42,741 bases of DNA from a virus, in IMG/VR virus record IMGVR_UViG_3300047319_000705, positions 1 through 42,741 of that record. One strand, given 5' to 3'. Numbering within the stretch: the first letter of the stretch is position 1; the number at the start of each line of letters is the position of its first letter. A program made the translations under genes and the position numbers. Positions 1 through 42,741 of the stretch are shown here, one piece after another. A model generated the notes under the pieces. The model was given only the letters and a program-made list of their open reading frames with translations. It was not told the DNA's origin and made no database searches.

Positions 1-127
1 CTTATTGGCTCTCCCCCCAATGGTTGGAGCGTCCAACGATGCCTCAGAACCGGGTTCGGGTGGATCTTGTCAAGGGCAAATTGTAGTTTGCTGTTTTGAA
101 TACTCTTGTGACAATAATTCGTCGACT

Positions 128-333
128 ACTTCCCGACCACTTCCCGGCTTGGTTTGGGTTGACCACTTCCCGACCACTTCCCGAATGGTTGAGTCTATGA
201 TTGGGACTTCCCACCACTTCCCTGACTTCCCCACTACTTCCCGGGGGCCACTATTCGACCACTTCCCGCTCCCGAGGGCGCCCTACAGGGCGCCTCGGGA
301 AGCAGTCAGCGGATTTTGAAATGTCCACTTCCC
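128..333 (+). repeat. Ten direct ACTTCCC iterons
   Basis: ACTTCCC occurs ten times, starting at 128, 139, 165, 176, 206, 216, 225, 236, 261 and 327, usually inside GACCACTTCCCG. Within clusters the spacing is 9-11 bp, about one helical turn, so bound proteins would sit on one DNA face. This resembles binding sites for a small terminase or an initiator. The binding protein is not identified. Confidence 0.8.
271..299. other. GC-rich inverted repeat / hairpin
   Basis: CCCGAGGGCGCCCT and AGGGCGCCTCGGG flank a short loop and form a 13-bp stem with one bulged G. There is no T-run after it, so it is not a classic intrinsic terminator. It sits between the ninth and tenth ACTTCCC iterons. Confidence 0.6.
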
Positions 334-435
334 GGCTCCAGTCGATGCCGGTTTTGGGGTTTCGTCTGGTAGGTTGCCGGATGTTGAGGTACGTCCTGAG
401 TGACGGTGTTTTGGACGGGACGCTCACACCCACAT

Positions 436-990
436 ATGCGTCAGACACCTGTTGAGCCGGCGGAAGCCGGTTTTGTCGTTCAGAGCTCGCTTCGCTGCTC
501 ATGCTGCGGCTTGTTCTTCGTCCATGGTGATCTGTTGGATGGGAAGTGTTTGGGCTGCTCTCGGGTGTTGCCTCAGGTCGTGAAGTTGTGCGGGATGGGT
601 GATTGTGAGGAGCCGGTGTTGTCGAACCATCATTGGTATTGCAAGCGGCATCGTGAGGAGATGCTGGATAGGCGGTTGCGTCGTCCTGGTTCGAGGCCGA
701 AGTCGCCGAGTGTGGCGGCGGAGCTGAGGGAGCGGCATCGGGTGCGGACGGTTGAGAAGCGCCGCTATGACACGGTCGTCTATGGGCCGCAGTACAGGAA
801 GGTGCGGCGCGAGTTCGCGGCGACTGTCGATGCCGGGTTGGTCGACTGTTGGCGCTGTGGTGACAGGATTTTGGCTGGTGAGAAGTGGCATCTCGGCCAT
901 GTCGATGGTGATCCCACGCGGATCGCTGGCCCGGAACACGTCCGCTGCAACTGCGCGACGGCCAGCCGGGATCGGAGGCGCTCGAGTTGA
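436..990 (+). CDS. HNH endonuclease (terminase-associated)
   Basis: Zinc-containing HNH nuclease of about 184 residues. The N-terminal part carries CxxC pairs (CSCCG, CLGC) and a CxxH-type knuckle. The C-terminal HNH module has CWRCG, then the LGHVDGD histidine segment, then EHVRCNCATA. HNH proteins next to the large terminase are known in cos-type phages, where they assist end cleavage during packaging. The ATG at 436 is chosen; a GTG at 400 is also in frame and neither has a good ribosome site. The stop overlaps the terminase start (TTGA), so the two are translationally coupled. Confidence 0.8.
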   Translation: MRQTPVEPAEAGFVVQSSLRCSCCGLFFVHGDLLDGKCLGCSRVLPQVVKLCGMGDCEEPVLSNHHWYCKRHREEMLDRRLRRPGSRPKSPSVAAELRERHRVRTVEKRRYDTVVYGPQYRKVRREFAATVDAGLVDCWRCGDRILAGEKWHLGHVDGDPTRIAGPEHVRCNCATASRDRRRSS

Positions 991-2417
991 TCGAGCCGCG
1001 GTTCGCGTGGGCACCAGAATCAGCCCGGACGCTCGGCGACGACGCGATCGCGTGGTGGGAGGCGGCCGGCGGCCACCTTTTCGACTGGCAGAAGTTGGTC
1101 ATCCGGTCAATGCTCGCCCTAGACGCCGAAGACCGCTGGGCCAGCGCCGACGACGGCTTGAACGTCGCCCGCCAGAACGGCAAAGGCGTCATCCTCCAGG
1201 TGATCGAGGGATTTTTCGCGTTCGAGCTCGACTATCCGCTGGTGATCCACACCGCTCACGAGGTCGCGACCGCCCAGGATCACCGTTTGAGGCTCGAGAC
1301 GTTCGTGCAGGACACTCCGCACCTCAACGCGAAGGTGAAGACTCACGGCGGCTACCGCCACGCGAACGGTCAGGAGTCGATCAACCTGAAATCTGGGTGC
1401 CGGATCCTGTTCAAGTCGCGCACGACGGGTTCGGGGCGCGGCTATTCGGCAGATTTGCTGGTCTGGGATGAGGCGATGGTCATCAACGACAAGGTTGTGG
1501 GCGCTCAGAAGCCGATGATACGCGCCTCGACGGCCAAGTACGGCTCGAAGACGATTTATGCGGGCTCGGCGGTCGATCGGTTCGTTCATGAGCACGGCGT
1601 GAACTTCGCGAGGATGCGAAAACGCGGGATCGAGCACGATCCGCGCGTCTCATGGCATGAATGGAGCGCCGAAGGCGACCCGGCGGAGGTCACAGTCGAG
1701 ATGTTGAGCGATATGCGCCTCGCGAGGGCCGGGAATCCGTCGATGGATGACGGTTTGATCTCTGAGGACACCGTTTTGGACGAGATTTCGGGTATGCCGC
1801 CCCGAACCGCGGCCGTGGAGCTGTACGGGATGGGTGACTGGCCTCCTACCGACTCGTCCGTGTCGGGTTTGTTCGACGTGAAGCATTGGGCGTCGCTCGC
1901 CGGCGATGTGGAGTTGGAGGAGCCGACGTTGTCGCTGGATGTGTCGCCGATCAGGACTTGGGCGACGATCATGGGCGCCAAAAGAGTCGGCGACAAGGTC
2001 CATATCGGCTTGGTTCACCGTGAGGACGGCACAGGCTGGATTGTGGAGCGCCTTCTCGAGTTGATCGAGGAGTTGCGGCCGGTGCGGATCGTCTGCGATG
2101 AACGCGGACCCGCCGCTTCGCTTCTCGATGAGCTCGAAGAGGCCGGAATCGAGGTGGAGACCATCGGAACTGTCGAATACACGCGCGCCTGCGGAGCATT
2201 CTTCGACGGCGTGGAGCAGGGAACGATCGTCCATGACGGCGATCAGGCTCTCGAGGCGGCTGTTCGCGGTGCTGCTCAGAGGACGCTCGCTGATGCGTGG
2301 GCGTGGTCTAGGAAGCACTCGCGGTCGGACATCACGCCGCTCGTAGCCGCCACGATCGCATACAGGGCTGAGGCGACGCAGGAGAAGAAGAAGCTGTTGG
2401 CGGTGTCGTTCGGATGA
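987..2417 (+). CDS. terL: Terminase large subunit
   Basis: DNA-packaging motor ATPase and nuclease, 476 residues, normal length for the family. The ATPase domain has a Walker A-like VARQNGKG at about residues 60-67, typical of actinophage terminases, and Walker B LLVWDEA at about 157-163. The RNase H-like nuclease domain follows, with acidic residues in TLSLDVS (about 318) and VCDERG (about 370), and DITPL near 448. The start is TTG, overlapping the HNH stop. No small terminase was recognised; the left-end iterons may be its DNA target. Confidence 0.95.
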   Translation: MIEPRFAWAPESARTLGDDAIAWWEAAGGHLFDWQKLVIRSMLALDAEDRWASADDGLNVARQNGKGVILQVIEGFFAFELDYPLVIHTAHEVATAQDHRLRLETFVQDTPHLNAKVKTHGGYRHANGQESINLKSGCRILFKSRTTGSGRGYSADLLVWDEAMVINDKVVGAQKPMIRASTAKYGSKTIYAGSAVDRFVHEHGVNFARMRKRGIEHDPRVSWHEWSAEGDPAEVTVEMLSDMRLARAGNPSMDDGLISEDTVLDEISGMPPRTAAVELYGMGDWPPTDSSVSGLFDVKHWASLAGDVELEEPTLSLDVSPIRTWATIMGAKRVGDKVHIGLVHREDGTGWIVERLLELIEELRPVRIVCDERGPAASLLDELEEAGIEVETIGTVEYTRACGAFFDGVEQGTIVHDGDQALEAAVRGAAQRTLADAWAWSRKHSRSDITPLVAATIAYRAEATQEKKKLLAVSFG

Positions 2418-2521
2418 GACCCATCAAGATCACGACCACCGTGCATCTCAGCGGGAAACGGATCGCGAGGCGCGTCACTGAGTTGCAGAAGAGACGCCGT
2501 CCTCCCTGGTATCTCGCATGA
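2414..2521 (+). CDS. Basic micro-protein between terminase and portal
   Basis: 35-residue ORF beginning ATGAGACCC and ending WYLA. It overlaps the terminase stop by ATGA and the portal start by ATGA, so both joints look like translational coupling. It is strongly basic (KRIARRV, QKRRRPPW). No family is recognised. Its exact fit between two essential genes is the main evidence that it is translated. Confidence 0.6.
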   Translation: MRPIKITTTVHLSGKRIARRVTELQKRRRPPWYLA

Positions 2522-4482
2522 GATTCCTGCCGGCACGCTTCCAGTCGCAGGATCTCGAGGAACCGACGCGCGACCAGACCGAATTCTCGCTCGACGGCTA
2601 CATCGCCTACCTCAACGAGTTCATCTACAACGGCAACGCCTACTTCACCCAGGGCCCGCAACAAACACAGCCCGGACAGAAGCAGGAGGTCATCGGCCCC
2701 GCCTACCGGGCCATCACCGAGCTCGCCTACAAGTCGGACAGCGTCGTCTTCTCGTGTATGCAGACGCGGGCACGCCACTTCAACCAGGCGCGCTTCCAGT
2801 TCCGCAGATTGCGCGACGGCCGTCTGGGCGACTACTTCGGCACGCCCGAACTACAAGTATTGGAGAAGCCATGGGTTGGTGGCACAACACAGTCCCTCCT
2901 GACCCGGATGATCATGCATGTCGATCTTGGCGGCAACTGCTTCGTCGTCCGCAAAGGCGACGGGTTGGCGCTCTTGCGCCCGGACTGGGTGACGATCGTG
3001 ATCGGCTCGAACACGAACCCGGCGATTGGCGCCTGGGCGACCGACGCCGAGGTGCTCGGATACGTGTACTCGCCTGGAGGCTATGGAACACAGGGTTACG
3101 AGACTGAGACATTCCTGCCCGAAGACGTCGCGCATTGGGCGCCAATCGCTGATCCCGAGGCCCGCTTCCGCGGCATGAGCTGGCTAACACCGCTCATCCG
3201 TGAGGTGATGGCCGACAAGGCAGCCACCGAGTCGAAGCTCAGGTTCTTCGAGAACCCGACGCCGAACATGGTCGTCAAGTTCGACACACCCGACCTGAAG
3301 GAATACCAGCAACAGGTCAAGGCGTTCAAGGATGCCCATAAGGGGCCGCGTAACGCTTTCAAGTGGATGTTCACCGCGGCTGGTGTGGACGCGACGCCGG
3401 TGGGCGCGAACATGCAGCAGCTCGACTACCGGTTGGTGACTGGCGCCGGCGAGACCCGTATCGCCGCAGCAGCCGGGACGCCTCCCGTCATCGTCGGGCT
3501 GTCCGAAGGCTTGCAGGGATCGAGCCTGAACACAGGTAACTATCAGGCGGCACGCCGCAACTTCGTCGACGGAGTCATCTTGGACCTCTGGAACTCAGCC
3601 TCAGGAGCGTTGTCGAACATCATCGCGGTTCCAGGAGACGCGAACCTTGCTACTGACCCGCGCGACATCAGCTTCCTCAAGGAGGACGCCGTCGAGCAGG
3701 CCGAGATTTTGCAGAAAGAATCCATCACGATCCGCTACCTCGTCGACGCGGGCTACAAGCCGGACACCGTCATCGCGGCTGTCACATCGAACGACCTCAG
3801 CCTCCTCGAGCACAGCGGACTGTTCAGCGTCCAGCTCCAGGCCGCGACAGCTCCGAAGCAGGGACTGTTCGCTGGCGTTCCCGTGCCGAACACGGAGCCT
3901 GGTGCTCCACCCGCGGCACAGACTGCACCGACAAACGGGAACGGCAGCGCGCCGCCTGCGGTCCCGACACGCTCAGACACGCACGTCCACTTCGATTACG
4001 GCGCGTTCCAGCTTCCCGGTGCCCCTTCCGCACCGGACGTCCACATCCATGAGGGAGCAATCCGTGCCGAGGTGACAACGCCCGACGTGCATGTTGACTC
4101 GCCCGTCACGTTCGAGGAGGGCGCGATCCAAGCCCACCCGGCAGAGGTGACATTTGAGGAAGGAGCGATCCGCACAGATGTTGCCGCGCCCGATGTCCAT
4201 GTTGACGCCCCGCAGACGACTATCGAACCGGGAGCCGTCGTGGTTGAAGCGCCGCCGCCGGCGAACATCACGGTTGAGCCGACCAGGATCGAGGAGGGTG
4301 CCATCCAGGTGAACGTCGAGCCGCCCGACGTGGACGTGACGATCGAGCGGTCGAAGAAGCGTCGCGTCGACTACGGAGACGGCCGTTCCGCAGTCGTGAC
4401 TGACGGCGAGGCGAAACGGATCGACTTCGACGACGGCGACTCGGTGACGATCACGGACATGCCCGAGGACGAAGACGAGTGA
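2518..4482 (+). CDS. Portal protein with long repeat-bearing C-terminal extension
   Basis: HK97-type portal, the dodecameric DNA channel at the capsid vertex. The first ~450 residues have portal-like sequence (KSDSVVFSCMQTRA; FRGMSWLTPLIREVMADKAA; AGTPPVIVGLSEGLQGSSLNT in two overlapping stretches). From about residue 460 to 620 there is an acidic extension with repeated FEEGAI/IEEGAI and PDVHVD motifs, probably beta-rich. At 654 residues it is some 200 longer than a usual HK97 portal. It starts ATGA on the micro-gene stop and ends with a GTGA overlap to the next gene. Confidence 0.93.
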   Translation: MRFLPARFQSQDLEEPTRDQTEFSLDGYIAYLNEFIYNGNAYFTQGPQQTQPGQKQEVIGPAYRAITELAYKSDSVVFSCMQTRARHFNQARFQFRRLRDGRLGDYFGTPELQVLEKPWVGGTTQSLLTRMIMHVDLGGNCFVVRKGDGLALLRPDWVTIVIGSNTNPAIGAWATDAEVLGYVYSPGGYGTQGYETETFLPEDVAHWAPIADPEARFRGMSWLTPLIREVMADKAATESKLRFFENPTPNMVVKFDTPDLKEYQQQVKAFKDAHKGPRNAFKWMFTAAGVDATPVGANMQQLDYRLVTGAGETRIAAAAGTPPVIVGLSEGLQGSSLNTGNYQAARRNFVDGVILDLWNSASGALSNIIAVPGDANLATDPRDISFLKEDAVEQAEILQKESITIRYLVDAGYKPDTVIAAVTSNDLSLLEHSGLFSVQLQAATAPKQGLFAGVPVPNTEPGAPPAAQTAPTNGNGSAPPAVPTRSDTHVHFDYGAFQLPGAPSAPDVHIHEGAIRAEVTTPDVHVDSPVTFEEGAIQAHPAEVTFEEGAIRTDVAAPDVHVDAPQTTIEPGAVVVEAPPPANITVEPTRIEEGAIQVNVEPPDVDVTIERSKKRRVDYGDGRSAVVTDGEAKRIDFDDGDSVTITDMPEDEDE

Positions 4483-4682
4483 GTACGACCGAGAAGCGCG
4501 CCTTGCTCGAAGAGTCGAAGGACCCTGTCTTCATGGGCTATTCGGGCAATAGCTACATACTCGGATACATCGGCGTCACGGTCGTAGACGTCCATCGAAA
4601 CACTGTCGCGTTCATCAATGCCTGGGAAGCAGTCAAGTTGGCCGACGAGATCATCTCCGCATACCCGGATCGACGCGAATGA
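4479..4682 (+). CDS. Hypothetical small virion-operon protein
   Basis: 67 residues, GTG start overlapping the portal stop and ATGA overlap with the next gene. Sequence MSTTEKRALLEESKDP then an alternating hydrophobic segment (YILGYIGVTVVDV) and AWEAVKLADEII. No family recognised. Position between the portal and a structural-like protein suggests a head-related role. Confidence 0.7.
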   Translation: MSTTEKRALLEESKDPVFMGYSGNSYILGYIGVTVVDVHRNTVAFINAWEAVKLADEIISAYPDRRE

Positions 4683-5113
4683 GCGCGATGGTCTACGACA
4701 GCTTCCTGACCGGATTCGCGCAACGCTCGATCGACTGGGTCCAAGACAACTTCAAGGTCGTGCTCGTAACTGGCGACTACCAACCCGACACGCTGGCGCA
4801 CAGGACACGCTCCGACCTTGAAGGTTTCGAGCTCGGCACCAGCAGCGGCTACGAACGCGGCGGCATGAGACTCCGCGGACGACAGATCGAACAGAACGAA
4901 CCGAACGGAGTGATGCTTGCCGCTGGCGATGTCGCCTGGGACGGGTTCACTGGGGACTTCCGATATGCCGTCGTATGCCAAGACAACGGCAACCGCTCAC
5001 AGGACCTTCTCGTCAGTGTCGCCGACATGGGCGACCAACACGTCGAGAACGCTCGAGTGATGCTTGCCTACTCAGCGGACGGAGTCTGCCTGTTCGCGCC
5101 CGAGGACAACTAG
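4679..5113 (+). CDS. Putative head/decoration structural protein
   Basis: 144 residues. The pattern DWVQDNFKVVLVTGDY near the N-terminus followed by RYAVVCQDNG matches a group of small beta-rich phage virion proteins often found near portal or capsid genes. Overlaps both neighbours by 4 and 1 bases. The structural assignment comes from this remembered pattern and from context; no detailed function is known. Confidence 0.6.
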   Translation: MSAMVYDSFLTGFAQRSIDWVQDNFKVVLVTGDYQPDTLAHRTRSDLEGFELGTSSGYERGGMRLRGRQIEQNEPNGVMLAAGDVAWDGFTGDFRYAVVCQDNGNRSQDLLVSVADMGDQHVENARVMLAYSADGVCLFAPEDN

Positions 5114-5397
5114 TGGACGACTGTTGCTGTCATATATGCCAACAACCCGAATGTGCCAGCAGCCATGGGGGAGCACGCCATCCGGCGGGAGCCAGTCCGT
5201 CACGGCTCGAGCCGGGAGAACATGAATATCGTGGCTACTGGGATTGGGCCGTTCACCCAGACGAAGCCAGCTTCCTCCTACATCGTGGCTATGCGATCGT
5301 TGACGGCCAAAAGGCCCCCGTCCAGTTCATTCACAATGAGGCGTTCGTGACCCAGATCGCCATCCTCGACCTCAAGGAGACGCATGCTCCTCAGTGA
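5113..5397 (+). CDS. Hypothetical Cys-rich protein
   Basis: 94 residues from a GTG that overlaps the previous TAG. The N-terminus MDDCCCHICQQPEC is cysteine-rich and could bind metal. The second half (YWDWAVHPDEASFLLHRGYAI) looks folded. No family recognised. It overlaps the glycosyltransferase start by 14 bases. Confidence 0.6.
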   Translation: MDDCCCHICQQPECASSHGGARHPAGASPSRLEPGEHEYRGYWDWAVHPDEASFLLHRGYAIVDGQKAPVQFIHNEAFVTQIAILDLKETHAPQ

Positions 5398-6121
5398 TTC
5401 GCCCGGGACCGTAGCCGTCCCAATGTCGGAGGTCGGACGGTTCGCCATGTTCACCGTCAGCCTTGCTGGCACACGGCAACCGCCAGGATCTCGTCTGTCC
5501 GTCATGGCGTCCGCGTCCGTCACCGAAAACCTGAATGCCCTCATCCGCAACTTGCACGATGACTCAGCCTGGATCTGGATTCTGGGTGACGACCACACCT
5601 GGGAAAACGACTGTTTGCTGCGTCTCCTCGAGGCGGCAGACGACATGCCCGAGGCCGACATCCTCGTCCCTCTGGTCGTGAAACGAAACCCGCCCTGGCA
5701 CCTCGTCGTCTTCCACGCGAATGGAGAACGCGAGGACGGACTGCCGGCTTGGCGGCCCTTCGAATGGGACGAAGTTCCTGAGAGCGGCACCTTTGAGATT
5801 GACGCCGCCGGCTCCGCAGGGATGCTCATCAAGCGCGAGGTTCTCGATGAGATGGGCGACCCATGGTTCCGGTCGACGGGTGGAGTCGTTCTCAATGAGG
5901 ACGTGACCTTTTGCCGTGACGCGCGCGAGCATGGATTCCGTATCTTCGCTTGCGCCGATGTCACGATGGGCCATCTAGGAATTTTCAATGTGCGCCCGAT
6001 GCGCCGCAACGGCCGCTGGGGAGCTATGACCGAGTTTTCCTCCCCGGACGAACGATTCCAGAACGTCTTTATGCCTGACATCGAAGAAAAACACGCAGAG
6101 GTAGTGGGTGGCCGAGGCTAA
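5384..6121 (+). CDS. GT-A fold glycosyltransferase (GT2-like)
   Basis: 245 residues. The IWILGDDHTW motif at about 64-73 supplies the acidic metal/nucleotide-sugar site. A later acidic pair in VLNEDVTFCRDAREHG, then CADVTMGHLG with a metal-site histidine, matches phage-encoded GT2-type enzymes. Predicted to transfer a sugar from a nucleotide donor, probably to a virion or host-surface acceptor. It lies between structural genes, apart from the main sugar cluster at 13-20 kb. Confidence 0.75.
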   Translation: MLLSDSPGTVAVPMSEVGRFAMFTVSLAGTRQPPGSRLSVMASASVTENLNALIRNLHDDSAWIWILGDDHTWENDCLLRLLEAADDMPEADILVPLVVKRNPPWHLVVFHANGEREDGLPAWRPFEWDEVPESGTFEIDAAGSAGMLIKREVLDEMGDPWFRSTGGVVLNEDVTFCRDAREHGFRIFACADVTMGHLGIFNVRPMRRNGRWGAMTEFSSPDERFQNVFMPDIEEKHAEVVGGRG

Positions 6122-6323
6122 CTACGAGCGCCACCTCGACGAGGTGGAAGGCCATCCTGTCCGTGAGGTCTACCTAGCAGCCGAAACCGAACCGACTCTC
6201 ATTACGGTCTGCGCCCAATGCGGACACATGAAATCGATCCTTTTCCTCTCGAAAGACCGCTGGTTCTGCTTCCAATGCAAGACGCAAGGCGAAACGAAAC
6301 CCGATCTCTACCCCGTCAGATGA
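6108..6323 (+). CDS. Zinc-ribbon hypothetical protein
   Basis: 71 residues, GTG start overlapping the glycosyltransferase end. CAQCGHMK and WFCFQCKTQG give two CxxC knuckles about 27 residues apart, a small zinc ribbon. Function unknown. Confidence 0.7.
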   Translation: MAEANYERHLDEVEGHPVREVYLAAETEPTLITVCAQCGHMKSILFLSKDRWFCFQCKTQGETKPDLYPVR

Positions 6324-6344
6324 ACACTAAGGAGAGCACGCATC

Positions 6345-6779
6345 GTGGCTGAGATTTTCCCAAACGAGGGACTAGACCTCATCTTCGCCGGGTATCCCAA
6401 AGGTGCAACCGGCCCAGCAAACACCTGGCTTGGACTGTTCACGTCCTGGTCGGCAACCACAGTCGCAGGATCAGCATCGGTCATCGCGTCCTGGGCTGAG
6501 GTGTCCAACGCCGGAGCCTACGTTCGGCAGACCATCTCGAGCGCGTCCTGGGGAACCGTTGGCACTACACAGTCCGGACGTGGCAGCGCCGCTGCACAGG
6601 TGACGTTCGCGACGGCAACTGCCGTCTGGGGGACCGTAAACGGATTCTTCGTCGCCAACTCCGCAACGAATGCCGCAGGCAACGTCTGGTTCGGAGCAAA
6701 CTTCGACGACACAACCGCAGTGGTGATCAACACGAACGACGTGATCAAGGTGACGCCGACCTGGGTCTACACCGGCTAA
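6345..6779 (+). CDS. Putative virion decoration/fibre protein
   Basis: 144 residues with a good ribosome site (AAGGAGAGC) before a GTG start. The segments LGLFTSWSATTV, YVRQTISSASWG, ATAVWGTVNGFFV and PTWVYTG form a Ser/Thr/Ala-rich beta pattern seen in small structural proteins of uncultured phages. The role as decoration or head fibre is inferred from composition and context. Confidence 0.55.
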   Translation: MAEIFPNEGLDLIFAGYPKGATGPANTWLGLFTSWSATTVAGSASVIASWAEVSNAGAYVRQTISSASWGTVGTTQSGRGSAAAQVTFATATAVWGTVNGFFVANSATNAAGNVWFGANFDDTTAVVINTNDVIKVTPTWVYTG

Positions 6780-7121
6780 ATGAAGACTTTACTCGCACTC
6801 ATTCTGGTCATGGTGGCCGTCGCTGTTGTCCCAGCAGCAGCGACGGCCAGACCAGTACCGACACTCGTGTTCAATCCGAGTCCGGTTGATCAGTACCAAA
6901 TCTTCACGGTGTCGGGTTGCGGCTACCCGAAACTTGCCGCACTCCGCATCGAATATGCGTGGACGAATGACGACTACTACTACACATACCCCAACGTGAC
7001 CACCGATGAGTCCGGTTGTTTTAGCTTCATCTTGCAGGCTGAAAACTCGGGATCGACGATGGATATGGATGTTTACCACGGCTCGAAACTCTTGGTCTCG
7101 GGTACTGAGCCCGCCAGCTAA
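6780..7121 (+). CDS. Small secreted protein with signal peptide, Ig-like
   Basis: 113 residues. Residues 1-23 are a clear Sec signal peptide: MKTLL, a hydrophobic core, then AAATARP with an AxA-type cleavage site. The mature part (VFNPSPVDQYQIFTVSGCGYP...) resembles a single beta-sandwich domain with two cysteines that could form a disulphide. The gene follows its neighbour with no gap. An exported protein inside a virion operon is odd; it could alter the host surface or block superinfection (inference). Confidence 0.65.
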   Translation: MKTLLALILVMVAVAVVPAAATARPVPTLVFNPSPVDQYQIFTVSGCGYPKLAALRIEYAWTNDDYYYTYPNVTTDESGCFSFILQAENSGSTMDMDVYHGSKLLVSGTEPAS

Positions 7122-7123
7122 TC

Positions 7124-8371
7124 GTGGCTCGCCTCTTCCAAGCTGGAGCGGAAATAGACGCTGGTGCTGGCACCGCTGCCCAAAATCGAGGACCAGACGG
7201 CGGATCCTTCGCTACCAGCGGCACATCGACCGTCACCCGAGACACCTCGTTGTTCAATGGTGGCGCGGCATCTTGGAAGTTCGCCATAAATCCTTCCGAG
7301 AGCGGATTTCTTTCCATTCCTGCCCCTACTTACGTTGACGGGAACACGTACTGGGCGCGCTGCTATTTCAGGATGGCTGCTGCGCCATCGGGAAACATGA
7401 CTCATTGCCCCTTGTCGTTCGGGACCGGCACTCTTGAAATCGGCACGCAGATCGCCGCGACCGGAAAGGTTCTTCTGGTGTTGGCGAGTGCTGTGCAGGG
7501 CGCTACTGCCTCCCCCCATTCTGTTTGTGACGGTGCTTGGCATCGGATCGAGTTGAAGGCGGTGGCTTCGGCGACAGGGGTGTGGTCGGCGGGCGAATTG
7601 GTCGTGGACGGCGTTACCGTCATCAGTTTCTCCGGCGCATCGACTACGAGAACAAACGGTTTTTGTTTTGGGACCGTCACAACTGGTGGCGCCACAGGCA
7701 CTTACAACGTTGACGATCTGGCCTTGAACGACTCGACTGGCGCCGTCAATAACGGCTACCCAGGAGCGGGCGCAGTGGTTCTGTTGGTGCCGACTGCCGA
7801 TAGCTCAGTAGGGACGGGATGGGTTACGGGCGCTGGCGGCTCGTCGAGCCTGTTCGCGGCCGTCGACAATACTCCTCCTGTCGGTGTTGCGGATACGGGG
7901 ACGGCGACAAGCCAGATCCGCAACGCGACCTCGAACGCGACCAGCTACGACGCGACCATGACCACCTATACGGCAGCCGGGGTCGGCGCAGGAGCGACGA
8001 TCAACGCAGTACTGCCGATGACCGCGACCGGTGCTCCCGTCACGACCAGTTCGAAGCAGGGGACGGTCGGCGTCGTTTCTAACCCGACGATCACGAATGT
8101 CGCTTTGAACGCGACCGGCACCGCGGGAGCCTTCTGGGCTGGCGCCACCGCCGGCACGTTTGGGGCAGGCTGGAAATGGTCTCTCGGCACGATGACCGAA
8201 GCGCCAGCGGTGACGCTCGGGACCGCCCCCGTGATGCGTATAACGAACTCGACTGCGTCGACCAGGATCGCGGACGTCTGCTTCATGGGCATGTACGTCG
8301 ATTACACGCCGGCCGCTGTCGTGGCGACCACGCTGCCGGTTCCCGTCCATCTCCCATTCATGCCGAACTAG
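7124..8371 (+). CDS. LamG-like virion structural protein
   Basis: 415 residues, GTG start. The N-terminal ~200 residues resemble a concanavalin/LamG-like jelly roll (SWKFAINP, YWARCYFRM, WHRIELKA, GELVVDGV, YNVDDLAL). The C-terminal part is Thr/Ala-rich with aromatic residues and ends in a proline-rich tail. Such proteins are often glycan-binding head or tail fibres in phages. No catalytic motif seen. Confidence 0.6.
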   Translation: MARLFQAGAEIDAGAGTAAQNRGPDGGSFATSGTSTVTRDTSLFNGGAASWKFAINPSESGFLSIPAPTYVDGNTYWARCYFRMAAAPSGNMTHCPLSFGTGTLEIGTQIAATGKVLLVLASAVQGATASPHSVCDGAWHRIELKAVASATGVWSAGELVVDGVTVISFSGASTTRTNGFCFGTVTTGGATGTYNVDDLALNDSTGAVNNGYPGAGAVVLLVPTADSSVGTGWVTGAGGSSSLFAAVDNTPPVGVADTGTATSQIRNATSNATSYDATMTTYTAAGVGAGATINAVLPMTATGAPVTTSSKQGTVGVVSNPTITNVALNATGTAGAFWAGATAGTFGAGWKWSLGTMTEAPAVTLGTAPVMRITNSTASTRIADVCFMGMYVDYTPAAVVATTLPVPVHLPFMPN

Positions 8372-8380
8372 GAGGCCGCT

Positions 8381-8932
8381 ATGGCCCGTCAATACTTGCA
8401 GGACGGTGGCCTCCTCTGCGAGCCATCGATCACCGATCCGCTCGCAGCGGATGCGACCACAACCATCCTCGGCATGTGGAACAGCCTCCAGTACTGCCTG
8501 ATACCCGCCTACGACCCACGCCCCGGCAAGGTCTATGTCGTCGAAGCAGGAGGTCTGATCACGACAGCCGCGACGGGTGCGTTGACGATCAGCCCCACGA
8601 TCTCGACTACGAACGCCTCCGGCACGACACTCGGCGCTTCGATCGCGCAGACCGTACCGGCCACATCCCTCTCGGGACCGTGGCATCTCCGGATGCTTCT
8701 TGTCGTGCTGACAACGGGAGCTCCGGGTGGCACTAACGCGACGATCAAGGGGACGGGCAGCTTCATCTCCGGCGGAGTGGCAGCGACCGCCAACTCCGGT
8801 CTACAGGTTCCCTTCGGTGGAACAAGTGCTGTCTTCGACCATTCCGTCAACCAGTCGATCTGGATCGGTAAGACCTTGAGTGTCGCTGGTTCCTGGACAA
8901 CCCAATACGTCGTTCTCTATGCGATGAATTAG
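8381..8932 (+). CDS. Putative virion structural protein
   Basis: 183 residues with a strong ribosome site (TAGGAGGCC) before the ATG. Thr/Ser/Gly-rich beta composition (TGALTISPTISTTNASGTT; GPWHLRMLLVVLTTGAPGG), typical of small phage decoration or tail proteins. No specific family recognised. The next gene starts directly at its stop. Confidence 0.5.
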   Translation: MARQYLQDGGLLCEPSITDPLAADATTTILGMWNSLQYCLIPAYDPRPGKVYVVEAGGLITTAATGALTISPTISTTNASGTTLGASIAQTVPATSLSGPWHLRMLLVVLTTGAPGGTNATIKGTGSFISGGVAATANSGLQVPFGGTSAVFDHSVNQSIWIGKTLSVAGSWTTQYVVLYAMN

Positions 8933-10060
8933 ATGGCGTCGCTTTACCTCCCAGGTCCTGGTCCGCTTGTTCAACCGTTTAGGTATGACCAGGCAGCCGT
9001 CCCTGCTGGGACGACGTACACCAAGACTGGCTTTGCGACCTGTCCCGCTTTCGGCTCCGGCGCCGATGTCGATATGCCAAGCGAGACCGGAACTGGGATT
9101 GCTGGTCTCATCGGCGCGGGCTCGAGCGCGTTCATCCTCAACAAGTCCGGCTTCGCCACAGTTCACGGTTTTGGGTCTGGTGCCGATGTCGATATGCCGA
9201 GCGAGACCGGCTTCGGCAAGGCAGGAACATTCGCTGCGGGAACAAGCGCATCGATCGAGGTTGACTCAGGCTCCGGAGTGGCAGGAACTTTCGGTTCCGG
9301 ACCGAGTTCGTCGATTGATGTTGATAGTGGTTTCGCCGTCGCAGGATCGGTTGGTGCAGGGCCAAGTGAATCGATTGATGTGGACACAGGCTTCGCCACT
9401 GTGGGTGGAGTCGGTGCTGGCGGCGACAACTTCATCCTCAACAAGACGGGCTATGGGAAGGTTGGCACCTTCGCCTCCGGACCCGAGCTCAACGTACAGG
9501 CAAAAGCTGGCTGGGCCACTGCTCACGCACAGGGCAGCGGCGCAGACGTCGATATGCCCTCCGAGACGGGTGCAGGGATTCTGCACGCGACCGCCTCTGG
9601 TGCAGATGTCGACATGCCGTCCGAAACAGGCTTCGGTGAAGCAGGCACATTTGCGTCTGGTCCTTCTGCCTCGATCGATGTAGACAGTGGCTTTGCCACA
9701 GTCGGCGGTGTTGGTTCCGGGGCATCGGAGCGTGCCGGTACCGCAGATAAGAGCGGCTTCGCCGTTCTGGACGCAAATGGTTTCGGTGCGGATGTCGATA
9801 TGCCGAGCGAGACCGCGGCAGGAATCGCAGGTCTGGTCGGCTCAGGTCCAAGCGCCTCCGTCTTCGTCGAGTCCGGCTTCGCTGATACGGCTGCGTTCGC
9901 AGCAGGAGCATCCCAATTCATCTCTGGCGGCGGAGTCGTCTATGAGAAGTCCGGCTTCGCTGACGTCGGATCATTCGCTTCTGGTTCTCGCAACAGCGAA
10001 CTCGCCAAGACGGGGGCCGGAATCGTCTCTGCCTTCGGATCTGGTATTGAGAGCGGCTTT
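8933..10060 (+). repeat. 60-bp coding tandem repeats
   Basis: DNA counterpart of the 20-residue units. The best-conserved block is GATGTCGATATGCC and variants near 9065, 9184, 9546, 9605 and 9790. The units have diverged, so the array is old rather than freshly duplicated. Confidence 0.7.
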
Positions 10061-10339
10061 GAGAAAGAGCCATTCTTCGGCGGCATCATCAGCGCCAAGC
10101 GGCCTCCGATCAGAACAGTCCAACTCCGACCACGACACGCAACAGTCATCGTCACCGCATTCGCGCCACACCTCACCATCACCGAAACACCAGGAGCACC
10201 CATCGTCAGGACACGTCCGTTGGCGCCGATGCCGACCCTCATCTTCCAAGCCGCAGCCATCTCGAGTGAGACGCTCGGCGAACTTCCACGCAGCAAGCGT
10301 GAACTGATCGACAGGATCGTGATCTACGACACCGTATGA
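8933..10339 (+). CDS. Tandem-repeat fibre-like protein (17 x 20 residues)
   Basis: 468 residues. After a 32-residue leader come about 17 tandem units, mostly exactly 20 residues, starting GFA/GFG, with a GSG turn in the middle and ending DVDMPSET, SIDVDS or FILNKS. The GSGADVDMPSETG block recurs five times. The last ~90 residues are proline-rich and non-repetitive. Regular Gly turns suggest a beta-solenoid or fibrous repeat. It is probably a virion surface or fibre protein. The repeats would let copy number change by recombination. Confidence 0.65.
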   Translation: MASLYLPGPGPLVQPFRYDQAAVPAGTTYTKTGFATCPAFGSGADVDMPSETGTGIAGLIGAGSSAFILNKSGFATVHGFGSGADVDMPSETGFGKAGTFAAGTSASIEVDSGSGVAGTFGSGPSSSIDVDSGFAVAGSVGAGPSESIDVDTGFATVGGVGAGGDNFILNKTGYGKVGTFASGPELNVQAKAGWATAHAQGSGADVDMPSETGAGILHATASGADVDMPSETGFGEAGTFASGPSASIDVDSGFATVGGVGSGASERAGTADKSGFAVLDANGFGADVDMPSETAAGIAGLVGSGPSASVFVESGFADTAAFAAGASQFISGGGVVYEKSGFADVGSFASGSRNSELAKTGAGIVSAFGSGIESGFEKEPFFGGIISAKRPPIRTVQLRPRHATVIVTAFAPHLTITETPGAPIVRTRPLAPMPTLIFQAAAISSETLGELPRSKRELIDRIVIYDTV

Positions 10340-10361
10340 CCGGGACAGCACTCCATCATCT

Positions 10362-10387
10362 AGCCCACCCAGAGTGGGTATTTCTTT
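10362..10387 (+). terminator. Probable intrinsic terminator before protease
   Basis: Stem CCCAC (10364-10368) and GTGGG (10374-10378) with a 5-base loop, followed by the T-rich tail TATTTCTTT. It lies in the 70-bp gap between the repeat protein and the prohead protease. It would separate the accessory virion genes from the capsid genes, possibly with partial read-through. Confidence 0.55.
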
Positions 10388-10409
10388 GCCCGCGAAAGGG
10401 GGCTCACAG

Positions 10410-11660
10410 ATGGAACTGACCCGCGCACAGTGGACCAGCGCATACATGGACAACCTCCCCGACAGCAGCTTCCTCTACATCGAGCCGGGAGGCAAGAAGG
10501 ACGGCGAAGGCAAGACCAAGCCGCGTTCGCTGCGGCACTTCCCCGTCAAGGATGCGCAGGGCAATCCTGACCCTGCTCACATCAGAAACGCACTTTCTCG
10601 CATCCCGCAGTCGAATGTGTCGGCCAGCGCGAAGGCGTCGGCGACAGCGGCGGCACAGAAGATGTTGAAGTCATCGAGTAGGAGCGACATGGACACACCA
10701 CCCCGCGACGACCTCGTCCGCACGACGAGCACGTTCGAGTTGAAGAGGTCGGAGGGTAGTGACATGCCGATCCTCTCAGGAACCGCAGCGGTCTTCGGAG
10801 AATGGACAGAGATCCGGTCCAACTACGAAGGACACTTCTTCGAGCGGTTCATGCCCGGATCGTTCAAGAAGACGATCTCCGAGAACCGCAGCAAGATCCG
10901 TTGCCTCTTCCATCACGGGCAGGATCCCTCGATCGGGTTCAAGCCGCTCGGCCCGATTACCAGACTCGCTGAGGAGAACGGCGGACTCAGATATGACGTC
11001 CAACTCCTCGACACCGACTACAACCGCCAGTTGATCCCTGGTCTCGAGGCTGGGCTCTACGGGAGTAGCTTCCGGTTCGGCGTCGTCCAGAAGAACGATG
11101 TCCGCACTCCAGAGAGGTCGGCGTGGAATCCGAAGAGGATTCTGCAACGGACGATCACGGACGCATATCTGCGCGAACTCGGCCCGACGCCGCTCCCGGC
11201 TTACGCGGGGACGAGTGCCGGCGTCAGGAGCCTCACTGACGAGTTCGTGCTCGCACGGTTCCCGACAGAGGAACTGCTCCGCCGCCTACTCGGCACGGAG
11301 CAGCCGACACGAGCCGACATCGAATCGGTGTCGCTGCTCACCCAGATGTACCAGCTCGGCCAGGCGTTCATCTCGGTCGAGGACGACCCTGACGACGCGC
11401 CCGACATCGCAGCCATGAACACGATTCTCAACTCTCTCGGTGATCTCATCTCAACCGAGGCGAAAGAAGACGAGCAGGACGAACCTGCCGACGCAGACGA
11501 GATGATGAACAGCGCCGAAAGCGCTGTGACCGCACCCTCCAGCGACGCCGTCCTGACGGGCACGTCCGAACTATGGAGAGCCGCAGACAAGGACGAGAAG
11601 ACCCCACTCTGGGGTCTCGATCGGGACGAAGAGGAGGTGGCGCCAACATGGCGTCTGTAA
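10410..11660 (+). CDS. Prohead maturation protease with N-terminal extra domain
   Basis: 416 residues. The HK97-type (U35) protease domain begins near residue 94 and has CLFHHGQDPSIGFK (His ~169) and AGLYGSSFRFG (Ser ~219), the expected His/Ser pair. The first ~90 residues (LPDSSFLYIEPGGKKDGEGKTK...RSLRHFPV...IRNALSRIPQ in pieces) form a separate small domain seen in other phage proteins. The ATG at 10410 has an AAAGGGGG ribosome site; a GTG at 10374 lies inside the terminator. An internal ATG at 10689 has its own TAGGAGCGAC site and could give a protease-only product. The C-terminus is acidic and scaffold-like. Confidence 0.9.
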   Translation: MELTRAQWTSAYMDNLPDSSFLYIEPGGKKDGEGKTKPRSLRHFPVKDAQGNPDPAHIRNALSRIPQSNVSASAKASATAAAQKMLKSSSRSDMDTPPRDDLVRTTSTFELKRSEGSDMPILSGTAAVFGEWTEIRSNYEGHFFERFMPGSFKKTISENRSKIRCLFHHGQDPSIGFKPLGPITRLAEENGGLRYDVQLLDTDYNRQLIPGLEAGLYGSSFRFGVVQKNDVRTPERSAWNPKRILQRTITDAYLRELGPTPLPAYAGTSAGVRSLTDEFVLARFPTEELLRRLLGTEQPTRADIESVSLLTQMYQLGQAFISVEDDPDDAPDIAAMNTILNSLGDLISTEAKEDEQDEPADADEMMNSAESAVTAPSSDAVLTGTSELWRAADKDEKTPLWGLDRDEEEVAPTWRL

Positions 11661-13084
11661 GCCAGCTTCGGGAGAGGAACGAAGAAATCCGTTCCTCCTT
11701 GAAGGACATCGAAGTCGAGAACGCCGGAGAGGCGTTCGACGACGAGACCCGTTCACGGTGGAACGGCTTGAACGAGGAGTTGGTCGGCAACGACAAACTC
11801 ATCGAAGAGCTGGAAGCCCGCCGCGCACGGATCGTGGAACTGGAAGGCAACGACCACAACACCGAGGTCGAGCCGACCAGAGGCCCGCAGTTCAACACGC
11901 GGCGCCAGTCGGTCGTCCCTGACGACCCGACAGCACTCGAGGAGTACCGCGCTCGTTCCAGCTCGCTCGATGAGTTGGAGCAGGGCTACCGTGACGGTGC
12001 CCTCAAGATCATCGACGAGCGGTACAGGCACGCCGTCCCCGGCATCAACCGCGAGGACGCACAGGCCGACGCCGAGAGGCTCGTCAACATGGACCAGGAG
12101 GTCGCACTCCGGTTCATCACGACCAGCAACAAGAAGTACAGCAAGGAATTCGAGACCTACGTCCGCACGCAGGGCATGGTCGTCGGACAGGAGATGCAGC
12201 GCACCGCGTCGCTGACGACGACGGCCGGCGGGTTCGCCGTCCCCGTCGAACTCGACACGACGCTGCTCCTCACCAACGCCGGTGTCGTCAACCCGATCCG
12301 CGGCCTCGCCCGGACAAGGACGACGAACGTCAACACCGTCGAGTTCATCAACACGGCAGGAGCCACCGCCATGTTCACCGCGGAGGCGCAGGAGGCCGGA
12401 GACGACGCACCGGTCCTCGCGCAGCCGACCGTGAACATCGAGAAGGCGATGGCGTTCGTTCCGATGTCGATCGAGATCGCGGAGGACTGGGCGGGAATCC
12501 AGCAGGACATGGCGATGGTGTTCGCCGACGCCAAGAACACGTTGGAGTCCCAGAAGTTCCTCACCGGCCTTGGTCACACGGCGCATGAGCCGCAGGGTCT
12601 GATCGCCGCCGGCGGTGCCACGGCAGTCACGTCGACCGCAACGACCGCCGTGTTCGCGGTGGCCGACCTGTTCTCCCTCGACAACGCTCTCAGCCCGAGG
12701 TATAGGCCGAACGCGAGCATCGTCGGCAACAGGGCCACGTTCCAGAAGGTGCGTCAGTTCGCATCCAACGGCGTGAACATCTGGGTCCAGTTGCAGGGCG
12801 ACCTGCCGCCGGAGCTGATCGGATACCCGGCCTATGAGTGGTCAAGCATGAGCGGGGCAGTCACGACGTCGAACTCGACGATCCTGATCATGGGCGACTT
12901 CAACTACTTCGCCATCGTCGACAGGGTCGGCATGAACATTGAGTTCATCCCGCACCTGTTCGGCTCGATCAACCGCTACCCGACCGGGCAGCGTGGACTG
13001 TTCATGTACTGGCGGACAAGCTCACAGGTCCTTTCACCGGTCCTGTCGGCGAACTCGGCCTTCCAGTCGCTCAAGGTGCTCTAG
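11648..13084 (+). CDS. Major capsid protein (HK97 fold)
   Basis: 478 residues. Residues 1-~180 are charged and coiled-coil-like (RERNEEIRSSLKDIEVEN; LIEELEARRARIVELEG), the delta/scaffold domain normally removed by the protease upstream. The shell domain begins near TASLTTTAGGFAVPVEL (~186), with NTVEFINTAGATAMFTAE, TVNIEKAMAFVPMSIEI and the C-terminal FMYWRTSSQVLSPVLSANS in HK97-like order. The ATG at 11648 has AGGAGGTGG upstream. The gene overlaps the end of the protease gene. Confidence 0.95.
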   Translation: MASVSQLRERNEEIRSSLKDIEVENAGEAFDDETRSRWNGLNEELVGNDKLIEELEARRARIVELEGNDHNTEVEPTRGPQFNTRRQSVVPDDPTALEEYRARSSSLDELEQGYRDGALKIIDERYRHAVPGINREDAQADAERLVNMDQEVALRFITTSNKKYSKEFETYVRTQGMVVGQEMQRTASLTTTAGGFAVPVELDTTLLLTNAGVVNPIRGLARTRTTNVNTVEFINTAGATAMFTAEAQEAGDDAPVLAQPTVNIEKAMAFVPMSIEIAEDWAGIQQDMAMVFADAKNTLESQKFLTGLGHTAHEPQGLIAAGGATAVTSTATTAVFAVADLFSLDNALSPRYRPNASIVGNRATFQKVRQFASNGVNIWVQLQGDLPPELIGYPAYEWSSMSGAVTTSNSTILIMGDFNYFAIVDRVGMNIEFIPHLFGSINRYPTGQRGLFMYWRTSSQVLSPVLSANSAFQSLKVL

Positions 13085-13104
13085 GAAACCAACGAGCGGA
13101 TCGT

Positions 13105-13137
13105 GAGGGGTCGGCGCGGTCCCGGCACCGGCCCCTC
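13105..13137 (+). terminator. Hairpin after capsid gene (terminator or attenuator)
   Basis: GAGGGGTCGG and CCGGCCCCTC form a 10-bp stem with one G-U pair around a 13-base loop, 20 bp after the capsid stop. There is no U-run, so it may only reduce transcription or protect the capsid mRNA end. Confidence 0.5.
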
Positions 13138-13164
13138 AACCCACCGGGATAAGGAGACACACAA

Positions 13165-13383
13165 ATGCCTAGGAAAAGAAAGACCGGAAAGGCGTACCTC
13201 GCCAACCAGTCATTCGTCGTGAACCTCGACGCGAACGGTCGCGTCATGACGGACGCATCAGGGATCGACAAGAGTTTCCACGAGGGACGCACTCGCGCCT
13301 ATGAGGGCGATCCGATCGTCGAATGGGCGCCTGACTGGTTCGACGAGCTCGAGGACGTCGACATGGCTCAGTCATACGAATGA
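13165..13383 (+). CDS. Hypothetical small protein after capsid
   Basis: 72 residues, ATG with ribosome site AAGGAGAC. Basic N-terminus (MPRKRKTGKAY) and acidic C-terminus (WFDELEDVDMAQSYE). Possibly a head accessory protein because of its place after the capsid gene. The glycosyltransferase start overlaps its stop by ATGA. Confidence 0.7.
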   Translation: MPRKRKTGKAYLANQSFVVNLDANGRVMTDASGIDKSFHEGRTRAYEGDPIVEWAPDWFDELEDVDMAQSYE

Positions 13384-14615
13384 GCGATACCAACGGGACA
13401 CCCAAGCGCAAGATCCTCTGGCACTCGGTATGTCCGTGGGTTCCGACCGGGTACGGTCAGCAGACAGCCCTGTTCGCGCCACGGATCGCTGCCCTCGACA
13501 ACGTCGACCTCGCCATCTCGTCCGGGTTCGGCCTCAACGGCGGCCCGATCAAATGGGGCGGAGGCATCCACATCTACGCCGGCGAAGACTGGAACCGGAC
13601 AGCCCTCCAATGGGCAGTCCACCACGGCCACGGTGAACCCTGCACCATGATCACCCTGTTCGACGTCTGGCCGCTCGAGGTTGAGACCTTCCGGGCCATC
13701 GACCAGCAGGGACGTCTCGCATGCTGGTGCCCGGTCGACCACAACCCTGCTGTCCCGGCCGTCGTGAACTTCCTCAAAGAGACGGGGGCAGTCCCGATCG
13801 CCATGTCACGGTTCGGCGAGAGGGCGTTACGAGACGCAGGACTTGATCCTCTCTATGTTCCGCATGGAGTGGACACGACCATGTTTATGCCGCGCGACCG
13901 GACAGAAATGCGGCAGCTCCTCAACTTCCCAGAGGACGCCTTCATCGTTGGCATGGTCGCGAACAACCAGGGCCAGTCGCCGGCGCGCAAGGCTTTCAGC
14001 GAAGCGTTCCTCGCATTCTCGATCTTCCAGGAATCGCACCCGAACGCGATCCTCTACCTCCACACAGAGATGAGCGGCTTCCGCAATGGCTTGAATCTGT
14101 ACCGGATGCTCGAACGGTTCGACGTGAACGACCAGCAGGTTCGCTTCACGGAACAGGTGAATCTTGAGCACGTCTTCCCGCCCGGAGCCCTGAGCGGGCT
14201 CTACAACTCGTTCGATGTGCTCCTCAACCCGTCATACGGTGAGGGGTTCGGTATCCCGATCATCGAGGCGCAGGCTTGCGGGACGCCGGTGATCGTGACG
14301 GACTGGACCTCGATGCCGGAACTCTGCGGAGCCGGTTGGAAGGTTGGCGGTGTCCCGTGGGATCATCCGATGGCCGAGTCGTTCTGGATGAAGCCTGACG
14401 TGGACGAGATCGTGTACGCGCTCGAGAAGGCATATGGCAATCGAGACAACGATCAGTTGCGTATGCAGGCTCGCGCGTTCGCGATGAACTACGACGTAGA
14501 CGAAGTGATGACGTATTGGGTGCGCGCGCTAGACGCGATACATGCGCCGCGGGAGGTAAAGCCGATTGGCCCGAACAGGGCAATGCGGCGAGCGAAGGAG
14601 AAGGTGAAAGCCTGA
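13380..14615 (+). CDS. GT4-type glycosyltransferase (GT-B fold)
   Basis: 411 residues. N-terminal Rossmann-like half starts KILWHSVCPWVPTGYGQQ with the glycine loop for the acceptor/donor cleft. YVPHGVDTTMFMP is the usual inter-domain segment. The C-terminal half has the EX7E motif in PSYGEGFGIPIIEAQACG (about 286-303), followed by GTPVIVTDWTSMPEL. A retaining transferase using a nucleotide sugar is expected. It heads the sugar cluster directly after the capsid genes, which suggests capsid or virion glycosylation. Confidence 0.88.
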   Translation: MSDTNGTPKRKILWHSVCPWVPTGYGQQTALFAPRIAALDNVDLAISSGFGLNGGPIKWGGGIHIYAGEDWNRTALQWAVHHGHGEPCTMITLFDVWPLEVETFRAIDQQGRLACWCPVDHNPAVPAVVNFLKETGAVPIAMSRFGERALRDAGLDPLYVPHGVDTTMFMPRDRTEMRQLLNFPEDAFIVGMVANNQGQSPARKAFSEAFLAFSIFQESHPNAILYLHTEMSGFRNGLNLYRMLERFDVNDQQVRFTEQVNLEHVFPPGALSGLYNSFDVLLNPSYGEGFGIPIIEAQACGTPVIVTDWTSMPELCGAGWKVGGVPWDHPMAESFWMKPDVDEIVYALEKAYGNRDNDQLRMQARAFAMNYDVDEVMTYWVRALDAIHAPREVKPIGPNRAMRRAKEKVKA

Positions 14616-14767
14616 TGAGCAAGGAAATCTGGCTTCCGATCACGGAGACGAAGGTAACTGTCGTAGACGGCACGGTGAAGACATGGGATGAGATGAAGAT
14701 GACGCCTCACTCCGTCTCAACGCCGACAGGATTCCAGGTACCGAAGGAGGACGAGGATGCCTCTTAG
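14615..14767 (+). CDS. Hypothetical 50-residue protein
   Basis: ATG overlaps the GT4 stop as TGATG. MSKEIWLPITETKVTVVDG then an acidic tail KEDEDAS. Coupled on both sides; no family recognised. Confidence 0.6.
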   Translation: MSKEIWLPITETKVTVVDGTVKTWDEMKMTPHSVSTPTGFQVPKEDEDAS

Positions 14768-14867
14768 CATCTCAGGAACCGGCAACAACGCAGTCCCAGA
14801 CGAACTGATCGTCAGGCTCCCGAAAGGGAAGCCGCCGAAGAAGCCTCCGGTGAGCAAAGGCAAGTGA
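14757..14867 (+). CDS. Hypothetical 36-residue basic protein
   Basis: Starts ATG at 14757 with GAAGGAGG seven bases upstream, inside the end of the previous gene, and ends in a GTGA overlap with the next. The C-terminus is Lys/Pro-rich (PKGKPPKKPPVSKGK). Ribosome site and coupling support translation. Confidence 0.6.
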   Translation: MPLSISGTGNNAVPDELIVRLPKGKPPKKPPVSKGK

Positions 14868-15541
14868 AGATCGCCGTTCTTACATTGACGCGCGACCGTC
14901 TGCCTTACACGCAGGCATGCTTCGCCTCACTCCACGAGTTCGCCGGTTGCGAGTTCGACCACCACGTCCTCGACCAAGCCTCCGACGACGGCACCTTCGC
15001 ATGGCTGGACAGAGAGTTCGCCGAGAACAGGGTCCAGACGATCGTCTCGCAGCCGGAGAACGTCGGGATCTGCCGCGGCATGAACGAGCTCGTCGAACTC
15101 GCGCTCGCCAGCGCCGACTACGACCTGATCGTCAAGTACGACAACGACTGCCAACTCACCCAGCCGGACACACTCAAAGACGTCTGCTCTCTCGTCATGG
15201 AGGGAGGCTGCATCCTCTCACCCAGGATCCTCGGACTGGAGAACCCGCCGGCGTCAATGCGAGAACTCACCATCGGCAGCGAGACCATCCTTGACGTCCC
15301 GCAGATCGGCAGCATCTTCATGGCCGTCCCAGCCTGGGTCTACGACGAGTTCCGCTACGACGAATCCCAGATGCTGTTCGACGACGTCCAGCTCTGCTGG
15401 TGGTACAGACGGCAGGGCGGAACTTGTGGCTATGTAAAGAGGCTCGAGGCGTGGCATTACCTTACGACCGCCGGCCAGAAGGCCGACATCCCTGACTACT
15501 TCGTCCGCAAGGAAGCCGAGTTCGAGGCGGCGAAGGCATGA
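14864..15541 (+). CDS. GT2-family glycosyltransferase
   Basis: 225 residues, GTG start in GTGA overlap. KIAVLTLTRDRLPYTQACF opens a GT-A fold, with LDQASDDGTF and a DxD site KYDNDC near residue 91. IGSIFMAVPAWVYDEF and FDDVQLCWWYRRQGG form the acceptor side with a catalytic-type acidic pair. Inverting sugar transfer is predicted. Coupled to the deacetylase gene by ATGA. Confidence 0.85.
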   Translation: MKIAVLTLTRDRLPYTQACFASLHEFAGCEFDHHVLDQASDDGTFAWLDREFAENRVQTIVSQPENVGICRGMNELVELALASADYDLIVKYDNDCQLTQPDTLKDVCSLVMEGGCILSPRILGLENPPASMRELTIGSETILDVPQIGSIFMAVPAWVYDEFRYDESQMLFDDVQLCWWYRRQGGTCGYVKRLEAWHYLTTAGQKADIPDYFVRKEAEFEAAKA

Positions 15542-16098
15542 TCTTCGACAGCGACGACCTCTACGAAGGACACGACCGGCTCGACCTCCTTTTCCGCCTA
15601 CGCGCCATCAACCCGCTATTCCGCATGACAGCGTTCGCGATCCCGTCCAAATGTCCACGCGCCTACCTCAACAGACTCCCCGACTGGATCGAGGTTGTGC
15701 CGCACGGCTGGCTACACGGAGATCCCGGCAGCGACGGTGGTGAGTGCCGCGACTGGACCTACGACCAGATGGTCCAGGTCATCGACCAACTCGAGAAGAA
15801 CCCGCGCTGGAAACGCGGCTTCAAGGCTCCCGGCTGGATCATCAGCGACGAATGCTACGAGGCCCTCGAGGATTCCGACTGGTGGGTTGCAGACCAGCCA
15901 TACAACGACGACCGCCGACCGGAAGGACTCCGCGTTCACCGGCTTGGCGATGGAGATCACATCCATTGCCATATTCAAAATGTCTGCGGGAACGGACTTG
16001 AGGAAACCTGGGACTATCTAGTGGAGCGCGTCACGAACGCTAAGTCGTTCGAGCTCATCAGCGAGGTTGTGCAGCCCTTCGTGCGGGTGATGGCGTGA
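15538..16098 (+). CDS. NodB-like polysaccharide deacetylase
   Basis: 186 residues. MIFDSDDLYEG gives the Asp/Asp start of a NodB-type barrel, VVPHGWLHGDPG supplies an HxxxH metal pair, and GFKAPGWIISDE resembles the conserved RxPG/APGW motif. Predicted to remove acetyl groups from an N-acetyl sugar using a metal ion. Its place between glycosyltransferases suggests it edits the same glycan. The gene ends just before the pentamer array. Confidence 0.7.
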   Translation: MIFDSDDLYEGHDRLDLLFRLRAINPLFRMTAFAIPSKCPRAYLNRLPDWIEVVPHGWLHGDPGSDGGECRDWTYDQMVQVIDQLEKNPRWKRGFKAPGWIISDECYEALEDSDWWVADQPYNDDRRPEGLRVHRLGDGDHIHCHIQNVCGNGLEETWDYLVERVTNAKSFELISEVVQPFVRVMA

Positions 16099-16112
16099 GG
16101 ATGGTCGGAGGG

Positions 16113-16523
16113 GCCAGGTTTCCCCAGCCCCTCATTAGTCTTGCCTTGACCCGTCTGACCTTGCCAGGCCAGGCCCCGCCAATGCACGCGGGGATAAGCC
16201 TCGGTGAGCCCTGCCTAGCCCAGACCGTTCATGCCGTGTCTCGCCGGGACGGGTCCGGCCTAGGAGAGTCCAGTCGTGATCAGACACGTCCAGTCATGAT
16301 CAGCCGAGCCTGGTCGGGCCAGGCCAAGGAAGGACACGCCTTGACTTGTCTAGGAAAGGCCTGTCTCGCCTCGCCGGGCCATGACGAGCCGGGCCAGGAC
16401 ACGCCAAGTCTCGGTGAGACTCGCCAGGACAGGTTGGGCCACGCCACCCTCGCCAATGCCCGCCTTGGTAAGTCTTGCCCGGACTCGTCTCGCCTGGACT
16501 CGCCAGGTCCGACCTCGCCTAGG
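16113..16523. repeat. GNC pentamer-periodic array
   Basis: The triplet GNC recurs at a strict 5-bp step. From 16143 to 16450 there are 62 registers in one phase: 58 have G at the first position and 48 are exact GNC. A one-base phase slip follows near 16446-16452, and 16 more registers continue to about 16523 with 14 starting in G. The other bases vary, so the units are not identical copies. GNC is its own reverse complement, so the pattern looks the same on both strands. A local 20-bp duplication (CCAGTC-N-TGATCAG) is at 16270-16302. The array fills the gap between a plus-strand and a minus-strand gene that converge on it. Confidence 0.92.
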
Positions 16524-16526
16524 TTG

Positions 16527-17297
16527 TTACAGCGCCTTCTCAACGCGCTTCTTGCGCTCCTTCCCATTCGGATGATTCAAGCCATGCGTCAAGTCCTGAG
16601 ACTCGATCGCACTGACCCCGGTCGCGGCCGCCATCTTCGATCGCACCGCATCCAACACGTCCGGAGCGATGAAGTCGGCAGGATCACCGATCAACTCCGC
16701 CGAACCCTTGAACCGGCCGAACCGTGGCCGAGCATCCCCGAGACCCTTGTACATGCCGGCCTCCCTCGCGATCAGATCGACCGTATCAGGATCGAGGATC
16801 GTCAGGTCGAGTTCCAACTCGAGGCTGACGTTCCAGTCCGTGAAGCAGGGGCGGGTACGGATGACGCGGCTCTGCCCGACGCTGACTCCCTTGCGGGAAT
16901 GGAACAGGCCGGACTTCCAGAGCTCGTCCGCCGACTTCGGACCCTCGTAGCCGAGCAACGTCTCCTCTTCGACGGGAACGATTCCCGCGACGATGTGCTT
17001 GCCCAGCTTGTGCCGGGTGGCTCCCTCTTGGAGACATCGGATGATGTTCCAGGTCGGGATGTACGGGTCGGACTGCTCGCCGGTCGGTCCAGTATCGACG
17101 AGCCAGTAGCCGCCGCCGACGAACTCGCGGCGAGCGACCTCCTCATGGTCCCGTTCGGTCTTCTTCCGTTTCCCTGTCAACTCCGCGAGCGACTTGGTGT
17201 ACAGGTCGAGAGGGTCTGCGAGCCGCTCGTTGTGCATGAGCAGCGGACTACCGTTCACGGCGGATGCGCCGTCGAACGTGACACGGATACGTGCCAT
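16527..17297 (-). CDS. Unrecognised minus-strand protein beside pentamer array; RAMP-like features
   Basis: 256 residues on the minus strand, one of only two such genes here. ATG with ribosome site GAGGTT. N-terminal strand IRVTFDG then PLLMHN; a basic helix TGKRKKTERDHEEVARREF (~41-59); YIPTWNIIRCLQEGA (~79-93); a beta-rich middle with SRVIRTRPCF; a Gly-rich GLGDARPRFGRF (~185-196); a Lys/Arg-rich C-terminus. The order strand, 'IPxxxIxxxLxxGA' helix and Gly-rich motif is reminiscent of RAMP/Cas7-like RNA-binding folds. That is a weak pattern match, not a detected homology. It may bind the adjacent array or its RNA. No catalytic site seen. Confidence 0.85.
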   Translation of the reverse strand: MARIRVTFDGASAVNGSPLLMHNERLADPLDLYTKSLAELTGKRKKTERDHEEVARREFVGGGYWLVDTGPTGEQSDPYIPTWNIIRCLQEGATRHKLGKHIVAGIVPVEEETLLGYEGPKSADELWKSGLFHSRKGVSVGQSRVIRTRPCFTDWNVSLELELDLTILDPDTVDLIAREAGMYKGLGDARPRFGRFKGSAELIGDPADFIAPDVLDAVRSKMAAATGVSAIESQDLTHGLNHPNGKERKKRVEKAL

Positions 17298-17339
17298 GGT
17301 CTAACCTCAGTTCTGCCGGTGGCTGTGTCTGTAGGGGAT

Positions 17340-17350
17340 CCGGTCACCGG
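17340..17350. promoter_or_regulatory. Perfect 11-bp palindrome CCGGTCACCGG
   Basis: CCGGT-C-ACCGG lies between the divergent gene starts, in the leader of the minus-strand gene. Could be a second operator site. Palindromy is the only evidence. Confidence 0.3.
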
Positions 17351-17371
17351 CGTTTCCCGGTTCCGCGGCGG

Positions 17372-17401
17372 ACACTACAACAATGTAGGCGCGCTAGTCA
17401 A
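17372..17401 (-). promoter_or_regulatory. Minus-strand promoter with overlapping operator-like repeat
   Basis: Read on the minus strand: -35 TTGACT (17401-17396), 18-bp spacer, -10 TAGTGT (17377-17372), about 75 bp before the minus-strand gene. A perfect inverted repeat CTACA-ACAA-TGTAG (17375-17388) overlaps the -10 and spacer, as expected for a repressor site. This gives the lone minus-strand gene its own controlled transcription. Confidence 0.55.
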
Positions 17402-17410
17402 GGGTGTCGC

Positions 17411-17611
17411 GTGAAAGACTCAATGCGGCTACATGGGATTCGCAGCGAGGTCAATCTTCACGCGCGCCAGCTTTCGCCGATGACGCCCGATGAGCGCCAG
17501 AACTATCTTGACTCGCTGATCGGGCCGAAGACGGTGAGCGCCAGTGAAGCTGACATGCGCGCCATGCTTATGACGCGATTGAGGGAGTTGAGCCTGTGGC
17601 CGCCGCGCTGA
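17411..17611 (+). CDS. Hypothetical 66-residue protein
   Basis: GTG at 17411 is chosen; an ATG at 17423 is in frame and no ribosome site decides. Helical, charged sequence (LHARQLSPMTPDERQNYLD; RAMLMTRLRELSLW). It is the first plus-strand gene after the minus-strand unit and overlaps the methyltransferase start by 16 bases. No family recognised. Confidence 0.55.
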   Translation: MKDSMRLHGIRSEVNLHARQLSPMTPDERQNYLDSLIGPKTVSASEADMRAMLMTRLRELSLWPPR

Positions 17612-18129
17612 CAGCTAGCCGCCTCAACTTCGCCTGCGGGGATACGATCTGGTCTGGGTTCGACAACAGCGACATCGCAGGCGAAGTTGGCAGCACCTAT
17701 CTCGACCTCGAAGACTTCCCCTACCGCTATGAGGACGACTCGGCAGAGGTCATCATGATGTCGCATGCCTTGTTCGTCGGAGACAAGGGCGTGCCGGCGC
17801 ATCCTGACTTCGCGCCGATCATGGCCGAGTGTTACCGCATCCTCCAGACCGGCGGATGGCTGCGGATCGACGACAACCCGTTCCGCTGCTATCTCGACGG
17901 AGACGTCTATCCCGACGACGAGCTAGCGCGCGAGCAGACCGCGCAGTTTCCGCCGCAACTGAAAATTCCGCGCGAGACGCTACGCGAGCTTCTCCGAGAC
18001 GCAGGCTTCAAGCGAGTGGAGGATGTGCCGCAAGGGATGACGCTGATCCCCGGAGACGCTGAGCTCCACCAAGCGATTATCGGAAACTGCCTGACGCACG
18101 TCTCGTTCACGATCGAAGCGCAGAAATGA
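17596..18129 (+). CDS. Class I SAM-dependent methyltransferase-like protein
   Basis: 177 residues, GTG start. LNFACGDTIWSGFDNSDI resembles the SAM-binding loop and first acidic residue, then DLEDFPYRYEDDSAEVIMMSHAL matches motif II-IV of small class I methyltransferases. AECYRILQTGGWLRIDDNP is the usual post-motif strand. Probably methylates a sugar or sugar precursor in the surrounding cluster. ATGA overlap with the next glycosyltransferase. Confidence 0.75.
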   Translation: MAAALTASRLNFACGDTIWSGFDNSDIAGEVGSTYLDLEDFPYRYEDDSAEVIMMSHALFVGDKGVPAHPDFAPIMAECYRILQTGGWLRIDDNPFRCYLDGDVYPDDELAREQTAQFPPQLKIPRETLRELLRDAGFKRVEDVPQGMTLIPGDAELHQAIIGNCLTHVSFTIEAQK

Positions 18130-18803
18130 CGCAGCTCGACATCGTCCTCCTCCAATGCGGCCTCTCCGACCTCACCGTCCGCTGCCTCCACAGCATCCCA
18201 CGGGACTTCCGCATCATCCTCGTCGACAACGGCAGCCCGGAAGCCGATATCGAGCACGTTCGCAAGGAGCTGCTTCCGGGCGACTCGATGATCCTGCTCC
18301 CCGAGAACTATGGGTTCGCCAAGGCCATGAACATCGGTATCGAGAGCACCACAGCACCGTTCATCTGCATCCTCAACAACGACACCGTCGCCGCCGACGA
18401 CGCCTTCGACAAGATGCTCTACTACTTCGGCATCGACAAGAGCCTCGGCATCGTCGGGCCGCGCACCAACCGCTGCGAATCCGAACAGCGCGCAGACGGT
18501 CCCGGCCACCAGACCTTGTTCTACACGAACGGATTGCTCGCATTCTTCTGCGCGATCGTCCGCCGCGAGGCACTCGAAGAGGTTGGACCGTTGAGCGAGG
18601 AGTACGGCCTCGGCTATGGAGAGGACGACGACTACTGCATCAGGATGCGTCAGGCCGGCTGGAAGCTGGGAATCGCGAACGACGCCTGGGTCGACCACGA
18701 CCACCACGCCACCTATCGTGTGACCATCGGCGAGGAAGGCATGGAACGCGAAGGCCAGCAGGGACTCGCCCTCTTGCGCGAGAAATACGGGGCTGTCGTA
18801 TGA
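18126..18803 (+). CDS. GT2-family glycosyltransferase (rhamnosyltransferase-like)
   Basis: 225 residues. DIVLLQCGLSDLTVRCLHSI, then IILVDNGSPEAD, PENYGFAKAMNIGIE and the DxD-like ICILNNDTVAADD (~81-90) are classic for the WcaA/rhamnosyltransferase GT2 group. GYGEDDDYCIRMRQAGWKLG carries the catalytic ED and HDHH follows. Predicted inverting sugar transfer. Coupled by ATGA to the following methyltransferase. Confidence 0.88.
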   Translation: MTQLDIVLLQCGLSDLTVRCLHSIPRDFRIILVDNGSPEADIEHVRKELLPGDSMILLPENYGFAKAMNIGIESTTAPFICILNNDTVAADDAFDKMLYYFGIDKSLGIVGPRTNRCESEQRADGPGHQTLFYTNGLLAFFCAIVRREALEEVGPLSEEYGLGYGEDDDYCIRMRQAGWKLGIANDAWVDHDHHATYRVTIGEEGMEREGQQGLALLREKYGAVV

Positions 18804-19396
18804 CCGCTGTTGCGACCACCAGGGGCAAGGAGATTGCGGAGTGGGCGATCCGTGCTGACGCCTCACAGAAGATGGACGAGTTCGAGCATCTCGTCGATCT
18901 GGTGGTGGAGCTCGAGCCGAAGGTGATCCTTGAGATCGGCAGCAAATGCGGTGGTTCGCTGCTCGCATGGCGTCTCGCAGCTCCCGACGCGAAGATCATC
19001 AGCGTCAGCCTCACCGATGGTCCGTTCGGCGGTGGAAGCGTTGGGGGTCAAACGATCGAGGGAGAGATCGAACATTGGCTCAACGTGAACTCTCATGAGC
19101 AGAGCACGCTGACCACGGTCATGAAGATCCTCCGCAATGAACCGGTCGACTTTCTCTTCATCGACGGAGACCACACCTACGAAGGCGTCCTCCAAGACTT
19201 CGCGATGTATAGCTGGCTCGTCAGAAGGGGTGGCCTGATCGCCTTCCACGACATCCTGCCGCATCCCACCGAGACCGGTGTGTTCGTGAGGAAGCTGTGG
19301 AAGCAGTTGACGCCGAGATTCGAGACGCAAGAGTTCTTGGGTGACGAGCGACGTGACATGGAATTGTGGGGCGGGATCGGGGTTATTACGTGGTGA
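18800..19396 (+). CDS. Class I methyltransferase (CmcI/Methyltransf_24-like)
   Basis: 198 residues. ILEIGSKCGGSLLAWRLA (~43-60) is the SAM loop; VDFLFIDGDHTYEGVLQDF (~116-134) and GGLIAFHDILPHP hold the metal/acidic residues typical of the CmcI-like group that methylates sugars and natural products. The ATG at 18800 overlaps the previous stop. Together with its neighbour it suggests an O-methylated glycan. Confidence 0.82.
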   Translation: MTAVATTRGKEIAEWAIRADASQKMDEFEHLVDLVVELEPKVILEIGSKCGGSLLAWRLAAPDAKIISVSLTDGPFGGGSVGGQTIEGEIEHWLNVNSHEQSTLTTVMKILRNEPVDFLFIDGDHTYEGVLQDFAMYSWLVRRGGLIAFHDILPHPTETGVFVRKLWKQLTPRFETQEFLGDERRDMELWGGIGVITW

Positions 19397-20508
19397 CGAT
19401 AAGCGTGATAATCCCGACCATCGGACGCGACTCGCTGGCCGCCGCGAAAGAATCATGTGCCGGCGCTGACGAGATCATCATCATCGAGAACCATGATGGA
19501 GACCACGGCTACTCGGCGCGCACGAGAGGCATCCAGAAGGCCACAGGAAGCCATCTGGCGTTCCTCGACGACGACGACGTCTACACGGCAGGGACGATCG
19601 AGTTGATGCGTGAGGCAGCTTGTGACGTGCCGGTCATCTTCAAGATGGACCACCACCAGCATGGAGTCATGTGGCGTCATCCGTGGCTCGAGTTCGGCAA
19701 CGTCGGCACTCCTATGTTCCTTGTGCCGAACCGGCCAGAGGAGTTGGGCGAATGGAAGGAGCACGCGCCAGGGTTCGCGGAGCCGGGCGGCGACTTCTCG
19801 TTCATCAGCGGATGCGTCGAGAAGATGGGCGGACCCGAGTGGCGCGACGAGATCATCTGCATGGTCAGGCCCGACTTCCCGACGATCGCGATCGTGACTC
19901 CCTGGCTGAACGGACTCGAGTTCGCGGACGCCTATTTCGCAGCCGTGAACCGTCGCAGTCCAAGAGACGAGGTCATCGTCGTGGACGATGGCTCCAACCA
20001 GCATCTCCCGTTCGCGCAGATCCGTAACGACGAGTCGACAGGGTTCGGCTCGACATGCAACCAGGGGCTACGAGCAGCCAAGTCCGACATCGTCTTGTTC
20101 CTCAACAACGATGTGGTGGCGCGAGAATCGCGCTGGCTCGAGCCGATCCGCGAAGCCATAGAGCCGGGAGTCCTTGTCGGAGCCCAGTTGCGCGACGACC
20201 CGCACGGCTCAGTCGATGGAACACCGTTGCCTTACCTGGACGGATGGTGCCTCGCCGGCATGAGAGACGACCTCCTAGAGATCGGCGGCTTCGACGAGGA
20301 CTTCCAGCCGCCCGCCTATTACGAGGACAACGACCTTTGCCTCCGTGCCCGTATGGCAGGCATGACTCTCCGAGAGGTGCGCGTACCACTCCACCACATC
20401 CGTAACGGAACCATGAAACCCGACGACCCGAAGGTTCGCGCCGCGACGTTGGCGAACCGGGAACGGTTCATCGCTCGAGCGAGGGAGGCGCTGACTCTTG
20501 CCTACTAA
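19393..20508 (+). CDS. Double-domain GT2 glycosyltransferase
   Basis: 371 residues with two GT-A modules. Module 1 (1-~150) begins TISVIIPTIGRDS and has FLDDDDVYTAGTIE. Module 2 (~155-371) begins TIAIVTPWLNGLEFADAYF, with VIVVDDGSN, GFGSTCNQGLRAAKSDIVLFLNNDV and YYEDNDLCLRARMAG. Tandem GT2 enzymes often add two alternating sugars or act processively. The start is GTG in a GTGA overlap; a more upstream start at 19366 is less likely. It is the last sugar gene before the connectors. Confidence 0.86.
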   Translation: MTISVIIPTIGRDSLAAAKESCAGADEIIIIENHDGDHGYSARTRGIQKATGSHLAFLDDDDVYTAGTIELMREAACDVPVIFKMDHHQHGVMWRHPWLEFGNVGTPMFLVPNRPEELGEWKEHAPGFAEPGGDFSFISGCVEKMGGPEWRDEIICMVRPDFPTIAIVTPWLNGLEFADAYFAAVNRRSPRDEVIVVDDGSNQHLPFAQIRNDESTGFGSTCNQGLRAAKSDIVLFLNNDVVARESRWLEPIREAIEPGVLVGAQLRDDPHGSVDGTPLPYLDGWCLAGMRDDLLEIGGFDEDFQPPAYYEDNDLCLRARMAGMTLREVRVPLHHIRNGTMKPDDPKVRAATLANRERFIARAREALTLAY

Positions 20509-21106
20509 CTACATCACCAGCACCCAGTTGAAGAACACGCTCGAGATCGGGACAGCCACCTACGCCGATGATGACATCACCACCGCCATCTCCTCGGCGA
20601 GCAGAGTCATCGACGCCTACAAGGACACCAAGTTCTATCCCGTCGCCGAGACGCGCCGGTACACGGCGAACGTGAACGAGTGCAGCATCCAGATTGACGA
20701 TCTCGTGACGCTTACCGCGTTGAAGGTGGACATGCAAGGAGACGGCACCTATGACACGACGTGGACGGTCGACGTCGACTTCTACCTCGAGCCGATCAAC
20801 GCCGCTCTCGACAGCAGGCCGTACAACCAAGTCACGCTGAGACCGCAGGGCGGAGACATCTGGCCGCCGTTCGACTACGGCGTCCAGATTGGTGGGACGT
20901 TCGGCTGGTCAACGGCCCCGTATCAGGTGACGCAGGCGACAACGATCCTCGCCGGCCGCTACCTCAAAAGGGCACGCGAGACGCCATACGGGATCCTGAC
21001 AGTCGGCACCGATGCAATCGCCGCGGCCCGTCTCGGCAAGATCGACCCTGACGTCAGCTTCCTCCTCGACAACCTCGACGCCGATGAGCCGCTTCTCATC
21101 TTGTGA
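20498..21106 (+). CDS. Head-tail connector (gp6/adaptor-like)
   Basis: 202 residues, TTG start inside the previous gene's end. The N-terminus (YITSTQLKNTLEIG; DDDITTAISSASRVIDAYKDTKF) is a helical adaptor pattern binding under the portal; the middle is beta-rich. Position directly before a neck protein and the tail tube fits a head-completion adaptor. Confidence 0.7.
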   Translation: MPTNYITSTQLKNTLEIGTATYADDDITTAISSASRVIDAYKDTKFYPVAETRRYTANVNECSIQIDDLVTLTALKVDMQGDGTYDTTWTVDVDFYLEPINAALDSRPYNQVTLRPQGGDIWPPFDYGVQIGGTFGWSTAPYQVTQATTILAGRYLKRARETPYGILTVGTDAIAAARLGKIDPDVSFLLDNLDADEPLLIL

Positions 21107-21510
21107 CAGTCGAGACCTCACAGATCCGTGCCGGGCTAGTCGCGAACATCAAGGCGACGGTTGGGAGCACCGCTCAGGTAACTCCATATAAGACTCAGTC
21201 TCCTACTCCGCCCATGCTGCAAGTCACGGGCTTCGGTGAGTTGGTGAGGGTCGCGATGGGTTCCTGGCAAATGGAGTTTCTTGTTCAGGGACTCGCAGGA
21301 GCACCCACGCAGGAGTCAGCGCAGATGAGACTGGACGGGTGGATCTCACCACTCGGTACGACAAGTATTTGGAAGGCGATCGAATCCGACAAGACACTCG
21401 GAGGGGTCGTCAACAACGCCATAGTCACCAGATGTGACGGTGCCCAATTCCTAGAGACGCCCAGTGGTGAAGTTTGGGGTACTACTTGGCATATCCAGAT
21501 CGAGCTCTAA
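21103..21510 (+). CDS. Putative neck / tail terminator protein
   Basis: 135 residues, GTG start overlapping the connector stop. VETSQIRAGLVANIKAT opens a gpU/gp17-like alpha-beta pattern; MEFLVQGLAGAPTQESAQMRLDGWI and the final WGTTWHIQIEL are like small tail-terminator or neck proteins. Assigned from length, pattern and order. Confidence 0.6.
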   Translation: MTVETSQIRAGLVANIKATVGSTAQVTPYKTQSPTPPMLQVTGFGELVRVAMGSWQMEFLVQGLAGAPTQESAQMRLDGWISPLGTTSIWKAIESDKTLGGVVNNAIVTRCDGAQFLETPSGEVWGTTWHIQIEL

Positions 21511-21557
21511 CCGGGACGCATGTGCATATCCATCCATAGTCCCGAAGGGAGCTGACC

Positions 21558-21983
21558 GTGGCAAAGTTTGCCGCAACCGATGTTCTAGTGCTCATCAACA
21601 GCACGAACATCTCCGACTGGTGCGTTTCCGTCGACACGCCGGATGCACGCACCCAGATCGACGTGTCGGGGTTCAACCCGACCAGCACATCGGAGTTCGT
21701 CACCGGACGCCGCACACAGTCAGCCGTCGTCCAGATTTTGCAGGACTTCGGCAACACCCAGATCCACCAGTTGCTCAACCCGCTCTACACGAGCAGCACG
21801 GCGACGTTCGCGTTCGAGGTCAGGCCGACCTCGGCTGCACGGTCAGCCACGAACCCGTGGTATGGCGGGACCGCCCAGCTCTACGAATACGACGCCTTGA
21901 ACGCGCAGTTGGACGCTCGCGCGGAGATCACGGCGACGATCCTGCCGGCGTCAGGTGCCGTCTGGGCGTGGGCGACGAGCTAG
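21558..21983 (+). CDS. Major tail tube protein
   Basis: 141 residues, GTG start with GAAGGGAGC upstream. VLVLINSTNISDWCVSVDTP, DVSGFNPTSTSEFVTGRRTQSA (in two parts) and AEITATILPASGAVWAWA form the alternating beta pattern of tail tube proteins. Located between the neck genes and the chaperone/tape-measure block. The intergenic gap and strong ribosome site suit a highly expressed protein. Confidence 0.7.
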   Translation: MAKFAATDVLVLINSTNISDWCVSVDTPDARTQIDVSGFNPTSTSEFVTGRRTQSAVVQILQDFGNTQIHQLLNPLYTSSTATFAFEVRPTSAARSATNPWYGGTAQLYEYDALNAQLDARAEITATILPASGAVWAWATS

Positions 21984-22349
21984 ATGCCTGACGAGTTCGT
22001 AGTCAGCGGCCTATCGGAGTTGTTGAAAGCGTCGAAGGCTATGGGCAGCGCAACGAACAAGGAGGTGCGGGAGGCGTTCCGCGAAGCAGGAGACATCGTC
22101 AAAGTGGACGCCGTCCCGCGCCTCGCCAAATACAGCACCAAGTCGGCGGCAGGATTCAAGGTCCGCGTCCGTCAGCGCGGAGTCGCCGTCGAGCAGTCAC
22201 TTCTCAAGACGACAGGGAAGCGGCCCGACTGGGGCTCGTTGCAGATGAGGAAGGCTTTGCTACCGGCGGTGACGAAGACGATGCCGGAGTTGGAAGCAGA
22301 GTTCGTGAAGGCGATCGACAAGATCGCCACCATTTTCGAGACGTACTAG
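21984..22349 (+). CDS. HK97 gp10-like head-tail joining protein
   Basis: 121 residues starting directly after the tail tube stop. MPDEFVVSGLSELLKASKAM, VREAFREAGDIVKVDAVPRL and the final helix ELEAEFVKAIDKIATIF match the gp10-like neck family. Such genes normally precede the tube gene; here it follows it. Confidence 0.65.
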   Translation: MPDEFVVSGLSELLKASKAMGSATNKEVREAFREAGDIVKVDAVPRLAKYSTKSAAGFKVRVRQRGVAVEQSLLKTTGKRPDWGSLQMRKALLPAVTKTMPELEAEFVKAIDKIATIFETY

Positions 22350-22360
22350 GAGGCCGGGAC

Positions 22361-22831
22361 ATGGCACAGGAAGCTGGTTTTGAGTTGAAGTTCCCCGACG
22401 CGGACTCGGAGTTCTTCCCGTTCGCGATCGGGATGAGCGGCGCGAAGGACTTGAAGATCATCGACCGTTGCACCCAGATGCCCTTGGACGAGTTCGCGGA
22501 GGCGTTCGATGATCCGTCGCAGCGTGGCCGTGGCCCGATGATGCTCGCCATGATCGGCCTCAGCATCCGCGCCAAGCATCCCGACTGGTCGGTGGAACGC
22601 ATCATGCTGCTCGTCGACGAGCTCGAGTTGAACGAGGTCACGTTCCTGGGGTCGGAAGAGGAGGAGTCGAACGGGGCGGTCCCTTTGACCGAGGAGCCGA
22701 AGCCAGAGGACGACGCAAGCAGCTCCGGCTCGCCATCCGACGAATCCGAGTCATCTGTGACCCCAGCGGAGACATCTGCTCCCGAACCGAGCCCCTCGAC
22801 ATCCGAGGGTTCCAGCGAGACCCCAGCCTGA
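22361..22831 (+). CDS. Tail assembly chaperone (G-type)
   Basis: 156 residues, ribosome site AGGAGGCC. Residues 1-~105 are the folded helical part (FELKFPDADSEFFPF; MLAMIGLSIRAKHPDW; LVDELELNEVTFLG). The remainder is an acidic Ser/Pro/Glu tail. A slippery heptamer C-CCT-TTG at 22681-22687 lies in the correct frame for a -1 shift, giving a longer G-T product. Tail chaperones of siphoviruses are known to use such shifts to coat the tape measure protein. Confidence 0.8.
   Translation: MAQEAGFELKFPDADSEFFPFAIGMSGAKDLKIIDRCTQMPLDEFAEAFDDPSQRGRGPMMLAMIGLSIRAKHPDWSVERIMLLVDELELNEVTFLGSEEEESNGAVPLTEEPKPEDDASSSGSPSDESESSVTPAETSAPEPSPSTSEGSSETPA
22681..22687 (+). promoter_or_regulatory. Programmed -1 frameshift site CCCTTTG
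   Basis: Read in the zero frame as C CCT TTG, an XXXYYYZ slippery heptamer. After a -1 slip the ribosome reads GAC at 22687 and stays open to the stop at 22944. The -1 frame is open throughout. No pseudoknot was worked out. Confidence 0.6.
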
Positions 22832-22944
22832 TGTGGGCGCCGTGGATGTTGAAGTTCAACCTGCACCGCGGCGACATCGTCGATGACAACATCAGCCTGT
22901 TCGAGATCATCGCCCTCTGGGATGCCGTGAAGGAAGGCGTCTAG
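22687..22944 (+). CDS. Frameshift (T) extension of the tail chaperone
   Basis: The -1 frame after the slippery site encodes 85 residues ending MLKFNLHRGDIVDDN and LFEIIALWDAVKEGV. Joined to codons 1-109 of the chaperone it gives a 194-residue G-T protein. An ATG at 22831 overlaps the upstream stop as TGATG, so a free 37-residue product (22831-22944) is possible instead. The tape measure gene starts at the next base. Confidence 0.6.
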   Translation, partial: DRGAEARGRRKQLRLAIRRIRVICDPSGDICSRTEPLDIRGFQRDPSLMWAPWMLKFNLHRGDIVDDNISLFEIIALWDAVKEGV

Positions 22945-25677
22945 TTGAACACGTTTAGTCGCAGGGTTGGTGTCGAGTTCTTCGGTGACGCCGCATCGCT
23001 CAACAAGACGTTCACTGAGGTCGGCGTCGCGACGAAACAGTATGCGACTCTTTCGACTGAGGCTCAGGCGAAGGTCACGAAGAGCGTCCTTGACGGTACG
23101 GCGACCAGGATCGCGGCTACCAAGCAGAGCATCGCCTCATTCCAGTTGGCGTCTGAGAGTTACGTCAAAGGCTCCGACCAGCAGATAGCTGCTGCCTACC
23201 AGTTGGGGATCGCGCAGAAGCGGCTGGCTGTCCTGACGGGTGAGACCGCGACTTCGACGCTGGCGTTCAGCGCGAAGTCTAAGACGGCGGAACGTGACTT
23301 CGGCAAGACGACGAGAGGCATCCTCGCCGGCTCCGGTGCGTTCACTAGCCTCGGCCGCTCGCTCGCATTCGCGTCCGGCGGGTTCCTTCTGTTCGCGTCC
23401 GGCGCCGCCCTTATCCGCAAGAGCATCGACGCAGCCAGAGAGTTCGCCGTGGCGCAACGTCAGGTGACGCGGCAGCTACAGGTGAGCGGGAAGTCGTGGG
23501 CGGACTATGGGGCTCGCATCAACGAAGCCGATCTGAAACTCAGTCACGTCTCTGGATTCACGAACAAGGATCTCCTTACCTCGTTCACGACCCTGTTCCG
23601 CGTCACGAACAACGTCGGTAAAGCACTCCATCTCAACTCTGTCGCAGCCGACGTGGCCCGGGGACGCAACATCAGCCTCGCCGCAGCATCGAACGCGCTC
23701 GCCAAGGCTGCCGCTGGCTCGTTCAGCGCACTCCGTAGGTTGAACATCGTGATCCCAAAGGGCGCCACTGAATTGCAGGCGCTCGCGTTCGTGCAGCGTA
23801 AGTATGCAGGTCAGGCTGAGTCAGGGACTACGACAACGCAAAGGTTCAGCGCCACGCTGACGAACACGGAGGAGATCATCGGTAAGGCTCTCTTGCCCTC
23901 CGTGAACAAGTTGGTCGTTGGCTTGGGTAACTGGCTGTCGAAGATGAACGAGACCGGCAGGTTGCAGAAGGATGTCAACGACATCACGAAAGTCGCGGGC
24001 GAATTGTTCCGGGCGCTCGGAGACGCGATCGGTGCAGTTGACAAGGTGACCGGATCGTTCAAGAAGACGCTTGAGATCCTGTTGGGTATCTACACGGTGT
24101 CGAAGATCGTCGCGTTGACGACGGCCGTGAGCGGACTCGCATCGAAGTGGGGACTGGTCGCGACGGCTGCTGGTGAAGCGGCGACAGCTCAGACCGCCGC
24201 TCTAGGTGCAGGCGGAGCAGCCGGCGGAGCCGCGGGTGGCGCCGCTGCGCGATCAGGAGTGGTGTCCCGTGTCTCCCAATATGCGTCGGTTGGTGAAGGA
24301 GCAGCCGCTGGGGCAGCTTCTCGCCGGTTCCTGCCAGGAGCAGCAGATGTCGCTCCGTTGACGATCCCCGCAATCCTTCTCCTCACCGATACCAAGGTCA
24401 CAGCTAACGCGAGGAAGGAACTCCACGACTTCATCCACGGAAGCGTCGGCGATGGACTCAAATCCGGGGTCTCGGCTGGACTCGCTGCGGCGAAGAGACT
24501 CGGTTTCCTGACCGCGAATACTCTCACCACTCCATTCACGGGGCAGCTTCCAATCGCCGGATTCAAGGCTCTGTTCGGAAGCGGTGGAGGAGGAGGTAAC
24601 GCCCCCCCGTTCTCGCCCGCGATCACGCGAGGAAGCGGTGTTCCGTCAGCGTTCCAATTCCCGCTAGGAGCCGGCGGAGGACAGGCCGGTGGCGCCAAGG
24701 GTCCGATCCAACAATGGGCAGCCTTCAAGTTGACGATCGCAGAGAACGTCGCCCAAGCACAAGCCGCACTCACCAAATCCACGACAGACGACGTCGCAGC
24801 CGCGAAGCAGATCATCGCTCGCATCAAGCGCATCATCGCGGCAGGACATCTCCACGGTGACGCGCTCGTCCAAGCCTTACAAGCAGAAGCCGGCGCGATC
24901 GGGACCATCCAGAGCGCAGCCGCGGCAGCATCCGCAAAGCGACAGGCCGCAGCAGCCAAGGCACAAGCCGCCGCATCCACATTCCAGCTTCCGGCAGCAC
25001 TCCAAGTCGCTCAGGCTCGCCTACAAGCCTACGGGGGAGACCAGACCAAGTTGCTCCACGAGGTTATCGCTGTCGCGCAGAAGGCGATCAAGTCCGGCAA
25101 GAAAAACTGGCAGGGAGTCATCGCCGCACTGAACGTGATCGGTTCGGCGCGGCAGCAACTCGCAACCCAGACCGTCCAGAACTTCCAGGCGTCTGCGAAG
25201 TTGACACTCGCCATCGCCAAGGATCAGGCGCTCGGAAGGAGTCAGACTCAGGATCTACTCAAGTTGCGGAAGGCGATCCTCCACTTCATCGCCACCCACA
25301 AGAAGAACATCGCCGCCGTCACTGACGCCTACAACCAGTTATACGCCGTCAACCAGCAACTCGGACAGACAGCCGCATCAGCCCTGGGAGGGTTCAAGCA
25401 GGCGTCCACTCGAGCCTTGACGAAGGGACTCGGCCTCACAGACGCTCAACGACGCGCACTCAGGGCGCGTCTGTCACAGCTCGGCCCCGGCGGGACAATC
25501 CCCGGTTCCGGGGTTGGAGCAGCCGGGTTCATCATCGGAACCGACGGTCGGCCGCTGATCGTCCACACCCATGTGAACATCGACGGGAAACGTGTCGCCA
25601 ACAACGTCACCCGCCACCAGCAACGCCACCGCAGACGTAACCCGCACCAGCGGCGCGGTCCTAACGCGGGCGGCTAA
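22945..25677 (+). CDS. Tape measure protein
   Basis: 910 residues, TTG start directly at the chaperone stop. Long Ala/Gln/Lys-rich helical sequence, with a hydrophobic membrane-like segment near 140-160 (SLAFASGGFLLFASGAAL) and a Gly/Ala-rich low-complexity stretch near 410-450. The C-terminal third has long coiled-coil-like helices. It sets tail length; at the usual ~0.15 nm per residue the tail would be about 135 nm. The last base overlaps the next ATG. Confidence 0.92.
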   Translation: MNTFSRRVGVEFFGDAASLNKTFTEVGVATKQYATLSTEAQAKVTKSVLDGTATRIAATKQSIASFQLASESYVKGSDQQIAAAYQLGIAQKRLAVLTGETATSTLAFSAKSKTAERDFGKTTRGILAGSGAFTSLGRSLAFASGGFLLFASGAALIRKSIDAAREFAVAQRQVTRQLQVSGKSWADYGARINEADLKLSHVSGFTNKDLLTSFTTLFRVTNNVGKALHLNSVAADVARGRNISLAAASNALAKAAAGSFSALRRLNIVIPKGATELQALAFVQRKYAGQAESGTTTTQRFSATLTNTEEIIGKALLPSVNKLVVGLGNWLSKMNETGRLQKDVNDITKVAGELFRALGDAIGAVDKVTGSFKKTLEILLGIYTVSKIVALTTAVSGLASKWGLVATAAGEAATAQTAALGAGGAAGGAAGGAAARSGVVSRVSQYASVGEGAAAGAASRRFLPGAADVAPLTIPAILLLTDTKVTANARKELHDFIHGSVGDGLKSGVSAGLAAAKRLGFLTANTLTTPFTGQLPIAGFKALFGSGGGGGNAPPFSPAITRGSGVPSAFQFPLGAGGGQAGGAKGPIQQWAAFKLTIAENVAQAQAALTKSTTDDVAAAKQIIARIKRIIAAGHLHGDALVQALQAEAGAIGTIQSAAAAASAKRQAAAAKAQAAASTFQLPAALQVAQARLQAYGGDQTKLLHEVIAVAQKAIKSGKKNWQGVIAALNVIGSARQQLATQTVQNFQASAKLTLAIAKDQALGRSQTQDLLKLRKAILHFIATHKKNIAAVTDAYNQLYAVNQQLGQTAASALGGFKQASTRALTKGLGLTDAQRRALRARLSQLGPGGTIPGSGVGAAGFIIGTDGRPLIVHTHVNIDGKRVANNVTRHQQRHRRRNPHQRRGPNAGG

Positions 25678-27671
25678 TGGCCGCCACATGGCAATACGAC
25701 GGGACGGGCACCCTCATCGTCTCGATCGACGACGCCATCGCCGGCGACTACTACGAACTCTCCTGTTCCGATAGCGGCTCCGCAGTCATCACGGCGGTAG
25801 CAACTGGCGCTTCCCTGACGATGACGACGACGGGGGTTGGTGGTGATGGGGCCGGTTTCCTGTTCGGCGCCTACATCTACCACGGCGACAGCAGCAGCGT
25901 CAGTACATCTGACCCGTGCCTTTACGACAACATCTTCTCCGAAGGAACGGGATCCACGTCCGGCCACGTCTTCACGCCCGTCACATGGGTCTACAACGGC
26001 ACGAACTCGCTCGCCGTCACCTTCACCGCAGTTGGAGGAGTCACCTACGAACTTGACGCCTATACCGGTGTAGGACTCCCCGACTCTACGACCGCAGGCC
26101 CGTTCACGGGCGGCACAAGCCACACCATTACGCTCACCACCACGTCTCCGACTGATCCTGCTGGCAAAAGTTTCGTTGGTCTCCTACAGAACCATTCGGA
26201 TGGAAACGAATACTGCAACCGCATCTTTGTTGGAGGCGTGGCGAGCGCCGGCGCGTCGGGTAATCCGACTGCGACGCCAACCCAGAACCCAGCGGGGCGC
26301 GTCCTCATCGCCTTCGACGACGGACCATTGGTGGCGAACCCAACGTGGACGGTCATCGACCAGGGAGGATTGTTCCCCAACTCGTTCGTCTCCGGCTACG
26401 ACATAACGAGCGGACGGCAAACCCTGCTCGCGCAAACCGACACCGGGAGCGCGACCGTCTACATCAACGACCACGACCTCGCCCTCTTCGATCCGAGGAA
26501 CGCCTCGAGCCCGTACTTTCAGAAGCTCGACGGCCGCCAGATCATGTTGCAGCTCTACGATCCGATCGCTGCCTCGTGGGAGTCACAGTTCCGCGGGCAC
26601 ATCGACAACGTCACCTATGACATAGACGACGCCTCCGACGAGAACGGAGACCCAGTCAACGCGAGCATCCAGTTGGAGTGCGTCGACATCTTCGACTACC
26701 TCGCAGGGTACGGTCTCACTCCCGGCCTGGATGGTGTCCTACCAACACTTCCGGGGTCTGAGGACAGCGTCTACTACGCGCAGACGACTGGGACGGTGGA
26801 CGACAGGATCATCGAGATCCTCGCCGACGTCCTGATCGACTCAACCAGGAGCATCGTGTTCAGCGGAAATGTCTCGGTTCAGGAGACCAAATACAACGCT
26901 GACGAGTCCGCTCTCACCGCTCTTCGTGACGCAGCCGATGCAGAGTTTCCCTTCATCGCGAATCTGTACGTGGATCGTCAGGGCCGCGTGGTGTTCCACG
27001 GGAGGTATGGGCGCTTCGACCCTGACGGGGTCGCAGCCGACGCCGGCACGGCACGCTGGGACTTCCACAACTGGCAGCTCGGTGACGGCAAGGCGGTCCT
27101 CGCCGACGCGACACGCACCCAGATCCGTGTCCTCTCCTATGGCCGCGGACGGTCAGAGGTGATAAACGTAGCCGTCGCATATCCGGCGAATACGCCGCCC
27201 GCACAGATGCCGTCCCAGGTGTACGCCGACACGACCAGCATCGAAGACTTCGGCAAGCACGCAGCACCTCCGATGAGCGATCTGCTGGTTGAGCGCGGGA
27301 TCTTCGACAGCACGGCAAACTACCCGGAGACGCTCATGTACGCGGAACTGCTGGTCAAGAACCAGAAGGATCCGCGAGAGTCGATCACCGCCATCCAGTT
27401 GAAGTCGATCAACCCGTCAACACCGAGGGCTGCGAATGTCTGGTCGTGTCTGACGAAGTCGGATGTGAGCGACACCGTGAACGTGAAAGTCGGCTACCCG
27501 GACGGGACCGGGTTCACCGGAGGCGCAACCGCCGACCGCTACTTCGTCGAGGGACGCCAGATGACCGTAAGGCCGGCCAACGCCAGCTTTGACTATGTGG
27601 AGTTGAACCTCGAGCTGTCACCGTTTGTCTGGTCCGCCGACACCCACTCCGTGTTTCCGGCGCGCGCATGA
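25677..27671 (+). CDS. Distal tail / tail-tip minor protein
   Basis: 664 residues. Residues 1-~200 form two similar beta-domains (MAATWQYDGTGTLIVSIDDA and PVTWVYNGTNSLAVTFTAVG share a WxYxGTxxLxVxF pattern). The central part (GRQTLLAQTDTGSATVYINDH; LFDPRNASSPYF) and the region near 400-660 resemble baseplate hub/minor tail proteins that contact the tape measure. ATGA overlap with the next gene. Confidence 0.72.
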   Translation: MAATWQYDGTGTLIVSIDDAIAGDYYELSCSDSGSAVITAVATGASLTMTTTGVGGDGAGFLFGAYIYHGDSSSVSTSDPCLYDNIFSEGTGSTSGHVFTPVTWVYNGTNSLAVTFTAVGGVTYELDAYTGVGLPDSTTAGPFTGGTSHTITLTTTSPTDPAGKSFVGLLQNHSDGNEYCNRIFVGGVASAGASGNPTATPTQNPAGRVLIAFDDGPLVANPTWTVIDQGGLFPNSFVSGYDITSGRQTLLAQTDTGSATVYINDHDLALFDPRNASSPYFQKLDGRQIMLQLYDPIAASWESQFRGHIDNVTYDIDDASDENGDPVNASIQLECVDIFDYLAGYGLTPGLDGVLPTLPGSEDSVYYAQTTGTVDDRIIEILADVLIDSTRSIVFSGNVSVQETKYNADESALTALRDAADAEFPFIANLYVDRQGRVVFHGRYGRFDPDGVAADAGTARWDFHNWQLGDGKAVLADATRTQIRVLSYGRGRSEVINVAVAYPANTPPAQMPSQVYADTTSIEDFGKHAAPPMSDLLVERGIFDSTANYPETLMYAELLVKNQKDPRESITAIQLKSINPSTPRAANVWSCLTKSDVSDTVNVKVGYPDGTGFTGGATADRYFVEGRQMTVRPANASFDYVELNLELSPFVWSADTHSVFPARA

Positions 27672-28258
27672 GCGACCGTCCCTATCTACAGCACGGCTCG
27701 AGGCACGGCGCCAATGGGACGGACCCGATTCCAGGAATCGGCCAGGTTCCCTTCGCGTCCCTCACAAACGGCGGCACACCGCAGACCGTCACCGGAGCGG
27801 GCACCAACCAGTTCCTCTCAATGGAAGGAGGAACCGCGGGAGCCCTTTTCGAGACGAGCGACAGCGCCGTCTTCTCAAATGCGAACGGCAGCGGACAGTC
27901 CGGTGATCCGTGGGGGATCAAGTGCCTGTTGAACGGCACCTACATCGTCAGCGAGAACTATTTTGTGACGGGCGGAACGGCGGGAGTTGCGTTCACCACG
28001 TATCACTCTCTCATTGGCGGACACACGATTAGCTTCTACCAGCCCGGGCGAACCGGCGCAGTCGTCGGAGATACCTGGGATGGTGGAGCGCCAGGGAAGG
28101 TCCACACGTTCTTCTGGGAACTGGGCGATGCCACAGCGGGAAACCCTGCACCCATGTGGATCCTTCCCTACGCCAATTTGGCGTCTGGTTCAAGCATCAC
28201 AGTTGCCGTTCAAACGTTCGTGCAGTATCTAGGACCATACGCTGGCGGCAACATCTAG
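27668..28258 (+). CDS. Tail-tip/fibre protein
   Basis: 196 residues. The N-terminal HGSRHGANGTDPIPG matches the H-G-x-x-H-x-x-N-G-x-D-P attachment motif of phage tail-fibre and minor tail proteins. The rest is Gly/Thr-rich beta sequence. Likely the host-contacting or capping fibre. Confidence 0.65.
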   Translation: MSDRPYLQHGSRHGANGTDPIPGIGQVPFASLTNGGTPQTVTGAGTNQFLSMEGGTAGALFETSDSAVFSNANGSGQSGDPWGIKCLLNGTYIVSENYFVTGGTAGVAFTTYHSLIGGHTISFYQPGRTGAVVGDTWDGGAPGKVHTFFWELGDATAGNPAPMWILPYANLASGSSITVAVQTFVQYLGPYAGGNI

Positions 28259-28771
28259 ATGGGGTGGGATCTTCTAATACCAAAGGGATGGTCCGGACTG
28301 CTCGCAGTCTCCGGAGTGATCTATGGAGTGTTCGGAACCGTCCGCTTCTCAGACACGGTCACCATCGGCTCGATCATCGTCGCGTCGCTGGTCGTCATCG
28401 CCGGCGGAGTTTTCAGCTTCCGCAACAACATGCGAACCTTCTGGCGCAACCTCGCCGAAGAGAGGCAGGAGCAGATCAGAGTCCTCGAGGAGCACGCTCG
28501 AGAGAGAGAAGAACACACGCTCGAACTACAAGAGCAGTACCACGAGCAACTAGCCACGTCCGCGGAACAGCAGAGACTTCTTCGCCATGAACTAAAGAAC
28601 GAGCTCGTAGCAGTCAAGGCTCTTCTCGCCGTCGAACACTCCAAGACCGACCTCTCCGCGCTTCTGGATTTGCTCGCCAGACAGCATGATGAGGCGATGC
28701 AGAGGATGAATATCGGCATGGAAAACCAGACGCGGATTCTAGGACTTCTGGGCGATAGAAGAAAAACGTGA
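28259..28771 (+). CDS. Membrane protein with coiled coil
   Basis: 170 residues. Two hydrophobic segments near 10-28 and 36-52 (SIIVASLVVIAGGVFSF), followed by a long charged coiled coil (about 65-165; EERQEQIRVLEEHAREREE). The ATG follows the previous stop directly. It may be a holin-like or spanin-like lysis factor, or a membrane anchor. The lysis role is inferred from the adjacent amidase. Confidence 0.6.
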   Translation: MGWDLLIPKGWSGLLAVSGVIYGVFGTVRFSDTVTIGSIIVASLVVIAGGVFSFRNNMRTFWRNLAEERQEQIRVLEEHAREREEHTLELQEQYHEQLATSAEQQRLLRHELKNELVAVKALLAVEHSKTDLSALLDLLARQHDEAMQRMNIGMENQTRILGLLGDRRKT

Positions 28772-28810
28772 ACCGGCAACGCCGGAACCCAACCGGGAAG
28801 TAGGGACAAC

Positions 28811-28990
28811 ATGGACTGGAAAGATTCCATCAACGAAGGATCGATCGCTCTCGCACTCGTAGTCACCATCGCCGCCCTCGCCGTCGTCGTCATCGTCAGC
28901 GGCTCCGACGCGATCGGCGCTACCGGCCTCCGCGACCTCGCCATCCTTCTCGGCGGTGCCCTCGCTGGGACCAAAGTTCCGAAGTCGTGA
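28811..28990 (+). CDS. Candidate holin (59 residues, two TM segments)
   Basis: MDWKDSINEGS is followed by a strongly hydrophobic segment (IALALVVTIAALAVVVIVSG), a short loop, and a second segment (LAILLGGALAG) ending in KVPKS. Ribosome site AGTAGGGA. The stop overlaps the amidase start (GTGA). Size, topology and coupling to the endolysin make it the best holin candidate. Confidence 0.7.
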   Translation: MDWKDSINEGSIALALVVTIAALAVVVIVSGSDAIGATGLRDLAILLGGALAGTKVPKS

Positions 28991-29583
28991 GCGCCGCAAC
29001 CGTTCTGCCGCACGTCCTCCCAGAGTTGAAGTGGCAGTCGACGCCGAACTGCGGCACCCGCAACGGGGCCAAGATCCGGCTCGTAGTCGTTCACCGTTGG
29101 GGCGTCCGCTTCACCGACGAACAGGCCGAGTCACGCTCCTATCAGGGCGTCATCAACTTCTTCAAGCAGCCCTCGAGCCAGGTCAGCGCGCACATCGTCT
29201 ATCCGGGCTCCGCGGTACCGGGTGAGGCGACACAGATGGTGCCGTGGCATCAGAAAGCATGGGCGGAGGCGTACTACAACCCCGACGCGGTGGAGATCGA
29301 GAGCGCCGACGCTATCTGGCTGGGGGCCGACCCAGCAGGATTCCACCAGCTCGCTCGCATCACCGCCTATCTGCTCCACCATCATGGCCTGCCGCCGAAG
29401 GAGCTCGACGCCACAGGGATCGTCCACGGCACAGGGTTCTGCCGTCACGGAGACCTTGGACAACTCGGGGGCGGCCACACTTCCTGCCCGACCACGAACC
29501 CGCATCTCTGGTCGGCGTTCGCCGGCTTGGTGCGATACGAATATCATCGTGGTGGATTCAGGCCGGACTGGGGAAAGCCTTGA
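28987..29583 (+). CDS. Endolysin: N-acetylmuramoyl-L-alanine amidase (Amidase_2)
   Basis: 198 residues, GTG start. Cleaves the bond between MurNAc and the stem peptide. Zinc-site candidates are H36 in VVVHRWG, H154 in CRHGDLG and H164/C167 in GGGHTSCP, in the spacing of phage amidase-2 enzymes. The domain fills nearly the whole protein, with no obvious separate cell-wall-binding domain. Overlaps the upstream holin candidate and the downstream gene. Confidence 0.88.
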   Translation: MSAATVLPHVLPELKWQSTPNCGTRNGAKIRLVVVHRWGVRFTDEQAESRSYQGVINFFKQPSSQVSAHIVYPGSAVPGEATQMVPWHQKAWAEAYYNPDAVEIESADAIWLGADPAGFHQLARITAYLLHHHGLPPKELDATGIVHGTGFCRHGDLGQLGGGHTSCPTTNPHLWSAFAGLVRYEYHRGGFRPDWGKP

Positions 29584-29657
29584 GTAGTTGGCGCGACCTG
29601 TTCGGCTACGCCACCATCAACAGCAAACTCGACGACATCACTAGGAGGCTCAAACTC

Positions 29658-29873
29658 ATGGCAGCAGACCAGGCAGCACTTGACCAGGCAGTCGCCGATC
29701 TCGTCACCCACACCGACGCGATCGACGCGGCCGTCACAGCTCTCATCGACAAGATCAACTCGTCTCCCGCGGCCGCCGACTTCCAGGCTGAGGTCGACGC
29801 TCTCACCGCAGCAACGGGGAACCTCCAGACGGCAACCGCCGCAGCCAACACGGCTCTCAACCCGCCAGCATGA
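29658..29873 (+). CDS. Small Ala-rich helical protein
   Basis: 71 residues from the ATG at 29658, which has TAGGAGG nine bases upstream. A TTG at 29580 in TTGA overlap with the amidase stop would add 26 residues (MSSWRDLFGYATINSKLDD...) and is a real alternative. Heptad-like Ala/Asp pattern (AALDQAVADLVTHTDAIDAAV). Often seen near phage lysis genes; function unknown. ATGA overlap with the next gene. Confidence 0.65.
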   Translation: MAADQAALDQAVADLVTHTDAIDAAVTALIDKINSSPAAADFQAEVDALTAATGNLQTATAAANTALNPPA

Positions 29874-30022
29874 ACATCAACCAGATCCCCGCACTCGCTG
29901 CAGTCGTCTGTTTCGCCGTTTCGCTCCTTTCGGCGGTCGGCGCGTTCAGCGCCAACGAGGCAGCATGGACAGCAGGAGGCCTGCTCTCTCTGGCTGTCGC
30001 TGTTCTCGCGCCGAAGCTGTGA
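29870..30022 (+). CDS. Small membrane protein (second holin candidate)
   Basis: 50 residues with two hydrophobic segments (LAAVVCFAVSLLSAVGAF and AGGLLSLAVAVLAP) and a C-terminal lysine. Starts ATGA on the upstream stop and ends in GTGA with the nuclease. May be a holin or antiholin partner of the 59-residue protein. Confidence 0.6.
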   Translation: MNINQIPALAAVVCFAVSLLSAVGAFSANEAAWTAGGLLSLAVAVLAPKL

Positions 30023-30405
30023 CCGACCAGACGTTCGGACCCTATCCGGCCAAGATCGTCGGCATCCACGATGGTGACACGATGACCCTCGACATCGACC
30101 TCGGGTTCGACCACATGATCGTCGGTGACGACTGGAACGGCAAGACACGGCTGGCCTGCCGTGTGGTGGGAATCAACGCGCCGGAGCTCTCAACGGTGGC
30201 TGGGAAGGCGGCGCTCGCCTACGCGCAGACGCTAATCAAGGTCGGCGACCTCGTTACGGTCGTCTCTCATGGCTGGGATAAGTACGGTGGCCGCTTCGAC
30301 GGGGCGGTGACGCTCGCGAATGGTGCGAGCTATGGCGACGCGATGATCGCTGCGGGGCAGGCTGTGTTTTGGGATGGGACTGGGGCGAAGCCGGTCCCAA
30401 CGTAA
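30019..30405 (+). CDS. Staphylococcal-type thermonuclease (SNase)
   Basis: 128 residues, GTG start. OB-fold nuclease with HDGDTM (D20), CRVVGINAPEL (R48, E56) and KYGGRFDG (R92), matching the catalytic Asp, Arg, Glu and Arg of SNase. A calcium-dependent nuclease for host DNA or RNA breakdown is likely. No signal peptide, so it acts in the cytoplasm. It ends the lysis-proximal operon. Confidence 0.82.
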   Translation: MTDQTFGPYPAKIVGIHDGDTMTLDIDLGFDHMIVGDDWNGKTRLACRVVGINAPELSTVAGKAALAYAQTLIKVGDLVTVVSHGWDKYGGRFDGAVTLANGASYGDAMIAAGQAVFWDGTGAKPVPT

Positions 30406-30412
30406 AGTCTGC

Positions 30413-30442
30413 TTGACTCTCGTGGCATGGGGTGGTAAGAAT
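30413..30442 (+). promoter_or_regulatory. Promoter of the early region (leaderless type)
   Basis: -35 TTGACT (30413-30418), 17-bp spacer, -10 TAAGAAT (30436-30442). Transcription would begin at about 30449-30450, the A of an ATG, so the first mRNA would be leaderless. It lies at the border of the lysis and early modules. The same -35 hexamer is found at the minus-strand promoter near 17.4 kb. Confidence 0.5.
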
Positions 30443-30449
30443 GCCACCC

Positions 30450-30617
30450 ATGGATACACAGAGCAAGCCCAAAGGTCGGCCGATGCACGAAATACTCCGT
30501 ATCGTCGCCGAGGACACCGCCCGCTTCGACGAATTCGCTGAGGCATGGCCCAACCTGACCATGCGTGAGCAGATCGCGCTCGTCGAGTATGCGAAGGAGC
30601 ACGCCGCGTCAGCATGA
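30450..30617 (+). CDS. Hypothetical 55-residue protein, first early gene
   Basis: Start ATG 30450 is chosen because it falls at the predicted transcription start; GTG 30432 and ATG 30441 are in frame but overlap the -10. Helical sequence (MHEILRIVAEDTARFDEFAEAW; MREQIALVEYAKE in separate stretches). No family recognised. ATGA overlap with the RHH gene. Confidence 0.55.
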   Translation: MDTQSKPKGRPMHEILRIVAEDTARFDEFAEAWPNLTMREQIALVEYAKEHAASA

Positions 30618-30793
30618 GCAGCAACCAATACCTGACCGAGAAGGTCAACCTCAAACTCGACGTCGAACTCCTCGATGCGCTCAGGCGTCGCGCTGATTCC
30701 GAAGATCGGACGGTTGCTGCCGAGATTCGTCGCGCCCTTCGCTGGTGGTGCTTTATTCATCCAGCGGAAGACTCCGGTGAGGCGCCAGCATGA
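30614..30793 (+). CDS. Ribbon-helix-helix DNA-binding protein (CopG/Arc-like)
   Basis: 59 residues. VNLKLDVELLDALRRRA gives the beta-strand and first helix, and TVAAEIRRALRWW the second helix of an RHH dimer. Such proteins act as small transcription repressors. Coupled to neighbours by ATGA on both sides. It could be the repressor for the operator-like repeats in this genome, but no link is shown. Confidence 0.7.
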   Translation: MSSNQYLTEKVNLKLDVELLDALRRRADSEDRTVAAEIRRALRWWCFIHPAEDSGEAPA

Positions 30794-30951
30794 CGATCCT
30801 CTCGCCGAAGCTGAACACCATCTGCGCCGTCCACGGCTGCACCACCGGCACCGAATACACGAGAGTCACGGCCAGCGGAGACCTTGTCGGCTACTGCCGC
30901 CAGCACGCGATCAAGGCTGCCGCCCTCTTCGACAAGCCGTTCACGAAATGA
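30790..30951 (+). CDS. Small zinc-finger-like protein
   Basis: 53 residues. ICAVHGCTTG and GYCRQHA place two Cys/His pairs about 20 residues apart, a likely zinc knuckle. ATGA overlaps on both sides. Function unknown. Confidence 0.6.
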   Translation: MTILSPKLNTICAVHGCTTGTEYTRVTASGDLVGYCRQHAIKAAALFDKPFTK

Positions 30952-31100
30952 CCGACGAGACCATGATCGAACAGCTCACAAAGGAACGCGACGAACTGCG
31001 AGCCGCACTTGTAGGAGTTGCCATGTTCATCGACACCGTCCTTTCCGTAGGCATCGTCGATCCTGACACCTATGAGAAGCTGTTCAAGGACAAGCCGTGA
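30948..31100 (+). CDS. Hypothetical 50-residue protein
   Basis: MTDETMIEQLTKERDELRAAL is a charged helix, followed by a more hydrophobic segment (VGVAMFIDTVLSVGIVD). ATGA and GTGA overlaps with neighbours. No family recognised. Confidence 0.55.
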   Translation: MTDETMIEQLTKERDELRAALVGVAMFIDTVLSVGIVDPDTYEKLFKDKP

Positions 31101-31447
31101 CTTGTCCTCGCTGTGGCCGTGAGCAGCCGACCCTTGCCAGCCCCTGTCCTGAGTGTGGTTTGTTGGATTCGGGTGCCTTCAATCCCGGCCTGACACGACC
31201 GCCAGAAGTCGTGTGTGCCATAGACCCCCATGCCGGGGCGGAGACACCCGAATCGAGCAAGCCTAAGCCGCCTTCGGGGTCGGAACCACAGGCGACGCTG
31301 GATTCGCAGTCCTCCGTCTCGGCTGCCGTTGGTGGCGAGCAGCCGTCCGACCCCGAACTACGAGCCGCGTTCATGCGGGCGCACCGGGCATGGTCTCAGA
31401 GGTTCCAGCCGTGGCTGTTGATGGATGAGGAGTGGCTCAATGCGTGA
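31097..31447 (+). CDS. Zinc-ribbon protein
   Basis: 116 residues, GTG start. CPRCGREQ and CPECGLLDSG at the N-terminus make a zinc ribbon. A disordered Pro/Ser/Glu middle links to a helical end (LRAAFMRAHRAWSQRFQPWL). Function unknown. Confidence 0.65.
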   Translation: MTCPRCGREQPTLASPCPECGLLDSGAFNPGLTRPPEVVCAIDPHAGAETPESSKPKPPSGSEPQATLDSQSSVSAAVGGEQPSDPELRAAFMRAHRAWSQRFQPWLLMDEEWLNA

Positions 31448-31691
31448 CCGCTTCGTAGTCCGCAGCACAACCGGCTACAAGATCAAACCGTCCACCGGCC
31501 TCTACACGGCTGGCAGCAAGGAAGCACCCACCAGCTACTACGTTCTCGATCGCGGTTACTGCTACCGCGTCGTCTACGCGGTCGACGGCCAGAATCACGG
31601 CAACCGCTTCAAGAAGATTACGGACGCCGATCGTCAGGCTATGGCTGAGGCGAAAGCCGACAAGCTGAACGCATGGGCGGCGACGGCATGA
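31440..31691 (+). CDS. Hypothetical 83-residue protein
   Basis: ATG overlapping the zinc-ribbon gene's end. Tyr-rich beta sequence (SYYVLDRGYCYRVVYAVDG) then a charged helix (DADRQAMAEAKADKLNAW). Possibly nucleic-acid binding; no family recognised. Confidence 0.6.
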   Translation: MRDRFVVRSTTGYKIKPSTGLYTAGSKEAPTSYYVLDRGYCYRVVYAVDGQNHGNRFKKITDADRQAMAEAKADKLNAWAATA

Positions 31692-31837
31692 AAGCCAAGA
31701 CGTGTGCCCGCTGCGGCAAGCGCCTCTCGCCGTTGCCGGTTCAGCGTGTCTACAGCCGCTTCACGAATCTCTACTACTGCGGCAATGTTGCGGCTTGCGC
31801 GAAGCGCCAACGCCGCAGGAAGAAGGTGGCAGCATGA
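31688..31837 (+). CDS. Small zinc-finger protein
   Basis: 49 residues. CARCGKRL and a second Cys pair in YYCGNVAACAKRQRRRKK form a zinc-binding module with a very basic tail. ATGA overlaps on both sides. Confidence 0.65.
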   Translation: MKAKTCARCGKRLSPLPVQRVYSRFTNLYYCGNVAACAKRQRRRKKVAA

Positions 31838-32043
31838 CTAAGTTCGTCGTAATGGACACCGGACCGTTATTCGATTCTTTGCTCGACAAGGCTGGAATCG
31901 ACAAGACATACGTCAGCCGACTGATCCTGGATTTGGAGGTCGGCAGCGCAGGAAGACTTTACCTCGAGATGTTCGCCGACTCCGAAGTGCTCAGTCTCGC
32001 TTTGCCTAATGGCTTTCAGATCGGGACGGTGGAGAAGAGATGA
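31834..32043 (+). CDS. Hypothetical 69-residue protein
   Basis: MTKFVVMDTGPLFDSLLDKAG... RLILDLEVGSAGRLYLEMF. Alternating alpha/beta pattern, no recognised family. Coupled to the next gene by ATGA. Confidence 0.6.
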   Translation: MTKFVVMDTGPLFDSLLDKAGIDKTYVSRLILDLEVGSAGRLYLEMFADSEVLSLALPNGFQIGTVEKR

Positions 32044-32993
32044 CCGACCTCGTCCAAAGCAAAATCATCGAACCCGGCGCATCGTTTGACGGCGGCACGG
32101 GTGAACTCGTCCCCTACCAGCCACCCACCACCGTCTCGCTGTTCGGCACCAACGACCCCGCCGGGGTTGTAGAGGCGGCTCGAGCAGCAGCCATCCCGCT
32201 CGTCGACGTCATCCGCAAACAAAAACTCAGCGTCAAGATCGGCCCCAGCGAGCACGTCCGCGTAGAAGGATGGACGCTACTCGGTTCGATGCTTGGTGTG
32301 TTCCCCGTCTGTGTGTGGACGCGCCAGCTCATGCGCGATGACCGCGAGTTCGGCTGGGAAGCTCGAGTAGAGGCTCATACGAGGTCTGGCGAGGTCGTCG
32401 GCGCTGCGGAGTCTCAATGCACGCGCGACGAGAACCAGTGGTCATGGGAGCCCACTGGAAAGAATGGACAGAAACTTTCCCCTCGCGACGACTACGCGCT
32501 CCGGTCGATGGCGCAGACCAGGGCGACGTCGAAGGCGCTGCGTCAGCCATTGGGGTTCGTGATGCAGTTGGCCGGGTTCAATCCGACGCCGGCGGAGGAG
32601 ATGCCGCGCGACGAACCCAAGAAGCGCGCAGCTCAGAAGACTGAGTTGCCGGGCGAGACGTTCGAAGACATCTTCAAGGAGAGCCACACATCCGGCGAAA
32701 CACCGACCAAGGCTGCGTCGACGAAGCTGAACCTGCTCGTCGTGGAACTGCGGGACGCGGGGAAGATCACGACGGAGCAGCTCTATCACTCTGTCGGTCT
32801 GATGCGCGATGTAGACCCGGACGATCTCGCGGCTGCGTTGCCCGATGCCCGTGATGAAATAGATGTGGCTTCGGGGACCTCCGAGTCCACGCTTCCAGGG
32901 AAACTCCACTGGGGGCCGCTGTCCAAGACGTTGTCGAAGGGTGAGGCCCACCAGTTGATCGATCGGTTGTCGAAGCTCCAGGCGGCGGAATGA
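32040..32993 (+). CDS. Putative single-strand annealing protein (Rad52/ERF-like)
   Basis: 317 residues. The core has VRVEGWTLLGSMLGVFPVCV, a beta-rich WEARVEAHTRSGEVVGAAES and a helix RSMAQTRATSKALRQPLGFV, like the AxTRAxxRAL helix of Rad52/ERF-type annealing proteins. The C-terminal ~100 residues are acidic and helical. This family is widespread in phage early regions without experimental function to my knowledge. The annealing role is inferred; the Hjc-type resolvase downstream is consistent with it. Confidence 0.6.
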   Translation: MTDLVQSKIIEPGASFDGGTGELVPYQPPTTVSLFGTNDPAGVVEAARAAAIPLVDVIRKQKLSVKIGPSEHVRVEGWTLLGSMLGVFPVCVWTRQLMRDDREFGWEARVEAHTRSGEVVGAAESQCTRDENQWSWEPTGKNGQKLSPRDDYALRSMAQTRATSKALRQPLGFVMQLAGFNPTPAEEMPRDEPKKRAAQKTELPGETFEDIFKESHTSGETPTKAASTKLNLLVVELRDAGKITTEQLYHSVGLMRDVDPDDLAAALPDARDEIDVASGTSESTLPGKLHWGPLSKTLSKGEAHQLIDRLSKLQAAE

Positions 32994-33112
32994 ACCTCGC
33001 CATCGGCCTCCTCATCCTCGCCCTCCTCGTCTCGATGCTCGTCGCCATGTGGGTGGACGTGACCGACGCTTGCCATGAGGCGTTCTTGGACGAAGTCTGG
33101 GACGACGAATGA
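32990..33112 (+). CDS. Small single-TM protein
   Basis: 40 residues: one membrane helix (LAIGLLILALLVSMLVAMW) then an acidic C-terminus. ATGA overlaps on both sides. Function unknown. Confidence 0.55.
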   Translation: MNLAIGLLILALLVSMLVAMWVDVTDACHEAFLDEVWDDE

Positions 33113-33279
33113 GCGCCGACGATCGGGCGCTCACGCACCTCTCGCGTCTCGGCGTGAACCCGGTCGTCGCGCAGCGGCTACTTGGCTACGCGCTGGCGGA
33201 CGGCATGAGCCTGCGCGAGCTAGTGCGCTTCATCCTCTCCGACTATGCGCCACCGATCGAGGAAACGAGCGAAGAGTGA
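33109..33279 (+). CDS. Hypothetical 56-residue protein
   Basis: Helical sequence (ALTHLSRLGVNPVVAQRLLGY; LRELVRFIL), acidic tail. ATGA/GTGA overlaps with neighbours. No family recognised. Confidence 0.55.
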   Translation: MSADDRALTHLSRLGVNPVVAQRLLGYALADGMSLRELVRFILSDYAPPIEETSEE

Positions 33280-33794
33280 GCAGTCTCCGCGTAGTTCCCC
33301 TCACTTTCCCGAAGGCCAATGAATGCGTCCGCATGTGGCATCGGCACCACGCACCTCTTCCTGGCGGATTCGCTTGGTACTGCCTCGGGGCAACACAGGA
33401 AGGACAAATCGTGGCAGCCGCTATCTGCGGTCGGCCGACGAACCGCAACAACGATGACGGACAGACAGTAGAAGTCATCCGACTGGCGAGCGATGGAACA
33501 CGAAACGCTTGCTCGTTTCTTTACGGCGCCTCCGCTCGTGTCGCACGAGAGATGGGCGCCTCCCTAATCCTTACCTACACGCTCGAAAGCGAAGGGGGAG
33601 CATCGCTGCGCGCGGCAGGCTGGAACCGAGACAAGGACGGCATCCAATCTTGGTGGACACACAATGGAAGCAGAACTCCCGCCGTGACGCGTCCGCATCA
33701 TGACGAGGCTAAGACGAGGTGGTCGGTTCGTTTCCGTGATCCGGTACAGGCGGAACTTCCTGGCATTGGTTTGTTCGCAGAGGTTCTATCGTGA
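33276..33794 (+). CDS. XF1762-like phage protein (GNAT-like)
   Basis: 172 residues, GTG start. LRVVPLTFPKANECVRMWHRHH, then GGFAWYCLGATQEGQIVAAAICGRP, VEVIRLASDGTRNACSFLYGA and LILTYTLESEGGASLRAAGW are the features of the XF1762 phage family, which resembles GNAT acetyltransferases. Substrate unknown. Found in many unrelated phages and prophages. Confidence 0.75.
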   Translation: MSSLRVVPLTFPKANECVRMWHRHHAPLPGGFAWYCLGATQEGQIVAAAICGRPTNRNNDDGQTVEVIRLASDGTRNACSFLYGASARVAREMGASLILTYTLESEGGASLRAAGWNRDKDGIQSWWTHNGSRTPAVTRPHHDEAKTRWSVRFRDPVQAELPGIGLFAEVLS

Positions 33795-33898
33795 GCCGCC
33801 AGTTTGATTGGCTCCTCGCAGGCGCCTGGGCCGCCGTCCTCGGCGTCGCCATCCTCACCCTGATCGGGATCGTGCTGTTGGTGGGGTGGATCGCGTGA
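33791..33898 (+). CDS. Small TM protein
   Basis: 35 residues, GTG start: a short N-terminus then one or two hydrophobic segments (AGAWAAVLGVAILTLIGIVL, LLVGWIA). GTGA overlaps with both neighbours. Confidence 0.5.
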   Translation: MSRQFDWLLAGAWAAVLGVAILTLIGIVLLVGWIA

Positions 33899-34860
33899 CC
33901 GTCGCCGCCCTCTACGTCGAAACCAACGGCGTCTACTACGGCCTCCCCGACGTAGACCCTTGGGATGAGGAGCGTGATGCGCGGTTGTATGCGGGGCCGT
34001 GGCCGGTCGTCGCACACCCGCCCTGCGCCCGGTGGAGCATCCTCGCAGGAATGATTGAGACACGTTACGGCTACAAGCGGGGGGACGATGGGGGCTGCTT
34101 CGAGGCCGCACTCAACGCGGTACGGAAATGGGGTGGCGTCCTCGAGCATCCCGCCCACTCAGCGGCCTTCCGAACCTTCGGTCTCCCTATACCGACCCGC
34201 GGAGGTGGATGGGTGGGGACCCTTGACGATGGGGGATGGTCATGCTGGATCGACCAGGGCTGGTATGGACACACTCTAAAGAAGCCAACATGGCTCTACT
34301 GCGTGGGCACCGATCCGCCGGCTATGAAATGGGGCGAAGGCCCAGGCATCATTCTCCCCCGAAGGTACGCGCCTACGGTAAAGAACCCATTATTCGGGCC
34401 GTCGGAGACTGAGCGTAAACGTCTGACTATGCCGACGCCGCCAGCGTTCCGCGACGTCCTACTCGACATGGCGCGGAACGCGACGGGTACAGGCTTAGAC
34501 TTCGTCTACCAGCGCGCAGCACACCTTGAGATTTCTGATCTCAAGAGTGTTGCCGGAGGCGAGCGATCCGGGGGCGCCTTCCAACCCGACTTCGAGCGCG
34601 CCGAGAACGAAGTCACCGATCTCGTCGGCGGTGATCCTACTTTCGGGGACTTCGACGTTCAGGTGGATGAGGATGGTACGGGGCATGTTTCCTCCTATGG
34701 GACGGTGACACCTGCGACACTACCATCTTCCGGGGCCGATTGCGAGGGTAGGGACGGTGACACTTTCCTCCCCTCCACGGCCCCGGTTCTCCACGTCTAT
34801 GAGAATGACGAGGCGACTAGCCTCTTTGGCTATCCCGACGGAAACGGTGAGCGTTGGTGA
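33895..34860 (+). CDS. Phage protein with PPC-like motif; 3' end read through an antisense insert
   Basis: 321 residues as it stands. Residues 1-~195 are a recognisable phage-type protein: VAALYVETNGVYYGLPDVDP, VVAHPPCARWSILAGM (a PPC motif recalling DNA methyltransferases), VLEHPAHSAAF and TPPAFRDVLLDMARNA. From about residue 200 the sequence is low in folded character and is the complement of a minus-strand gene. After the insert, 34857-34907 encodes LLLDMARSAGRVPA then stop, which looks like the original C-terminus. Function unproven; no SAM-binding motif is evident. Confidence 0.7.
   Translation: MTVAALYVETNGVYYGLPDVDPWDEERDARLYAGPWPVVAHPPCARWSILAGMIETRYGYKRGDDGGCFEAALNAVRKWGGVLEHPAHSAAFRTFGLPIPTRGGGWVGTLDDGGWSCWIDQGWYGHTLKKPTWLYCVGTDPPAMKWGEGPGIILPRRYAPTVKNPLFGPSETERKRLTMPTPPAFRDVLLDMARNATGTGLDFVYQRAAHLEISDLKSVAGGERSGGAFQPDFERAENEVTDLVGGDPTFGDFDVQVDEDGTGHVSSYGTVTPATLPSSGADCEGRDGDTFLPSTAPVLHVYENDEATSLFGYPDGNGERW
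34495..34686 (-). CDS. Minus-strand small protein (inserted cassette)
   Basis: 63 residues. MPRTILIHLNVEVPES, then TADEIGDFVLGALEVGLEG and LEIRNLKVCCALVDEV, an alpha-beta pattern seen in small phage proteins. A near-perfect ribosome site (TAGGAGGAAAC) precedes the ATG. A -10-like TAGTGT lies upstream on the same strand, as at the 17.4-kb promoter. It lies antisense inside the 3' end of a plus-strand gene and is probably a moron-like insertion. Confidence 0.75.
   Translation of the reverse strand: MPRTILIHLNVEVPESRITADEIGDFVLGALEVGLEGAPGSLASGNTLEIRNLKVCCALVDEV
34699..34763 (-). promoter_or_regulatory. Leader of minus-strand cassette with 13-bp direct repeats
   Basis: GGGACGGTGACAC (plus strand) occurs at 34699-34711 and again at 34751-34763, on either side of a minus-strand -10-like TAGTGT near 34724-34719. 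The repeats flank the probable promoter of the minus-strand gene and may be regulator sites. Confidence 0.4.
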
Positions 34861-34903
34861 CCCTGTTGCTCGACATGGCTCGCAGCGCAGGCCGGGTGCC
34901 CGC

Positions 34904-35176
34904 ATGAGCGGCCACGCCGACACCATCCTTGAAGCTGACCGCCTCTCGGCTATCTGTTCGCTGCGGAGATTTACGCCACAGGAAGCGGAGGAAGCTGTCG
35001 ATGTGTTACTGGCGATCCCGGAGCTTGTGGCGGAGAACCAACAACTACGCGACGCGCTGGAACAGATCGACGCAGCAGGACGCGTCGAGGTGCGGTATGG
35101 AGGTCAGATCGCGGGAGCCATGAAGGACATCGCGCGCGCTGCTTTGGCCGGTACGCCGAGCGAGGCCACCGGATGA
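34904..35176 (+). CDS. Hypothetical protein, MSGxADTI family (copy 1)
   Basis: 90 residues. Begins MSGHADTILEADRLSAI and ends LAGTPSEATG. A helical middle (EEAVDVLLAIPELVAENQQ). The ATG overlaps the presumed original stop of the split gene upstream (34905-34907). Paralogous at both ends to the gene at 35682. Function unknown. Confidence 0.65.
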   Translation: MSGHADTILEADRLSAICSLRRFTPQEAEEAVDVLLAIPELVAENQQLRDALEQIDAAGRVEVRYGGQIAGAMKDIARAALAGTPSEATG

Positions 35177-36177
35177 TCGCAGTGGGCCAACAGACGTGCC
35201 TTCCTATCCCTGCCGATGAGTGGGAACGGATCCACAAGTTCGATCCGCGAGGGGCTGCTCTTGCCGACGAGCATTACAGCCGACGCAAGGTCGGCTCGCT
35301 CCAATGGATGCCCCCCGGCGAGACGCTGAACCTGCTCTCGGGGGATGGTCGCGCGCTGTTCGGTTGGTGGCGTCCACATCCCGCCAGCGGCTTAAAGGCC
35401 ATGAATGGCTTGGACGGTTGGACTTGCACGATCTTCCGCAATACCGGGAATGTGCGGTCGAGTCTGCTCATCCTTCGCGCCGAACTAGAACTCAGAGAGC
35501 TAGACCGTGGCTGCGGCCCGGACGGGATGCTCACCTACGTCTGGGATAAGAGGGTCGTCTCGGCAAACCCCGGCTACTGCTTCAAGATGGCCGGCTGGAA
35601 TGTCATCGGTCGTTCGGCGGACGACAAAAAGACGCTCCTTCACAAGCAGTTCGATCTTGCCGGTACGCCGAGCGAGGACACATGAGCGGCCAGGCCGACA
35701 CCATCCGCCGCGTGTTGAATCAGCTAGGACTGATCCGCTATGGGCGCTTCGAGCGCCCCGCTGCTCAGGAAGGACTGGATGCTCTGGACGCGCTTGTGGC
35801 GGAGAAACAGCGGCTACGCGACGAAAGACTTGATGCCATATCACAATGGGAGAAGGCGGACAAGGAGACTAGGCAACTACGAGACGCGCTAGAGTTCTGG
35901 TACGCCGCGATCGACAAGGCGCAGCGGCTCGACAACACCGGAGGCGACTCAGCCGTCGCTGTGTCGCTGAATTCGTGGGACGAGGCCCTGCATGACGATC
36001 GCGCTGCTTTGGCCGGTACGCCGAGCGAGGACACCGACGTACTGATGAAGTGCTCGATCTGTGACTCGCAGTTCCCGACCGCTGCCGAGCGTGATGCCCA
36101 CTATGAACGCTGCCTGTCACAAGATGAGGCGCTGGGCGAGAGGTTCGTGGAATGGCCTGCTGGTACGCCGAGCGAGG
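35150..36177 (+). repeat. Four dispersed GGTACGCCGAGCGAGG repeats at gene ends
   Basis: Exact 16-bp copies at 35150-35165, 35662-35677, 36015-36030 and 36162-36177, each encoding the AGTPSE tag. Copies 1 and 3 share 31 bp. Copies 2 and 4 continue into ACACATGAGCGGC, the start of the next gene. They look like recombination seams for exchange of small genes. Confidence 0.85.
35173..35685 (+). CDS. GNAT-like hypothetical phage protein
   Basis: 170 residues. DEHYSRRKVGSLQWMPPGE, LNLLSGDGRALFGWW, TCTIFRNTGNVRSSLLILRA and YVWDKRVVSANPGYCFKMAGW follow an acetyltransferase-like alpha/beta order seen in a common phage family. Substrate unknown. It ends LAGTPSEDT, the same C-terminal tag as its neighbours. 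Confidence 0.6.
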   Translation: MIAVGQQTCLPIPADEWERIHKFDPRGAALADEHYSRRKVGSLQWMPPGETLNLLSGDGRALFGWWRPHPASGLKAMNGLDGWTCTIFRNTGNVRSSLLILRAELELRELDRGCGPDGMLTYVWDKRVVSANPGYCFKMAGWNVIGRSADDKKTLLHKQFDLAGTPSEDT

Positions 36178-36185
36178 ACACATGA
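35682..36185 (+). CDS. MSGxADTI family (copy 2) with C-terminal C2H2 finger
   Basis: 167 residues. Starts MSGQADTIRRVLNQLG, then a long coiled-coil helix (EKQRLRDERLDAISQWEKAD), the ALAGTPSEDT tag at about 112, a zinc finger KCSICDSQFPTAAERDAHYE followed by RC, and a second PAGTPSEDT tag at the end. The internal tag suggests that two genes fused through the repeat. Confidence 0.65.
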   Translation: MSGQADTIRRVLNQLGLIRYGRFERPAAQEGLDALDALVAEKQRLRDERLDAISQWEKADKETRQLRDALEFWYAAIDKAQRLDNTGGDSAVAVSLNSWDEALHDDRAALAGTPSEDTDVLMKCSICDSQFPTAAERDAHYERCLSQDEALGERFVEWPAGTPSEDT

Positions 36186-36400
36186 GCGGCACAACCGTCT
36201 GGTGTTCACTCGACAACATCTACTACGACGGCCTAATGACGATAGAGATGGGTTGCTACTCAGGCCAGGGGCCGGTGCATTGGCTGGGACGCGAGCTGCC
36301 AGAGGTGCAACCGAACCGGAACGCAAACGCAAGCCGGGAAACTCCCGAGGACGCGCTGTCGAGGAAAGGAAAGGGATCGTATTCAGATGGCCTCTCATAA
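36182..36400 (+). CDS. Hypothetical 72-residue protein
   Basis: ATGA overlap with the previous gene. MSGTTVWCSLDNIYYDGLM then MGCYSGQGPVHWLGRE, a compact beta-like start; the last 30 residues are polar. The polar end overlaps another open frame that leads to the transglycosylase, so it may be a later extension. Confidence 0.55.
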   Translation: MSGTTVWCSLDNIYYDGLMTIEMGCYSGQGPVHWLGRELPEVQPNRNANASRETPEDALSRKGKGSYSDGLS

Positions 36401-36462
36401 TCCTGACCCTACTAGCCGCAGCAACCAGCCTTTCGATCAGCGCATCATCGACCTCGCCAAGA

Positions 36463-36945
36463 GTGCCGGCGATCAGGCACCACTACACGATCCGGGCGGA
36501 CGTGAAACTCCGCCGGCACGCGATTCGCAGGGATCGACGCCGTTTGTTGTACGTGTCGGCCTCGAGGCGGCTCGCAGCTATCCAGCGAGTCAAGGAGAGA
36601 GCGCGAGCGATCTCATACTCCGCATCACAGCCGACATCTTTCGTCGCAACGGCCTCAGCGCGTCCCGTGCCGAGTTCGCCGCCTGGGAGCTCTGGACTGC
36701 ATTACGCCCTCTGGACCTGCATACATAACGGAGAAGGAGCATGGAACGCGAACACAGGGAACGGCTACTACGGCGGGCTGCAAATGACCTATGGCTGGGA
36801 CGGCCTCGTCGGCAACGCAGCCCTGCTCTCACCCGAGCAGCAGATGGCAGCGGCGGAAACCGGGTACCGCCAGTCGGGCTATTCGGAGGCTTGGTTGCTG
36901 GGGCAGTGGCCTGTCAGTTCTCGAAGCTGCTTGGGTTACCGCTGA
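36463..36945 (+). CDS. Transglycosylase-like lysin domain (start uncertain)
   Basis: The C-terminal ~80 residues, ALWTCIHNGEGAWNANTGNG, YYGGLQM and SPEQQMAAAE, match the Rpf/transglycosylase fold, with the Glu of HNGEGAW as likely catalytic acid. In the same frame upstream of 36463 is a membrane-like segment (WPLIILTLLAAATSLSIS, about 36388-36441) that a real enzyme would be expected to carry, but no ATG, GTG or TTG precedes it in a sensible place. GTG 36463 is only a formal start; GTG 36202 is the next option. Probably a second peptidoglycan enzyme, perhaps virion-bound or secreted. Confidence 0.6.
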   Translation: MPAIRHHYTIRADVKLRRHAIRRDRRRLLYVSASRRLAAIQRVKERARAISYSASQPTSFVATASARPVPSSPPGSSGLHYALWTCIHNGEGAWNANTGNGYYGGLQMTYGWDGLVGNAALLSPEQQMAAAETGYRQSGYSEAWLLGQWPVSSRSCLGYR

Positions 36946-36961
36946 CGGGACCGGCGAGGAC

Positions 36962-37303
36962 GTGGTGAAGAAGAAGACGCACCGCTGGGCACGCGCTACT
37001 TACATCGATCTCCGCTACGGGATCCTGTGCGAGTGTGGGAACTTCAAGACCGATCAGGCTCTCACCTGTGCCTCATGCGCTGTGGAGCGTCGTCGCAGTC
37101 CTGACTATTGGCAGCGGATGACGTGCGCGAGCTGTGGTGGTCCGAAGTCGAAGAACGGGAGGATCTGCCGTCGTTGTCGCCATGAGGCGATGCGCGGAAT
37201 CAGTCAGCCGACAGGTTCACCGCAGCCGCAGTCTCATCCGTGGCGTAAGTCGTTCGCGTGTGTTGTTGACGAGTCCGCCGGCATGAAAGACACCGTTGGC
37301 TAG
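36962..37303 (+). CDS. Double zinc-ribbon protein
   Basis: 113 residues, GTG start (36962 or 36965). Four CxxC knuckles: CECG, CASC, CASCGG and CRRC, with a basic N-terminus (KKKTHRWARATY). Likely binds nucleic acid or protein. It overlaps the resolvase gene by 8 bases. Confidence 0.7.
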   Translation: MVKKKTHRWARATYIDLRYGILCECGNFKTDQALTCASCAVERRRSPDYWQRMTCASCGGPKSKNGRICRRCRHEAMRGISQPTGSPQPQSHPWRKSFACVVDESAGMKDTVG

Positions 37304-37595
37304 AGGCATCCAACGCGAGCGCCAGCTCCGCCACAGCCTCGAGGCGGACGATTGGGTCGTGATCCGCGCTGCGGGCAGTCTCGGCTGCGCCGACCTTGTC
37401 GCGTTGAAGGATGGGAGGACGCCGATGATGATCGAGTGCAAAGCCACAGCGCGGGGTCCGTATGCGAGGTTTCCGCCTGCGAAGCGGAAGGATCTACGGC
37501 AGGTTGCGGAGTGGGCTGGTGCGGATGCGTGGCTTGTTTGGTGGCCTCCGCGTGGTAAGGCGACATGGCTGCCGTGGCAGAGCTGGCCGACATGA
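37296..37595 (+). CDS. Holliday junction resolvase (Hjc-like)
   Basis: 99 residues, TTG start. PD-(D/E)xK nuclease: E8 in QRERQLR, D33 in GSLGCADLVAL, and E47-x-K49 in MMIECKA, in the order and spacing of archaeal-type Hjc enzymes used by many phages. Resolves recombination or replication branches before packaging. No accessory domain. Confidence 0.85.
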   Translation: MARGIQRERQLRHSLEADDWVVIRAAGSLGCADLVALKDGRTPMMIECKATARGPYARFPPAKRKDLRQVAEWAGADAWLVWWPPRGKATWLPWQSWPT

Positions 37596-37637
37596 GCGAA
37601 CCTCCTATGGGAATTGCCTGACTCAGGCTCGCATCGC

Positions 37638-37850
37638 GTGACAAACCTTGAAGCGATAGAGCGTCTGTTGCACGGAGAGGCTACGAACCTCCAACTTCGC
37701 AACGCTGGTCTTGAGTTGTTGTCACTCTGCCGTTACCAGCAGGAATCGTTTTCCTCCTATCAGCGCCGCAAGACCGTTGATGATTTGGTTGGACGTGGCC
37801 TTCTGCGGGACCGTACTGGCGACGAACCGACACTCTGGGATTCAGCATGA
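37638..37850 (+). CDS. Hypothetical 70-residue protein
   Basis: GTG at 37638 is chosen; TTG 37614 is in frame. MTNLEAIERLLHGEATNLQLRN is helical, followed by basic RRKTVDDLVGRGLLRD, a possible winged-helix-like region. ATGA overlap with the next gene. Confidence 0.55.
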   Translation: MTNLEAIERLLHGEATNLQLRNAGLELLSLCRYQQESFSSYQRRKTVDDLVGRGLLRDRTGDEPTLWDSA

Positions 37851-38053
37851 TCCGTGCTCTCTGTCCCGTCTGCCACCGCGAGCATCCGATCGAGTTCATC
37901 GACGATGGAATGGGACGCGAGGCGCACAGATATCGCATCGCGAAGCACAGGCGCGCCACACGCAACAACAACGAACGCCACCGCGACTGGTTCAACCCTG
38001 GAATGCCATGCGAGGGCTCAGGCATGTTGGCACACAAACCGAGGGTGGCTTAG
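37847..38053 (+). CDS. Hypothetical Cys/His-rich protein
   Basis: 68 residues. CPVCHREHPIEF is a zinc-knuckle start; the middle is basic (RIAKHRRATRNNNERH). A second Cys (MPCEG) could complete the site. Function unknown. Confidence 0.55.
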   Translation: MIRALCPVCHREHPIEFIDDGMGREAHRYRIAKHRRATRNNNERHRDWFNPGMPCEGSGMLAHKPRVA

Positions 38054-38076
38054 ACTCCCTCCTCCATGACTGGCCC

Positions 38077-38283
38077 TTGAGCAGCCTAGAGGAGCGGTGG
38101 CCGCACCCGGCACGGGTTGGTGTCGCGATGCGCCTCGCCAAAGACGTCGGAACCTGTGCCGAGCTGCTCGAGGGCGGCCCGGTGGATCCTGACAGGGTCG
38201 ACCATAAGCAGTTGAAGTGGGCGAAGCAGCGGCTTCTGGTGCGTCTTGATATGCACGCCATCGACCTCCTCAAAACCGGGTGA
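38077..38283 (+). CDS. Hypothetical 68-residue protein before RepA-like ATPase
   Basis: TTG start at 38077, with an ATG at 38128 as alternative. Helical (VGVAMRLAKDVGTCAELLEGG; LKWAKQRLLVRLDMHAIDLL). Ends in a GTGA overlap with the ATPase gene. May be a replication partner by position only. Confidence 0.5.
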   Translation: MSSLEERWPHPARVGVAMRLAKDVGTCAELLEGGPVDPDRVDHKQLKWAKQRLLVRLDMHAIDLLKTG

Positions 38284-39446
38284 CGCAACTGCGTCCCATC
38301 CACGAGATCGGCCTCGCACCAGACGACGAACGACAGCGCCAACAACTCGAAGACGCCGAGGTCGACGCATACCGTGTCCCAGAAGCCGGAGTCCTACCAG
38401 ACGACGCGAAACGCGGCGACTTCACCGACCGCGTCCGCTCCAGGCAACTAGACCTCGTCGACAGGATCCGGCACGGCATCCCACCAGCCGAATACCTCCC
38501 CGCCTCGGACCTGATGCTCAGGCGCGGCAAGCGCCACTACTGGGCGGCACCGAAAAAGGTGGGCAAGTCGCTGGGCGCCCTGATCCACGCTGGCGACATG
38601 GTGCTCGCCGGCGCAACCGTCGTCGTGTTCGACCGTGAGAACGGTGGCGACCTGTATGCGTCCCGGCTCGAGGCGATCATCAACGGACGCGAGATGAGCA
38701 CACTCCAACAGGCTCAGCTCTCGAAGAACCTTTCCTACTACGAGTTCCCACGCTTCCGCAAAGACGACGGCAACGAGTTGGTCAAGCTGTGCCTGAACGC
38801 CGACCTCGTCATCTTCGACAGCCAACGCATGTACCTCAGCGACCTCGGGTTGGAGGAGAACTCATCGGACGACTACGCCGAATTCATGGCCGCCCTGGTT
38901 GACCCGTTGTTCGCCGCAGGCATCGCTACCCTCATCCTCGACAACACAGGCCACGGCGACAGCAAGCGTGGCCGTGGTGCCAGCAGCAAAGGCGACCTGA
39001 ACGAGGTGCTGTTCACGCTAGAAACCATCGAACGGTACGGACTTGACCACACTGGAAAGGTGCGTCTCGAGATCACAGACTCACGGTTCGGCGACACAGG
39101 ACGCTGGGAGATGAGCCTCGGCGCAGGCAAGTTCGGCTCCTGGGACAAAGTCGAACACACACACGATGTCGCTGCTGATGGGGCGTTCCGTTACACCGGC
39201 AAGATGGAACGAGTCAGCATCTTCATCGAGAACTGCGCCGACCCACAGGGCAGGAACACGATCTGTGACGCTATCGGCGGCAAAGGCCAATACGTGAGAG
39301 CGGCGATCGACTCGCTGATCCGTGAAGGCTACGCACGCGCGATCGAGGGTGCGAGGGGCGCGAAGTTTGTGGAGTCGTTGAGGCCGTACCGTGAGGACGA
39401 CGACCACGCTGATGACAATGGCTCTGGCGATGGGATTCCCTGGTGA
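38280..39446 (+). CDS. RepA-like replicative ATPase/helicase (AAA_25)
   Basis: 388 residues, GTG start. RecA-fold ATPase with Walker A AAPKKVGKS (K96, S97) and Walker B ADLVIFDS (~174-181), followed by LILDNTGHGD as the sensor strand. The GRGASSKGDLNEVLF segment is typical of RepA-like plasmid/phage initiator helicases. Residues 300-388 look like a winged-helix region with an acidic tail. As no DNA polymerase was found, the phage probably relies on host replication enzymes. Confidence 0.85.
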   Translation: MTQLRPIHEIGLAPDDERQRQQLEDAEVDAYRVPEAGVLPDDAKRGDFTDRVRSRQLDLVDRIRHGIPPAEYLPASDLMLRRGKRHYWAAPKKVGKSLGALIHAGDMVLAGATVVVFDRENGGDLYASRLEAIINGREMSTLQQAQLSKNLSYYEFPRFRKDDGNELVKLCLNADLVIFDSQRMYLSDLGLEENSSDDYAEFMAALVDPLFAAGIATLILDNTGHGDSKRGRGASSKGDLNEVLFTLETIERYGLDHTGKVRLEITDSRFGDTGRWEMSLGAGKFGSWDKVEHTHDVAADGAFRYTGKMERVSIFIENCADPQGRNTICDAIGGKGQYVRAAIDSLIREGYARAIEGARGAKFVESLRPYREDDDHADDNGSGDGIPW

Positions 39447-39652
39447 GCGTCACCATCATCCGCGACTACTGGCCTGACGCCAAGAAGGTACTCACCGACC
39501 TACAGTTTCGAGTCGTCACGCTGCGTGACCGTCAAGGCCATAGTTGGCTCGAGATTGCGGCCATCATGGGTCGAGATAGCGCCACCGTTAGAGGCCATTA
39601 TCGGGCTGCTGGTAAGCGGATGTCTGACTTCTACGAAGGGACCGGGACATGA
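39443..39652 (+). CDS. Sigma-70 region-4-like HTH protein
   Basis: 69 residues, GTG start. LTDLQFRVVTLRDRQGHSWL, then EIAAIMGRDSATVRGHYRAAG and KRM, is a region-4-type helix-turn-helix. It could steer host RNA polymerase or act as an anti-sigma or repressor. Follows the ATPase by GTGA overlap. Confidence 0.7.
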   Translation: MSVTIIRDYWPDAKKVLTDLQFRVVTLRDRQGHSWLEIAAIMGRDSATVRGHYRAAGKRMSDFYEGTGT

Positions 39653-39903
39653 GCATTACAGGAAACGCTGTCATTCTTGAACCAGATCCAGCAATCCCAC
39701 CCGGAAGCTCTTGCCAAGAATGTGAGCGTCCCTATGGGCTGTCTCATCTCGGAACATGCTCAGGAGCGGCCATCATGGGAGGCTCGGGAATTGTGGGATT
39801 CAGAGAGAAGTCTGATGGAACTACAGAGCAGCTACCGTTCGGGCGCGTAAAAGGCCCCGGCGGCGAGTTCTCAAGTTACGCAGACTGGCTCAAGAATGGC
39901 TAG
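39649..39903 (+). CDS. Hypothetical protein with zinc-knuckle motif
   Basis: 84 residues. CQECERPYGLSHLGTC supplies Cys and His residues; a Gly-rich remainder ends YADWLKNG. ATGA overlap with the sigma-like gene. Confidence 0.55.
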   Translation: MSITGNAVILEPDPAIPPGSSCQECERPYGLSHLGTCSGAAIMGGSGIVGFREKSDGTTEQLPFGRVKGPGGEFSSYADWLKNG

Positions 39904-40120
39904 CGTCGCCCTACCACGCTTCCTCGAAACACACGCCACCAGAGCAGACCACGCACGCAAACTCGAGGCCGTCGTCAGAGAATCCGGCGGCAACATGCAA
40001 GTGTTGAAGATGGCGCATACAGCCGCGGATTCACGATCACTTCGAGGTGTGCCGTGCGTCGGAAGATCGATCGCTGGCGTGATCGCCGGCACACAACCCG
40101 AATCGGTCGTATGTCACTAG
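39896..40120 (+). CDS. Hypothetical protein, possibly truncated by homing endonuclease
   Basis: 74 residues. The first ~50 residues (LPRFLETHATRADHARKLEAVV; NMQVLKMAHTAADSRSLRG) look like a folded helical domain with many basic residues. The last 20 run into the endonuclease gene and may not be original. No family assigned. Confidence 0.45.
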   Translation: MASVALPRFLETHATRADHARKLEAVVRESGGNMQVLKMAHTAADSRSLRGVPCVGRSIAGVIAGTQPESVVCH

Positions 40121-40695
40121 AAGCCGAACTCGCGTGGGCTGCTGGTCTGTTCGAGGGCGAGGGATACATTGTTAGACGCAAGGTTGGTGTGCGCGTCTAC
40201 ATCCAAGTGGGCTTACAAACGTGCGATCTGGACGTACTTGAACATTTTGTCGCCGTCCTTCGCAGCCACGGAATCAAGCGCTCTGATAGGCCGCACGGTG
40301 TTCAGCATGACTCGTCGATCTTGAAACGGCGGCGGCGGCAAACCCATCATAAGCAGGCTTATTCATGGAGCACTACTGGACATACTGGTGGAGAAGCTTT
40401 CCTGCTGATGCGTCCATTCTTAGGTGTCCGCAGACGAGAAACTGGAGATGCGATCCTCTCCGAAGCGACTGAGATATTAGACCGTGTTAGAGCTCCTATT
40501 GAATGCATCGGCTGCGGCAAGTCCTTTGTTCGCAGGGATCACGGGCAGTCAAGGACGTTCTGTACAAAGGCGTGCCACGCCAGATGGAAATGGTCACAAC
40601 CGGGCGAAAGGGCGAAGGCGCGAGAGCGTGAGCATCGCTATCAGATTCGTCTTCGTCAGCGCTCTATCCACGAAAACCAGCTTCCTCTCCGGTAG
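40111..40695 (+). CDS. LAGLIDADG homing endonuclease
   Basis: 194 residues from ATG 40111 (an upstream GTG at 40054 adds a basic, unlikely leader). LAWAAGLFEGEGYI (6-19) is the LAGLIDADG helix with catalytic acidic residues; a second half-domain-like segment is GEAFLLMRPFLGVRR. The C-terminus adds a zinc finger, CIGCGKSFVRR then FCTKACHARW. Likely a free-standing mobile endonuclease that cuts intron- or gene-lacking relatives. It sits at the end of the early operon, next to the candidate origin. Confidence 0.78.
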   Translation: MSLEAELAWAAGLFEGEGYIVRRKVGVRVYIQVGLQTCDLDVLEHFVAVLRSHGIKRSDRPHGVQHDSSILKRRRRQTHHKQAYSWSTTGHTGGEAFLLMRPFLGVRRRETGDAILSEATEILDRVRAPIECIGCGKSFVRRDHGQSRTFCTKACHARWKWSQPGERAKAREREHRYQIRLRQRSIHENQLPLR

Positions 40696-40704
40696 CCCAC
40701 GTGG

Positions 40705-40710
40705 TATAAC
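40705..40710 (+). promoter_or_regulatory. Possible extended -10 (TGGTATAAC)
   Basis: TATAAC preceded by TGG looks like an extended -10 element, with only a weak -35 (TTCCTC) 17 bp upstream. It would transcribe the iteron region. Confidence 0.25.
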
Positions 40711-40728
40711 CCAAGCTTGTAGGGGAAC

Positions 40729-40783
40729 GGGCCGGCGCCGCCTCCGTGAACCTAGACAGTCCGTTGGCATCAGGCGCCGGCCC
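40729..40783. repeat. 11-bp perfect inverted repeat around first iteron
   Basis: GGGCCGGCGCC (40729-40739) and its exact complement GGCGCCGGCCC (40773-40783) enclose a 33-base loop that carries the first AACCTAG iteron. A cruciform or RNA stem would be very stable. Confidence 0.7.
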
Positions 40784-40857
40784 TCCAAACCTAGGTTGTC
40801 CTCTGAGTCAAACCTAGGCTTGTCTCTGATGCCAAACCTAGGCCGTCCTCTGATGGA
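40746..40857 (+). repeat. AACCTAG iterons
   Basis: AACCTAG begins at 40749, 40788, 40811 and 40835 (spacing 39, 23, 24). The last three share AAACCTAGG-N2-4-GTC-TCTGA, giving degenerate repeats of about 23-24 bp. An inverted match, GTGAACCTAGAC to GTCTAGGTTCAC, is at 41070-41081. Iterons of this size near a RepA-like gene are typical initiator-binding sites. Confidence 0.7.
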
Positions 40858-40881
40858 ACCCCGCGGCGCGCTAATCATCTC

Positions 40882-40899
40882 CTATTCCTACCGGAATAG
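40882..40899. other. Perfect 7-bp inverted repeat CTATTCC-TACC-GGAATAG
   Basis: Symmetrical arms with a 4-base centre; operator- or hairpin-like. No T-run follows. Confidence 0.45.
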
Positions 40900-41034
40900 T
40901 AGGGATTCCCGAACGGCTGTTCGTGCCACTCGCAAAGGATAAAGCCGCGCGCCTCGGCCGCGTCTCGCCTATGCGAGCTCGCCGCCGATCGCCGCTCGAG
41001 CGTCGGCGCCTTTGTAAAGCCTGCGCGCGCACCC

Positions 41035-41063
41035 TTGCGTAGCGGTCGCCGCGGTGCTTTACT
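41035..41063 (+). promoter_or_regulatory. Promoter for the right-end genes
   Basis: TTGCGT (41035-41040), 17-bp spacer, TTTACT (41058-41063), about 38 bp before the ATG of the next gene. The inverted AACCTAG copy (41070-41081) lies at the expected start of transcription and may regulate it. Confidence 0.4.
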
Positions 41064-41100
41064 CCTCTCGTCTAGGTTCACTACAAGAGAGGCAAGGCCA

Positions 41101-41289
41101 ATGGCCGCACAGAAGAAACATCGGACGCATCTTCGGGGTCGTCCGAGCATTTATCACGTTGTTTGTGAAGACTGCGGAGATCTATACGGGATCGCGCTAA
41201 CTCTCGCTGACGCAAAGAAGCGTGAGGCGCAACATCGCCGCGACATGAAACCGGCAACCGCCGATCGGCTCAACCGGGAGGACAACTAA
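41101..41289 (+). CDS. Hypothetical protein with CxxC
   Basis: 62 residues, ATG preceded by GAGAGGCAAGG. VVCEDCGDLYG gives a CxxC knuckle; the rest is basic and helical (DAKKREAQHRRDMK). First gene of the right-end operon; overlaps the next ATG by one base. Confidence 0.6.
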   Translation: MAAQKKHRTHLRGRPSIYHVVCEDCGDLYGIALTLADAKKREAQHRRDMKPATADRLNREDN

Positions 41290-41414
41290 TGATCGGTAGC
41301 ACCGCAGTCACCATGATCTTCGGGATCCCGCTGTTCGTCATCGGGATCCCCGCATCACTCATCCCCGTCTACGTTTGGGTGCGCTTCGCCCGGACGCCGA
41401 AAGGCAGGCGGTAA
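41289..41414 (+). CDS. Small TM protein
   Basis: 41 residues: a long hydrophobic stretch (TMIFGIPLFVIGIPASLIPV, then YVWV) and a basic tail RFARTPKGRR, i.e. one or two membrane segments with a cytoplasmic positive end. Confidence 0.55.
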   Translation: MIGSTAVTMIFGIPLFVIGIPASLIPVYVWVRFARTPKGRR

Positions 41415-41416
41415 CC

Positions 41417-41659
41417 ATGACGCCACAAGTAGGCGATCGCGTCCTAGCTTTCCATCCCATGACCATGGGAGTCATCAAACCTGGGACCGTGCTAAAGGTT
41501 GGGAGCACGCAATCCGCGACGGCGAATCGTGTCGTCCTTGTGGATTTCGGTTCGCTCGCATGCGCGCCTAAAGGCGAAGGATTCCCGCGGCGCAACGAAC
41601 GCGGCATCTTCCGCGTTCGTGCTGAGGACATCACCGCCACCCTGGAAAGGACACCATGA
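41417..41659 (+). CDS. Hypothetical small beta-rich protein
   Basis: 80 residues. MTPQVGDRVLAFHPMTMGVI, then GTVLKVGS and NRVVLVDFGS look like an SH3/OB-type small barrel. Function unknown. ATGA overlap with the next gene. Confidence 0.6.
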   Translation: MTPQVGDRVLAFHPMTMGVIKPGTVLKVGSTQSATANRVVLVDFGSLACAPKGEGFPRRNERGIFRVRAEDITATLERTP

Positions 41660-41976
41660 CAACCGCAACGATGCTAACCAAGAGCCTCAACGGACTAGCG
41701 TTCCCCGTCATCCGGGTCCGCTTCCACGGGCCGACCGACTACCGCGGGTCACGCTACATCGCGACCCTCCACGGAGTCCGCTACACGGAATCCTACGACT
41801 ACGCGCTAAGCGGCCCCTCGAACGCCCTCAACGCCGCCGTTGAATGCTGGAACAAATACCGGGCCGAGCACGAGGAGACGTCCGCCGGCGACGAACAGCC
41901 GCGCGTATTCATCCCCGGAGACCTTGACGCCGACTCCTATGCGTTCACAGTAGTCCCGGCAGGGTTCCTCTCATGA
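41656..41976 (+). CDS. Hypothetical 106-residue protein
   Basis: ATG with GGAAAGGAC upstream. FPVIRVRFHGPTDYRGSRYI and ATLHGVRYTESYDYAL followed by ALNAAVECWNKYRA; an alpha-beta protein with no recognised function. ATGA overlap with the next. Confidence 0.6.
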   Translation: MTTATMLTKSLNGLAFPVIRVRFHGPTDYRGSRYIATLHGVRYTESYDYALSGPSNALNAAVECWNKYRAEHEETSAGDEQPRVFIPGDLDADSYAFTVVPAGFLS

Positions 41977-42056
41977 GCGCCCCAGCCGACATCACCATCG
42001 GCGTCCTCGCCCTCCTAGCCCTCGCCGACCTACTCAAAGTGAAAGGAAAAAAATGA
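41973..42056 (+). CDS. 27-residue membrane micro-protein
   Basis: MSAPADITIGVLALLALADL then LKVKGKK: one short hydrophobic helix and a basic end. ATGA overlaps on both sides. The 3' end also serves as ribosome site (AAAGGAAAA) for the next gene. Confidence 0.45.
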   Translation: MSAPADITIGVLALLALADLLKVKGKK

Positions 42057-42490
42057 TTACCGAGACCGGAATCCCCACAGACTTTGAAGTCCAGCCGATC
42101 GCCCCAGACGACCCAAGCGCCATAGATCCGGCTACCTGCGGAACGTGCGGACTCACTTGGGACGATGGCATAAGCACATCATGGACCCCAGCGCCAAGCG
42201 GACGATGTCCGTTCGAATACTTCCACACCGCGATCCGGCTCGAGTACCTACGCTCACAGATCGACGAAGAACAGATCAGCACTGGAGAAATCGCCGAGCT
42301 GCAAGGTCTCGCCGCCGAGATCGATCCAGGCGACGTGCAACTCCGCGAATGGGCAGGAGTACCGGAAGAGCACGCCTACCTCAGCAGCGAACAGCGCGAG
42401 CTGCTCAAACTCACCGCCAACGCAGTGACCAACGGACTCCTCACGCAAGAACACCGCGAATTCCTAGACGACTGGATCCTGGCTCGCTAG
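42053..42490 (+). CDS. Hypothetical protein with CxxC, last gene
   Basis: 145 residues. CGTCGLTWDDG is a zinc-knuckle-like site with a further Cys in GRCPFEYFH; the C-terminal half is acidic and helical. Followed by a terminator, so it ends the right-end operon. Function unknown. Confidence 0.65.
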   Translation: MITETGIPTDFEVQPIAPDDPSAIDPATCGTCGLTWDDGISTSWTPAPSGRCPFEYFHTAIRLEYLRSQIDEEQISTGEIAELQGLAAEIDPGDVQLREWAGVPEEHAYLSSEQRELLKLTANAVTNGLLTQEHREFLDDWILAR

Positions 42491-42518
42491 CACGACCAAC
42501 GAACATAGCCGCACCACC

Positions 42519-42544
42519 AAGAGCCCCGCGAAAGCGGGTCTCTT
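42519..42544 (+). terminator. Terminator hairpin after last gene
   Basis: AAGAG-C-CCCGC, GAAA tetraloop, GCGGG-T-CTCTT: ten paired bases with one mismatch, 28 bp after the last stop. The T-run is short, but position and stability fit a terminator. Confidence 0.7.
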
Positions 42545-42576
42545 GCTATGCGCGCGCGCAGCTCGAGCGCAGCCAC

Positions 42577-42614
42577 GTCGCGACCACGTCGCTGGATGGT
42601 CGCGACCACGTCGC
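42577..42614 (+). repeat. GTCGCGACCACGTCGC direct repeat at the right end
   Basis: Two exact 16-bp copies (42577-42592 and 42599-42614), 22 bp apart, in the non-coding right end. Could be part of the end/packaging signal. Confidence 0.6.
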
Positions 42615-42683
42615 CACACCACCGCCAACCGATCGCGCTACTCCAGCGATCGAAACCAGCACGTCGACGAGCTCGTGCGGCAA

Positions 42684-42700
42684 GCCCCCGAAAACGGGGC
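42684..42700 (+). terminator. Second small hairpin near right end
   Basis: GCCCCCG-AAAA-CGGGGC with six paired bases, followed by CAAAACTT. A second terminator or an end-associated hairpin. Confidence 0.35.
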
Positions 42701-42741
42701 CAAAACTTCTAGATGCCGCCGGCAGCGAGTTAGGTATGAAT

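Follow-up and report, generated by a model that had tools for sequence, protein, structure and literature searches.

VIPR systems, described in a 2026 preprint (PMC13142463), combine a RAMP protein with RNAs of alternating GGY and NN units, in which the NN dinucleotides pair with DNA and the one base skipped between them is usually the wobble base of a codon. The text of that preprint gives these RNAs (vrRNAs) 9 to 16 repeats and a structured 3' tail, names satellites and prophages as targets, and treats the accessory gene vap as typical, although not universal. Here, we analyzed the window, i.e., the whole stretch of 42,741 nucleotides that makes up IMG/VR virus record IMGVR_UViG_3300047319_000705. 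A cassette inserted next to its gene P0002 (Table 1) is very probably a VIPR locus, one guide of which (guide E) is aimed at the P0002 of sister phages that lack the cassette, while the carrier's own, physically linked copy is altered.

Table 1. Features of the VIPR locus and its surroundings in the window
Feature	Position	Strand	Description
P0002	15538..16098	+	Phage gene adjoining the array; guide E targets its sister-phage homologues
Own-copy site corresponding to the target	15954..15992	+	Recoded, HIHCHIQNVCGN instead of HVHTHIQDWGSN; 7/14 NN match
VIPR cassette	16099..17414		1,316-bp insertion at the exact junction of P0002 with the following gene; each end carries GCGTGA
Hairpin immediately 3' of the array	16108..16133	-	11-bp stem, 4-nt loop; -22.7 kcal/mol, z = -2.8
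vrRNA array	16138..16522	-	77 tandem 5-nt units, scaffold GNC plus variable NN; from HMM and unit list
Guide E (units 40-52)	16266..16327	-	13 NN: TT CT CC CA TC TG AT TG GT TG AC TG TC
vipr gene (P0001, 256 aa)	16527..17297	-	RAMP/Cas7-like, glycine-rich loop GLGDARPRFGRF; phrog_4652
Candidate promoter of vipr and array	17372..17401	-	TTGACT-N18-TAGTGT, read by eye

Run over the window, a 5-state HMM reported a single array with a score of 119 and one slip, against peaks of 9.7 to 11.3 in shuffles of the window (n = 3). In the register 16143-16450, G occupies position 1 in 58 of 62 units and C position 3 in 51 of 62; the slip consists of one 4-nt unit (16448-16451), past which the register is back, with G and C each found in 13 of 15 units. 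The autocorrelation of the array amounts to 0.48 to 0.49 at lags 5, 10, 15, and 20, compared to a lag-5 baseline of 0.253 in the window (mean of 200-bp windows; sd, 0.037). The 5-bp GNC periodicity that an earlier note on this DNA had described, with about 76 units, a one-base slip, and a resuming pattern, is thus real, with about 77 units by our count, and the lag-5 check proposed there came out in its favor when run on the window. Two details needed adjustment: the span 16113-16523 is slightly too long on its left, as positions 16099-16137 are the hairpin region and the array runs from 16138; and the pattern deserves the word “strict” only with some indulgence, as exact GNC is found in about 78% of the window's triplets and about 22% deviate.

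On the minus strand, which is also that of vipr, the triplets of the 77 units are GGC in 32 cases, GAC in 15, GTC in 12, and GCC in 1, a middle-base bias as would be expected of a relaxed GGY; the published scaffold, GGY, accounts for 44% of the window's units. Although GNC is self-complementary, this bias toward GGC over GCC means that the triplet is not symmetric, and mutual pairing of GNC segments, proposed earlier, is not supported as the purpose of the array. The near relatives carry their arrays on the vipr strand as well, with a scaffold that grades from GNC to GGY. When the scaffold of the window was compared to that of the relative L128, the free middle base was less conserved than the NN (19/29 versus 51/58; p = 0.02), and over the whole scaffold NN conservation reached no significance (p = 0.48). 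The view that the constraint acts on a pattern, rather than the array being a product of slippage, is supported, with the variable bases providing guide information. A tandem repeat finder flagged just one 31-bp stretch of the array, and an Rfam search returned no match. What adjoins vipr is best described as a tandem array of pentamers related to GGY/NN, the feature found in VIPR; direct repeats with unique spacers, as in CRISPR, were not found, the units being five bases long. We agree with the earlier note that the array represents neither CRISPR repeats nor iterons nor coding sequence. It is true that one plus-strand frame stays open through 16095-17414, but the idea that the array encodes a repetitive protein has next to no probability, given that its period of 5 is not a multiple of 3 and that array lengths (57 units in L126 and L128 versus about 77 to 78 in the window), open frames, and stop counts differ between relatives. 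The sequence of the hairpin that follows the array is conserved in L125, L126, and L128; it is a candidate terminator or vrRNA tail.

The product of the neighboring gene, P0001, matched one solved chain, 36pp_D (“SUSP1 Vipr protein”), with an E value of 1.5e-20 over residues 17 to 197. Among solved structures, the folds closest to its AF2 model (built from a 60-sequence alignment; pLDDT, 92.4) are Csm3/Cas7 subunits of CRISPR effectors, with a Foldseek E of 2.8e-5, the best such chain reaching a Z of 10.3 over 175 residues with an rmsd of 4.9. Within the glycine-rich loop, R190 and G194 are invariant in 60 relatives, and G181, G185, and G187 are nearly so. Searches of NCBIfam and PADLOC gave no match for P0001, and no relatives were found in bacterial genomes searched with it as query. 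The candidate promoter, only tentatively assigned to vipr and the array, is identical in L126 and L128 and was not reported by a consensus promoter scan. In the sister phages L142, L143, L144, and L146, whose four junctions were compared, the insertion site is empty and P0002 overlaps or directly abuts the next gene. The cassette holds vipr and the array and nothing else in terms of genes: neither a vap accessory gene nor a nuclease gene was found within it, and since vipr is its sole gene, it supplies no nuclease. A scan of seven neighboring proteins revealed no cas family of Pfam or PHROG.

The capsid protein of the window phage is nearest to that of Rhodococcus phage REQ1 (35%) and also to those of Gordonia and Mycobacterium phages, and the phage also encodes a transglycosylase domain (PF06737); the host is likely actinobacterial. 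Glycosyltransferase and methyltransferase genes form a cluster at 13380-20508, between the capsid gene and the downstream genes, and the VIPR cassette sits inside it. Elsewhere in the window, an 11-bp motif (GACCACTTCCC) that recurs several times at 121-260, upstream of the first genes, has an iteron-like appearance, and a 24-bp repeat that includes CCTAGG (CCAAACCTAGGCTTGTCCTCTGATG) occurs three times in the intergenic region 40785-40855.

Scanning viral contigs for eleven GNC units, with no other criterion, yielded at least 120 stretches. A member of the P0001 family, as detected with an iterative profile, is present at 84 of the 120 pattern loci listed, in most cases no more than 20 bp away from the array, and the G-rich array strand is the vipr strand in 95 of 104 arrays among the listed loci. 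This search, with its listing of neighboring genes, had been suggested in the earlier note, and its outcome bears out two expectations recorded there, namely, that similar arrays adjoin related genes in other phages and that array and adjacent protein form a two-part system. In the DNA fetched for the other 36 of the 120 listed loci (e.g., L074, with 28% GC), no vipr family member was found; these loci could represent truncated contigs, unrelated repeats, or distant types of Vipr. Very long period-5 arrays were also seen beside vipr homologues, one with about 500 units and 44 slips (L079:2038-4495) and one of 1.6 kb with 5 slips (L031:7607-9177), both far exceeding the 9- to 16-unit RNAs given in the text of PMC13142463. 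In the array L141:2640-3025, near-identical stretches of about 100 bp are split by a non-GNC insert (GGGACGCCCTTTT-like); such inserts are possibly tails between guides.

Some units of the array lack the leading G and feature TCC, ACC, or ATC triplets in register, which we refer to as punctuation. In relatives, punctuation is spaced by 12, 12, 14, and 14 units (L138) or by 14, 13, and 13 units (L135), and over all arrays a spacing of 11 to 14 units is modestly enriched (34 seen versus about 19 expected). In the window, it splits the array into segments of about 11 to 13 units, i.e., about six guides, of which guide E comprises 13 units bounded by two TCC triplets; a hairpin is found at the end of the array only. 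A target was found for one of the six or so guides, guide E. Patterns of 18 fixed bases for guides A, C, F, and G, which served as controls, gave 2, 1, 0, and 0 exact matches in viral contigs, all unrelated to the window phage; the guide C pattern had no match in genomes, and in sister phages guide F found no match even when 3 mismatches were tolerated. A first all-against-all exact search among the pattern loci showed no excess of the 1-nt skip over controls, probably because these loci held no sister phages, and self near-matches across other loci were mildly enriched for the 1-nt skip (39 versus 18 to 23 in controls). Reading the whole array as one coded message, a 78-residue decode in both directions, was also tried and rejected, as tblastn against phages returned nothing convincing.

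Nine NN of units 42-50, read on the minus strand with a 1-nt skip, matched five viral contigs, and every match lies in a P0002 homologue. The match of guide E extends to 13 of 13 NN in L146 and 12 of 13 in L142 to L145, and it stops at the punctuation. The skipped nucleotide falls on the codon wobble position, which is the reading described for VIPR, and skips of 0, 2, or 3 nt gave at most 8 of 12 over the sister-phage contigs. The array of L128 holds a variant of guide E in which one unit is changed (CT to GA) and which fits L143 to L145 in 14 of 14 NN, whereas at this unit the guide of the window fits L146 and L142. Among the four distinct target alleles, the skipped wobble bases vary at 11 of 14 positions, but the NN at only 2 of 14. 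All five target contigs are colinear with the window phage, at about 71 to 94% nucleotide identity by block, and a search for vipr in these contigs, which are fragments of the phages in question, found none. Alternatively, the array could act as a single giant VIPR guide or scaffold, with the match of units 40-52 being a relic or an accident. The array is indeed continuous over its 77 units, and a target was found for a single segment only, but 13 consecutive NN confined by punctuation, matches in five contigs, a variant in a sister array, a recoded own copy, and the uninformative whole-array peptide make this reading improbable. More improbable still is a structure at the DNA level, e.g., a protein-binding or replication array with one GNC per half turn: it would agree with the intergenic position and with a spacing of 5 bp, which is half a helical turn, but 1-nt slips and punctuation are tolerated, the triplet bias tracks the vipr strand across the listed loci, and the NN carry target information, so that the target matches already refute it as a full account.

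At the target site, the carrier's own copy of P0002 is recoded (Table 1), and the P0002 of L128 likewise fits L128's own guide in only 7 of 14 NN. Differences at codon positions 1 and 2 are concentrated in the target, both between the window phage and L144 (9/26 versus 17/348 elsewhere; p = 1.3e-5) and between L128 and L146 (8/26 versus 22/348 elsewhere; p = 4e-4). Outside its 3' part, P0002 of the window phage is closest to L144 and that of L128 to L146, while in the 3' part the nearest match of the window phage is L128 and vice versa. This switch in grouping suggests that the recoded tract moved along with the cassette. It is tempting to speculate that the cassette links a weapon to its immunity, with the guide hitting the allele of cassette-free neighbors and the recoded target co-traveling by homologous recombination, which would amount to a spread resembling that of drives or toxin-antidote pairs; we offer this as a tentative possibility. 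A variant of this thought, which we consider rather unlikely, is that the cassette is mainly selfish and drive-like, the guide and the recoded target favoring recombinants that gain the cassette rather than benefiting the phage. The exactness of the insertion, the GCGTGA at either end, the empty site in sisters, and the recoded 3' tract shared by the window phage and L128, although their 5' parts group otherwise, would fit such an element, but the cassette contains no nuclease, and benefit to the phage and benefit to the cassette are inseparable by sequence alone. It is compatible with our preferred explanation, a VIPR locus aimed at cassette-less sisters, and differs from it in who benefits.

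A related arrangement was seen in L133, whose vipr is 46% identical. Its array contains a 13-NN guide (L133:5406-5446) that matches the terminase gene of L133 itself in 11 of 13 NN. A scan of the collection with nine NN of this guide retrieved one contig, L167, a sister of L133 (82.8 to 84.3% identical), the terminase of which matches the guide in 13 of 13 NN and in which a search for vipr found none. The changes in L133's own terminase are a replacement of TCN by AGT, still encoding serine, and an alanine-to-serine substitution. The code would overlook a change at the third codon position, whereas it does register a TCN-to-AGY serine switch. In the L133 terminase, divergence at the target does not clearly exceed that of the remaining gene (4/26 versus 88/1056).

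Taken as a mechanism, the phage would make a small Cas7-like Vipr and, from the same strand with the array downstream, a long GNC-NN RNA. By analogy with SUSP1, Vipr subunits would bind this vrRNA pentamer by pentamer, the GNC triplet serving to hold Vipr while both N bases pair with target DNA, one target base being skipped between pairs. We infer that the array is transcribed, processed, bound by Vipr, and brought onto DNA as several guides of about 11 to 13 units each, split by the in-register TCC and ACC triplets. Guide E would then recognize the P0002 allele of sister phages without the cassette. The outcome of such binding would be repression, inferred by analogy from the text of PMC13142463; its likely effect would be that, during coinfection or lysogeny, a competing sister phage is prevented from transcribing this operon. 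The carrier would be spared by the alteration of its own P0002 at the target, and altered target and cassette, being physically linked, appear to move together.

Judged from the sequences, the published rules of the noncontiguous code also apply in a distant, actinobacteriophage-like group, whose scaffold is looser. On this evidence, a phage can turn VIPR against its own closest relatives, with self spared through recoding of a linked target, in one case (L133) by a TCN-to-AGY codon switch, such a change of serine codon class being among the few synonymous changes that the VIPR code cannot forgive. Self/non-self discrimination and drive-like spread can thereby be put to a direct test, in a system that is considered older than CRISPR. 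Relative to the text of the preprint, the supplement of which may hold parts of this, the relaxed GNC scaffold, the 77-unit multiguide array, the targeting of sister phages, and the cassette-linked recoded own target may be new.

The closest described system, as far as the text of PMC13142463 goes, is the type II VIPR of Escherichia phage SUSP1 (PDB accession no. 36pp), with which the window shares a homologous Vipr, an array of pentamers adjoining its gene, NN dinucleotides as the informative bases, a 1-nt skip that coincides with the wobble base, and a target in a competing mobile element. In contrast to SUSP1, with its separate 9- to 16-unit RNAs and long tails, the window has 77 units in one run, a GNC scaffold whose middle base is free, a cassette lacking vap, and a target that is the sister phages' allele of a neighboring gene, with the own copy recoded. 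The likeness to Class 1 CRISPR effectors (the Csm3/Cas7 backbone of types III and VII) lies in the RAMP fold, the glycine-rich loop, and subunits repeating along a guide RNA; unlike them, the cassette has no repeats, spacers, or other cas genes, and its reading is gapped, two bases at a time. Phage homing elements and immunity-linked exclusion modules sit beside the site that they recognize, and their presence goes with loss of that site. The cassette of the window resembles these modules in adjoining the recognized site and in being paired with its loss, but here recognition falls to an array of guide RNA, the cassette encodes no nuclease, and the target is lost by recoding rather than by insertion.
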